Source: Zanthoxylum bungeanum (lineage: Eukaryota > Streptophyta > Magnoliopsida > Sapindales > Rutaceae). From it: DNA of 64,000 bases. Shown here piece after piece: positions 1 to 64,000 of this stretch. Position numbers and translations under genes: made by a program. A model generated the notes under the pieces. It saw only the letters and a list, made by a program, of their open reading frames with translations. It was not told the origin of the DNA and made no database searches. Numbering within the stretch: the first letter of the stretch is position 1; each line of letters starts with the position of its first letter. The DNA lies in the NCBI GenBank assembly GCA_019454045.1, contig SKCR01032770.1:62001-126000 (forward strand). Direction: 5' to 3'.

Positions 1-2209
1 GCCCATATCTAGCTAGGCTAGATGTGGATATGAGTATTTTGTGACCTTTACGGATGTGGCATCGTGTTATGGTTATGTATCTCTTATGAAACACAAATCG
101 GAAACTTTTAGAGTTTCGATATGAAATAGACAAACAGATCGGCTAAAGTATTAAAACTGTCACAGTAAGACTGAGATGGAAAATACTTAAGCAATAAGTT
201 TCTCAAATACTTGAAAGAGTATAATATTCTTTCAATGAGGACTCCTCCCGGAACACGTCAGTTTGACAGTGTGTCCGAACGGAGAAACCAAATTTTGTTG
301 GACATGATAAGGTTAATTATGAGTCGCTCTGAGTTACCATTTTCCTTCAAAGGATAAGCATTTAACAGTGCAATACTTATGTTGAATAAGGTTCCATGAA
401 AATCTTTTTGACAGATTTCATATTAGATATGAACAGGAAAGAAACTGGGTTTTCTAACTCTTGAAGATTTGGGATGCTGGGCATATGTTTGGATAATACC
501 AAACTAGAACGCAAATCGGATAAGTGCCTAATTGTAGGTTGTCCTAAGGAAACCAAAGTATAGTACTTATACAACTCACAAGAGAACAATTTAATTGTTG
601 CTCTCCATCCGGTTTTTCTAAGAGGAATACCTAAATGCAGTGGTAAGTGGAATGAAAGTAAAACTCGATAAAAATCAAAGTAATACTGTTCCAGGCACCG
701 ATTCTTTAATGGAACATAAACAGTTCATCAAGGATGAACCTGTACCAATAATCTTTGAATACACAAGAATCGCGTAGGTCGGAGAGAATCAGAAGACAAC
801 CTGGGAGGTATGGGTTTCTGATCTCACCTCATGAAGATGTCAATCTTATTGAGGAAATTGACTACGCATGAGAAAGTGATACAAGGTATCGACTCCCTAT
901 TATGGCAAAGTGCCATGAGTCTGAAATGGATTCCATGTATAACAACTATGTTTGGACACTAGTTTTTGTATCACAAGGCATTATGCCTATTGGTACTATA
1001 TAAGTCTTCAAGGAAGACATACGTGGATGGCAGCATACCAACGTACTAAGCTAGGCTTGTAGAGGAAAGGTATCGTTATCAAAATTGTGTTAATTACAAT
1101 GAAATATTTTACCTATTGCCACGTTAAATCCATTTGGATAATGCTTGCTGATGCTGCATGTTTCATTTATGAAATATGGCAGCTGAACCGAAAAATCGCT
1201 TTCCTGAAAAGGAAACCTTTTGGAGGATGTTTACAACATCCAGACGATTTTGTCGTATCAAAACTAGAAAACAAGGTTTGCCGGTTATTCGTTCCATATT
1301 TGGATTGAAGCAAGCATTAGGTTCTTGGAATTATCGTTTTGATGTAATCATAATGGTTTATGATTTAATTCAAAATGAGAAATGATTCTTTTGTATATAA
1401 GGAGGTTAGTGAGAGCGCACTGAAAGTGACTGTCCTAAATAATGATGATATGTCATTTCTTGGAAATGATATTCCCATATTACAATCGGTGAAAGCTTGG
1501 CTTTCATGAAAATTCTCCGTAAAATTCTTGGGAGAAACACCTTTATTCTAGGAACAAAGATCTACTGGGATAGATTTAAAGTTGTTAACACTCTCCGAGA
1601 ACTCGTATATTGAAAAATATACGTGACCTGGTGTCTCATACGCTTTGAGCATATGGAGTCACAACAGGTCAATCCAAGTGATAGTCACTGGATTGATATT
1701 AAGAACATCCGTTAGTATCTTAAAGAACTAAGGATGATATCTTAAACTATGGAGAAGGAGAACTTGAAGTGACTGGGATCACTGCTGCAAGCTTCATAAC
1801 CGATAAAAATAACGGTACTAATACCGTTTGAATAACGGAACAGTGGGCTGGAAATCTTCCAAGCAAGATAATGTTACCGAATAAACAATAAATGTGGGTT
1901 ATTACTACGGCTGAGGCAGCAATAGAAGCCATTTGGGTCGATAATAAATCTAATTAGATTAGATATAGTTCTTTTAGCAGCTGAGCTATGCGTCAGCACA
2001 GGCTAAAGAATTAATGGTCATCACCAACGATCCAAATATATACTTCGACTATTCATCTGATTCGTTCGGATCATACATCGTGGCGATGTGATGATTGAAT
2101 AAATTACATCAGACGATAATCACGCAAATCCGCTGACGAAAGCCTTTACTCAGCAGTTTGAGCGAACCGTACATAGTTCGGGTGTATGACACTCGAATGA
2201 CTGGCTATA
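1..2209 (+). pseudogene. Copia element C1: decayed integrase, RT and RNase H region
   Basis: Interior of a plus-strand Ty1/copia element whose 5' part lies outside the window. Broken reading frames show, in order, an integrase remnant (about 1-500, with a recognisable FTD...YGYV...MKHKSETF pattern spread over frames), an RT remnant (about 990-1660, with KSIWIMLADAACFIYEIWQ and, frameshifted, the copia GLKQA block near 1305) and an RNase H remnant (about 1880-2160). There are many stops and indels. The YVDD catalytic block of RT is lost near 1430-1465, and a stretch between the YIEK and PGVSYALS blocks near 1606-1640 is missing. The same two defects occur in C2, C3 and C4. The identification as copia pol rests on motif order and on the flanking polypurine tract and LTR. 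It cannot encode a functional protein. Confidence 0.85.
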
Positions 2210-2223
2210 GGGCAAGTGGAGAT
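2210..2223 (+). other. Polypurine tract of C1
   Basis: The purine-rich stretch GGGCAAGTGGAGAT lies directly before the LTR start TGTTGG. It is conserved as a CCAAGTGGGAGAT-type tract in C2, C3 and C4. In LTR elements this is the plus-strand DNA primer. Confidence 0.8.
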
Positions 2224-4066
2224 TGTTGGAAAATTATGACCTATAGCGTCACTATTTGTACAGATCATGGTGTTGTTGTACAAATTAACTATGTGACAAG
2301 GAGATTGCACTCTTATCATTATAGATTAGATCACTTAGATGTATAAATGATAGGAGGTCCTTATGATTAATACCAGATTAATAAGATATGAGTCAGTATT
2401 AATCCACGTGAGGTTTAATCATTAAATATCCCTAGTCGTAGTATTATCGAGACTAGACATCGATAATGCGGAATAGACTAGTATTACACTTGTGCGTGTT
2501 ATGGAAGCGTAATAGTATAGTTCTCATATATTTGGGTATTGGATACTCATGCAAGTGTAATAGGAGGTTGTGTTTAACGATGGTACAGAAACAGCTTCGC
2601 TCTGGATAGACCCCTCGGAATCCCATTGGTAGCATGACTATGTGTCTATGGGAATCCGTATCAGGGTAGGTGTATTTGGTTTTAACCTAGACTTGCATCA
2701 CTAATACTGGTGACAATTGGTATGCTTTAGTTTTGGTCGTCCAGGGCTTTAACAGGTTTTGTGTACGCCTCTACTGGGTATATTGAGAATCGTAGTGTAT
2801 TGGGTGTGATGTCAAGATGGAAGTATCACTTCAATCATATGGAGATGATGATCATGTAGGATACGGAACTAGTACTCTTAAATATTGCAATCATCGGGAT
2901 AATATGACTAGGTCATGTTTATCCGATTATAGAGACTAGTTACCAGAGATCCGATATGTGCTTCGTACGGGGCAAACATAATTCCGCCCCAGGCCTAGCA
3001 TTGACATCTGATACTGGATCATAATACAGAATACTACGTATTCTACGCCTGACAAAGATTGAATATTCTAGTAAGAATATTTCTCTTGTAAATTGGTTAG
3101 CACGTAGTACGAGGTACGTAATTAATCGGATAGTCCTATGATCGGATTTACTGCCAACATATCCATAGGTCTCTTGGGTCGCTTCCCAAAGATTCACCGA
3201 TGACAGTTGACATAAACTAGAATTAATCTGGGATTAATTAAAGATGGAGAAAATTAATCTAGGATTAATTGAGGTATTATTTATATGGGATTAATGTGTT
3301 CGAAAGAGAGAGAGCGCGATTAATTTGGAATTAATCGGTAGAATAAATTTAATAGTTAAATTTGATTTTTCTATTTTATTTATTTGTATGGGCTAAAATT
3401 AATATATCGGATATATTAATATGAATTGGATTTCATTACGAAATTAAAGTCGGACTTTAATACGAATGAACGAATTAATTTATAAATAATTCATAAACAG
3501 TATTCGTAATAAATTTACGAGGCGTCGTTATTTAATTAAATTAGATTTAATTATTTAATGATGAGAATTCGTTTAATCGGATTAAACGGATCCGAGCCGC
3601 GGCAAACATTCGTAGAATCCATTTGAATTTTGAATTCAAATGTGGGGCCCACTTTAAATGTAGTAGTTGGGAGGGTGGTTGGCATTTATGCCATACCATC
3701 CACTTTCCAACCACCTTGGAATGGTTTTGGCAAAACCATTTACCCAAGAACCTTGTTTAGGTGAAAATGATAAATTGGTATTTACCAAAACCCCTCTCTC
3801 TCTCTCATTTGTGTAGAGAATACAAAAAACACAAACCCTAGACACACCTTGGGCGTGAACTTAAAGCCTCTCATCTCTTTGATTTTGTTTCAAAATCAAC
3901 AAAGCTAGCACTTGTAGAAGTCTTCTAAGGTGATAGGGAAACCAACTCAAAGTTTGGAATCAACAAAGGAAGGATCTTCAATGTAAGTAATTCCGCAGCT
4001 TATAATGAATTTATGAACATATTTTCTTGCTTATTAGATCCTTGGCATGTTATAGGAACACTAACA
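2224..4066 (+). repeat. 3' LTR of copia element C1
   Basis: The 1843-bp LTR starts TGTTGGAAAATTATGACC and ends GGAACACTAACA, so it has the usual TG...CA ends. It aligns by eye along its whole length with the LTRs of C2 to C5. It carries the dense palindrome array described separately and a CT-rich segment near 3785-3810. The 5' LTR is outside the window. The bases after it (from 4067) belong to the LTR of C2 in opposite orientation, so C1 probably inserted into that LTR. Confidence 0.85.
3221..3641 (+). repeat. Array of short palindromes with 3-base centres in the C1 LTR
   Basis: Consecutive palindromes lie at 3221-3239 (AATTAATC-TGG-GATTAATT), 3252-3270 (centre TAG), 3319-3337 (TGG), 3398-3420 (10-bp arms, CGG), 3443-3461 (ATTAAAGT-CGG-ACTTTAAT), 3534-3552 (TAG), 3570-3588 (CGTTTAAT-CGG-ATTAAACG) and 3621-3641 (9-bp arms, TTG). 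A weaker one lies at 3472-3492. Arms are perfect in the eight listed first. Function unknown; see findings. Confidence 0.85.
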
Positions 4067-5034
4067 ATCTGGTTATCAGACTATCCGATTAAGTGCGTTC
4101 CTCGTACTACGTGCTAACAGATTTACAAGACATGGTTGGCTTCTAGTAAAACACCGTGCCTACCTAATTCTCCAGAAATATTCTTACTGGAATATACAAT
4201 CTATGTCAGGCGTAGAATACGTAGTACTGCGTATTGCGATCCAGTATTAGATGTCACATGCAAGGCTTGGAGCTAGAATAGTGTCTGCCCCGTACGAAGC
4301 ATATATCTGATCACAAGTAACTAGTCTCTTTAATCGGATAATCATGACGTTGTCATATTATCCCGATGGTTGCAACATATTAGAGTACCAGTTGTGTATC
4401 CCTGCGTGATTATCATCTTCATATGACTGAAGTGATACTTCCATCTTGACATCACATCCAATTCTCTACGATTCTCAATAAACCAAGAAGAGGCGTACAC
4501 AAAACCTGTTAAAGTCCTGGACGACCAAAACTAAAGCGTAATGATTGTTGCAAGTATTAGCGATGCAAGTCTCAGGTTAAGACCAAATACACCTACCCTG
4601 AATCAGATTCCCATAGACACATTGTCATACAACCAATGGATTCCGTGGGGTCTATCCGGAGCGAAGCTGTTTCCGTACCATCGATAAACACAACATTCTA
4701 TTACAGTTGCATAAGTATTCAATATTTAAATATATGAGAACTATGCCGTTATGCTCCCACAACGCGCACAAGTGCAATACTAGTCTATTCCGTATTATCA
4801 ATGTCCAGTCTTGATAATACTACGACTAGGGATATTTAATGATTAAAGCTTATTGGATTGATACTGTCTCATATCTTACAATTCGGAACTAATCATAAGG
4901 ACTTTTATCACTTTATATTTAAGTAATATAATTACAAATGATAAAAGAGCAGTTTCCTTTGTCACACAGTTAATTTGTACAACAAAACCATGTTCTTTAC
5001 AAATAGTGATGCTATAGGTCATAATCGTCCAACA
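4067..5034 (-). repeat. 3' LTR of copia element C2, truncated by C1
   Basis: This is the reverse complement of the family LTR. It matches the C2 right LTR from about 11971 onward (same GACTATCCGATTAAGTGCG block) and ends TCCAACA at 5034, just before the polypurine tract. About 1 kb of the LTR is missing on the left. Nested insertion of C1 into this LTR explains this, the remainder then lying left of the window. Confidence 0.8.
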
Positions 5035-5048
5035 GTCTCCCACTTGGC
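5035..5048 (-). other. Polypurine tract of C2
   Basis: GTCTCCCACTTGGC on the plus strand, which reads as a purine-rich tract on the minus strand immediately before the LTR start TGTTGG. Confidence 0.75.
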
Positions 5049-7960
5049 CTATAGCCAATCACTCAAGTGTCCTACACCTGAACTATGTACGGGTCGCTCA
5101 AACTGCTGCTGAGAAACAGCTTTCGTCAGCGGATTTGTAAGATTATCATCTGATGCATTTTATTCGATCATCACATCGCCACGATAATGATCTGACGAAT
5201 TAGATGAAATAGTCGAAGTATATACTTGGATCGTTGATGAGACCGTGATTCTTTAGCCTGTGCTGTAGCCTAGCTCAGCTGCTAACATAACTATACCTAA
5301 TCCAATTAGGAATTTTAATAGAGCCAAAATTCTTCCTTTTTGCTGCCTCAGCTGCAGTAATTTTCCGCTTTTGTCATTTATTCGGCAACAGTATCTTGCT
5401 TGGAAGATTTCCAGCTCACTGTTCCGTTATTCAAACTATATAGTACCCTTATTGTGACTTAAAGTCGTCTTTATCGGTTTGGAAACTTGCAACGGTGAAC
5501 CTAGTCACTTCAAGTTCTCATTCTCCATAACTTAAGAAAGCATCCTTAGTTCGTTTAAGATACTTAAGGATGTTCTTAACATCAATCCTGTGACTATCAC
5601 CTGGATTAACCTTATAGCGTCTACATATGCTCAAAACATATGAGACATCAAGTCACATACATTTCAAAAATATACGAACACTGAGAGAGTGTCAGCAGCT
5701 TTCTAGATCTATCTCAGTAAATCTTTATTCCTAGAATGAAGCCTGCTTCTCCCAGGTATTCCATGGAGAATTTAATGAAAGCCAAGCTTTCACCGATTAT
5801 ATTATGGGAATGTTATTTCCAAGAAATAATATATCATCTTTATAGGACAATCATTGTCAGTGCGCTCCCACTAACCTTCTTATATACACAAGATTCATCA
5901 TCATTTTGAATTAAATCATATACCATTATGATTACATCAAAAATGATGGTTCCAAGAATTCAATGCTTGCTTCAATCCATAAATGGATTGATTTAACCTG
6001 CAAACCTTGTTTACTTGTTTTAGTACGATAAAACCGTTAGGATGTTCATAAACATCCTCCTAAAGGTTTCCGTTAAGGAAAGCGGTTTTGGCGTTCAGCT
6101 GTCATATTTCATAAATGAAAAATGTAGCATTAGCAAGCATTATCCAAATGGATTTAATCATGGCAACAAGTGAAAAAGTTTCGTCGTAGTTGATACTATG
6201 TCGTTGACGATACCCTTTATGTACAAGCCTAGTTGTGTAAATTTGTATGTTGCCATCTATGTATGTCTTCTTTGAAGACTCATATAGTACCAATAGGCAC
6301 AATGCCTTTTGGTACATCAACCAGTATCCAAACTTAGTTGGTATACATGGAATCCATTTCAGACTTCATGGCACTTTGCCATAAAAGGGAGTCGATACCT
6401 TGTATCACTTCCTCATACGTAGTCGGTTCATTATCCTCAATAAGATTGACATCTACATGAGGTGAGATCAGAAACCCATACCTCCTAGGTTGTTTTCTGA
6501 CTCTCTCTGACCTACACGGTTATTGTGTATTCGAAGATTATTGGTACAGTTTCATCCCTGATGAACTGTTGGTGTTCCGTAAGGATTCAGTGCCTGGAAC
6601 AGTATTACTGCGATTTTCATCGAGTTTTACTTTCCTCCCACTTTCCACTTCATTTAGGTATTCCTCTTAGGAAATACCGCATGGAGGTAATAATTACATT
6701 GTTCTCTTACTTTGGTTTCCTTAGGATAACCAATTACAAATAAACACTTATCCGATTTGGATTCTAGTTTAGTATCATCCAAACATTTAGTGTATTTCCA
6801 GCATTTCCAAATCTTAAGGAATGTGAAACCCGGTTTCTTTCCTGTTCATATCTAATATGAAGTCTGTCTAACAGATTTTCATGGAACCTTATTCAAAATA
6901 AGCATTGCACTGTTTAATACGTATCCTTAGAAGGAAATAGGTAGCTCAGAGTGACTCATCATCAACCTCATTATGTCCAACAAAGTTCGGTTTCTCTGTT
7001 CGGACACACCGTCAAATTGAGGTGTCCCAGGAGGAGTCCACTATAAAAGAATATTATATTTTTTCAAGTAATCTTGAAACTCATATGTTTAAGTATTTTA
7101 CACTATGGTCCGACCGTAATGCTTTTTACTTTTACCGGTCTGTTTTCTCACTTCGTGTCAAAACTCTTTGAATTACTCAAAAGTTTCTGACTTGTGTTTC
7201 ATAAGATACACATAACCATAACGCGATGCCACATCCATAAAGGTTACGAAGTATTCATATCCATATCTAGCCTAGCTAGACTTGGGCCCACTTACATCAC
7301 CATGAACGAGGGCTAACAGCTCGTGGCACTTGCACTTTTACCAAGTAAAAGGTGTTTTAGGCACTTTGCCTAATAAACTAGATTTGTAGACATCATTTGA
7401 ATTAGAATCAAATCCTTCCTAGTACCCACTCTTCGAAAGTGTGGATATACTTGTCTTGTTAATGTGTTCTAGACAACAATGCCACAAATAAGTCTCATCT
7501 GATTAATTCAGTTTAAGCTATTTTTTTGTCATGTTATATGTTTGAGATTCATTTATATTCAAAATATAAACACTGTTATTCACATCTAATGTGCTTATCT
7601 CAATATCATCTTTATAAAAAAAAACTTAGGGTTCTAGAATATAAAGGCATACCCGCAACAGGTTAAACTAGATATAGAGATAATGTTCCTAGTCAAACTA
7701 GATACATTGTAACAGTTTCCTAATTTAAGTACATGCCTAAAGGGCAGTTCCAAAACTTAGGTTTCCACAGCCAAAACAACGACTCTCATCCCGTTTCTGA
7801 TTTGCATGTCAATCTCACATGAAGTCAGTATCCTGCTAATCAGCAGATCCCGTACATCAGTACATATATTTATGTACCACATCCAGTATCTAAAATCTAA
7901 TTTTAAAACCAGTAGTGAACATGTTTATAACAAACATCCTTGAAGTCGGAGCCTTATCCC
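5049..7960 (-). pseudogene. Copia element C2: decayed protease, integrase, RT and RNase H
   Basis: Minus-strand pol of the same family. Reading leftward from 7960: a protease remnant near 7890 (ILDTGCGT, the retroviral aspartic protease signature), a GAG-pre-integrase block near 7430-7510 (ETYLWHCCLEHINKT...STLSKS), an integrase remnant about 6950-7290, an RT remnant about 5640-6420 (MMYQKALCLLVLYESSKKTYIDG... and KSIWIMLANATFFIYEI at 6102-6320) and RNase H to about 5090. Frames are broken throughout. The YVDD block near 5825-5860 reads as a stop followed by DD. The YIEK-to-PGVSYALS deletion near 5650-5690 is shared with the other copies. Confidence 0.85.
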
Positions 7961-8640
7961 ATCTTCACTTCCTTCACGTCTGCCTTGTCTATACGGAAGT
8001 CATGCTTCCAATGACCCCGTTTGCCACAGTTTAGGCAGACATCTTGGGATATGTCCTTTTTCTTTCCTAGAAGACTGTGACGAATTTTGCCTTGCCCTTT
8101 TCTTCATATCCCCAGAAGTCTTCGACCAAGCCTTGATCTTCTGGGATGTTGAAGTAAGATGCGCCTTGCGCTCATTGCCCTTTTGCAAACACTGGCTCTG
8201 TCTCCTTGAGCATAGCCATGAACTCTCCAAGAGTTTTCTATTGCATTTAGTACTTCTAATATCCAAAATAGATCTATGAAGATCCTTTAATTTCAACATC
8301 ATAGTATAAGGATCTAATCCTTAGTTTTGATGAAGAAATTAAGGAGTCTTTGCCGCAAGCAGAACGAATTGAGCACTAAAGTTTTCATCACTATGAGTCT
8401 TCCAAAGCTCATGCTCCACTATTTGCTCAACTCCAGGCTTAGGCCCGAAAGGTCGTTCTATCAAATAGAGTAACTTCTCAACTCCCAGGACTATCCTGAG
8501 ATTCGTTTCCCATTCTAGAAAATTATACCGTTAAAGACATTTTCACATAGGATTATGTTCTTTGACGCTAATCTTTCAGTTATCTTGATTGCTATAGTCC
8601 AACTATCCAATCAACGATTTCGGGTACGATCTAATGTAAT
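7961..8640 (-). pseudogene. Copia element C2: gag remnant with zinc knuckle
   Basis: The minus strand shows the end of gag. Near 8005-8045 the frame reads CLNCGKRGHWKHDF, a CX2CX4HX4C nucleocapsid knuckle whose last cysteine has become phenylalanine. Upstream (8100-8300) it matches the basic Ser/Lys/Gln-rich gag linker of C5 (AHLTSTSQK...AWSKTSGDMKKR). The N-terminal part up to about 8600 is detectable by nucleotide similarity to C5 17412-18000 but is frameshifted. C2 and C5 are the only copies that keep most of gag. Confidence 0.75.
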
Positions 8641-8815
8641 GATTACTATAGTTTAACTATATAACTAATTACATTTTGATTGGTTAAATTCAAATATATA
8701 TTGATTATTATAATCCAATTATATAATCAACTATAAATGATCAGTAAAATTCAAATATTTTGATTATTATAATCCAATTATATAATCAACTATAAATGAA
8801 GTAGTTTGAATACAG
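8636..8815 (-). repeat. AT-rich tandem repeats before gag in C2
   Basis: Three to four imperfect repeats of a unit containing TATAATCCAATTATATAATC followed by AACTATAAATGA. Each unit contains TATAAT-TGG-ATTATA on the element strand, a 3-base-centred palindrome. Expanded versions occur in C3 (about 50340-50560) and C4 (about 57895-58060), and a short one in C5 just before the gag start. Confidence 0.7.
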
Positions 8816-10972
8816 TTCAACTATTTAATTAAAATAACAATTTAATATTAGCCCAACTAATATATTTATTAATAAATAATGACGAAAATTGAAATGAGCG
8901 CGTATTGGCAAGTATCTAAATGAAATTGTAAATTTAATACTTGCCTCCCACTATTTTTCGGCGAGACTCTAACCCTGTGTTGAGTACTCGGGAAACCTAG
9001 TTTCCTAGTAGGTTAGGATCCCGTTAAATAACACACAATCTTGACTTTGGCCAACAAGCTGTATGATATTTAAATAGGTAGATCTCTTAAATCAATTAGA
9101 TCTTATCCAATTCCTAGATCCGGTAGGTGCACCTCCAAGTCCGAAACATATATACAATATATATGCCAATATATCCAATATATTTTCCTAACATTTTCCT
9201 CTGAATTAACTAAGCATTGGCTTTGGCACAACAAGCTTAATGATTCCAATCAAGCGGGACCCATTGACTTTGGAAAGCTTCGTAATCTATGTCGATGAAC
9301 AAGAAGTGATATTGACTTTGGCCAACAAATCATAATTTGCCCAAGGCATGTGATATGGAACGAAGCCTTCATGATTCAAACACATCCTCGATGGACAAAG
9401 GGCTTGACTTTGGCCAACAAACCAATGCCAATCTTGGATCTTGAAAATGAATCATTCAATGGAAGGAAAACTCTTAATATTTGTTGAGGGTTTTTTGTGT
9501 AATTGGAAACCAATTAATTATCTTTGATTAGGTCTCATCATAAACCCTTAAGCATGCAGTCTAAAAGCATAATAAGGCGCGGTAAATAAATTAATAATGA
9601 TATGCGGATGGATATCTCACAAATTATTCATAGAACAAATCACTCCATTTTCTCTCACCGGCTAGAACTATTCTAACTTTTACCAAATTACATAATACAA
9701 TAAAGAAACCTCATTAACATTGAGGGGAATTGGTGAGAAGATAATTACAAAGAGTAAAGAGATAGAAGGCTGGACACGCAGGTCCAATTAATAAATTCTA
9801 AAATTATTACAATTTTCAAAATTGCCCTCACCCTTCTAATATTCATCCGATATACATTATTCATCAACACATTCATGTATTCATACGAAGCATGTTATTC
9901 AATCAATCTAATCCAATTAATTAATCTTTGAATTAATGACCATCCAATGTTCAAACAATGATTTGATTTGCGCGAGTCCAACTCGTTTAAGAATAAATAC
10001 TTTTAAGTACGTATTCTTGAATTATATCAAACTACAACTTTAAATCTAATTTATTTGTATTCAATACTAATTCAAATTTAATTCCAAATTAAACACTTAC
10101 ACTTATTTATATGCCTTAAAGACTTGGATTCCAAATCCAATCTTGATGGGTCTCAAAGGCCTAATAACATCCAATGCCATTTTAATTAAAATCCAATGGG
10201 CTTTTAATTGATTCTTGAGGCATGGGCTTTGGCCATAATGGATCAAACCCAAAATGCCAAGGCCCAATAGGAATCACCCTATTGCCAACAAATCAATTTA
10301 CGCCCATTAGGCCCAATTAAATTCTTTAAAGGGCCAAGTGATGTATTTGGACTTTATGCAATTGGTTTTGGGCCCAATTGGATCCAATCCAAAAGTCCAA
10401 AACCAAACTTGGTCAAACCAAGCCCATTAAGCCCAAATACACACTTTTAGCCCAATAAACTTTAAAAGGACAATTATTATAATTTTAATATTCCAAATAT
10501 TTTAATTATTATAATAAGTGTATTAGCCATGATTAATTAATTAACCTTAATATTTCCAAAACATCAATTAACTAATTAATCATGCTTAAGTTAATCAATT
10601 TATGCTCAACACAAATTGAAGCAAAACATATCATTTTCATGCTCAACATGCTCTTTGAATTTATCATAAACATTATTGACTTTGATTCCAATCTAATCAA
10701 ACCAACAATCAATATTTATATATGTATTTAAACACATCCAATGATGTTATAAAAAAAATCAAAGTGCAATCCAAGGCAGTGAGCATTCGGCCAAGGTAAG
10801 GTATTTGGATTTTTTTTTGATTCAATCAATTTATCTCAAATCTAATCATGCATAACTCTAAGTTATCATATTCTAAGCATACTCAAACAATCAATTTGAA
10901 GAAATCATGCTCAAAACATAAAAATCCCAAATTAAAGTCTCAAGAACCATAGAATTTTCATGCGTAAAATTG
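8816..10972 (-). other. Untranslated leader of C2
   Basis: No coding potential is seen between the primer site and gag. The leader aligns with those of C3, C4 and C5. It contains four copies of the TTGTTGGCCAAAGTCAAG-type motif (reverse complements near 9041, 9218, 9312 and 9403) and a palindrome AATATAT-CCA-ATATATT at 9168-9184. It also has repeated GGGCC/GGCCC-containing stretches at 10200-10450. Confidence 0.7.
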
Positions 10973-10986
10973 GCTCATGATACTAT
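10973..10986 (-). other. Primer binding site of C2
   Basis: On the minus strand ATAGTATCATGAGC follows the LTR end ...CTAACA. It is a decayed form of the TGGTATCAGAGC site complementary to initiator-Met tRNA. Confidence 0.7.
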
Positions 10987-12494
10987 TGTTAGTGTTCCTA
11001 GAACATGCCAAAGATCTAATAAGCATGAAAGTGTGTGATTAAGATCATTAGAAGTTGCGGAATATACTTACAATGAACGGATTGGAATTTAAAATTTTGA
11101 GAAGAGATCTCCAAGACCAACCTTTCAATGTTGATTCCAAGCTTTGAGTTGTTTCCCTATCACATTTGTTGATCTTTGAAGTGCTAGCTTTGAATAATTT
11201 TGCCACAAAATCAAAGAGAGGATGAGACCATATTCATGCCCAAATGGATGAACTAGGGTTTTTTTTTTTTTTTTTTGTGTTTGTGAGATGTGTTACCAAA
11301 TGAGAGAGATAGAAGACTTTTGGTAAAAACCAATTTACCATTTTCAGCTAAACAAGTTGGTTGGGTAAATGGATTCACCAAAATCATTTCAAGGTGGTTG
11401 GAAAGTAGGTGGTTTGGCATAAATGCCAACAACTACTCTCCCAACTACCACATGTGAAGTGGGCCCCACTTTTGAATTCAAAATTCAAACTTCAAATGAT
11501 TTCTACGAATATTTGCCGCGGCTCGGATCCGTTTAATCCGATTAAATGAATTTTCATCGCTAAATAATTAAATCTACTTTAATTAAATAACGACGCCTCG
11601 TAAATATATTACGAATGCCGTTTATGAATTAATTATAAATTAATATGTTCGTATGCATTAAAGTCCGACTTTAATTTCACATTGAAATCTAATTCCAATT
11701 AATATATTCGATATATTAATTTTAGCCCATATCGATAAATTAAATAGAAAAATCAAATTTAACTATTAAATTTATTTTACCGATTAATTCCAAATTAATC
11801 GCGCTCTCTCTCTTCCGAACACATTTAATCCCAGATCAAATCATGCCTCAATTAATCCCAGATAAATTTTTCTCTCTTAATTAATCCCAGATTAATTCTA
11901 ATTTAAGTCAACTGCCATCGGTGAATCTTTGGGAAGCGACTCAAGAGACCTCTGGATATGTTGACAGTAAATCCGGTTATCGAACTATCCGATTAAGTGC
12001 GTACCTCGTACTACGTGTTAATTGATTTATAAGACATGGTTGGCTTCTAGCAAAGCACCGTGCCTACCCAATTCTCCAGAAATATTCTTACTGAAATATA
12101 CAATCTATGTCAGACGTAGAATACATAGTATTACGTATTGCGATCCAGTATCAGATGTCACATGTAAGGTCTGGGGCTGAAATAGTGTCTGCCCCGTACG
12201 AAGCATATATCGGATCACAAGTAACTAGTCTCTTTAATCGGATAATCATGACGTTGTCATATTATCCCGATGGTTGCGACATATTAGAGTACCAGTTGTG
12301 GATCATCATCTTCATATGACTGAAGTGATACTTCCATCTTGACATCACATCCAATACTCTACGATTCTCAATAAACCCAGAAGAGGCGTACACATAACCT
12401 GTTAAAGTCCGGATGACCAAAATTAAAGCGTAATGATTGTCACAAGTATTAGCGATGCAAGTCTCATGTTAAGATCAAATACACCTACCCTGGA
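10987..12494 (-). repeat. 5' LTR of copia element C2, truncated
   Basis: The reverse-complement LTR begins TGTTAGTGTTCC and runs through the whole palindrome array (about 11530-11900, including ATTAAAGT-CCG-ACTTTAAT). It then matches the left LTR up to ACACCTACCCTG near 12490, where similarity stops. About 460 bp of the LTR are lost, and the next sequence belongs to the Tat element. An 18-base poly-T run sits near 11256-11273. Confidence 0.8.
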
Positions 12495-13269
12495 ATGGAT
12501 TGTGAGAGTCATTTGGTCTTACACAAGAATTCCTCTCGATTGGCAAGAAGTTTGGGCGCTCTCGTGATCTTCAAGGTATTCTTCACACCCTTCTTGTTGT
12601 TCTTCAATTTCTTCAATTATTTATCGTGTAGATTCGAAATGTTCTTAGACAAATAGGTTATTTGATCTAGAAAGATTTAGTGAAATTTTTGGATTTTGTT
12701 TGTGGTTTGACAGGTTTAGATCATCAAATGGGTAGAAATTTTAGGAAATTTGTGTTTATCGCTTGGAAAATATCGAGTGAGGAATCGTTGGGTAGTTTAG
12801 GTGCACAAATTGATAAGTATATTGAATCAGTTGATGATTCAAGTGAAGAAGATTCTCGTAGGGATTGGTCGTATGAAGATTTATTAGAGGGTGGAGTTGT
12901 AACATTAGCTAAACCACAGTTAGAAGCACCCGTCGAAGCGATACCTCTGAGATCCCTACCTGCCATTGGAGAGTCGAGTGGGGTTCCAAGCACGAGTGAA
13001 CCAATAAATATCCTATCTAAGAATCCAGCTAGTCGAGTGACTGAAAAATCAATGAGAGAGATGAAATTGAAATATAGATTTCCTCCATCAATAGAAGTAA
13101 GATTAGCGTCGTCGACTGAAAGGATAGATTATAGAGTTCCCGGATGGATTGGGTTCTATTAACGTCCATTCATAGGGATTCAGATTCCCTATTCTGAAAT
13201 TATTATGGGGAGTGTTGGATCATTATCAGTTGGCTCATTCTCAGCTGATGCCGAATACTTCGAGGATTA
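12495..13269 (+). pseudogene. Antisense extra ORF of the Tat element, 5' part
   Basis: Plus-strand ORF lying opposite to the minus-strand gag-pol. A good splice acceptor ends at 12713 (TGTGGTTTGACAG), so the ATG at 12728 (MGRNFRKFVFIAWK) is a more likely start than the one at 12680. A possible donor lies at 12576. The protein has an acidic serine-rich stretch (DDSSEEDSRRDWSYEDLL) and then REMKLKYRFPPSIEVRLASSTERIDY, GWIGFY, stop, RPFIGIQIPYSEIIM. This layout resembles the plant 'putative gypsy type transposon' (Transposase_28) proteins. The TAA at 13160 breaks the frame. Copia C5 is inserted at 13270, and the gene resumes at 19470. Family assignment is by recollection of the pattern, not by search. 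Confidence 0.6.
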
Positions 13270-15210
13270 TGTTTTGGACAGTTATGACTCATAGCGTCAC
13301 TGTTTGTAAAAAGACATTGTGTTTTGTACAAAATTAACTATGTAATAATGAAATTGCCTTTTACCGATTTGTGATTCATTTACTTTGATATATATAAATA
13401 CTAAAAGTCCATATGATTAGTTCTGGATTGAGATGATATGAGACAGTATCAATCCATAAATGTTTAATCATTAAATATCCATAGTCATAGTATTATCGAG
13501 ACTGGACATCGATAATGCGGAATAGACTAGTATTGCACTTGTGCGCGTTGTGAGGGAATAACGGCATAGTTCTCATATGTTTAAGTATAGGATACTTATG
13601 CAAGTACGATAGGAGGTTGTGTTTTACCGATGGTACAGAAAATAGCTTCGCTCTAGATAGACCCCTCGGAATCCCATTGGTAGTATGTATATGTGTCCAT
13701 GGGAGTCCGTTTCAGGGTAGGTGTATTTGGTCTTAACCTGAGACTTACATCGCTAGTACTTACGACAATCGGTGAACTTTGGTTTTGGTAGTCTAGGGCT
13801 TTAACAGGTTCTGTGTACGCCTCTACTGGGTTAATTGGGAATTATAGTGTATTGGATGTGATGTCAAGACGGAAGTATTACTTCAGACATATGGAGATGA
13901 TGATCACACATGGATTCAAAACTGGTTCTCTATAGTGTTGCAACCATCGGGATAATATGACAAGGTCATGATTATCCGATTCAAAGAGACTAGTTACTTG
14001 ATATCCAATATGTGCTTCGTACGGGGCAGACACTATTCCAGCCGCAGGCCTTGCACGTGACATCAGGTACTGGATCGCAATACGCAATACTACGGTATAC
14101 TATGCCTGATAAAGATCGTATATTCCAGTAAGAATATTTCTGGAGAATTGGGTAGGCATGGTGCTTTGCTAGAAGCCAACCTTGTCTCGTAAATCAGTGA
14201 AAAATATAGTACGAGGTACGTACGTGTTCGGATAGTCCGACGACCGTATTTACTGCCAACATATCCGGAGATCTCTTGGGTCGCTTCCCGAAGATTCACC
14301 GATGACGTTTGATTCGAACTTAATCTGGGATTAAAAGTGGAGAAACTTTATCTAGGATAAAGTACTATTTGAGGAGAGAGAAAAATTAATTTGGAATTAA
14401 TCGATAGAATAATGTATTTGATATATTAAACGAAATTGGATTTTGACGCGGAATTAAAATTAGATTTTGATTCGGGCACTCGAATTAATTTAGAATTAAT
14501 TCACGAGCGACGTGAATAGTAAATTGGATTTATTTACGAGGCATCGGAAAACTCGTTAATTTAGAATTATCGAAACCGAGCCCGGAATGTGTTTGCGAGG
14601 CTACTTCGATTTTGAATCACGTGCGGCCGCAAGTCACATCGTAAATCATATCGCGAGTCACATCACTTGTCATTGATGTGTGATGGTTGTCTAGTCACTT
14701 TTTGAATAGTGACATGTAGTCACTATTCATGATGGAGGTAGTTGAGTGCCATAAATGTCAAATTGGAGGGAAAAATGAGTGTTGACTTTTTGGAAAGGGA
14801 TATACCACTTTTGTAAGCCTTTTTGGCATAAGTTTGGAACAAATACACAAAAAAAACACTCTCTCCCTTATCTCTCTTTTTGGCCGAAACTTAAACAAAG
14901 GAAGATAGAAAATTTTTTTGATTTTCTTTGGCCATTCTTGCTAGCACATTCTTGAAGATTCAAACAAATGTGATAGGGAACCAAACTTGGAGCTTGGATT
15001 TCCTTCTCAAAGCTTGGAGCTTGTGGATCTTGTTCATCTTCAACATCAAATATACTCATTGGCCGAATTCACATCTAAAAGAAATGAGGGATTTTGTTGA
15101 GCATATCATCACATCCGATCGTTGTAAGTGTGATTCCGCCACTCTTCTTCCTTATTCATTCTTATTTTAATGCTCATGTGATCTTGGGACATGTTTTAGA
15201 AACACCAACA
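13270..15210 (+). repeat. 5' LTR of copia element C5
   Basis: The 1941-bp LTR starts TGTTTTGGACAGTTATGACTC and ends GAAACACCAACA, followed directly by the primer site. It is full length and co-linear with the other family LTRs. Its palindrome array includes 14320-14334 (TTAATC-TGG-GATTAA), 14345-14363 (ACTTTATC-TAG-GATAAAGT), 14385-14401 (centre TGG), 14482-14502 (9-bp arms, TAG) and 14520-14532 (TAAAT-TGG-ATTTA). Its last 554 bp are nearly identical to the partial 3' LTR at 18917-19469, so this copy is relatively young. Confidence 0.9.
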
Positions 15211-15211
15211 A

Positions 15212-15225
15212 CGGTATCATTGAGC
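15212..15225 (+). other. Primer binding site of C5
   Basis: CGGTATCATTGAGC begins two bases after the LTR end, close to the TGGTATCAGAGC site for initiator-Met tRNA. Confidence 0.8.
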
Positions 15226-17411
15226 TTGATGAGCATGAAAAATATTAGCGTAAAATTTGGGTAAAATTGATTGAAGCATGATTTAATGAAATTGATTGAT
15301 TAAGTATGCTTAAATGTATGTAACATTGTGTTATACATCATCAATTTTATGAAAAACACATTGGATGAATTTTTCCCCATTTGAGAGGCTTGGCCGAATC
15401 CTTACCCTTGCAAAGGACTTGGTGATTTTTGTTTGTGAGTTCATTGGATGACTTGAAACGGATATGGAATGACGATTAGTGATTCGATTGGATTGAAAAA
15501 CGAAATCAAAATTTTTTCCTTACCTTGGCCGAATGCAAAAGGCATGAATGTGACTTGATTTTTGATTAAATAATGTTCGACATGTGTTTAAGTTAAAAGT
15601 ATGGTTAATGGATTAAATTAGTGTTTTGGAAATATTGATTTAAAAGGCTTAATCATGACTTTACACTTAAGTTAATTGAATTTTAAAATTTGGAATATTA
15701 AAATTTGATTAATGGGCTTAATTTTGAATTGGGCTTAAATTTGTTATATTTGGGCATAATGGGCTTGGTTGGGCCAAGTTGGTTTAGGCCAATCGGATTG
15801 GATCCAAATTGGGCCTAAATCATTCCATTAAGTCCAAATGTAATAAATGGGCTTTTATGTTTAATTGGGCCTTATGGCTTGATATTAATTTTATGGCAAA
15901 TGAGGGTGATTCCTTATTGGGCTTGGTAATTGGGTTTGACCCACATTGACCAAAGCCCAAGCCTAATGAAATCAATTGAAAGCCCATCGGACTTTAATTA
16001 AACCGACATTAGATGTTAGTTGGGCTTTGAGACCCGATAAGATTAGATTTGGATTCTAAGTCATTAAAGCGCATTAAAAAGTGTAAATATTTAATTTGGA
16101 ATTAAATAATAGGATTAGTATTGAATACGACTTAAATTAGATTTAACGAGTAGTTCGATATAATTCATGAATTCGTACTTTAAGTACTTATTCTCAAACG
16201 AGTTGAACTCGCGCAAAATCAAACCGTTGTTTGAACATTGGATGATCACTTAATAAAGACTAATTAATTGGATTAGATTGGTTGTATAACATGCCTTGAA
16301 TGAATATATGTGGATGTGATGAATGAATAGTGTATATCGGATGGATATTAGAAGGGAAAGGGCAATTTTAGAAATTGTTGTAAATTTAGAATTTATAAAT
16401 TGGACTTACGTGTCCAGCCTTCTCTCTAATTGATTCTTTGTATTCTCTTCTCACCTAATTCCCCTCAATGCAAATGAGGTTTCTATTATTGTATTATGTA
16501 ATTGGGTAGAAGTAGAATAGTGCTAGCATGGGAGAGGAAAATGAGTGATTTATTCTAGGAACAAGTTGTTATATATCCATCCGCATATCGCTATTAATTT
16601 ACTTTACGCGCCTTATTATGTTTTAGAAGCATGCTTAAGGGTGTATGATGAGACCTTAACAAAGATAATAAATGGTTGCCAATTTACGCGAAAAAACCCT
16701 CAAAAGAATATTAAGCGATTTTTCCTTTCATTGAGTGATTCTTACTCAAGATCCAAAATTGGCATTGGTTTGTTGGCCAAAGTCAAGGCCTTTGTCAATT
16801 GCGGATGTGTTTGAATCATGAGAGTTTTGTTGAATATCAGTGTCCTGTCCAAGTCGTAATTTGTTGGCTAAAGTCAAGATCACTTCTTGTCCATCAACAT
16901 TGATTACGAAATTTTCCATGTCAATGGGTCCCGCTTAACTGGAATCATTAAGCTTGTTGTGCCAAAGCCAATGCTTAGTTGATTCAGAGGAAAATGGTTA
17001 GGAAAATGTATTAGATACATTGGCATATATATTTTATATATGTTTCGGACTTGGATGTCCACCTACCGGATCTAGGAATTGGATAAGATCCAATTGATCT
17101 TCGAGATCTACCTAGTTAAATATCATACAGCTTGTTGGCCAAAGTCAAGGTTATGTGTTATTTAACGGGATCCTAGCCCATTAGGAAACTGGGTTTCCCG
17201 AGTACTCGACAGAGGGTTAGAGGCTCGTTGAAAAATAGTGGGAGGCTAGTATTGAATTTGCAATTTCATTGAGATACTTAGTTTTACGCGCTTTCAAATT
17301 ATTTCGTCTAAATTATATTATTAGTTGGACTAATATAATGTTATTTTTCTTGTAACAGTTTGACTGTACCTAAAATAACGTTGACTAGATAGTTGGACTA
17401 TCGTAGTCGAG
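15226..17411 (+). other. Untranslated leader of C5
   Basis: The 2.2-kb leader has no supportable ORF. Four conserved motifs of the type TTGTTGGCCAAAGTCAAG lie at 16770, 16861, 16953 and 17132. Palindromes with 3-base centres include 17005-17021 (AATGTAT-TAG-ATACATT), one around TTAGT-TGG-ACTAA near 17328 and GATAGT-TGG-ACTATC near 17388-17402, just before the gag ATG. A GGGCTT/GGGCC-rich block lies near 15720-15980. Confidence 0.7.
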
Positions 17412-18916
17412 ATGACTGGAAAGGGAAATGTCCGAGACATAATCATGAGAGAGAATGTCTTTAAGGGCACAAACTTTGTAGATTGGGAGATGAATCTAAG
17501 GATAGTTCTTAGAGCTGAAAGGTTGTTGTACACCATAAATACACCTCTTGGGCCTAAACCCACACCTGATCAGACACTTGAGCTGGAGCTTTGGAAGACT
17601 CACAGCGATGATTGTGATACTATTCAGTCCATTATGCTTGCTTCAATGACTCAGCATTTCCGCCGAAAAAATAGGGACTTGGATCCTTATAACATGATGG
17701 CGAGATTGCAAGATCTTCATCGATCTAACAAGATGTCATAAAGATATGAGCTAGTTAGGAAGCTCTTTCGTTCACGCATGTCAGAAGGCATGTCTGTTGA
17801 GTCCCATGTGGCGAGATTGCAAAATCTTCATCGATCTAACAAGAGGTCGCAAAGATATGAGTTAGTTAGGAATCTCTTTCGTTCACGCATGTCAGAAGGC
17901 ATGTCTGTTGAGTCCCATGTGGCGCAGATGATTGCTGACATCGATGAGCTAGCTATTATGGGGATAGTCTTTGAGGCTGAGATTACTATAGATATGGTCT
18001 TGTAATCTCTCCCCGATTCCTGGAGACAGTTCATCATAAACTATAATTTGATGAACACTGACGATACTCTTGGAGAGTTATTTTCTACTCTCAAGGAAGC
18101 TGAGAAGGAGCTTCTCAAAGGAAACAAGCGCGAGGTGCACTTTGCTTCGACATCTCAGAAACCGAGGGCTGGGCCCAAGGCAACTGGAGGTGTGAAGAAG
18201 AAGAAGCATAAAGGAAAGGGCAAGGCCAAATCGTCAAAGGCTTCTGGAAAGCCAAAGGACAAATCTCAGGATGTTTGCCTCTAGTGCGGCAAGCGGGGTC
18301 ACTAGAAGCGTGACTGCCGCGAGTACAAGGCACTCCAGAATGAGACAAAGGCGGACAAGGCACCGGCCTCAGGTTTGTTTGTTATTGAAATAAACATGGC
18401 TACTTCTAGTTTTAAAAATTGGATTTTTGATTCTGGCTGTGGTACTCATATATGTACTGATGTGCAGGATCTGCGGACTAGCAGGAGACTGGCTTCGGGA
18501 GAGATTGATCTGCGTGTTGGAAACGGGACATCAGTTGCTGTTTTGGCTGTTGGCACTTTTGTTTTGGAACTGCCCTCGGGGCATGTACTTGAAATTAATG
18601 ACTGTTATTATGTACCTAGTTTGACTAGGAATATTATTTCTGTATCTATGTTAACCCAATGTGGGTATACTTTTGTATTTAGAAACACTGGGTGTTATTT
18701 TTATAAAAATGATGTAGAAATTTGCACTGCTGTTGCAAATAATGGTCTTTATATTTTAAATATAAATTTATCTCCAACATATAATATAACAAACAAAAGG
18801 CTCAAAATGAGTAACAAAGATGAAACCTATATGTGGCACTGTCGTCTGGGACATATAAACAAGACTTGCATATCCACACTTTCGAAGAGTGGATACTTGG
18901 ACGGATTTGATCCAAA
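17412..18916 (+). pseudogene. Copia element C5: gag, protease and GAG-pre-integrase in one frame
   Basis: A single frame runs from the ATG at 17412 to the deletion junction near 18916, broken only by stops at 17739, 18003, 18282 and 18303. The gag part starts MTGKGNVRDIIMRENVFKGT with the WEMNLRIVLRAERLL block typical of copia capsid. At 18270-18320 a CCHC zinc knuckle (C-x2-C-GKRG-H-x4-C) is interrupted by two of the stops. An aspartic protease follows with IFDSGCGTHI near 18430, and the GAG-pre-integrase block YMWHCRLGHINKTCISTLSKSG lies near 18830-18890. Integrase, RT and RNase H are deleted. No frameshift is seen over 1.5 kb, unlike the other copies. A 111-bp in-frame tandem duplication lies inside gag. 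Confidence 0.88.
17700..17921 (+). repeat. In-frame 111-bp tandem duplication within gag
   Basis: Copy 1 is 17700-17810 and copy 2 is 17811-17921, starting GCGAGATTGCAAGATCTTC and GCGAGATTGCAAAATCTTC. The duplication is exactly 37 codons. The copies differ at a few positions. One pair of differences creates the TAA at 17739 in copy 1, while copy 2 keeps CAA. Confidence 0.92.
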
Positions 18917-19469
18917 TTCACTTGTCATTGATGTGTGATGGTTGTCTAGTCACTTTTTGAATAGTGACATGCAGTCACTATTCATGATGGAGGTAGTTGA
19001 GTGTCATAAATGCCAAATTGGAGGGAAAAATGAGTGTTGACTTTTTGGAAAGGGATATACCACTTTTGTAAGCCTTTTTGGCATAAGTTTGGAACAAATA
19101 CACAAATCAAAAACACTCTCTCCCTTATCTCTCTCTTTGGGCGAAACTTAAACAAAGGAAGATAGAAAATTTTCTTTTGATTTTCTTTGGCCATTCTTGC
19201 TAGCACATTCTTGGAGGATCAAACAAAGGTGATAGGGAACCAATCTTGGAGCTTGGATTTCCTTCTCAAAGCTTGGAGCTTGTGGATCTTGTTCATCTTC
19301 AACATCAAATATACTCCTTGGCCGAATTCACATCTAAAGGAAATGAGGGATTTTATTGAGCATATCATCACATCAGATCGTTGTAAGTGTGATTCCGCCA
19401 CTCTTCTTCATTATTCATTCTTATTTTAATGCTCATGTGATCTTGGGACATGTTTTAGAAACACCAACA
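18917..19469 (+). repeat. Partial 3' LTR of C5
   Basis: The last 553 bp of the LTR match 14657-15210 at very high identity and end ACACCAACA at 19469. They are joined directly to the GAG-pre-integrase coding region, so everything from integrase through the first 1.39 kb of the 3' LTR is gone. The junction (GATCCAAATTCACTTGTCATTG) shows only a few bases of shared sequence. Confidence 0.9.
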
Positions 19470-19733
19470 TTCTGTTGTCGATTGAGTGTATGGCCTTTGA
19501 ATTGGGGATTGAATTCAGGGTAAAAGATTTGTTGTATACATACTATATAAAGGAACACCTGAAAGAAAAATGAAGGTATCACTTGTATCTCCAACAAAAG
19601 AGGGAGCATTTGGTGTTGGGGATTATGACAAATGACATGGGGGATTGGCGGAAAAGTTATTTCTTTGTTAGAGGAGAGAGTGTATTTGGGTCAAATGAGA
19701 GTGGTAATATTCCAGAACATTGGAGTTCGTCGA

Positions 19734-19822
19734 GTGAGTATATTTTCAGCCTTACCTTAGTACTTTATATTTATAATTTGTATGACTGAAAATATTCTTC
19801 TTTTCTTCTTCCACGTCTTCAG
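19734..19822 (+). other. Predicted spliceosomal intron in the antisense ORF
   Basis: Donor CGA|GTGAGTATATTTTC and acceptor after a pyrimidine tract, CCACGTCTTCAG. The length of 89 bp is normal for plants. The exon phases on either side do not quite agree, so either a one-base lesion is present or the donor is a few bases away. Confidence 0.55.
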
Positions 19823-20481
19823 TTGAACATAAAGTTTGATACTACCAGTCGAGTCGTATCAAACACAAAATACATTCTCAACTTGCCTGATTCGAAGAGG
19901 AATTGGAGAGCTGCTTTAGAAGAGATGAGACTGAGGTTAACTTCGCTGTGTAAAGAAGTGTTTGATTTAAAAGGTACCCCATTGGCTTTGAGTAAGCATA
20001 TTTTGGCCGTGATATTATGCACTTGGGCGATTGAGGTTACATTTGGAGAGCTGCTGTTTTTAAAACCGCTGACCCCTGAAGAATTTTTATCTGGAGCTGA
20101 AATGATGTCGGGTCCATTTATGTTGCCAAAACTTGATGAAATGAGGAGCTAGAGGAAGATTAGAAAGTCAAAGGGAATGAGACGGAAGCCACCGAAGTGG
20201 AAATCCCAAAACCAACAGAAGTCGTTCCGGTTGATGTTCCCGAATCAATGACACAGCCGATTGAGAAGGTCTCTGCTTCAAAAAAGAGGAAGGCAATAGT
20301 AGAAATGGAGGAATATGCAGAAGGTGTTATAGTGAGGATTCCTCACGGTTCCACTATAATTTCGGATCCTTCCAGCCTATCTAAATTCATTAAGCGTCTC
20401 TTGCTTGAAGAAGACGAGCAACAGTTGGCTGAACTGGGCCCAACCGAAACAAGCAAGAAGATTGCAGCTCTCAGTTATCAG

Positions 20482-20554
20482 GTACTTATATTTGGAAATG
20501 TATATATTTATTTTAATATGTCGAATGGAAGAAATTAAGCGAAGTTCATTTCAG
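20482..20554 (+). other. Predicted spliceosomal intron in the antisense ORF
   Basis: Donor ATCAG|GTACTTATATTTGG and acceptor GTTCATTTCAG|GTCATGG. Removing these 73 bp joins frame 1 (ending ALSYQ) to frame 2 (starting VMECGLFMQEYAEL) in phase 0, giving a continuous protein. Confidence 0.75.
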
Positions 20555-21235
20555 GTCATGGAGTGTGGCCTATTTATGCAAGAGTATGCTGAGTTGAGCC
20601 AAAGGAGGATGAGGGATTTAGAAAAGGCGAACACATCTGTCAGAAAAGACTTTGCTGAACTGAAAATGAATTTTGATGCTTCTGAAATGCAGTTAAGAAA
20701 AGTTGAAAAGGAATTGAGCGAGACTCAGGTGACACTAAAATTAGAGAAGGAGTGTCTGAGGCTACTAATGAAGCGTACAAAGAAAGTGTGGAAAGCTTGA
20801 CGAAGGAGAGAGCCGAATTGCTCGAGCAATTGAAATGGTTGCATTTGAGTCGATGATGAAATAGAGGAGCAATCTAATGGAGGAGTATCTTGCTGGTCAT
20901 CACGTCGCCTGGAAACCGAAGAAATGGATCCGAGAATATGAGAGGTTGGCTGCTGGGCTATCCCTTACAATCGAAGGTGAGGAAAGGAGAAGAGGGAAGA
21001 AGTGCTTTCGAATGAGATAATTAAAGAACAAATGGTTGTTGGGGAGGTTGAAGAAGAAAGGGTTACTACGGAAAAACATGCTGAAACAGCTGAGAGCCCT
21101 AGATTGAATGAAATTTGCCCAATCTCCTCTGTTCCCGGTCAAACTTCCGAAGGCCCACCTGAAGATGTTCTGCCTACTTCTGAAGTCCTGGCGACTGAGA
21201 TGCCCATAGAAAGAATATGTAATTGTAACTTTTGA

Positions 21236-21434
21236 TTTTGTTATTATTTTTTTTTGTAATGGAAACCGTAAAACTTGAATGATAATGTTTCCTTTTTGGT
21301 CGATATCTAAGTTTTTCATTTTTGCTTTGTCGTACGGATTTCAGAATGCTAATAATTCATCTAACAAGACAACACACAATATTCCTTATCAAACAATTCA
21401 CTGGCCGAGTGGCTTATGACAGAGGAAAAATTAT
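21236..21434. other. Gap between the convergent Tat ORFs
   Basis: About 200 bp separate the end of the plus-strand ORF from the end of the minus-strand pol. It contains a poly-T stretch (21246-21256) and nothing else I can name. Confidence 0.5.
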
Positions 21435-22456
21435 AATTACCGGTAGAATCATTTGAGATGAATTGTATTCCAGCTATTTTGAATTGGCCTTCATTCTGTC
21501 GTTTCCAACTTGTAGGCACCTTGCCCAACGATCTTCGTAATGAATTATGGGCCTTCCCAGTTTGGTCTTAGCTTTCCATCATTGATTTCTTTGGTATTCT
21601 GAAAAACTTTACGTAAGACCCAGTCTCCTTCTTTAAACGTTCTGCACCTAACATTTTTGTTGAAATATTTGGTCATTCTTTATTGATGAGCAGCAAGTCG
21701 TATGGAGGCTTGTTATCTTAATTCATCAATCGTATCAAGGCTGTAACTCATGAGTTGTTGATTTGTGTCTTCTTCGAGCCATTGGTAACGAGAAGTTGGA
21801 ACGACTCATTCGGCTGAAATCACTGCTTCATACCCAAACGCAAGTGAGAATGGGGTTTGTCCAGTCAACAAACTGGCGGTAGTTCTGTAGGACCACAAGA
21901 CTCCTGGAAGTTCATCTGTCCACGCTCCTTTGGATTTCTCCAATTGTTTCTTCAATGTGTTCATGATCGTTTTGTTGGACGATTCAGGTTGACCATTGGC
22001 TTGAGGAAAATATGGGGTTGAGACGTTTAATTTGATTCCCTAATTCTTACAGAAGTCTTGAAAATGGTAGCTGATGAATTGGGATCCGTTGTCAGTTACA
22101 ATTTCTCTTGGCAATCCAAATTGACAAATGATGTTTTTCCAAATGAAAATTTGCACTTCTCTATCTCGTATCTTGGCAAAGGCTTCTGATTCGATCCATT
22201 TGGAATAGTAATCTTTTAGGACAAGCATGTAGACTCACTATTCCGGGGCGGTCGGGAGCTTTTCAACGATGTCCATTCCCCATTTCATGAAAGGCCAGGG
22301 TGACAAAATCGGCTTGAGCTTCTCTGGTGGTAAGTGTGAGATGGGGGCAAATCTTTGATAAATCTTGAACCTAAGCTTCTTCCACCAGAATGGTTTCCAC
22401 ATTCCCCTACATGAAGCTTGGCTAATACGTACTGAGCTTCTTCTGGAGTAAGACAT
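21435..22456 (-). pseudogene. Tat element: integrase remnant
   Basis: Reading leftward on the minus strand: a degenerate zinc-binding region (22456-22380), then FMKWGMDIVEKLPTAP with the first catalytic Asp near 22280, [20 protein letters not shown] at 22170-22230 and [17 protein letters not shown] with the second Asp near 22090. Next comes [20 protein letters not shown] with the catalytic Glu near 21985. The C-terminal module GDWVLRKVFQNTKEINDGKL, NWEGP ends at WNTIHLK near 21440. In-frame stops occur at several places. All three DDE residues are still readable, but the frame is not continuous. Confidence 0.88.
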
Positions 22457-23555
22457 TTAAGGTAAGGACCAAATACAGACCTCCTTAAAAGTTGCCTATC
22501 ATATAGTGTGAATCTGGCTGCCTATCATTGAATCTTTCGAGCCTCTATTTTATCTTCTGGTAGCATGCCACTTTGTAAATATTTTACAATTGGAGTCATC
22601 TATGAGTCGCCTGATGTGATTGTGGTTACTTCATTGACTCCACTTTTCCAAACTGCTGGCCACTATAAATAAACAATTAGGATGGACTGGATTTTCTCTC
22701 ATTCCATTGTCGAACCCAGTGTAGCTAAAGCGTCTGCGTGCGTATTTTCATTTATAGGGACTTGAAAAATGGTTAATTGCTCAAATGTCGACTGGAGTTT
22801 CTTCACCTTTTGTAAATAAGAAGCCATCTGTGAATCTCTAGCTTGATATGAACCCTGGAATTGATTGACAATTAATTGGGAATATGATTTTCCAAGTTTA
22901 GGCCGGCTATGAGGGCTTCGTACTCGGCTTCATTGTTGGAGACTCTGAAGCCGCACTGGACTACTTATTGCAACACATCACCTTCGGGAGAGGTAATCAC
23001 AATCCCTAAGCCGCATCCTTGTTTATTGCTTGATCCATCGACTGCAAGCTTCCATGTGGTCGAAGGAAGAATGCAATGGATTTCTTGTTCAGCTGGTGCC
23101 TGTAGACTGGGACAGAAATCAGCCACAAAATCTGTGAGTGCTTGTGATTTGATCGCTATTCGTGACTAGTATGTAATGTCGTGTTCACCAAGCTCCACAG
23201 CCCATTTTGTCAGTCTCCCTTAAAGCTCGGGCTTATGGAGAATGCTTCTCATTAGATACGATGTGTAAACAGTGATTGTGTACCTTTGAAAATATGATCG
23301 TAGCTTTCTCGCTGCTGTTACCAAAGCAAGTACCAATTTTTCCATAATAGAGTAGCGTGACTCCGCCTCTAATAATGCTTTACTTACATAGTAGACTGAG
23401 AGCTGAGTCCCAGCTTCTTCTCTGATCATGACTACACTTTCTGCTTGCTCTGAAACTCCTAAAGAGAGAAAAAGCCTTTCGTTGTCGAGTGGCTTCGATA
23501 ATAAATGTGGAGAAGACAAGTACCGTTTGAGTTCTTTCAATGCTTCCTCGCAGGC
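22457..23555 (-). pseudogene. Tat element: RNase H domains
   Basis: At 23540-23220 the sequence reads KELKRYLSSPHLLSKPLD, then SVYYVSKALLEAESRYSIMEKLVLALVTAARKL, the RT-connected RNase H found in Ty3 elements. A second, archaeal-type RNase H remnant follows at 23060-22890 (KLAVDGSSNKQGCGLGIVI, then NNEAEYEALIAGL), with the Asp and Glu of the active site visible. A dual RNase H is characteristic of the Tat lineage. Stop codons interrupt both. Confidence 0.82.
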
Positions 23556-24420
23556 TGGAGTCTATTCAAAGTTCTTTTCTTTCTTTAAGGTGGAGAAGAA
23601 TAGAAAACCTTTTTCGGTTGACTTGGAGATGAATCTATTAAGTGTATCATTTCTCTCTACTAATCGCATGACATCTTTTGGATTGGTAGGAGAATGAATG
23701 TCGAGTATGGAATTGATCTGACTAGGATTGGCTTCTATCCCTCGTCGCGTGACAATGTATCCAAGAAATTTACCTGAAGCGACACCAAAAGCACATTTTG
23801 TTGGATTCAATTTCATACCATATCTCCTCATTGTGTCGAATGCCTGCTCCAAATGTGATAGATGTTGTTCGGATTTTAATAATTTCACCAATATGTCATC
23901 TATGTAGACTTCCATTGTTCTCCCAATTTGCTGAGAAAACATTTTTTTTACCATGAGTTGATAAGTGGCTCCAGCATTTTTAAGGCTGAATGGCATCACT
24001 TTGTAGCAATAAGTGCCTCTGTTGGTGACCAAGGCTGTCTTCTCTTGGTCGTTTGGATGCATAAGGATCTGATTGTAGCCTGAATACGTATCCATAAAAC
24101 TTAACAATTCATGGCCTGCTGTAGCATCAACCATCGAATCAATATGAGGCAATGGGAAAGAATCCTTGGGGCATGCTTTGTTCAAATCTATGAAGTCGAG
24201 GCAGACTTGCTATTTCCCATTCTTCTTCCGTACTATCACCACATTAGCTAACTATTCTGGGAATCGGACCTCCTTGATGGATCTATTTTGTAGAAATTTT
24301 TGGATTTCTTAGTCAATGATCTGATTTCTCTCTAGGGTGAACTTTCTTCTCTTCTGTCTAACAAGAGGGTAGCTTGGGTCCACATAGAGCTCATAGGTGA
24401 TTAATTCTGGGTCGATCCCG
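23556..24420 (-). pseudogene. Tat element: reverse transcriptase
   Basis: The longest clean stretch (24185-23562) reads NKACPKDSFPLPHIDSMVDA, LLSFMDTYSGYNQILMHP, GTYCYKVMPFSLKNAGATYQ and MEVYIDDILVK, followed by the LNPTKCAFGVASGKFLGYIV block. The YIDD active site and the catalytic Asp of FMDTYSGY are intact. Upstream (24185-24330) the frame continues with stops (VVIVRKKNGK, QVCLDFIDL). These motifs identify a Ty3/gypsy RT. Confidence 0.92.
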
Positions 24421-24763
24421 ATCATATCTTCGTGAGACCAGACGAAGCTATCATGCCACTTCATCAAGAAATCAATTAAGTCCGCTCGTAGCTTGGGATC
24501 TAGATTAGCTCCAATCTGTGCTTTGTGATCAACATATTGTGGGTGAATTTAGACTTCTTCAAGCTCCTCTATACTTGGTAGATCTGGTGATGAAGCTCCA
24601 GATCCCTTCATTAATTGCTATGTTGACTGAGGTTTTGCTTTTAAAGTCGTTTGGTAACAACTTCTGGGAGCAGATTGGTCTCCTCTAATCCTTGGATTCC
24701 CCACCATGTAGGAAATTTAAGCATTTGATGGTAAGTAGACGAGACTGCCCTCATCTCATGAAT

Positions 24764-25020
24764 CTAAGGACTGCCAACAATTAAGTTGTAGGCTGAGGGA
24801 GAGCCGATGACCAAAAATGTAGTCATTTTTTGATTCCTTCCGCATAGACTGGGAGAGTTATCTCCCATATGGTGAATTTCTGTTCTCCGCTGAATCCAAT
24901 AAGAACAGTTGACCTCCTTTTGATCTTTTCTATCTCGTTCCCATGTCAGAAAGTGTAGTTCTGAAGATGATGTTTGCTGACAAACCCGTGTCAATTAAGA
25001 CTCGTTTGATCATGAAGTTT
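24764..25020 (-). pseudogene. Tat element: aspartic protease
   Basis: Near 25005-24965 one frame reads KRVLIDTGLSANIIF, containing the D-T-G active site. The next frame, 24994-24764, contains NQKMTTFLVIGSPSAYNLIV, matching the NQKMTTFLVVD.PSAYN segment seen in Tat proteases. The two halves are in different frames. Confidence 0.8.
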
Positions 25021-25380
25021 GCAATCTGTAAAGAGATCACCAGCGCATCATGATGTGGATTCATTTGACTGGAGTTGTTGTCGTCTGGAAATTCAATTAT
25101 GAGGTTTGTAAATATCCCCTCTACTTACATACTCGAATGGAAAAGATCTATTGTTGTAACTATGGCATGTCGTTTCGCGGCTGAGTATGAGACACCGCTG
25201 ACTTCGGAACCACCAGAAATAAAACTTACAGTATTGTTGATTGATGGTGGTGGTGTGGGGCCATCTTCTTTCTCATTTCTTCAAGCTATTATAGCTTTGC
25301 CCTTCTCTGAAAGCAAATCCTTCAAGTGTCTTTTATTCAGCAATTCCAATACTCCAATCTCAGAGCCACGCAATCTACTT
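25021..25380 (-). other. Tat element: gag-protease linker, no clear domain
   Basis: Low-complexity linker between the gag zinc finger and the protease. No domain is recognised here. Confidence 0.4.
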
Positions 25381-26518
25381 TCGTATGCCCATAATCCCGA
25401 TGAAATTCACACCATTTACTGGTATCTTTCTTGGCTGAATAATCTCTGGATCATGGGAGTCATCTTACTTCGCTCACCATCTTCTTGAGGACCGAAACTA
25501 GTTCTCATAGGGAAATAGTTAAATTGTAGTCCGGGAGTCTTTCCCTGTTCACGGATTTTTCTTGTACCTTGAATGGTAATGGTTGACGCTTGAAGTCTTG
25601 ATTGAAATGTCAATGCATCTTTTCATGATTCTTCCTGCCTGTTGGCCGTGGTGCTTTGTTGGGAAATTCTTTGTGCCGTTTAATAGTATCTTGAGTACTA
25701 TTGCATTGCAAAATGTAAGAATTCTCCTTTCTTTTGTTCCGCTTGTCTTCTTCCCACCTTATTTTAATTTGGGCTCGAGCCATGGCTTGATCCATTGTGT
25801 AGCATCGAAATTTAGTGAGTTTCTTGTGAAGTCCACTTTCTAGAAGTAAACCATTTCTAAATGCTTCTACTGCAATAGGTCGATGGAGGTCAGAGATAAT
25901 TATCCTTTCTTTATTGAAGCGAGCCACGTAGCTTCGTAAAAACTCTCATTTTCTTTATTGGATGGTGTAAAGGTCGTCTGAAGTCTTTTCAATCTTGTAA
26001 GAACTTGCGAAATACTCTACAAACTTGTCTGCCAACTGTTGGTATGACCCAATAGACCTGTATGGGAGATTGATAAACCAAGTTAGGGCTGGACCTGTCA
26101 ATGTTTCTCCATATCCTCTACACATTCCAGCTTCCCACTATTGAGGGGTTAGGCCTGTTGACAACATCTTATACTTGTAATGGATGATGTGGTCGTCTGA
26201 GTCAGTCGACCCATCATACATCTTTATATCTGGAGGACTGAACTTCCTTGGTAATTCTACGGAAGTGATAGTCTCAATAAATGGTGTGTCATAAACTGTC
26301 CTAGCTCTACTTTTCCTTATTGGTAGTTTGACACCTGGTAAGCTGGACAAGTTTGCTTCTTTAAACTCTAACATTTCTTTGCTCATGTTGGAAGCGACTT
26401 GCTGAGCTTGGTCGACAGGAGAAATTGGCACACTTGTATGATTTCTTAGATGGTCACCTGCGGAAGGATCATCATTTGCCACATCATTGAATGTCTCTAA
26501 AAGATTGGATGGAGCCAT
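25381..26518 (-). pseudogene. Tat element: gag
   Basis: Minus-strand gag begins MAPSNLLETFNDVAND at 26518, and the first frame runs to a stop at 26138. After the stop it continues as the retrotransposon gag domain (GYGETLTGPALTWFINLPYR, YQQLADKFVEYF, then YVARFNKERIIISDLHRPIA), with stops near 25960. Near 25430-25380 is a zinc-finger-like KWCEFHRDYGHTKVDCVALR (C-x2-H-x4-H-x4-C), a known variant in Tat gag. Several stops and frame changes make it non-functional. Confidence 0.85.
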
Positions 26519-26767
26519 ATCATTATTGGGATTATCGGGAGAATCACTTTATTGAGAGGTGGAAGAGATTAGTTCCAACAGCTTTCAAAGGTTTATATTG
26601 GAGCTTCGCATGGTCAGTTCTCCTCCTCCAAAGTTCGTAATCGTTCTTGTAATATAGTTATTTGGCCTGCAATTGGATCTGGTGTCTGCTCGCTGCTTGA
26701 AACCATGAGTGACCGTGCTTTCAGAATTATAGACTGAGAGATCTTTACTTGCTATGAATCACTAAGG
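26519..26767 (-). other. Tat element: leader between primer site and gag
   Basis: About 250 bp without coding signal between the primer binding site and the gag ATG, a normal leader for this lineage. Confidence 0.6.
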
Positions 26768-26784
26768 CCCCACAGTGGGCGCCA
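26768..26784 (-). other. Primer binding site of the Tat element
   Basis: On the minus strand TGGCGCCCACTGTGGGG follows the LTR end by three bases. This GGCGCC-type site is typical of Tat-lineage Ty3 elements. Confidence 0.85.
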
Positions 26785-26787
26785 AAT

Positions 26788-27390
26788 TGTGGATGCTAGT
26801 TTTATTCCGAGGTCCACAATCAAGAATTTATAGGTTGAAGGCACTAGCGATCCTGCAAGATAAAGGTAGAGTGAGTAGGAGTATACTACCCACCGGTGTG
26901 ATGGGTGCCGGGGGCACTCCGACGCTCAAGTCAGTAGTATGAAATGAGTAGTAAATAAGTAAAATGTGAAAGTAAGGTTTGTTATTACCTTCTCTTTCTA
27001 TGAGTGGCCGTGAGGGCGGTGGCCGGTGTTTCATGAGTAGGAAATTTTTGAATGCTCAAATTTTGGAGCTCAGACTTGAATGACCTCTATGCTCTGAATT
27101 ATTTTGCTATTTATAGGATTAATGATATCACATTTTGGGATGGAATTTTAGCTATAATTAACAAAAAGAGGCCGGTAACATGCTCAATGTCTCTGCTTTC
27201 AGTGAAGGGAAAGTAATTTGCAAGTGAAGTTGATATTGTTGGAAAATTAGTTTGTCATTAAGCTGATGGTTTTGTCTTAGTTTAATAATGTAAAATTTTA
27301 TGGGCCGGGTCGATGTCTTTGGGCTTTTGCTTGGTACTGGGTTTGAGATGAATAGACGATTTTACCATTGGGTCCAAATTTGGCCCGTAC
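26788..27390 (-). repeat. 5' LTR of the Tat element
   Basis: The 603-bp LTR on the minus strand starts TGTACGGGCCAAATTTGG and ends CTAGCATCCACA, with TG...CA ends. A TATA box (CTATAAATAG on the minus strand) lies near 27108-27117. No matching 3' LTR is found at the other end near 12495, so the element is truncated there. Its outer edge abuts the truncated LTR of the next element at 27391. Confidence 0.85.
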
Positions 27391-28935
27391 AGTACCTCAA
27401 CACTGTAAGAAAAATTTTCTGAAAACTATTCCTTTCTAAAACATTTCTCAAAACATGGTAAACCATATATGATAAAAAAAAAACTTGGCTAACGCCCTAA
27501 TTGCAGAATAATAAGTCTCCATTTATAAACAATAAATAAAATTAACTTAAAGAAAGAGGTGTCCACTCACAGTTTTGGAATCTGGCAGGTACTAGATCCC
27601 TAAAGGAAATCACAGTTCCTGTGAATAATCTATGATCGAGACTTAATTAGCATGTAAGTTATAAAATTGATGTCAGAATTTAACTAAACTAAGTGATGCA
27701 TCAACATATTTGTCTATAAAGTTTATCGTGCTTATAATTCGATGTAAAGTATGCATATGAACTGATACGAGACCTATAAGGCGGCCTCAAACATACTAGG
27801 AAGGAACAAGGATGGCTTAGAACTGATTCGGGGCCATATTTTGAACTTGCATCGCGACACAGACCAGAGCACGTCGCGTCGCCCATGAACCAGAAGCATG
27901 CCCATATTTTCTTCTTGCGCGCCGTGACGCACGGCCATCGTCACGACGTGACGTGGAAAACCAGGATTCTGCTATGCTTCCCCAAGATCATCCAATGCAA
28001 CAAAATATCCACTTTACTTCATATCAACACATACACACTAAAAACCAATATACAATACATCATGTAACATCCAATTCACATCTACTAAACCACCAATTCA
28101 TCATCAATTCAATTCTTAATCCATTACACACACTTCACCCAATTTTACCCACAACTTCACAAATTAGGATTTATCACTTTTTCCATTCCTTTAATTGTCA
28201 AAAATCATACTATCATCATCACAACCAAGTTCCCAATACAACATAAGCATCAATTTATCAAAATTTTAAAATTTTTATAATTTGGGTCATTAATTCATAC
28301 CCCTTTCTTATTGGTTTTCTTTATCCTCTAAACCCCCCATTGATGCTCGCCTTCTACTTCTTTGGTTCTTCTTCTTTCTTTTATTTTTCCTATTCTTTTT
28401 CTTCTTTTTCTTTCTTCTTTCTTCTTCTCTTCTTCTTCTCTTCTCAACGTTTTTATCCTTTCTTTTTGTCTCCAAAATTGTGAATTTGTGAATGGTACTC
28501 CCTATATATTATATGGGTCCTTAGATATTTGGAAATTTGAAGAAAAATATAGAAATTTATGGAAAGTTTGAGAATCTTCCAATTAGACCCAAAATCACTA
28601 TTCATCTGAATTTCGACTTTTGTTTTTGACATATTTCTGGTCCGATTTTGGAAAAAAATGATCAACCCGAAAGTTGTAGGTCTTGGTCTCAGCTTTCCGA
28701 CGATATAAAATTTATAAAAATTGGAGTTTATATGAAAAAGTTACTCCCAAAATACCACAGGATGTCTAAAGAAAACATTATACAGTCTCGCCTCAGGACT
28801 TCGAGGAATTTATCGATTATTCCCAAAGTCATTTCATAAGTATATTTAAGTCTCAACATAATTTATTTTATGCGCTTTCATCCCTTTCGCAACAATACAG
28901 TTGTATACAGTAATAAAAAACTACCGGTTGTTACA
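27391..28935 (-). repeat. 3' LTR of a Tekay/Del-like element, truncated
   Basis: Direct repeat of 34085-35602, beginning GTACCTCAACACTGTAAG and ending TTACA at 28935, so the minus-strand LTR starts TGTAACAACCGG. About 1 kb equivalent to 33056-34084 is missing where the Tat element abuts. It contains a CT-rich tract (28360-28450) and CpG-rich motifs around TCGCGA at 27850-27960. The purine-rich tract and the GAGGATGAATCC-like sequence just outside it (28936-28980) are typical of the end of the Tekay/Del clade. Confidence 0.82.
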
Positions 28936-31900
28936 AATTCTCCCATCCTTAAATAGGATTCATCCTCGAATCCTTTTCTAAACTTGGGACCTTGCCATAG
29001 ATCAGAGGGTTTACGGGCTCTCTTCCTATTCCACTAACTGATATGGCTTTATACTCATAACTATCATGTTTCATCTGTTAGGACTCTTTACCTTTCTGCG
29101 AACTAACTCACGTTCGCCTTAGTCTTTCATTATCTTGGCTTCAGTTTCATTCCTTGGGCTTCTTAAATTCTTGATCGAGTGGGGGACTCCTCATCATGTT
29201 CCTATAACTTCTACTAATTACTTTACATTACGGCCATGCTAAGTCCTTATGATGTACCAAGGAGCTTATTCCTAGATCTTTCATTACCAACATAAGTTAT
29301 CAATTCTGAATGATCTAGGTTTGTGGTTTATGTCCACTCTTTCTATTTTTTGACTGTCAAGACTTCTTATATTTATTCCATAAATTATATTCTAAGAATC
29401 TCCTTACTAAGAACTCAATGCTCTTTTACGTATTCCGCATAACTATTGGGCTATGTTTTTCTACCTTTACTGACGGATCCTTTATCTCTGTAGGTATTTG
29501 CACTTTCTTCTAACTGGGCCCTTTTACTATGGCTTTGACCCTGGAAGGTACATACGTACATGTGTCTAGACTAGGCAGCTTACCAGTTCTTCTCTAAAAC
29601 TTATTGTCTCTGATTATATGTATGACTTAGTACTTTGTAATGCATGGTCTGACTCCTTATGTACCTTTATCCTCTATTATTGTCCACTTAATGGGTTTGT
29701 ACTAAGAAAGTTGGATCTGGTTGTTTTGCTGGGGCTCAACTGTATGCAATTATTACTTAAATTGCACTCTTACTATAGACGGGGACATTGGCGATTCAGT
29801 ACCGACTATTATCCATTTTTTCTTTATACCCTTATTTTCACTGCCACTGTAAGTCTGGTTTCAGTGCTCCTTACTAAATTATTCTCTAAAGTCTTGTGCT
29901 ATCAAGGGTCATTAGCCAAATATATGTACACATGCATGCCTTAAGGATTCACTCCATATGCTAGTTGCAATTCTGTAGTAACTCATTTCCTCGATTCCGT
30001 ACTTTTCTAATACATCTACCAAACCACCCATACCCGTGGCTTAGGCCATCCCAAACCTGTAGTGGTTTGGTTAACTAAGTCTGGGGCTGGGTACTTAATA
30101 TGGTCACACTTTGTCTTTACTTAGTAGGTATTCTTCTTCTATCGTCACTGCACCTTTACAACTTTACTTATAAACTCTTTCATTTGCACTCTTTTTGCCT
30201 TCTACTTTGTCTTATGCTATACTAAGAACTCCTGTAGTTTATTTCTCTGGCTCATTATCTGAAGGATATCTTTTCCTTTACTTATACACCATTAAATTTA
30301 ACACTGGTTCCTTCTTATCTCAGTCGTCACCTGACTATTACTTATTCCTGCACCATTCCGTCTATACAACTTTTCTAATTCTTTAACTTGGGCCTATCTC
30401 GTACTTTTACTTTGGCCTCATACTAAGTCTGAAGATCTTCTTCCACCATACCTTAACTCATTTCTGGGAATATCTTGAGGTAATCATTAGGATCCACTTC
30501 TACTGCTGTTGTCTATCGAGGGTTGGGATGGTGGGACCTTGTTCTATAATCTTTCTGGTTATGGTGGCCTAGTTGCGCATATTATTGAACAATAAACTTA
30601 GAACTCTCATGTACATACGTCTAGGATATTTTCTCACACTAGGGAACTACTACTAAAATTGTATGATTTGTCTCTTCTAACTTTACTTTTGTTCTTTTCC
30701 AACTCTCAAACACACTATTTTTTTTGCAAAGTCCTTCTAAAGTCGTGCTTTCTAAGAACTTCCTCGTACTGCCTCCGTGCTTTTCCTATCTTATCTTCGT
30801 GGTTTATCATTCTAAAGTTATTACTTCCTTTCTCTAGGTGCCACTATTCTCTCTTTACTATCTTTCCTTAAGAAACTCACCCTGCATCTTAGGTTTCTTT
30901 CTAATCTCACTCCCTTGAACTCCTTTCATCTTTACTCTCCTAAGATCTCTATTAGCTTTACTTACTTAGGATGTCTTCTACTAAATCCTTTGGTTCAGAT
31001 GTTACTCTTACCTAGTCCTTCTACTCAACACCATATAATTCTTCATAAGTTGTTGATATATTCTTAAGGCTTATTCTCTTTGGTCTCTTTCTACCTTCAA
31101 GTCTTTACTTCTTCTTAAGGGCCTATTATATCCCCTCTTGATATTCTTCCTTATAATTCCTATATATTGTTCGCCTCATCCTGACTTTAGACTATCCTAT
31201 CTTGTGTTTCTTATCTATGCACTGTTTAACTTATCAACTTAACTATCTAGCCATCTCGTGATTGGTCTGATCTATTTATTGCTCTTCTTTACTAACTCTT
31301 CTCTTTTCTAGATTCTAAGTTGAGGGGTGAGCATAAATGTATTCCATAGAGATCTTGTGGTATGCATTCTATTCGACACTTAGGCTTTGTGACGATCTGG
31401 TTAGTGTTTGCACGCTTTCTAGAATCGATATTTCTGGAAAGAGGGTCATCATTTTTTATATAGGAACCTGGTCATCTACTACATGTCTTAAGATCCGTTG
31501 TTCATTATTAATTGCTTTAGGGTCTTCACCTATCTTGCTGTCTCTAATCTTTTTTTCTTATTTCACTGTTCGTACTGAATTTTTCTTGCCACTTCTGTTT
31601 CCTTCTTACTATCCCCATATCCTATTATTTGGCTCTACATCATGCTACTGAGGTTAGTGGTGGTTCACTTTTCTAGCCATTTCCTATATCTCTGTTCTTT
31701 GCTCTTGTCATCAATTACAACTATAACACTTGTTCTATGGTCCATACTAGTCACTTCTAAACCCCAACCTCACAGGGTCTGTTCTTTTATGCTTTCATGG
31801 TTTTCTACTGGTTGGTGGGCTGATCCTTAGGTTCACCATATTAGTCTATCCCATGAACTTTTACGAGTGCAGAAAACCTTGTGCTGACTTGTCTTGTTCT

Positions 31901-33038
31901 TTGGGTTACACTGGGTTCCTTTCCTAATATCCTAAAACTTCCTTAATCTTTCTCCAGGCGATCAACTTTCCAAGATCCTATGTGAACTCTCGTCAGGTTT
32001 CTTATGGTCGTTTATGCATATGCTGGTAGGGACTAGGGTAAATATCTTATGTCTCGACGGGCGTCGATATATTTATTCTGGTGCTCTGTGTCCTGGTAAG
32101 GTCTATTCCCCATGTAAGGTAGGTATGAGGTAGGCTCTATCAGGGCAACTTCCTTATCTGGTGCAACTGGAGGGTTTGAAGACTAGATAGTTTGAGGTCT
32201 TGACTCTATCAGATTGCTTAGGTAAGGTAACTAACCATTTTCGTTTCCTGTTTGTGGGTTAGGTTTGGGGGATCTGGAATTCTCTAAATCTTCTTTGGCA
32301 TCTCGATCCATCGGAACTCTCAAGACTAAATTTGATTTCCTACTTCTGTTATCTTGTTGGCTTTTTCCTTGCTACCAGGGGAACATACTATCAATACAAA
32401 GTAATTGGTGGCTATAGAATTGGTTTGAAGGAAAATTTTTTGAGGAGGGATGGAAACTTACATCTACCAGGAAATTCTGTTACTTACTGGGGATTTACTA
32501 TTCTCTTAGCTATTATGGGTTCCTGTACTAGTTTGATTATGTATCTCTTTTTTTCTTACTTCTGATCACTTAGGCATTACTATAACTTTCCTTACTTTTC
32601 TTTCCAGCATTTTCTCTCTTTCTACTTTTCTGGTGGATATCTTTAAACTTTTCTATTTTTATCCATCTTTTTATTTATATGTTTCTAGCTATTTTAAGCT
32701 TCTATACATCTTCTCTTTCTTCCTTATAACTCATCTTCTCACTCCCTTGTGTACTTTTCTTAAAATCTTATCATATGGTTTTGAAACTTGTTTGTACTTC
32801 TGGTAATAGGCCGAACATCTTCAGGAAGGTTCCTAACTTAGATCTAGGGTATAATTGTCCTCGTAAGGAATACTATTCGATTGATCTAGGAAAGCTTACT
32901 AACCTGTCTATAGATCTTGAGGACGTACTCGAGGATCGGATACTGGAGAAGTAGTGCCCCACATACAAGTATCCCAGACATAATATATATACAAGACCCC
33001 AACACTCTACCTACTGCAGTCACTGACTCCCTAGATCA
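28936..33038 (-). other. Interior of the Tekay/Del-like element, no recognisable gag-pol
   Basis: The 4.1 kb between the polypurine tract (28936-28955, minus) and the primer site has no gag, protease, RT or integrase motif that I can recognise on either strand. The plus strand is pyrimidine-rich, with repeated CTT/CTTA words, so its ORFs are rich in Phe, Leu, Ser and Tyr and look spurious. The structure fits a large non-autonomous LTR derivative (LARD) or a heavily decayed interior. Confidence 0.55.
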
Positions 33039-33055
33039 TGTTCTGATACCGTCTT
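33039..33055 (-). other. Primer binding site of the Tekay/Del-like element
   Basis: On the minus strand GACGGTATCAGAACATGATC follows the LTR end ...GATGTTACA. The GGTATCAGA core matches the initiator-Met type used by Tekay/Del elements. Confidence 0.72.
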
Positions 33056-35602
33056 TGTAACATCTCCTATGTGGGAGATGTCACCGGTAGAGGATAGTCC
33101 ACACTAACCCCATAAGCCTCTGACTCTGGTCTACCATACAACTATACGCTTTTTACTTTAAGTAAATATGCATATATATCATATATATACTTATGGGACC
33201 ATGGCCCAATCTTACAACTTGGCATACAACTTAACTTTAGTAACTTTACTTATAAAGACACATATCTAAAATACTAGTACAAGACTTTTACTTGACTTAG
33301 ACTAGACTCTTACTCTATTTCTTACTTGACTGGTGGACACCATAACCAAGTGACTACAATAGTATCCGTCCTCCCGAGCTCGTCCTCCGAGAATTTCGGC
33401 AAAACAAACACTGTGAGTGGAGGGTTAGATAGCTGAACGATCTAAGTGAGTGGACGAAAAAAATAAAGAAAACTGTTATAAAAAAATTTAGTTCTAAAAT
33501 CGAAATCTCATGAAATAGCTTTATAAGAAAACTGGCTTGTGTTTTAAAACTCTGAGCTTCCTTCAAAAAATCTCTTATAAAACTGCTGTTTCTGGAAACT
33601 TTCTTTTCTAAAAGTTCTTTCTGAAAACTGTAATTGAAAATTGAAAACTCTTTCTGAAATTTGTGTCTCTGTTTGAAAAACTTGATGCATGAGGGTGTTA
33701 TGTATGGTCATCCCCCCAAATCCCTATCTGTAGCCAGCAGTGTAAATCCATGACTTTAGGGCGTTATGTATTGCTGTCCCCCAAAACATGCCACTACTGT
33801 CTCTGAAATTGGTGGTCTTAGGGCCTTACGTATCACCGTCCCCCAAGCCTTAAACTAGAATTGGGGTGCGGATCTATGCTACCACCCAAACTCTGAAACT
33901 GGGGTCTATGGGGTTACATATCGCAGTCCCTCTAGCCTTGTTCTAGGATCTGAAGGCGTTACATATCGCCGTCCCCTCACTCATCTACATGTGCACATGT
34001 ACTCTGTCCATCAATTCCATATCTGTCAAGTTACATACTGGGGTGAGTTTTTCCCTCATGCCCCGAAAAACATAAAACTATGTTTTGTACCTCAACACTG
34101 TAAGAAACATTTTCTGAAAACATTCATTTTCTAAAACATTTCTCAAAACATGCTAAATCATATATAATAAAAACAAACTTGGCTAACGCCCTAATTGCAG
34201 AAAAGTATGTCTCCATTTATAAAAAAAATAAATAAAAACAACTTAAAGAAAGAGATGTCCACTCACATTTTTGGAATTTGGCTAGTACTATATCCCTGAA
34301 GGAAATTGCGGTTCCTGTGAATAATCTATGATCGAGACTTAATTAACATGTAAGTTGTAAAATTGAATGTCAGAATTTAACTAACCTGAGTGATGCATCA
34401 ACATATTTATCTATAAAGTTTATCGTGCTTCTATTCAATGTAAGGTATGCATACGAACTGATACGAGACCTATAGGTCAGCCTCAAACATGCTAGGAATG
34501 AACTAGGATGGCTTCGAACTGATTCGGGCCACATATTGGACTTACGCTGCGATGCAAACCAGGGCGCGTCACGACGCACGTGAACTTGAAACGTGCCTAA
34601 ATTTTCTTCTTGCACGTCGTGATGTGCGGCCACCGTCTCGATGCGACCTAAAAACCAGGATTCTGCTATGCTTCCCTAAGCTCTTCCAATGCATACTTCA
34701 TATCAATATATCCATACTAAAAACACATATGCAATATATCATGTAACATCCAATTCACATATACTAAACCACCAATTCATCATCAATTCAATTCTTATCC
34801 ATTACACACACTTCACCCATTTTACCCACAACTTCACAAATTAGGATTTATCATTTTTCCATTCTTTTAATTGTCAAAATCATACTATCATCATCACAAC
34901 CAAGTTCCCAACACAACATAAGCATCAATTCATCAAAATTTTAAAAATTTATAATTTGGGTCATGAATTCATACCTCTTTCTTCTTGGTTTTCTTCATCC
35001 TCTAAATCCTCCATTGATACTCACCTTCTCCTTCTTTGGTTCTTCTTCTTTTTTCTTCTTCCTCTTCTTTTTCTTTCATCTTCTTCTTCTTCTCCTCTTT
35101 CTTCTTCCTCTTCTCTATGTTTTTCTCCTTTCTTTTTGTCGCCAAAATTGTGAATTTGTGAATGGTACTCCCTATATATAATATGGGTTCTTAGATATTT
35201 TGAAATTTGAAGAAAAGTATAGAAATTTGTGGAAAATTTGAGAATCTTCCAATTAGACCCGAAACCACTATTCATCCGAATTTTGACTTGTATTTTTGAC
35301 TTATTTCTGGTCTGATTTTGGAAAAATGTTCAACATGGAAGTTGTAGGTCTTGGTCTTAGCTTTCCGAAGATATAAAATTCATAAAAATAGGAGTTCGTA
35401 TGAAAAAATTACGCCCCAAATACCACAGACTGTCTAAAGGAAACACTGTAGAGTCTCGTCCCGGGACTTCGAGGAATTTATTGTTTGTTCCCAAAGCAAT
35501 TTCATAAGTATATTTAAGTGTCAACATAATTTATTTTATATGCCTTCATCCCTTTCGCAACAGTACAATTATATACAGTAATAAAAACTAACGGTGGTTA
35601 CA
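33056..35602 (-). repeat. 5' LTR of the Tekay/Del-like element
   Basis: The 2547-bp LTR reads TGTAACCACCG... to ...GATGTTACA on the minus strand. Its 34085-35602 half is a direct repeat of 27391-28935, with most differences being small indels and transitions. It includes a CT-rich tract (35036-35125), a CpG-rich block around 34550-34650 and a cluster of diverged short repeats at 33690-33980. No matching target duplication can be tested because the other LTR end is lost. Confidence 0.82.
33690..33980 (+). repeat. Five diverged short repeats inside the Tekay-like LTR
   Basis: A core like GGCGTTACGTATCGCCGTCC recurs near 33692, 33762, 33822, 33914 and 33956 with irregular spacing (42-92 bp). 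Only the core is conserved. The intervening sequence is not. Confidence 0.7.
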
Positions 35603-35935
35603 GAAATGTGTTTATTTCAAAACTGGTAAGAAATATCTTCCTAACTACAAGAAACGCTGATGATTTAATTGACCAACTCTTAGCTTATGAACCAAGAATC
35701 GACCCTATTCTTTCTAAGTTGAACTGGTCTGGTAACGATCATGGCAAAAAGAGCAAAGTAAACTTGGACCTTAATATGTAATCTTTAGTTGTAGCTGTAA
35801 CTATCAATTCCGTGATAACCAGGTGATATCTTCTAAACTTTACTTCTCTTTCTTAAATATTGGGGACAATGTCTCATTTTAGTTGGGGGGAGGATAGTTC
35901 GCTAAATAATTTTCATGTTTCATTAATTTTTTTTT
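35603..35935 (+). pseudogene. End of a retroelement ORF with polypurine-like tract
   Basis: A short frame reads NADDLIDQLLAYEPRIDPIL, then SKLNWSGNDHGKKSKVNLDL and a stop near 35780. It is followed at 35870-35895 by GGGGACAATGTCTC, then AGTTGGGGGGAGGATAG, the motif often seen downstream of the coding region in Athila/Tat-type gypsy elements. The ORF is truncated at the left by the Tekay-like LTR. The identity is tentative. Confidence 0.4.
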
Positions 35936-36370
35936 TTAAATTTTTTTTTTTTACTTTGTTGTTATTTTGTGTGTAAGAATATATATCCATATATATATAT
36001 ATACATACAACTAACAACACATTTATTTTCGAAACCAAATGGAATTGTTGCTTAGAGGTGGCTTTGTAAGAAGTTTTCACTCTTGAAACGCATTTTAATA
36101 TAATTCGTAACAAGTTATTTATCTTTCCTTTCTTTTTGAATCATTTAAAATTTTAAATTCTCCATAACATTGATTAAATTTGATCTTTATAGACTGGTCT
36201 GACAGATATTATCAACAACGTGGTAAAATATGATCATGGGTGGTAAGTGAAAATTCTGTAATATTTAGTTCTCTAGTTTGTTGGAGGTAACACCTAAAGG
36301 CAGTGAAATTTTTATTTTGCAAAAATAAAAAGGTTTGAATTAAGTTCGTTTTCATAGCCTTTTTGACTCG

Positions 36371-36745
36371 AACAATTAAGTCTGTAAGAGTGTCTTGACA
36401 CTTAGTACCCTAAGACTAACTGGTATGGGAATTACTGGCCCAAATCTCGTTACAATGGTTAAAAAGAAAGCTTAAGGGAATCAGACACTTGTTTATCTAA
36501 GATCCGAGCAATTAAGTCTGTAGGGGTGTCTTAACACCTAGTACCCAAAAACCAATTGGTTTGGGAGCCACTGCCCCAAAGTTCGATACATGGATTGAAG
36601 ATTTGTTTCGGACACTTTTTATCTGAGATCTGAGCAATTAAGTCCATAGGGGTGTCTTAACAGCTAATGCCCTAATACCAACTGGTTTGGGAGCCACTGG
36701 CCCAAAGTCTGTTACATGGATTGAAAATATGTTTATAAATAAATT
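36371..36745 (+). repeat. Three diverged tandem repeats of about 126-136 bp
   Basis: The word CAATTAAGTC starts at 36373, 36509 and 36635. Each time it is followed by GTGTCTT(A/G)ACA, a block like TGGTTTGGGAGCCACTGG and CCCAAA...TTACATGG. No coding potential is seen. The repeats probably belong to the 3' untranslated part of the surrounding gypsy-like remnant. Confidence 0.8.
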
Positions 36746-37048
36746 TTCACTGCATATAATTTTAGGACAAAAATATTACTTTCTTTTCAACAAATACATG
36801 TGATATTGTGGGCATAATATATTGATTAATACCTTTTTTTTAGTATATGGAAGAATGGTAAAAAGTATAGGATAAGTCATTTATTTGATCATTTAGAAAA
36901 AAAACAAAATAATTGTTGACTTAGATAAGAATTTTTCTTTTAGATTCCGCTTGAATTACTAGGGTATAGTAATAAGCTGGTTGGAGGTTTAATAAATACT
37001 AAAAAGTGCATATTTATTATACGATAAGTCAATCATTTTACACTTATA
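36746..37048. other. AT-rich remnant before the hAT element
   Basis: No gene seen. The sequence AAAAGTGCATATTTATTATAC near 37000 resembles the start of Athila/Tat LTRs. It continues across the hAT insertion into 40010. Confidence 0.3.
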
Positions 37049-37527
37049 GTTTCACTTAGACCCGGTCGGTGGTTCGGTTCGGTTCTGAACCGGAACCGAA
37101 TCGAGCGATTCTCGGTTCCACGAGAGTGGAACCGGAACCAAATCGGCTAAATTAGATTCGGTTCGAGTTCCACATTAAATGCGGAACCGTAACCAAAACC
37201 GGAACCGAACTGTTCAGTTCCGATTCTGGTTCCATTCGGTTTTTTTACTATATTGAAAATAAAAAATTTAGATTGATAAAATAATATAATTTAAAATTAT
37301 GAATTTGAATTTATATAATAAACTTACATTACATAATTACATTAAATTGCAAATAAATTTTTATCTAAAAAAAAAAATTAAATTAAAGAGCTTGAACTTA
37401 AATTTTTAAAAAATTAAGTTGCCTACATATCCTCCAGGAGTGAGAGGAATCAAAGCTCTCGTAGTTACATTACATTTTAAAGATATTCCCCCCATTGTAA
37501 TTTAATAATTATTTAAATATTTAATTA

Positions 37528-39544
37528 TCAATCATCATCAGTGTCTGTTGATCCTTCAGCTCCAGTTCTGCTTGCACTTGCAGATGCATTATCGAACAAG
37601 TCTTCAAATTCATCAGGGGCATCTTCTTGTTGCTTCAGATCAGCTCGTGTCCAATCATCCACACATGTTGTTACTTCTAGAATACTTGTATGTAATGAAG
37701 ACCTTCTGACTTCCATATATTGCCTCTCATGGTAAAGGCTTGCTCAACCGCAACAGTGGAAACATATGATGCCAATATCTCTTTAGCAATAATTGATAAT
37801 ACAGGATATACATTTTGATGTCGGTTATACCATTCAAGGATTTGAAAAATTTTACTAACTAAACTTTCAGAGGAAAACTCAAAATTTATAGATAAATAAT
37901 TATCTAATTTCGGGTTATTAGTCATATTATCCCTATGTTTTTTATTTCATTGTAGTAACCAATGATCACATGCGCTAAGTCTTGATTGCATTACGGTCGT
38001 TTTGTTACTATTAAATTGTCCTACTGATTGCAAGTTATATCTTCTAACATAATCATTAAATAACTCTATTAAATCAATTTTATTTTAGCTATTATTCTTG
38101 AAATATCAATTTCATCTAATATTCCTAAATATCAATAGTAAGCGGGTAAAGTATATTCAAACCTTCTAATTTAATTATACGATCAAAAACATTAACAATA
38201 AGATAAAGTAAAAGAATGTCTTTAAAATAATACAACCATTTTTGTTTCATAACAGTAATAACTTCAAACAAAATAATATTATTAGGATCACGACTATCAA
38301 CATGCTCATCGAGAGTACCAACAATATTCAAACTTTCAAAAATAAATAAATGCAATGTAGGATAATAAACTCCACTAAAAATTTGTGTAGCATCATTAAA
38401 CTCTTTTAAAATCTCTAAAAAAATTTCACAAATTTCCCATTGACCAGGAAAAAGTGTGATATTTTGAACATGCTGAGAAAAAAACTACATAATGTATATT
38501 TGTATTGCAAAGCTTGACGTAAAAGAAAATAAGTTGAGATCCAACGTGTTGGAACATCTCGTGAAAATTTTATCTGTTTAATACCTTTAAATTTACAAAA
38601 CTTGACTCATTCTCTCCTAACTTGAGAATATGACCAAATACAATTAAATGCTTTTTTAATAGGATTAATGAAAGGTGATAATTTTTTCAAACCATCTTGA
38701 ACACATAAATTAAGGACATGACATGTGTAACGAACTTGAAAAAATGACCCCCTAAATTTGATTTGCATATTTCTATTAAATCAGTGATTGATGCAGTATT
38801 TGCAGATGCATTATCAAATCCAACTGTTAAAATTTTACCTAATAAATCATATTCATCAAAAATTACTTTCAACATTCTATAAATATTTTATGCAATAGGT
38901 TATTCATTAAAAACTCTAAACGCAATAAGTCATTTTTGCATGTTCCATGATGTAACAATCCAATGACAAGTCACACCCATGAATGAGTGTGTTCGCTAAT
39001 GGTCACTCCAAATATCAGAACAAATAGATAGACGCCCTTTAATATCTCTAAATGTTTCATTTAAAATAATTTTATCATCTTTGTATAATTTAAATTTTGG
39101 AATTTTATTGTATTTCTCGTCATTCTACACATGCAGCAAGATTTAAGCATTTTAAACGTAATTAAGCAATTTTTCCACCAAAACTTAAAGAAAGATGTGC
39201 CATATAAGTTAGTTTAGAAAATTATTCTCTATTTTTAGCATCAGAATATTTAAATAAATCTAAGCACTCATACCTCAACTAGATAATGAGTACCTGACTA
39301 TTTGAGTTTGCATTGTATTAAGTCCAAGTTCAACCAGATAATGTCTTTCCAGGTGCTTGATCATATTTCCGTATCCACTAGAAAATTTTTAAGAAACCCC
39401 ACAATGGTTACATACTGGTTTTGAACCTTTATCAGTATCGTCTAAATAAAAATGAATTTTGAAAACATCCGAGTAACGAGACTTAACTTCTCTTCTTCGT
39501 GAACTGATAGTAGGGCCGCTCTCTTGGGTTGGCACATTTGACAT
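37528..39544 (-). pseudogene. hAT transposase pseudogene
   Basis: The probable start is the ATG at 39544, reading MSNVPTQESGPTISSRRREV. A BED-type zinc finger follows near 39440-39360 (VCNHCGVS, stop, KFSSGYGNMIKHLERHY; Cys pair then His pair). The central region contains DNASAN near 38800 and LGGHFFKFVTHVMSLIYVF near 38720, matching the RNase H-like core of hAT transposases. The C-terminal dimerisation domain is clear at 37925-37677 (LEWYNRHQNVYPVLSIIAKE, then LASYVSTVAVEQAF) and continues in another frame as CVDDWTRADLKQQE. Stops and frameshifts interrupt the frame at several points. The total of about 670 codons is normal for the family. Confidence 0.9.
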
Positions 39545-39841
39545 TGTATTCTCATATGAACTGCCATTTATTGTTTAAGAAATTTTAAGGAATTAGAGAA
39601 TTGAGAATGAGAGAATTATAGGAATTGAAAGAAATGAGAATTGAGAATTGAGAATTGATGTGTTGAAATAATGAAAAATGACCCATATTTATACATTTTT
39701 AGAATATTTTTGTGATACCTAAAATGCCCCTAAAATTAGCCGTTTCATTACTGTTATTAGAGGTATTTTTGAAATTTCCTAAATTCCTTTTTTTGGCGTT
39801 AGGGGCTCCTTGCCCCACCCAGCCAACGGCTAGTTGTCGTT

Positions 39842-39858
39842 GGGGGGGGGGGGGGGGG
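39842..39858 (+). repeat. Run of 17 G within the hAT subterminal region
   Basis: A homopolymer of 17 G follows GGCTAGTTGTCGTT. The preceding CCCCACCCAGCC is C-rich. It could form a quadruplex, and its length is likely variable or error-prone in sequencing. Confidence 0.9.
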
Positions 39859-40009
39859 ACCTGCTTGAACCAAATGGTCTAGTGATTCCAACCGGTTTGG
39901 TTAGGGTAAGAACCCTAACTGAACAGGTCAATTTTCAGTTTTGGTTCCGTCGGAACCGTTCGATTCCAACTAGTTCGGAGCCGTAACCTTGGCCGAGTCT
40001 AGTTTCATT

Positions 40010-42320
40010 AATATCCTTAAATTGTCACATTTATGAAATAATATTTTAGTTATAATTTGAGTGTTTTTATTGTGTTATTTTATGTTATTCAATAGTAAAA
40101 TACTGCTCGGAGGCTCGACAGATCAAATCAGACTTGAAAAAGGGCAAAAAAAAAATCAGCTTTTCGCTTCGCGACATAAAAATTACATCACATCACGACG
40201 TGCCATTCTCATCATTTGTCCCTATTATGGCACTCACGTCACGATGCGTGGAATCTACGGTACGTCACGATGCGCTTAATAAAATAGAGACATCACCGAA
40301 CTCACCATTCTCTCACACGTGTCCCCAACGTGGTCATTCGCGTCGCGACGAGTGGAGTAATTGGCGTCGCGACACGCCGACCAAATTTTCCTATAATTAA
40401 GAACGTCTAGCATAAGAAATTTTCATACTTTCTTTCCCGATTCCTCTGTAGATCTTGGAGAGAGAGTGTCTTGTTTGTTTATTTACTTAAAGCTTTTTGT
40501 AATGTCTTTCTTTCAGTAATAAAATTACGAGTATGTTTTATTACAATATGAGTAGCTAATTTCTGTTCTAATGGGGTAATGGTGAAGCTTTTATAATGAA
40601 AACTTAGATTAAACTCGCTTCTTTTATAATAAATAAATTGAAATCTAATGATTAAAAATTGATTTAGATCTGGTTTTATCTTTCTATTGTCTTTACGGCT
40701 GGTTTAATCTTTCTACTGCCTTTATGGCTGGTTTAATCTTTCTACCACCTATATGGATGGTTTTACATGATTTTGGCATAATTAAGTACCTTGATAGGTC
40801 TTGTTATAAATAAACGGTATTACTACCTTATGGCTGGTTTTATGTTTTTGGCATACTTAGTACCTTGATATGACTAATTATTGACATAAATATGCACTAT
40901 TTTTATAGTTGGTTCTTTATATTGGCAGACTTAATTCCTGAGATAAATCAATTGGTTAATTGGAAATTTATATATTATAGTTAAAGCGAGATTTCTAAGT
41001 TCAAAAGTTAAAATTAGATGCCTTCACTCCAGCTGTTCATTTCATTATTGTATTTCAAATCTAAAAGTCACCAACGACTTTAAACAAATCAAACTTTACA
41101 TTTTCGCACTACTCAATATTCTATTTTGCTAAATCTCTTCTCTGTAGTTCAACTCTGGACTTATCGGGTTACTTTATTACTATGACAAAGACCACTTTTT
41201 GAGCGTGTCAACTGCCCTTATATCTTAATGTTTTGGGATTTTGAGTTATATAAGCGTTTTGATGTGTTTTGAGTATGATTTGTAGGTTAAAAGTCATATT
41301 AAGATTCAATTGGACTCAATGAGCAATGAATCAATAATTTTGGAACATATTTGGGGTAAATTTCAGAGTCACCAACACGCGGGTAGTGCGTCTCAGGAGG
41401 AAGCTTTATATATATAATTTTGGAGTCCCATAACATAGAAGAACGCCTAAACCAAGGAAAAGATGAATGTTTTAACTGGTGCTGAGGATTGAAGATGAAG
41501 ATTGCAAATGAGAGTTCTCTCTTCCATTTTCTCTCCAGTTTATCTTTTATGAGTTCTTGTATTGTAATAATAATTAGCATATTTTTATTGATTATCATGA
41601 GTTTCTAATTCATTAGTTTAGGATTTTAATGAATCTAAAGCATATTATTTAATTAAGTTGCATGTATTTATTCTTTTGGGTTTGTTATTTATTATTTATT
41701 ATTCTCTGTGGTTTGATTCATATTTATTAGTTTGGCCAACAATAGAATAGTCTTGGTAAATCCGTAGGAACTCGATAGATGGATTTTGGGTTAGTTGTGA
41801 GAATAATAGCGCATAATCTAATTCTCTTGAATAGATGTCCCTATAGGATAAATATATATCTGCAGGGCATGCGTAGCGAATATTAGAAACTAACATTAAT
41901 GAATTTAGTTTAAATTAATTAACATAAATATATAATTAATTGGTTTAATTCGAATATATTTACCTAACCATCTAACGATGCTTGTAGATAGTTTAGTATT
42001 TTAGGTTAATAATTCATAATAACAACCCAATTGAATGAAAAGTACATGATCTCACTGTTTTCATATTAAGGTGAAGTTACAACCCTAAATTCTTCTCATA
42101 TGAAAATTTATCTCCAAAATTATTGTTTGTTTTTTTTTTTGTTTTTTTTCAATTAATTTAAAATTAATCAATCTGTCTCCCAACCAATAGTTTAGTTTAA
42201 ATTAAGTATGTTAGTTTTAGTATTGATAAGAGAAATATTAAATCTTTATGGGTACGATATCTAACATATTGTCATTATATTACTTGAGTGATACGTGCGG
42301 TATAAAATCAAGATCAGTTA
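40010..42320 (+). repeat. Gypsy-like LTR and leader remnant
   Basis: This continues the sequence split by the hAT element. Near 40160-40390 a CpG-rich block contains several CGTCGCGACG/TCACGATGCG words. At 40540-40600 and 41580-41640 are ATGAGTAGCTAATTT-like and ATGAGTTTCTAATTC-like segments that recall the R/U5 region of Athila/Tat elements. Around 42240-42305 GGGTACGATATCTAAC, TTATATTACTTGAGTGATAC and GTGCGGTATAA resemble LTR ends of the same group. No coding region or clear TG...CA boundary is found. Confidence 0.4.
40670..40756 (+). repeat. Three tandem repeats of 29 bp
   Basis: Units start at 40670, 40699 and 40728, each CTGGTTT(T/A)ATCTTTCTA followed by YTRYCTTTAYGG, with a decayed fourth start at 40757. 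Confidence 0.85.
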
Positions 42321-42840
42321 CTGGTAGCTAGTATTGCAATACATAGGTTTCCATTATAAGCAACTAAGTCTTACCATTCAGAATAGAGAAGGAATATTAT
42401 TTTCAAGAAGTATATTTAGACAGTTCTGGCCCCAAGTATTCGAACTACATTACGAGCTTCGCTAATCCAGGAACGGTAAAAAAAATTTATCGCAGATATG
42501 ATGATGTTTATTTAGAAGAGGAAATGACTAAACAAGTTTTGTTCCCAATCTGAAGAACTGTGATTGGTTAATGTGACAATAAATAACAAACCAAACAACT
42601 GTGCTAATTCTAAAATTATGTGATTCACATTTTGGAAATATGTTTTTGGGTTTTGGGGTCAATGCAGAATCATCCATGTGACTAGATATTAAAATTTTAT
42701 CTCAAAATCAATTAAGAGTGTGGTTATGTTGTTGTTAACAAAACAAACATATACGCAAATATGTAAATATTATTATAAAATTAATTAATAAATTATTAAG
42801 ATATAAGTAAGTATGCATTCATCATATAACAATATTAGGG
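42321..42840. other. AT-rich sequence, nothing recognised
   Basis: About 520 bp without coding signal or a repeat pattern I can name. Confidence 0.4.
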
Positions 42841-43656
42841 TTTAAGAAAACATCACCAAGCTTCATCATTTGTGATTTCTTTGTGGCAAGACTTTTCTTT
42901 AATTTCCATTTGATATATAGCGTACTAAGTGTTACGAATCTAGTTGGTATATTAGTCTCTTCAATAAAATAAATTGTCCCACTTAAAAGAACAATAAGAA
43001 AAACTCTTTTTTAAAAAGGATATGAAGGCTTAGAATAATTTATATTATAGAGAAAAATAATTCTCTCTTGGATAAATTTGGAGAAACCCTATACACCACC
43101 CAACAAAACAAGAAGAGATGGATAAAATCACTCAAAAATAACTAACGAGAGGCATGATCATGTCTTGGTCAAAATTCTGCTTTATTTATAGAGGGGAAGA
43201 GGCTTCTTATGTCATAATGTGTTTAGGATACTAAAAAATCAATTTCCAAATCAAACTTAATCAATTAATGATACTTTCTAAGATTTTCCAAGCTTGTTTA
43301 TGAAAGAATCCTCCATAAATACATATTCTAATTATGACTTAATTAATTATGATGCTAGTCATTAAATTAGGCTCATTAGATTAAATATTATTTTAGGCTT
43401 TTAATTAATCAATTAACGATTAATCAATCAATTAATTTATATTTAATTATAATTAATTGAATATAAATTTATTTTTAAATAAATATCTAATACTCATTTA
43501 AATAATAAATCTACATTAATATTCCATTAAATATTTTTAATCTTATTAAAATATTCATATTCTAATATCACATATTAGAAAATTCATTTTAATTGAAAAA
43601 TAATTTTTCCCAAAAAAAACCCCAAAATTCGTTGATTAACTATTTAATGATCAACA
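42841..43656 (-). repeat. Older LTR-like fragment split by C4, left part
   Basis: On the minus strand the segment has a TATA box (CTATAAATA near 43183-43195), followed downstream by TTTGTTGGGTGGTGTATAGG and a pyrimidine-rich region, an arrangement typical of an LTR promoter. It ends at the C4 insertion site. The sequence after C4 (63555 onward) appears to continue it. TTAATTAATC-rich repeats occupy 43360-43560. Confidence 0.4.
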
Positions 43657-45424
43657 TGTTGGACAATATGACCCATAACATCACTATTTGTACAGATCAT
43701 GGTATTGTTGTACAAATTAACTATGTGACAAAGGAGATTGCACTCTTATCATTTTTGATTAGATCACCTAGATATATAAATGATGAAAGGTCCTTATGAT
43801 TTGTTCCTTGATTGAGAATGATATGAGACAGTATCAATCAACGAAGGATAAATCATTAAATATCTCTAGTCAGAGTATTATTGAGATTGGACATCGGTAA
43901 TGCGTAAAAGACTAGTATTGCACTTGTGCACATTGTGAGGGCATAACGGGCATAGTTCTCATATATTTAAGTATTGGATACTTATGCAAGTGCGGTAGGA
44001 GCTTGTGTTTTACCGATGGTACGGAAAACAGCTTCGCTCTGAATAGACCCCATCAGAATCCCATTAGTAGTTGACTATGTGTCTATGGGAGTCCGACATC
44101 AGGTAGGTGTATTTGGTCTTAACCTGAGACTTGCACCGCTAATACTTACGAAAATCAATATACTTTGGTTGAGGTCGTCCAGGGCTTAACCGGTTCTGTG
44201 TACGCCAATGCTAAGTATATTGAGAATCGTAGAGTATTGGGGTGTGATGTCAGACGGAAGTATCACTCCAGTCATAGGGAGATGATGTCATGCAGGATAC
44301 GGTATTAGTGCTCTTAAGTCTGCGCAGCCATCGGGATATTATGACTAGGTCATACATATCCGATTATAGAGACTAGTTACCAGACATCCGACAAGTGCTT
44401 CGTACGGGGCAGACACAACAGCCCCAGGCCTAGCACGTGATCATCTGATACTGGACAGAAATACACAATAGTACTTATACTACGCCTGATACAGATCCTT
44501 TATTCCTGTAAGGATATTTCCGGAGAATTGGGTAGGTATGGCGCTTTACTAGAGGCTAACCTTATCTTGTAAATCGGTAAGATGTAGTACGAGGTACTTA
44601 CGTGTTCGGATAGTCCCCGACCGTATTTACTGCCAACATATCCGGGGATCTCATGAGTACCTTCCCAATGATTCACCGATGATGTATGACTCACACTTTA
44701 ATTAATCTGGGATTAATTAGAAGTGAGAGAAAATTAATATGGATTAACTTCGGAGATATTTTATCTAGGATAAAATATCAATAAAAAGAGATAACGATTA
44801 ATTTGGAATTAATCGATAAATTAATATTTTGATATATTAAACGAAATTGATTTCGACGCGAAATTAAAATTGGATTTTAATTCGGGCGAAAGAATTAATT
44901 TAGAATTAATTCGTTAGCGACGTGAATAATAATTATGCTGACTGATTATTAAATTAAATTAGATTTAATTACGATGCAATGGAAAAATCGTTAATTTGAA
45001 ATTATCGAATCCGAGCCCGAGATTATTTACGAGCGCATTCACATTTCGAATTCGAGTGCGGCACGCGAATCAAATCAAGCGTCAAATCTTTAGTCGCATC
45101 AAGCGTCAAATCACTTGTCACTTTGAGTGATGTGACTTGACATCATGTCACTTTATTAAAGTTGATGTGACTTGATGGATATTGATGTTTGAGTGTGGAA
45201 CACTCAAGGTTATTGTATAAAGTTTAATTTGACTTTTTGAAAGTAAAAAATTAAATGAAAATCATTTTATTATTTTTGGAAAATATATAAAGTGAAATGC
45301 TTTATACTTTAAACCTAACCCTAACACATCTCTCATCTCCTTCCTCTCCCTCAAGTTCATGCCCAAGGGAGCATTGAACTGCCTTGGTTGGCCGAAAATG
45401 GTGAGCTATTTTGAGTGGTTTTTG
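43657..45424 (+). repeat. 5' LTR of copia element C4, part 1 (split by C3)
   Basis: It starts TGTTGGACAATATGACCC and is preceded by target duplication CAACA (43652-43656). It is co-linear with the 3' LTR at 61509 at roughly 94 percent identity by eye. A TATA box (ATATATAAAG) lies near 45287-45296, followed by AACCTAACCCTAACAC, which resembles a plant telo-box, and a CT-rich leader. The palindrome array lies at about 44700-44980. C3 interrupts it after GAGTGGTTTTTT. Confidence 0.92.
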
Positions 45425-47577
45425 TTGAGTTCTAATTAAGTCCCAAGATCAACAAATCATGCACAAAAACCGCATATGAACACATCAAAGGAGTAAGGCG
45501 GAAACATAACTCACATTGAACGGTTTTGATGAAATGAAGAACATGCGTTTTTGGCTCCCTCCAAGCTCGGCAATGGCTTCTGGAACTGCAGTGCAGTGAA
45601 CGCACGGTTGGGGCTGTGAAAGTCTCCTCCATTTTCGGCCATTGAAGACTCCATTGAAGCTCCAAGCTTCAAGCTTCCATGCTCAAAGAATCACTTCCCT
45701 ATCACCTATGTATCCTCCAAGAGTGTGCTAGCACATAGATCTTGCAACAAGATCCAAAAGCTTCTCCATTTTGTGTGAAAAACAAAAAAAAAATGGAGAT
45801 GAAAATCGGTCAAGGAGACCGTGAGAAGAGAAGACATTTTTGGCCATTTTGCCAAAAACGTGAATTGCATTCCAAGAGAGAGAGAAAAGCCTTTTGTTTT
45901 GTTTTTTATTAATATACCAAGTAAATAATAAATAAAACATATATTACTTTTATTACAAAAGTAAAAAAGTAAGAAATAAAATAATGTTATATTTCATTTC
46001 AAGCTTTTAAAAGCTTTTCACCAACTCAAATCAAACTATTCACATCAAATCCATCCACTTTAATAAAGTGACAATATGTCATGTCACATCACATCACTCA
46101 AAGTGACAAGTGATTTGACAATTGATGCGACTAGCGATTTGACGCTTGATGTGACTTGCGTGCCGCGCTCGGATTCAAAATACGAATGCGCTCGCAATCA
46201 CTCTCGGGCTCGGGTTCGCTAATTCCAAATAACGAATTTTCCGTCGCGTCGTAATTAAATGATTACGCCTAGCGAAATCACTATTCACGTCGCTAACGAA
46301 TTAATTCCAAATTTTCGTTCGCCCGAATTAAAATCTAATTTTAATTCCGCGTCGAAATCCAATTTCGTATAATATATCGGATATATTATTTTATCGATTA
46401 ATTCTAAATTAATCGTTCTCTCTCTTTAATTAATATTTTATCCGAGATAAAATATCTCTGTAATTAATCCCAGATTAATTTTCTCTCTCATCGAATTAAT
46501 CCCAGATAATTAAAGTGCGAGTCATACGTCATCGGTGAATCTTCAGGAACCGACCCATGAGCCCATGAGATCTCCGGATATGTTGGCAGTAAATACGGTC
46601 GTCGGACTATCCGAACACGTAAGTACCTCGTACTACGTTTATACCGATTTAAAGACAAGGTTGGCTTCTAGCAAAGCGCCATGCCTACCCAATTCTCCAG
46701 AAATATTCTTACAGGAATATATAGATCTATATCAAGCGTAGTATACTAAGTATTGTGTGTATCGGCCCAGTATCGGATAATCACGTGTTAGGGCTGGGGC
46801 TGGATAAGTGTCTGCCCCGTCCGAAACACATATCGGATGTCTGGTAACATAGTCTCTATAATCGGATATACATGACCTGGTCACAATATCCCGATTGGTT
46901 GCGCAACACTCAAGAGCACTAGTACCGTATCCTGCGTGACATCATCTCCAATATGACTGGAATGATACTTCCGTCTCGACATCACATCCAATACACTACG
47001 ACTCTCTGATAAACCAGAAGTGGTGAACACAGAACCGGTCAAAAAGCCCCCAACCACCAAAACCAAAGTTTATCGATTATCGTAAGTATTAGCGATGCAA
47101 GTCTCAGGTTAAGACTATACACACCTACCTTGATTTCGGCCTCCCATAGACACATAGTCATAATACCAATGGGATTCCGAGGGGGAGGGGTCTATCAGAG
47201 CGAAGCTGTTTCCGTACCATCGGTGAATCACGACCTCTATCGCACTTGCATAAGTATCCAATACTTATATATATGAGAACTATGTCGTTGTGCCCTCACA
47301 ACGCGCACAAGTGCAATACTAGCCTATTCCGCATTATCGATGTCCAGTCTCGATAATACTACGGACTAGGGATATTTAATGATTAATCCTTCGTGGACTG
47401 ATACTGTCTCATATCATCTCAATCCAGGAACTAATCATAGGGACCTCTCTTCATTTATATATCTATGGTGATCTAATCACAAATGATGAGAGTGCAATTT
47501 CCTTATTACATAGTTAATTTGCTACAACAACACAATGTTCTGTGCAAATAGTGACGCTATGGGTCAATTATCCAACA
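45425..47577 (-). repeat. 3' LTR of copia element C3
   Basis: The 2153-bp reverse-complement LTR runs from TGTTGAGTTCTAATTAAG to TATCCAACA. It is nearly identical to 53153-55285, differing by scattered substitutions and small indels, so C3 is a recent insertion. The palindrome array on the reverse strand is at about 46330-46520. Confidence 0.93.
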
Positions 47578-47591
47578 ATCTCCCACTTGGC
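47578..47591 (-). other. Polypurine tract of C3
   Basis: ATCTCCCACTTGGC on the plus strand, directly next to the LTR start on the minus strand. Confidence 0.8.
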
Positions 47592-50170
47592 ACATAGCCA
47601 GTCACTCGAGTGTCTAACACCCGAACTATGTAAGGTTCGCTCAAATTGCTGAGGAAAGGTTTTCGTCAGCGGATTTGTTTGATTATCATTTAACGCGATT
47701 TATACGATCATCACATCGCCATGATGTATGATCCGAACGAATCAGATGATATAGAAGTATATATCTGGATCGTTGATGAGACCATTAATTCTCTAGCCTG
47801 TGCTGATGCTAGCTCAGCTGCTAACAGAACTATATCTAATCTAATTAGATATGTATCGACCCAAATGACTTCTATTGCTGCCTCAGCTGCTGCAATTAAC
47901 CCGCATGAGTTGTTTTATCGGTAACAGTATCTTGCTTGGAAGATTTCCAGCTTATGCACCGTTACTCAAACTGTATAGTACCGTTTGCGACTTTTAGTCG
48001 TTTTTATCGGTTATAGGAAACTTGCTATAGTGATCCCAGTCACTTCAAGTTCTCCTTCTCCATAGACTAAGAAAGCATCCTTAGTTCTCTAAGAAACTAA
48101 CGGATGTTCCTAACATCAATCCAGTGACTATCACTCGGATTAGCCTGTTTGTGAATCCATATGCTCAAAGCGTATGATACACCAGGTTTTGTACATTTTT
48201 CAATGTACAGCCCACGGAGAGTATTTCGAAAGTCAAGCTTTCCCCGACATATATTTTATGGGAATATCATTTCCAAGAAATGACGTATTATCATTATTTT
48301 ATAGGACAGCCACTGTCAGTGCGCTCCCACTAACCTCTTATTTACACAAGAATCATTTTCATTTTGAATTAAATCATACACCATTATGATTACATCAAAA
48401 TGATAATTCCAAGAACTCATGCTCGTATCAGCAAGCATTATCCAAATGGATTACGGCGGCAACAGGTAAAAGGTTGAATCGTAATCAACACAATGTCGAT
48501 AACGATACCTTTCCGTTAAAAGCCTAGCTTTATACGTTGGTATGTTGCTATCCATGTACGTCTTCCTTGAAGACTTATAGTACCAATAGGCACAATGCCT
48601 TGTGGTACATCAACTAGTTTCCAAACTGGTTGATATACATGGAATCCATTTCGGACTCATGACACTTTGTCATAATAGGGAGTCGATACCTCGTATCACT
48701 TCCTTTGTTCTCGTGTATTCGAAGATTAATGGTATAGTTTCATCATTGATAAACTATATATGTTCCATTAAGATTCAGTGCCTAGAACAGTATTACTCCG
48801 ATTTTCATCGAGTTATACTATCCTCCCACTTACCACTGCATATCGGTATTCCTCTTAGGAAACCGCATGGTGAGCAACAATCTAATTGTTCTCTAGTGAG
48901 GTGTTAAGTACAATACTTATGGTATCCATAGGATGACCTACAATTGGCACTTATCATATTTGGGTTTTAGTTTGGTATCATCCAAACATATGCCAAGCAT
49001 ACCCAAATAGTCAGGAATGAGAAACCAGTTTCTTTCCCTTTCATATCTAATATGATATCTGTCAACAGATTATCATGGAACCTTATTCAAAATAAGTTCT
49101 TGCACTGTTTAAAGTTTATCGCGTTGAAGGAAATGGTAGCTCAAAGCGACTCGTGATTAACCTTATTATGTCTAACAAAATTCGGTTAATCCTGTTCGGA
49201 CACACCGTCAAAATGACGTGTTCCGAGAGGAGTCCTCATTGAAAGAATACTATACTCTTTCAAGTATACAAGAAACTTACTGCTTAAGTATTTTCATTAC
49301 GGTCTTACCGTGATGGTGTAATACTATAACCGATCTGTTTGTCTATTCAGTGTCGAAACTATAAAAGTTTTCGATTTGTGTTCTTCAAAAGAAACACATA
49401 CCATTACGTGATGCCACATCCGTATAGGTCACGTAATATTTATATCCACCTCTAGCCTAGCTAGACACGGGCCCACTTGCTTCACTATGAACTAGGGCTA
49501 ACAGATCGGTGGCATTTTCACTTTACCTTAGTAGTAATTAAGGTGTTTTAAGCACTTTGCTTAATAAACTAGATTCGTAGACTTTATTTGAATAGTCAAA
49601 TCAGTCATAGTACCCGCTCTTCAAAAGTGCGGATATACGATTCTTGTTTAGTAGTGTCCCTGACAACCATGCCACAATTAAGTTTCTTAACTGATCAAAT
49701 CAGTTTGAGCTATTAATTTGTCATGTTATGTATTTGAGATATATTTATATTCAAAATATAAATTCTGTTATTCACATCTAATGTGTTTATCTCAATATCA
49801 TCTTTATATAATAAAACACTTTAGTGTTCTAGAATATAAGGTACACCCGCAGCGGGTTATACACTGATATAAAGATAATGTTTCTAGTCAAACTAGTTAC
49901 ATTATAACAGTTCCTAATTAAGTACATACCAAAGGTAATTCCTAAAGTTAGATATCTACGGTTAAACAGCGACTATCGTCCCGTTCACTATTCGCAGAGT
50001 GATCTCATCTGAAGTCAGTATCCTGCTTAAAGCAGATTCTGCACAACAGTACATATTTATGTATCACACTAAGTATTTAAAATCCAATTTCAATACTAGT
50101 TGTGAACATAATTATGACAAACATATTTGAAGTAAGAGCCTTGCTCGTCTTCAATTCCTTCTTAGGATTT
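47592..50170 (-). pseudogene. Copia element C3: decayed protease, integrase, RT and RNase H
   Basis: This minus-strand pol is co-linear with C2 and C4 and equally damaged although the C3 LTRs are nearly identical. RNase H remnants lie at 47640-47920, RT at about 48140-48720, integrase at about 49140-49480 and the GAG-pre-integrase block near 49610-49700. The protease signature near 50070 is lost (ACTTAGTGTG in place of a DSG/DTG codon pattern), the same change as in C4. The YVDD block (48275-48312) and the YIEK-to-PGVSYALS deletion (48180-48210) match the other copies. Confidence 0.82.
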
Positions 50171-50339
50171 GTCCTATTATCTTCCTAGAAGACCTAATCC
50201 ATAATTCATTATTTTATCAAATAAAATAAATTATTAATTTCCAAGACCATCTTGAAATTATTCCCAATTTGAAAATTAAATCATTTAAAATATTTTAATC
50301 CAAGATTATATTTAAATATCCAACTTTTCAATTTTATCT
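50171..50339 (-). other. AT-rich segment in place of gag in C3
   Basis: Between the protease remnant and the leader repeats only about 170 bp of AT-rich DNA remain where C2 and C5 have gag. The same segment (GGGAATAATTTCAAGATGGTC and TTTATTTGATAAAATAA on the element strand) occurs in C4 at 58155-58215. Confidence 0.75.
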
Positions 50340-50560
50340 TGATTACAATAGTCCAACTATTTAATCAACGATTAGTGGTACTATTTATTATAATGATTAT
50401 AATAGTCCAACTATATAATCAAATATAATCCAATTAATTAACCTCAATTACATTGATTACTATAATCCAATTATAAAATCAACTGTAAACTGAAATTAAT
50501 TAATTCAAATATATTGATTAATATAATCCAATTATATATAATCAACTATAATACAGTCCA
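50340..50560 (-). repeat. AT-rich tandem repeats in the C3 leader
   Basis: Four to five imperfect units built on ATAGTCCAACTAT and ATAATCCAATTATA, with 3-base-centred palindromes (AGT-TGG-ACT and TATAAT-TGG-ATTATA on the element strand). Confidence 0.7.
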
Positions 50561-53138
50561 ACTGTTTATTAAAACAACAATTTACATTAGTCCAACTAAC
50601 ATTTAATTAATGTGACGAGAAAAATATAAATGAGCGTGTTTAGCGAGTAATTGAACGAATGTTGCAAATTCAATACTTGCCTCCCACTATTTTTCGTCGA
50701 GCCTCTAACCCTCTGTGGAGTACTCGGGAAACCGTGTTTCCTAGGGGGCTAGGACCTGTTAAATAACATACAACCTTGACTTTGGCCAACAATTGTATGC
50801 TACTTACCAGGTAGATCTCACAGATCAATTGGATCCAATCCAATTCCCAGATCCGGTTAGGTGGACATCCAAGTCCTAAACATATTGCTTATGCCAATGT
50901 ATCTAATACATTTTCCTAACCTTATCCTCCGAATCATCTAGGCCTTGGCTTTGGCACAACAAACCTAATGATTCCAGTTAAGCGGGACCCATTGACAAGG
51001 AAAGTTTCGTAATCAATGTCTTTGGACAAGAAGTGATCTTGACTTTGGCCAACAAATCACAACTTGGACTAGACACCGATGTGGAACAAAACTCTCATGA
51101 TTCAAATACATCCAATTGACAAGGTCTTGACTTTGGCCAACAAACCAATGCCAATTGGATCTTGAACAAGAATCATTCAATGGAAGGATAATCGCTTAAT
51201 ATAGATTGAGGGATTTTCGCGTGCAAATTGGCTACCAATTTAATTATCTTTGTTAGGTCTCATCATCATACACCCTTAAACATGCATTCTAAATACATAA
51301 TAAAGCGTATATAAATAAATAATAATGATATGCGGATGGATACTTTACATTGATCCTAGATCAAATCTCTCATTTTCTCTCTCCAAAGCTAGCACTTGTA
51401 TTTACTTCTACCCGTTACACTACACTTCTAAAGAAACCTCATATACATAGAGGGGAATAGGTGAGAAGAGAATACAAAGAGTATATAGGTGACAAGGCTG
51501 GACACGCAGGTCCAATTTAATAAATCAAATTTATTACAACAATTTCTAAATTGTCCCACCCGACTAATATCCATCCGATATACATTTTCACGCATCGCAA
51601 CCATGTATTCATACAAGCATGTTATCAATCAATCTAATCCAATTAATTAATCTGATAATTAGTGATCATCCAATGTTCAAACAACGATTTGATTTTGCTC
51701 GAGTCAAACTCGTTTTACTAATAAGTACTCAAAGCACGAATTCTCGAATTAAATTAAACTACATAATTAAATCCAATTTAATACGCATTTAATTCTAATT
51801 CACTATTTAATTCCAAATTAAATATTACACTTTTATTAACGAACCTTCTACGATTTAAATTCCAAATTCAATCGTTATGGGTCTCAAAGCCCAATTAACG
51901 TCAAACATTTATTTAATTAAAGTCCAATGGGCTTTTAATTAATTTCTTAAGGCGTGGACTTTTGGTCAACTCGGGTCAAACCAATAACCAAAATCCAATC
52001 CGGGAGTTACCCCATAAGCCTTAAATTAATTTTGGCCCATTAGGCCCAATTAAATAATTAAGGTTCATTAAGTCATAATTGGACTATATGGATGCGGTTT
52101 GGGCCTAATTGGATCCAACCAATTTTGCCTAAACCCAACTTTGTACAACAAAGCCCAAAAGCCCAATTATAACATTCAAGGCCCAATTTCCAAAAACAAG
52201 CCTAATTAATTAACTTATAAAATTCCAAATTTCATAATTAATTAACCTAAGTGTTATACATAATTAACCACCTAATTAATATTTCTAAAACATCAATTAG
52301 CATACTTAATCATGCATTTCAACATCAAATAGTGTCTAACACAATTTATTAAAACCAAACCCATTTTACATGCTTTAAAGTCTTGGCATTTAGGGGTTTT
52401 TTAATCCGATTTGGTTTCAATCCAATTGAGTCCACAATCTTAATTTCCCAAATCAATTCAATTCATCCAATGAATTAAAACAAAAAATCACAAAGAATTT
52501 CATGTTCCATAGAATTCGGCCAAGCCACTTTAAAAGGGAAAAAATGTTCTAAATCAAAATCAATCCAATTGAACTTCAAAACAACATTCACCAATTGTTT
52601 TAAGTCATCCAATGATCAAACAAAACAAAATTACCAAGACATTAGGTTCTTCCAATTTTCGGCCAAGCCTCCAATTTGGGGAAAATTGAATCCAATCCAA
52701 TTTCATGAAATTGACCACACACAATCTCAATTAAACATGTTCTAAGCATGCTTAACATCCAATTCAATTAAAACATGCTCAAACACATTTTACCCAATTT
52801 CAAGTTTCATGTTCAACCTAAAGAATTGGGGAAAATTGATCTAATCCAATTTTCTTGAAATTGATCATGCACAACTTCAATTCAACCTTATTCAAGCATA
52901 CTTCATCAAACAATTCAACCAAATCATGCCTAAATAGAGTTTACCCAAATTAAAGTTTTGACCAAAATAAGCAAATTGGGGAAAATCAATCCAATGAATT
53001 ATTTATCAAATTGATTACATACAACTCAAATTCAATCATATATAATCATTCTCAAACAATCAATTTGACAGAATCAAGCTAAAATCAAAAAGCCCCAAAT
53101 ATGCTCAAGAACCCTAATTCGGTTTTCATGCAACAATA
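50561..53138 (-). other. Untranslated leader of C3
   Basis: No ORF is supported. The leader carries four TTGTTGGCCAAAGTCAAG-type motifs (reverse complements near 50775, 50943, 51038 and 51126) and the palindrome AATGTAT-CTA-ATACATT at 50896-50912. A repeated TTGGGGAAAAT...TCCAAT block recurs near 52680, 52830 and 52980, about 150 bp apart, giving a loose tandem repeat. Confidence 0.65.
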
Positions 53139-53152
53139 GCTCAAGATACCAT
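53139..53152 (-). other. Primer binding site of C3
   Basis: On the minus strand ATGGTATCTTGAGC follows the LTR end, close to the initiator-Met site TGGTATCAGAGC. Confidence 0.82.
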
Positions 53153-55285
53153 TGTTGAGTTCTAATTAAGTCCCAAGATCAACAAATCATGCACAAAAAC
53201 CGCATATGAACACATCAAAGGAGTAAGACGGAAACATAACTCACATTGAATGGTTTTGATGAAATGAAGAACATGCGTTTTTTGGCTCCCTCCAAGCTCG
53301 GCAATGGCTTCTGGAACTGCAGTGAACGCACGGTTGGGGCTGTGAAAGTCTCCTCCATTTTCGGCCATTGAAGACTCCATTGAAGCTCCAAGCTTCAAGC
53401 TTCCATGCTCAAAGAATCACTTCCCTATCACCTATTATTCCTCAAGAGTGTGCTAGCACATAGATCTTGCAACAAATCCAAAAGCTTCTCCATTTTGTGT
53501 GAAAAAACAAAAAAAATGGAGATGAAAATCGGTCAAGGAGACCGTGAGAAGAGAAGACATTTTGGCTCCATTTTGCCAAAACGTGAATTGCATTCCAAGA
53601 GAGAGAGAAAAGCCTTTTGTTTTGTTTTTTATTAATATACCAAGTAAATAATAAATAAAACATATATTACTTTTATTACAAAAGTCAAAAAGCAAGATAA
53701 AATAATGTTATATTTCATTTCAAGCTTTTAAAAGCTTTTCACCAACTCAAATCAACTATTCACATCAAATCCATCCACTTTAATAAAGTGACAATATGTC
53801 ATGTCACATCACATCACTCAAAGTGACAAGTGATTTGATAATTGATGCGACTAGCGATTTGACGCTTGATGTGACTTGCGTGCCGCGCTCGGATTCAAAA
53901 TACGAATGCGCTCGCAATCACTCTCGGGCTCGGGTTCGCTAATTCCAATTAACGAATTTTCCGTCGCGTCGTAATTAAATGATTACGCCTAGCGAATCAC
54001 TATTCACGTCGCTAACGAATTAATTCCAAATTTATTCGTTCGCCCGAATTAAAATCCAATTTTAATTCCGCGTCGAAATCCAATTCGTATAATATATCGA
54101 TATATATTTTTTTATCGATTAATTCTAAATTAATCGTTCTCTCTCTTTAATTAATATTTTATCCGAGATAAAATATCTCTGTAATTAATCCCAGATTAAT
54201 TTTCTCTCTCATCGAATTAATCCCAGATTAATTAAAGTGCGAGTCATACGTCATCGGTGAATCTTCAGGAACCGACCCATGAGATCTCCGGATATGTTGG
54301 CAGTAAATACGGTCGTCGGACTATCCGAACACGTAAGTACCTCGTACTACGTTTATACCGATTTACAAGACAAGGTGGCTTCTAGCAAAGCGCCATGCCT
54401 ACCAATTCTCCAGAAATATTCTTACAGGAATATATAGATCTATATCAAGCGTAGTATACTAAGTATTGTGTGTATCGGCCCAGTATCGGATAATCACGTG
54501 TTAGGGCTGGGGCTGGATAAGTGTCTGCCCCTTCCGAAACACATATCGGATGTCTGGTAACATAGTCTCTATAATCGGATATACATGACCTGGTCACAAT
54601 ATCCCGATGGGTTGCGCAACACTCAAGAGCACTAGTACCGTATCCTGCGTGACATCATCTCCAATATGACTGGAATGATACTTCCGTCTCGACATCACAT
54701 CCAATACACTACGACTCTCTGATAAACCCAGAAGTGGTGAACACAGAACCGGTCAAAGCCCCCAACCACCAAAACCAAAGTTTATCGATTATCGTAAGTA
54801 TTAGCGATGCAAGTCTCAGGTTAAGACTATACACACCTACCTTGATTTCGGCCTCCCATAGACACATAGTCATAATACCAATGGGATTCCGAGGGGTCTA
54901 TCCAGAGCGAAGCTGTTTCCCGTACCATCGGTGAATCACGACCTCTTATCGCACTTGCATAAGTATCCAATACTTATATATATGAGAACTATGCCGTTGT
55001 GCCCTCACAACGCGCACAAGTGCAATACTAGCCTATTCCGCATTATCGATGTCCAGTCTCGATAATACTACGACTAGGGATATTTAATGATTAATCCTTC
55101 GTGGACTGATACTGTCTCATATCATCTCAATCCAGGAACTAATCATAGGGACCTCTCTTCATTATATATCTATGGTGATCTAATCACAAATGATGAGAGT
55201 GCAATTTCCTTATTACATAGTTAATTTGCTACAACAACACAATGTTCTGTGCAAATAGTGACGCTATGGGTCATATTATCCAACA
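53153..55285 (-). repeat. 5' LTR of copia element C3
   Basis: The 2133-bp LTR runs from TGTTGAGTTCTAATTAAG to ATTATCCAACA. The flank GTTTT (55286-55290) matches the left flank GTTTTTT before 45425, allowing for T-run variation. The array palindromes include 54154-54176 (10-bp arms, centre CGA). Confidence 0.93.
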
Positions 55286-55290
55286 GTTTT

Positions 55291-55581
55291 TGTTGCAAAT
55301 ACTTGAGAGCTAGCACTCCAAGAGTTTACGAAGGTGTTAGGGGAACCCACCCATGAGCCGGGAATCGTTTGACGAAGATTCGAGCTTAAAATAATCAAGC
55401 AAAATCTGAAATGGTGGAGCAGTGGACTGCACTGCAAATGGGCCACTTTGAAGGGGAAAATCTTTTTGTTCTTCTTCAAATCGTCTCAACCGATCGATGT
55501 GAGTATTCCGCTATCTCCTTTGATGTATTCACACATATTTTCATGCTTGTTATGATCTTGGGACCTCAAATAAAACCAACA
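55291..55581 (+). repeat. 5' LTR of copia element C4, part 2
   Basis: The LTR resumes at TGTTGCAAATACTTGAGAGC, matching 63262 onward in the 3' LTR, and ends AAAACCAACA at 55581. It proves that C3 inserted into a pre-existing C4 LTR. Confidence 0.92.
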
Positions 55582-55582
55582 A

Positions 55583-55596
55583 TGGCATCTAGAGCC
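55583..55596 (+). other. Primer binding site of C4
   Basis: TGGCATCTAGAGCC directly follows the LTR, a mutated form of TGGTATCAGAGC. Confidence 0.78.
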
Positions 55597-58075
55597 TAGG
55601 TTCAAGCATGAAACTTTTAGGGTTAAAATTTGGGTAAACTTGATTTGAGCATGTTTTGGTTAAATTGTTTGATTGAATATGCTTAATATATGTTTAATTG
55701 AAGTTTGATTGGATCAATTTCATGAAAATGGTTGGAATAATTTTTCCCCAAATATGTTGCCTTGGCCGAATCTTAGGGTTCATATTTGATCTTGGAATTT
55801 TTTTTTTGATTTTGATTCATTGGATGAGTTGGAATCATATGGATAATGTTAATTTGAGATTGAATTGGATTGAATTTTGAATTGAACAAAAATCCCTAAA
55901 TTCCTTACTTGGCCGAATGCATAAAGCCCTTTAATCTCTTGGAATTTTGATTTTTTAATTCATTGAATGTGTTGGAAATCATTCGGGATGAGGACTTAAT
56001 ATCGATTGTGAAATTAATTGGATTGAATTCGAATCGGATAAAAAGTCCCTCCTTGGCCGAGACACTTTAAGCATGTAATTGGGCTTGATTTTTCATTAAT
56101 ATGTTGGACATGTGATGATGATGATGAACATGATTAATTGGACTAATTTGATGTTTTGGAAATATTGATTTAGGTGATTAATCATGATATACACTTTAGG
56201 TTAATTAAATACGAAATTGGATTTTATGAATTTAATTAATTGGGCCATAAAATTGGATTTGGGCATCTAAAGTTGTAAATGGGCTTATCGGGCTTTGTTG
56301 TACAAAGTTGGGTTTAGGCAAATTCCCAAAACCGCTTCCTTAAAGCCCAAATGCGACTTAATGAACCTTTAAAGTTTAATTGGGCCTAATGGGCCAAGAT
56401 TGATTTATGGGCTTATGGGGTAAATCCCGGATTGGATTTTGGTTATTCGGTTTGACCCGAGTTGACCAAAAGTCCATGCCTTAAGAAATCAATTAAAAGC
56501 CCATTGGACTTTAATTGAATTGACGTTGGACGTTAATCGGTCTTTGAGACGCGTTACGATTAAATTTGGAATTTAAGTCGTAAAAGGTTTATTATTAAAG
56601 TGTAATATTTAATTTGAATTAAATAGTGAATTAGTATTAAATACATATTAAATTGGATTTAATGTTGTAGTTTAATTTAATTCGAGAATTCGTACTTTGA
56701 GTACTTATTCGCAAAACGAGTTTGACTCGAACAAAATCAAATCGTTGTTTGAACATTGGATGATCACTAATTATCAGATTAATTAATTTGATTAGATTGA
56801 TTGATAACATGCTTGTGTGAATACATGGTTGTGATGAATGAATAATGTATATCGGATGGATATTAGTCGGGTGGGGCAATTTTGGAAATTGTTGTAATAA
56901 ATTCGATTTATTAAATTGGACCTGCGTGTCCAGCCTTATCACCTCTATTCTATTTGTATTCTCTTCTCACCTATTCCCTCAATGTAAATGAGGTTTCTTT
57001 AGAAGTGTAGTGTAACGGGTAGAAGTAATACAAGTGCTAGTTTGAGAGAGAAATGGAGAGATTTGATCTAGGATCAATGTGTTAAGTATCCATCCGCATA
57101 TCATTATTATTTATTTTCATACTCGCTTTATTATGTATTTAGAATGCATGTTTAAGGGTGTATGATGATGAGACCTTAACAAAGATAATAAATTGGTTGC
57201 AAATTTGCACGTGAAAAACCCTCATCAAATATCAAGCATTTTTCCTTCCATTGAGTGATTCTTACTCAAGATCCGAGATTTGCATTAGGTTGTTGGCCAA
57301 AGTCAAGCCCTTTGTCCGTCGAAGATGTGTTTGAATCACGAGAGTTTTGTTCTATATTGGTGTCTTGTCCAAGTTGTGGTTTGTTGGCCAAAGTCAAGAC
57401 CACTTCTTGTCCATCGACATTGATTACGAAGCTTTCCATGGTCAATGGGTCGCGCTTGACTGGGATCATTAAGCTTGTTTTGCCAAAGCTAAGGTTTAGT
57501 TGATTCAGAGGAAAAAGGTTAGGCAATACATTGGATGTATTAGCATATATAAGATATATGTTTAGGATTTGGATGTCCGCCTACTGGATCTAGGAATTGG
57601 ATTGGATCCAATTGATCTTTGAGATCTACCTAGTTAAATATCATACAATTTGTTGGCCAAAGTCAAGATTGTGTGTTATTTAACGGGATCCTAGCCCACT
57701 AGGAAACAAGGTTTCCCGAGTACTCGACAGAGGGTTAGAGGCTCGCCGAAAAATAGTGGGAGGCAAGAATTGAATTTGCAATATTCGTTTAATTACTTGC
57801 CATACGCGCTCAAACAAATATCATTCGTCGTTATAAAATTAAATGTTAGTTGGACTAATATTTAAATTGTTGTTTTAATAAATAGTGGGACTATATTCAA
57901 ATCATTCAATTATAGTTGACTTTATAATTGAATTATAGTAATCAATATAATTGATTTTTTAATCTTTTTAAATTATAGTTGATTAAATAGTTGGACTATT
58001 GTAATCATTATAATAAATAGTACCTAAATCATTGATTAAATAGTTGGACTATTAGAATCAAGATATAAAAAAAAA
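55597..58075 (+). other. Untranslated leader of C4
   Basis: No coding region. Four TTGTTGGCCAAAGTCAAG-type motifs lie at 57290, 57381, 57474 and 57650. Palindromes with 3-base centres include AATACAT-TGG-ATGTATT at 57525-57541 and AATTGGAT-TGG-ATCCAATT near 57596-57614. At 57895-58060 is the AT-rich repeat block with AATAGT-TGG-ACTATT. Confidence 0.7.
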
Positions 58076-58640
58076 AATTGAAAAAAAAATTGAAAGATTG
58101 ACGTTTAATACATAATCCTAGGGAAAATATATTTAAATGGTTTAATTTTAAAATTGGGAATAATTTCAGGATGGTCATGGAAATAAATAATAAGTTACTT
58201 TATTTGATAAAATAACCTATTATGCCTAAGCCCTGAATTAAGCAAATAAGTGGAGCATAATCTTTGGCAGATTTATGTGATGATGATTTAAAGTGCTTAA
58301 TTCATAATACTTGTCATAAATCTATGTTTAGATTTAAGTAGTATTAAAATTGTAATTAATAATTGTTGGAGAATTAATGACTAATCTCGAGGAGATAAAG
58401 TCAAACTATGCAATTAGGTAAGTAGCGCAAGGCGCACCTTACTTCAATATTCTAGAAACCCAAGGCTTGGCCAAAGGCTCTCTAAAATATTGGAAAGGGC
58501 AAAATCATTATAATCTTTTGGAAAGATAAAAGGACATATCCCAAAGTGACTGATGTTTGGATATGGCAGACACGAAGGAATTAAAGAAAGGGCAAAGGCT
58601 CTGACTTTAAATAAATTTGTCAAAATTATGTTCACTACTA
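58076..58640 (+). pseudogene. Copia element C4: gag C-terminal remnant behind an AT-rich segment
   Basis: The gag N-terminal half is absent. The AT-rich segment at 58076-58230 is the one seen in C3. From about 58370 the sequence matches the C-terminal gag DNA of C2 and C5 (AGCGCAAGGCGCACCTTACT near 58427, then AAAAGGACATATCCCAAAG near 58528), ending with a destroyed zinc knuckle. Confidence 0.6.
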
Positions 58641-61493
58641 GTATTAAAATTGGATTTTAAAATACTTAGTGTGGTACATAAAGTATATGGATTGATGTTC
58701 AGAATCTGCTGTGAGCAGGATACTAACTTCAAGCAGAGATTAAACTGCGAATCGGAAATGGGACGAAAGTCGCTATTTCGACCATAGATACCTAAGTTTA
58801 AGAACTAACCTGTGGTATGTACTTAAATTAGGAAACTGTTATAATGTAACTAGTTTGACTAGAAACATTATCTTTGTATCAGTGTTTAATCTGTTGCGGA
58901 CAAACCTTTATATTCTAGAACACTAAAGTGTTTCATTATATAAAGATGATATTGAGATAAACGCATTGTATATGAATAACAGTATTTATATTTTGAATAT
59001 GAATAAATCTCAAACATATAAATGACAGATAAATAGCTCAAATTGATTTGATCAGTAGAGACTTATTTGTGGCATTGTTGTCTGGGACACAATTAAATGA
59101 GACTCGTATATCCACACTTTTGAAGAGTGGGTACTAGGACTGATTTGACTATTCAAATAAAGTCTACGAATCTAATTTATTAGGTAAAGTACCTAAAACA
59201 CTATTTACTTGGTAATAGTGTAAGTGCTATCGATCTATTAACATTATTCATGGTAAAGTAAGTGGACCCATGTCTAGCTAGGCTAGATGTGAATACAAAT
59301 ATTTTGTGACCTTAACGGATGTGGCATCACGTTATGGTTGTGTGTTTCTTTTGAAGAACACAAATCGGAAACTTTTGAAGTTTCGATGTGAAATAGACAG
59401 ATAGATCGGCTGTAGTATTATCCCGTCTCGGTAAGACCGTAATGGAAAATACATAAGCAATAAGTTTCATAAATAATTGAAAAGAGTATAGTATTCTTTC
59501 AAATGAGGACTCCTCCCGAGACATGTCAGTTTAACGGTGTGTCCGAACGAAAAAACCGAATTTTGTTGGACATGATAAGGTTTATCATGAGTCGCTCTGA
59601 GCTCCCATTTCCTTCAACAGATATGCATTAACAGTGCAAAACTTATTTAGAATAAAGTTTCATAAATAATCTGTTTAACAGAATTCATATTAAATATGAA
59701 CGGGAAAGAAACAGGGTTTCACACTCCTGAAAATTTGGGATTGCTGGGTATACGTTTGGATGATACCAAACTAGAACCCAAATTGGATAAGTGCCAATTA
59801 TAGGTTGTCCTAGGGAAAACCATAAGTATAGTACTTATAAATCTCACGAGAGAACAATGTTATTGTTGCTCACCATGCAGTTTTCCTAAGAGGAATACCG
59901 ATATGCAGGGGTAAGTGGGAGGATGGTATAACTCGATGAAAATCGGAGTAAAACTGTCCTAGTCACGAAATCCTTAATGGAACACAAATAGTTCATCAAG
60001 GATGAAACTGTACCAGTAATCTTCGAATACACAAGAACCGCACAGATCGGAGAGAATCAGAAAACAACCAGGGGTATGGGTTTCTGATCTCACCTCATTA
60101 AGATGTCAATCTTGTTGAGGTATTCCAACCGACTTCGTTTGAGGAAGTGATACAAGGTATCGACTCCCTTTATGGCAAAGTTCCATGAGTCCAAAATGGA
60201 TTCCATGTATAACAACTATGTTCAGATACTAGTTAATGTACCGCAAGGCATTGTGCCTATTGGTACTGTATAAGTCTTCAAGGAAAGACATACATGGATG
60301 GAACATATCAACGTACAAAGCTAGGCTTGTGACGGAAAGGTATCGTTATCAACATTGTGTTGATTACGGTTCAACCTTTTACCTATTGCCATGGAAAATC
60401 CATTTGGATAATGCTTGCTAAAGTTGCACGTTTCATTTATGAAATGTGTCAATTAAAGATCAAAATCGCTTTCCTTAAACGAAAACCTTTTGAGGATGTT
60501 TATAACATCCTGGCGATTTTGTCGTACTAAAACCAGCAAACAAGGTTTGCAGGTTATTAAATCTATGTTTGGATTGAAACAAGCATTAGGTTCTTGGAAT
60601 TAACGTTTTGATGTAATCATAATAGTGTATGAATTAATTCAAAACAAATATGATTCTTGTGTATATAAGGAGGTTAGTGGGAGCGCATTGACGGTGACTA
60701 TCCTATAAATAATGATAATATATATCATTTTCTTGGAAATGAAATTCCCATAATAACAATCGGTGAAAGCCTGGCTTTCGAGAAAATTCTTCATAGAATT
60801 CTTGGGAGTAACAACATTTATTCTAGGAATAAAGATCTACTGGGATAGATTAAGTTGTTAAAACTATGCGAGAACTCGTACATTGAAAAATATACGTGAC
60901 CTGGTGTCTCATACGCTTTGAGCATATGGATTCACAATCAGACCAATTCAAGTGATAGTCACTGGATTGAAGTTAAGAACATACTTAGTATCTTAGAGAA
61001 CTAAGGATGTTGTCTTAATCTGTGGAGAATGAGAACTTGAAGTGACTGGGATCACTACTGCAAGTTTCCTAAACCGATGAAACGACTAAAAGTTGCAAAC
61101 GGTACTATACAGTTTGAATAACGGAACAGTGAGCTGAAAATCTTCCTAGCAAGATACTGTTACCGAATAAACAACACAAGCGGGTAATTGCTGCAGCTGA
61201 GGCAGCAATAGAAGCCATCTGGGTCAATTACAAATCTAATTAGATTAGATACAGCTCTGTTAGCAGCTGAGCTAGGCGTCAGTACAGGCTAAAGAATTAA
61301 TGGTCTCATGAACGATCCAGATACATACTTCGACTATTCATCTTATTCATTCGGATCATACATCGTGGCGATGTGATGATCGTATAAATCGCATTAGACG
61401 ATAATCATACAAATCCACTGACGAAAGCTTTTCTCAGCAATTTGAGCCAACCGTACATAGTTCGGGTGTTTGGCACTCGAGTGACTGGCTATA
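58641..61493 (+). pseudogene. Copia element C4: decayed protease, integrase, RT and RNase H
   Basis: In order: a protease remnant near 58650 (active site lost by the TTAG change shared with C3), a GAG-pre-integrase block near 59060-59140 (ETYLWHCCLGHN, stop), integrase about 59264-59800, RT about 60230-60950 (YRKALCLLVLYKSSRKDIHG, then YRYQHCVDYGSTFYLL at 60236-60421) and RNase H about 61170-61440. The YVDD block (60700-60745) is destroyed and the YIEK-to-PGVSYALS stretch is deleted at 60881-60905, as in C1 to C3. There are many stops and indels. Confidence 0.85.
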
Positions 61494-61508
61494 GGCCAAG
61501 TGGGAGAT
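61494..61508 (+). other. Polypurine tract of C4
   Basis: GGCCAAGTGGGAGAT immediately before the 3' LTR. Confidence 0.85.
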
Positions 61509-63554
61509 TATTGGACAATTATGACCTATAGCGTCACTATTTGTACAGATCATGGTGTTGTTGTACAAATTAACTATGTGACAAAGAGATCAGCTAGATA
61601 TATAAATGATGAGAGGTCCTTATGATTTGTTCTTTGATTGAGAATGATATGAGACAGTATCAATCAACGAAGGATAAATCATTAAATATCCCTAGTCAGA
61701 GTATTATCGAGATTGGACATCGGTAATGCGTAAAAGACTAGTATTGCACTTGTGCATATTGTGAGGGCATAACAGGCATAGTTCTCATATATTTAAGTAT
61801 TGGATACTTATGCAAGTGCGGTAAGAGCTTGTGTTTTACCGATGGTACAGAAAACAGCTTCGCTCTGGATAGACCCCCTCAGAATCCCATTGGTAGTTTG
61901 ACTATGTGTCTATGGGAGTCCGACATCAGGGTAGGTGTACTTGGTCTTAACCTGAGACTTGCACCGCTAATACTTACGACAATCAATATACTTTGGTTGA
62001 GGTCGTCTAGGGCTTTAACCGGTTCTACGTACGCCAATGCTGAGTATATTGAGAATCGTAGAGTATTGAGTGTGATGTCAAGACGGAAGTATCACTCCAG
62101 TCATAATAGAGATGATATCACACGGGATACAGTATTAGTGCTCTTAAGTGCTGCACGGCCATCGGGATATTATGACTAGGTCATGCATATCCGATTATAG
62201 AAACTAGTTACCAGACATCCGACAAGTGCTTCGTACGGGGCAGACACAATTCCAGCCCCAGGCCTAGCACATGATCATCTAATACTGGACAGAAATACGC
62301 AATAGTACTTATACTACGCCTGATACAGATCCTTTATTCCTGTAAGGATATTTCCGGAGAATTGGGTAGGCATGGCGCTTTGCTAGATGCCAACCTTGTC
62401 TTGTAAATCGGTAAGACGTAGTACGAGGTACTTACGTGTTCGGATAGTCCGACGACCGTATTTACTGCCAACATATTCGGGGATCTCATGAGTCGCTGCC
62501 CAATGATTCACCGATGATGTATGACTCGCACTTTAATTAATCTGGGATTAATTAGAAGAGAGAGAAAATTAATATGAGATTAATTTCGGAGATATTTTAT
62601 CTAGGATAAAATATCAATAAAAGAGAGATAACGATTAATTTGGAATTAATCGGTAAATTAATATATTTGATATATTAAACGAAATTGGATTTCGACGCGG
62701 AATTAAAATTGGATTTTAATTCGGGCGAATGAATTAATTGAGAATTAATTCGTTAGCAACGTGAATAATAATTATGCTTGGCATGATTATTTAATTAAAT
62801 TAGATTTAATTACGATACAATGGAAAAATCGTTAATTTGGAATTATCGAATCCAAGCCCGAGATTATTTACGAGCTCATTCGCATTTCAAATTCGAGTAC
62901 GGCACGCGAATCAAATCAAGCGTCAAATCTTTAGTCGCATCAAGTGTCAAATCACTTGTCACTTTGAGTGATGTGACTTGACATCATGTCACTTTATTAA
63001 AGTTGATGTGACTTGATGGATATTGATGTTTGAGTGTGGAGCACTCAAGGTTATTGTATAAAGTTTAATTTGACTTTTTGAAAGTAAAAAATTAAATGAA
63101 AATCATTTTTTTTTATGGAAAATATATAAAGTGAAATACTTTATACTTTAAATCTAACCCTAACACATCTCTCATCTCTTTCCTCTCCCTCAAGTTCACG
63201 CCCAAAGGTGCAGTGAACTGCCTTGGTTGGCCGAAAATGGTGAGCTATTTGAGTGGTTTTTGTTGTAAAATACTTGAGAGCTAGCACTCCAAGAGTTATA
63301 CGAAGGTGTTAGGGAAACCCACCCACGAGCCGGAATCGTTTGACGAAGATTCGAGCTCAAAATAATCAAGCAAAATCTGAAATGGTGGAGCAGTGGACTG
63401 CACTGCAAATGGCGCCACTTTGAAGGGGAAAATCTTTTTGTTCTTCTTCAAATCGTCTCAACCGATCGATGTGAGTATTTTGCTATCTCGTTTGATGTGT
63501 TCACACATTATTTTCATGCTTGTTATGATCTTGGGACCTCAAATAAAACCAACA
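61509..63554 (+). repeat. 3' LTR of copia element C4
   Basis: The 2046-bp LTR starts TATTGGACAATTATGACC (first G mutated to A) and ends AAAACCAACA. It is followed by CAACA (63555-63559), identical to the bases before the 5' LTR, a perfect 5-bp target duplication. A TATA-like ATATATAAAG lies near 63121. It carries the most regular palindrome array (62534-62848). Confidence 0.94.
62534..62848 (+). repeat. Array of about ten palindromes with 3-base centres in the C4 3' LTR
   Basis: Perfect palindromes lie at 62534-62554 (9-bp arms, TGG), 62591-62615 (11, TAG), 62632-62652 (9, TGG), 62658-62678 (9, TTG), 62680-62694 (CGAAAT-TGG-ATTTCG), 62700-62722 (10, TGG), 62731-62751 (9, GAG) and 62792-62812 (9, TAG). 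Two with one mismatch lie near 62767-62789 (centre TTG) and 62830-62848 (TGG). They cover well over half of the 315 bp. Confidence 0.9.
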
Positions 63555-63559
63555 CAACA

Positions 63560-64000
63560 TCCTTTCAATTCATTTGATTTACAATAACTATATGAAGTGT
63601 GACCGTCCTAAGTTTATTATCGAGTAGCAGTGGGAAAATATTAACTTATTAATATTTCATCTTATGACATTATACACACATTGGATAAACACCTAGAAAT
63701 ATGCCATGACCCATATCCGATGAATGAAGTGGAAAAACACAAGAGATTGAAATATATATTTCGAACATGTCATCTTATTCCTTCCAATTTTATATTCCTA
63801 ATCAAATACGGACCATGGATAGGTCAAGTCCGTAATATTTGATATTACTTTAAACTTTATATATATGAAATCGACATTTCTTAGATTTCATGCTTTGGCC
63901 AAAAACTTCTCCATATATAATTTCCTTAGAACATCTCTAGCTTTCGTTGGCAAAACCATCGGATCTCATCTAGATTTTCATTTGACTTATGATAAGTGAT
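63560..64000 (-). repeat. Older LTR-like fragment split by C4, right part
   Basis: The sequence after the target duplication contains TGTGACCGTCCTAAGTTTAT and GAGTAGCAGTGGG near 63597-63635, a pattern seen in other plant copia LTRs. It is presumed to continue 42841-43651. No coding region is seen to the window end. Confidence 0.35.

Follow-up and report, generated by a model that had tools for sequence, protein, structure and literature searches.

Short palindromes with a stranded three-base centre in a Ty1/copia family of Zanthoxylum bungeanum, probable RNA hairpins of LTR, leader and coding region

The element and the palindrome array of its LTR

Why does a plant LTR hold a dense row of short palindromes, nearly all built around a centre of three bases, and what keeps them there? 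The window, i.e., the whole stretch of 64,000 nucleotides that was analysed, is packed with copies of one Ty1/copia family. The LTR that harbours the array (LTR A, plus strand, 2224..4066, ~1.84 kb, TGTTGG...CACTAACA) was delimited by the start of homology among copies (2224-2226) and by junction sequences, and a polypurine tract (PPT, 2214-2223) lies immediately before it. Nine window pieces were compared with Pfam, of which 18306-18935 matched gag_pre-integrs and the other eight matched no copia family, and pieces of the family locus L089 match Retrotran_gag_2, then gag_pre-integrs and rve, and then RVT_2. Since gag, gag_pre-integrase, integrase and RVT_2 domains are present in copia order, the array-bearing element is a Ty1/copia LTR retrotransposon, and together with the LTR bounds these matches bear out the original prediction of a copia LTR. 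The family is abundant in the genome (3.96 Gb): each LTR query gave 5,328 to 9,801 candidates, 40 of which were scored per query, and all three 8-kb stretches that were picked irrespective of family include parts of it. LTR start, PPT and layout resemble those of Angela/BARE elements, and with its Angela-like pol pieces we take the element to be probably of Angela type. No match to Rfam was obtained in 1-20000 at gathering thresholds, and no DNA relatives of the element were found among viral contigs, GTDB contigs and phages.

Several arrangements of family copies in the window can be recorded here. The 3' end of LTR A (4060-4080) adjoins the truncated 3' LTR of a minus-strand copy, the two copies lying tail to tail. 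Copy C (13274-19469) consists of LTR, leader, gag and a part of the pre-integrase region, directly followed by a 3' part of the LTR (18918-19469, 96.6% identity with 14663-15210), the rest of pol being missing; it has a tandem duplication of ~111 bp in the gag region (17693-17929) and, from this layout, looks like a deletion derivative. The PPT octamer AGTGGGAG is found three additional times per copy in three copies of the family, at sites in pol and towards the leader's end (57755, 59914, 60676 and 61499 on the plus strand; 50688, 48830, 48331 and 47587 as well as 8952, 6642, 5872 and 5044 on the minus strand), and is also present at 17237 (plus strand). As judged from sequence, these internal copies are possible plus-strand priming sites.

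The array lies in what we take to be the U3 of the LTR. A scan of 3221-3645 (26% GC) over spacers 0-20 found ten perfect inverted repeats with arms of at least 8 bases, the spacer being 3 in six of them, 1 in three and 12 in one; the spacer-1 palindromes are those with CGG centres, in which the C pairs with the G. On the plus strand, inverted-repeat scan and column mapping give P1 (AATTAATC-TGG-GATTAATT, 3221..3239), P2 (AATTAATC-TAG-GATTAATT, 3252..3270), P4 (CGATTAATT-TGG-AATTAATCG, 3317..3337), P5 (ATTAATATAT-CGG-ATATATTAAT, 3398..3420), P8 (TAATTAAAT-TAG-ATTTAATTA, 3533..3553), P9 (CGTTTAAT-CGG-ATTAAACG, 3570..3588) and P10 (CATTTGAATT-TTG-AATTCAAATG, 3620..3642). Between them lie P4b (AAATTTAA-TAG-TTAAATTT, 3345..3363), which was mapped in the A/B subfamily only (28 copies), and P6 (ATTAAAGT-CGG-ACTTTAAT, 3443..3461), which reads AAAAT-TGG/TAG-ATTTT in other subfamilies. 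The P3 copy (approximately 3277..3298) is decayed and perfect in other subfamilies, e.g., as ATATTTTATC-TCG-GATAAAATAT, and P7 (3472..3492) is imperfect in LTR A and reads GAATTAATT-TAG-AATTAATTC in many other copies. The list originally given for 3221..3641, of palindromes with a near-fixed three-base centre, is thus confirmed with nine perfect ones (spacer 3 or 1) and the imperfect one at 3472-3492; the arms measure 8-11, and the final palindrome ends at 3642.

In 1000 dinucleotide shuffles of 3221-3645 the mean number of such repeats was 0.825 in all (maximum 5), with spacers 0-10 about equally frequent, and for spacers 1 and 3 together it was 0.084 (maximum 2) against the nine observed. 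The shuffles are far poorer than the LTR, so the array holds as a feature beyond chance.

Conservation among copies and polarity of the centre

The same palindrome architecture is common to 98 LTR stretches of the family, which come from 101 loci with L089-L091 as background and include a few of the window's own copies. With arms of at least 8 bases, there are 510 palindromes with spacer 3 (2.4 in shuffles) and 101 with spacer 1 (2.2). A weaker excess is seen for spacers 5, 6 and 11 (30, 30 and 16, respectively, against about 2), partly due to a hairpin of subfamily C and the TTAATTCG-CGAATTAA repeat, and the remaining spacers within 0-12 have 1 to 7 each. The subfamily C hairpin, TGAATAGTGAC-ATGYA-GTCACTATTCA (arms of 11 bp, loop of 5 bases), is present at about 14640-14800 and in many of the loci L059-L088.

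When 13 palindromes were mapped by alignment columns through 91 LTR sequences (88 loci and three window copies), 6947 of 7688 stem cells (90.4%) were Watson-Crick paired, whereas pairing falls to 18-40% in the control with the 3' partner slid by 1 to 4. Stems vary among subfamilies with pairing kept, as in P6 (ATTAAAGT-CGG-ACTTTAAT versus ATTAAAAT-TGG-ATTTTAAT) and in P3, whose variants ATTTAATC-TGG-GATTAAAT, ATATTTTATC-TCG-GATAAAATAT and ACTTTATC-TAG-GATAAAGT are all paired. The majority loop is T or C, any base, G in all 12 palindromes of the class (subfamilies with at least 20 copies). P11 (3720-3740; spacer 1, centre GGC) does not belong to the class; it is counted among the 13 palindromes of the pairing figure and left out of the 12 of the loop tally. 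Rare variants within LTR subfamilies, presumably decay of dead copies, comprise 49 G.U and 49 A.C; nothing visible keeps the stems after insertion.

The array of the LTR is only the densest part, as the palindromes extend outside of it. Sense-oriented family pieces from the window and L089-L091 (6 leader, 6 gag-pol, 22 LTR) were scanned for spacer-3 palindromes with arms of at least 7 bases and compared with the mean of 40 shuffles. The leader has 36 against 1.4 and gag-pol 35 against 1.0, the latter to be read with the fact that the shuffles ignore codons; in the LTR, the 5' part has 7 against 0.4, the array 44 against 0.5 and the 3' end 1 against 0.2. Spacer-3 palindromes are hence enriched in four of the five family regions, and this enrichment is absent from 23.5 kb of other window DNA (3 observed, 2.1 in shuffles). 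Smaller excesses are found for spacer 4 in gag-pol (9 against 1.1; these nine palindromes have no common loop) and in the other window DNA for spacer 1 (11 against 2.6) and spacer 4 (7 against 2.0).

A palindrome is identical on both strands save its centre, so that C-N-A centres serve as a built-in strand control for T-N-G. On the sense strand, 103 of the 123 spacer-3 palindromes of the family have T-N-G and one has C-N-A, and the 23.5 kb of other window DNA hold spacer-3 palindromes of neither kind. An element of another kind, which is not of the present family, is represented by an RVT_1-type reverse transcriptase on the minus strand (23562-24206), and the region 19470-43000 around it contains zero T-N-G and zero C-N-A triloop palindromes.

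Two readings were rejected in view of this polarity. Half-sites for a dimeric DNA-binding protein, which the original prediction had offered next to RNA hairpins, are not supported, given arms that differ among the palindromes, the stranded centre (103 to 1 of 123) and the sites in leader and gag-pol. Decay of C-N-G centres to T-N-G by CHG methylation was rejected on the same ratio, because decay on both strands should yield C-N-A equally often.

Triloop palindromes take up 22 aligned positions in gag-pol and 13 in the leader, and at positions set in one copy the other copies pair to 72% and 85%, respectively, versus 18-36% with slid partners. Regional scan and cross-copy alignment place hairpins of gag-pol on the plus strand at 417..433 (TTCATAT-TAG-ATATGAA) and 1490..1506 (TGAAAGC-TTG-GCTTTCA), and those of the leader of copy C, likewise on the plus strand, at 16088..16108 (TATTTAATT-TGG-AATTAAATA) and 17319..17335 (TATTAGT-TGG-ACTAATA). 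Two further plus-strand gag-pol hairpins have differing counterparts: TCATTTC-TTG-GAAATGA (1453..1469) reads TTATTTC-TTG-GAAATAA in a minus-strand copy, and ATCTAAT-TAG-ATTAGAT (1948..1964) reads TCCTAAT-TGG-ATTAGGA in L089. Over its 7.2 kb, L089 has 19 Y-N-G triloop sites when one mismatch or two G.U pairs are allowed at the most, and no C-N-A site.

Flanks taken as non-family (54.8 kb; stretches of at least 200 bases with no blastn match) contain 28 spacer-3 palindromes. Two AT repeats account for eight of these; nine of the 28 have C-N-A and none has T-N-G. One of these nine lies between family matches in L091, and the loci L076 and L078 have a common repeat. Stretches with such palindromes are L005:3268-3765, L076:1-677, L078:1-583, L033:1-405 and L060:2477-3662, and going by these sequences other repeats of the plant may carry the motif in opposite orientation.

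Compensatory changes and the hairpin tip

Change between copies was counted for centres with G as the last base and a base other than C as the first (20 of the 22 gag-pol, 13 leader and 11 LTR columns). Among pairs with both sides changed, 68 of 94 stay Watson-Crick (gag-pol 27 of 43, leader 12 of 16, LTR 29 of 35 with 10 chosen copies). One-sided changes give G.U rather than A.C in 32 to 24 cases in gag-pol, 24 to 3 in the leader and 6 to 3 in the LTR, the excess being clear on its own in the leader only; other mismatches make up 118 of the 210. The total of 62 to 30 has a one-sided binomial probability of 0.0006 under the assumption of independent cells, which the relatedness of the copies does not grant. 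T-N-G hairpins with exactly one mismatch in 8 pairs have G.U 39 times, A.C 12 times and others 54 times; the corresponding 9 G.U and 9 A.C in other window DNA are equal by construction because both strands were scanned. Series of compensated stems are AATATAT-TGG-ATATATT, AATGTAT-TAG-ATACATT and AATACAT-TGG-ATGTATT in the leader, and TTAGGCA-AAG-TGCCTAA, TTAAGCA-AAG-TGCTTAA and TTAGGTA-AAG-TACCTAA in gag-pol.

Of 133 triloops, 108 are YNG, and these are closed by U-A in 73 cases, by C-G in 26, by A-U in 6 and by G-C in 3, resulting in the tip consensus Y(UNG)R. The strands cannot be distinguished by predicted folding (z -4.5 for sense, -5.0 for antisense). RNAalifold on eight copies gave 82 pairs, 12 of them with change on both sides, and recovered several hairpins; since it pairs distant arms in other places, we relied on the column-mapped counts instead.

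Across diverged copies, in LTR, leader and gag-pol alike, the palindromes exceed chance, have a strand-specific loop, keep their positions and covary in their stem pairs. Stranded centre, compensation in the stems and sites in transcribed regions support the originally proposed reading as RNA triloop hairpins, and we consider it highly probable that the palindromes are conserved RNA hairpins.

Possible readers of the hairpins and relation to known systems

Our best explanation as a whole, for which we claim slightly less than even confidence, is that dispersed hairpins of the sense transcript are under selection and that their loop is read by a protein, with Gag as the likeliest reader. The sense transcript of the element would bear hairpins with stems of about 7-12 bp, variable in sequence and tipped by Y(UNG)R. 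Selection on the RNA during replication of the element would keep them, since they are stranded, lie also in coding RNA, carry a loop motif on otherwise free stems and are compensated. A protein would recognise the loop rather than the stem sequence, because the loop has G as its third base in nearly all cases, whereas the stem need only pair. That this protein is Gag is a tentative assumption, under which the exposed G of the loop would sit in its only CCHC zinc knuckle. In retroviruses, zinc knuckles bind guanosines exposed in the loop of a hairpin or in UCUG (PMC7599994). The Gag of the family has 29 protein relatives, some from plants, and among nine aligned Gag pieces GHW[KR]R is found in eight and an intact CCHC knuckle in six, that of L089 having lost two knuckle cysteines. 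Many sites could then recruit Gag onto the full-length RNA for particle assembly, and the LTR array would be a dense site close to the 3' end of the genomic RNA. It is possible, and should be taken with more reserve, that the dozens of Y(UNG)R triloops across LTR, leader and coding RNA are kept by compensation and read by Gag for selecting and assembling its own RNA; in that case, and with the same reserve, they could be dispersed packaging signals in a retrotransposon, of which the known LTR palindrome arrays would be the densest part.

The same structural evidence serves a reading in which the hairpins are selected and a host factor is the reader, or the structure itself matters for export, stability or a switch between translation and packaging. 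It explains better the similar palindromes in the flanks taken as non-family, few as they are; with C-N-A palindromes there, the family may share the motif with other sequences, and this would weaken the case for its own Gag as the reader. To our knowledge, no host protein reads a UNG triloop, and we regard this reading as rather unlikely. Perfect palindromes could also arise in the absence of selection if reverse transcriptase switched templates at small hairpins and copied arm onto arm. A centre of three bases is the smallest loop able to fold, the two-sided changes from A-T to T-A (P3 position 4, P9 positions 2 and 4) favour such copying because the route by selection needs a broken intermediate, and correction in replicating copies only would fit the equal decay of inserted ones. 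However, template switching predicts neither the T-N-G polarity nor the Y...R closing pair nor the G.U excess of the leader, and gag-pol would need to tolerate it at 22 positions, which makes template switching improbable as the explanation.

That the palindromes are densest in the LTR agrees with an array of DNA elements that regulate the U3 promoter in cis, a role suggested also for the repeated motifs of Sireviruses, whose LTR palindromes cluster upstream of the TATA box (PMC2829016). Against this, which we hold for quite improbable, the arms form no single repeated motif, the centre is stranded and palindromes occur in leader and gag-pol. By analogy to a proposal for maize Sireviruses, small RNAs might be made from the hairpins, with the palindromes serving as their templates or being tolerated in that role. 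For Dicer-like enzymes a stem of 7-12 bp is short, and the conserved loop and the compensation at single sites would stay unexplained. Although palindrome-rich LTR regions of Sireviruses do form hairpins and are hotspots of small RNAs (PMC5311732, PMC10760457), this origin appears very improbable here. Chance in AT-rich DNA could be invoked from the 26% GC of the array region and from the relatedness of the copies, but it is refuted by the shuffles, the C-N-A control, the slid partners and the two-sided changes, and its probability is negligible.

The original prediction had known of no LTR feature organised in this way, which does not hold: Sirevirus LTRs contain clusters of palindromic repeated motifs (Bousios et al. 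2010, PMC2829016), and for maize copia CACCGGACNNNGTCCGGTG with a three-base centre is on record (PMC10760457). A palindrome-rich cis-region of maize Sireviruses goes back to Bousios et al. (2016, Genome Res), as referred to by citing papers. The present element and Sireviruses thus both have copia LTRs in which short palindromes cluster, often around a short odd centre, and by our own reading several Sirevirus motifs of Table 3 have a Y-N-G centre (OPIE-2/PREM-2 CACCGGA-CTG-TCCGGTG, Osr10 CGGT-CTG-ACCG, Osr8 CGGT-CAG-ACCG, HOPIE CGGA-CCG-TCCG; PMC2829016). Sireviruses, however, repeat one GC-rich motif with a CGG-CCG core, at least eight copies of it, which that source calls absent from classic copia (PMC2829016), whereas the present element has AT-rich arms that vary by site, a stranded loop and hairpins through leader and coding RNA; the whole of LTR A has one CGG(0-8)CCG match (3587). 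The Sirevirus 5'LTR/PBS junction is CA/ATTGG/TATCAGAGC (PMC2829016), and the two copies of the family examined for it read CA/ATAGTATCATGAGC and CA/ACGGTATCATTGAGC. The linker from pol to the 3'LTR averages 1.5 kb in Sireviruses, measures at least 0.7 kb among the rows listed and includes several identical PPTs. In L089, RVT_2 position 127 of 244 falls on 4201 and the LTR begins at about 5312, which leaves some 0.76 kb for RNase H and linker together, and the recurrences of AGTGGGAG fall in leader and pol, unlike the linker PPTs of Sireviruses. An AT/TG attachment site after the PPT, as in Sireviruses, is present in LTR A (AAGTGGAGAT/TGTTGG) and the same in copy E, with variants in two other copies; this trait may not be exclusive. 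On the strength of PBS junction, linker and missing CGG-CCG motifs, membership of the Sireviruses was rejected despite the shared attachment site.

Dispersed packaging signals with a common recognition motif have been reviewed for several RNA viruses and for the pregenomic RNA of hepatitis B virus, Gag-like proteins being only suggested in the review (PMC6281560). Many scattered, variable stem-loops around a common loop motif are found here as well; the likeness is drawn from the hairpin sequences, coat-protein binding and assembly being putative. Retroviral nucleocapsids share the CCHC knuckle and a loop-exposed G, or the UCUG linker of MoMuLV, but bind a compact leader signal with tetraloops or linkers, whereas the present element has dozens of triloops along its RNA (PMC7599994). 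BARE/Angela elements have a long LTR and leader as well. In BARE the RNA that is packaged forms its own pool, and signals for dimerization and packaging receive mention; dispersed triloop hairpins are not described in the consulted sections of that account (PMC3735527).

Palindrome clusters in copia LTRs are thus already known, from Sireviruses. What we call new is a non-Sirevirus copia element with covarying, stranded, sequence-diverse triloop hairpins through LTR, leader and coding RNA. A literature search that covered few subscription journals returned no such hairpins along the coding RNA of a retrotransposon, which speaks for novelty only weakly. How plant LTR retrotransposons choose their own RNA for packaging is little known, and the RNA specificity of Gag is described as poorly understood even in yeast Ty1 (PMC8396678). 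With a loop motif that is defined and lies at fixed sites, the question becomes directly testable. The signature, i.e., a triloop with T-N-G on the sense strand and compensating stems, can be scanned for in any plant genome. The hairpins could explain why palindrome arrays recur in copia LTRs despite attracting small RNAs, and if Gag reads them, they would represent a cis-acting system of a kind new to retrotransposons.
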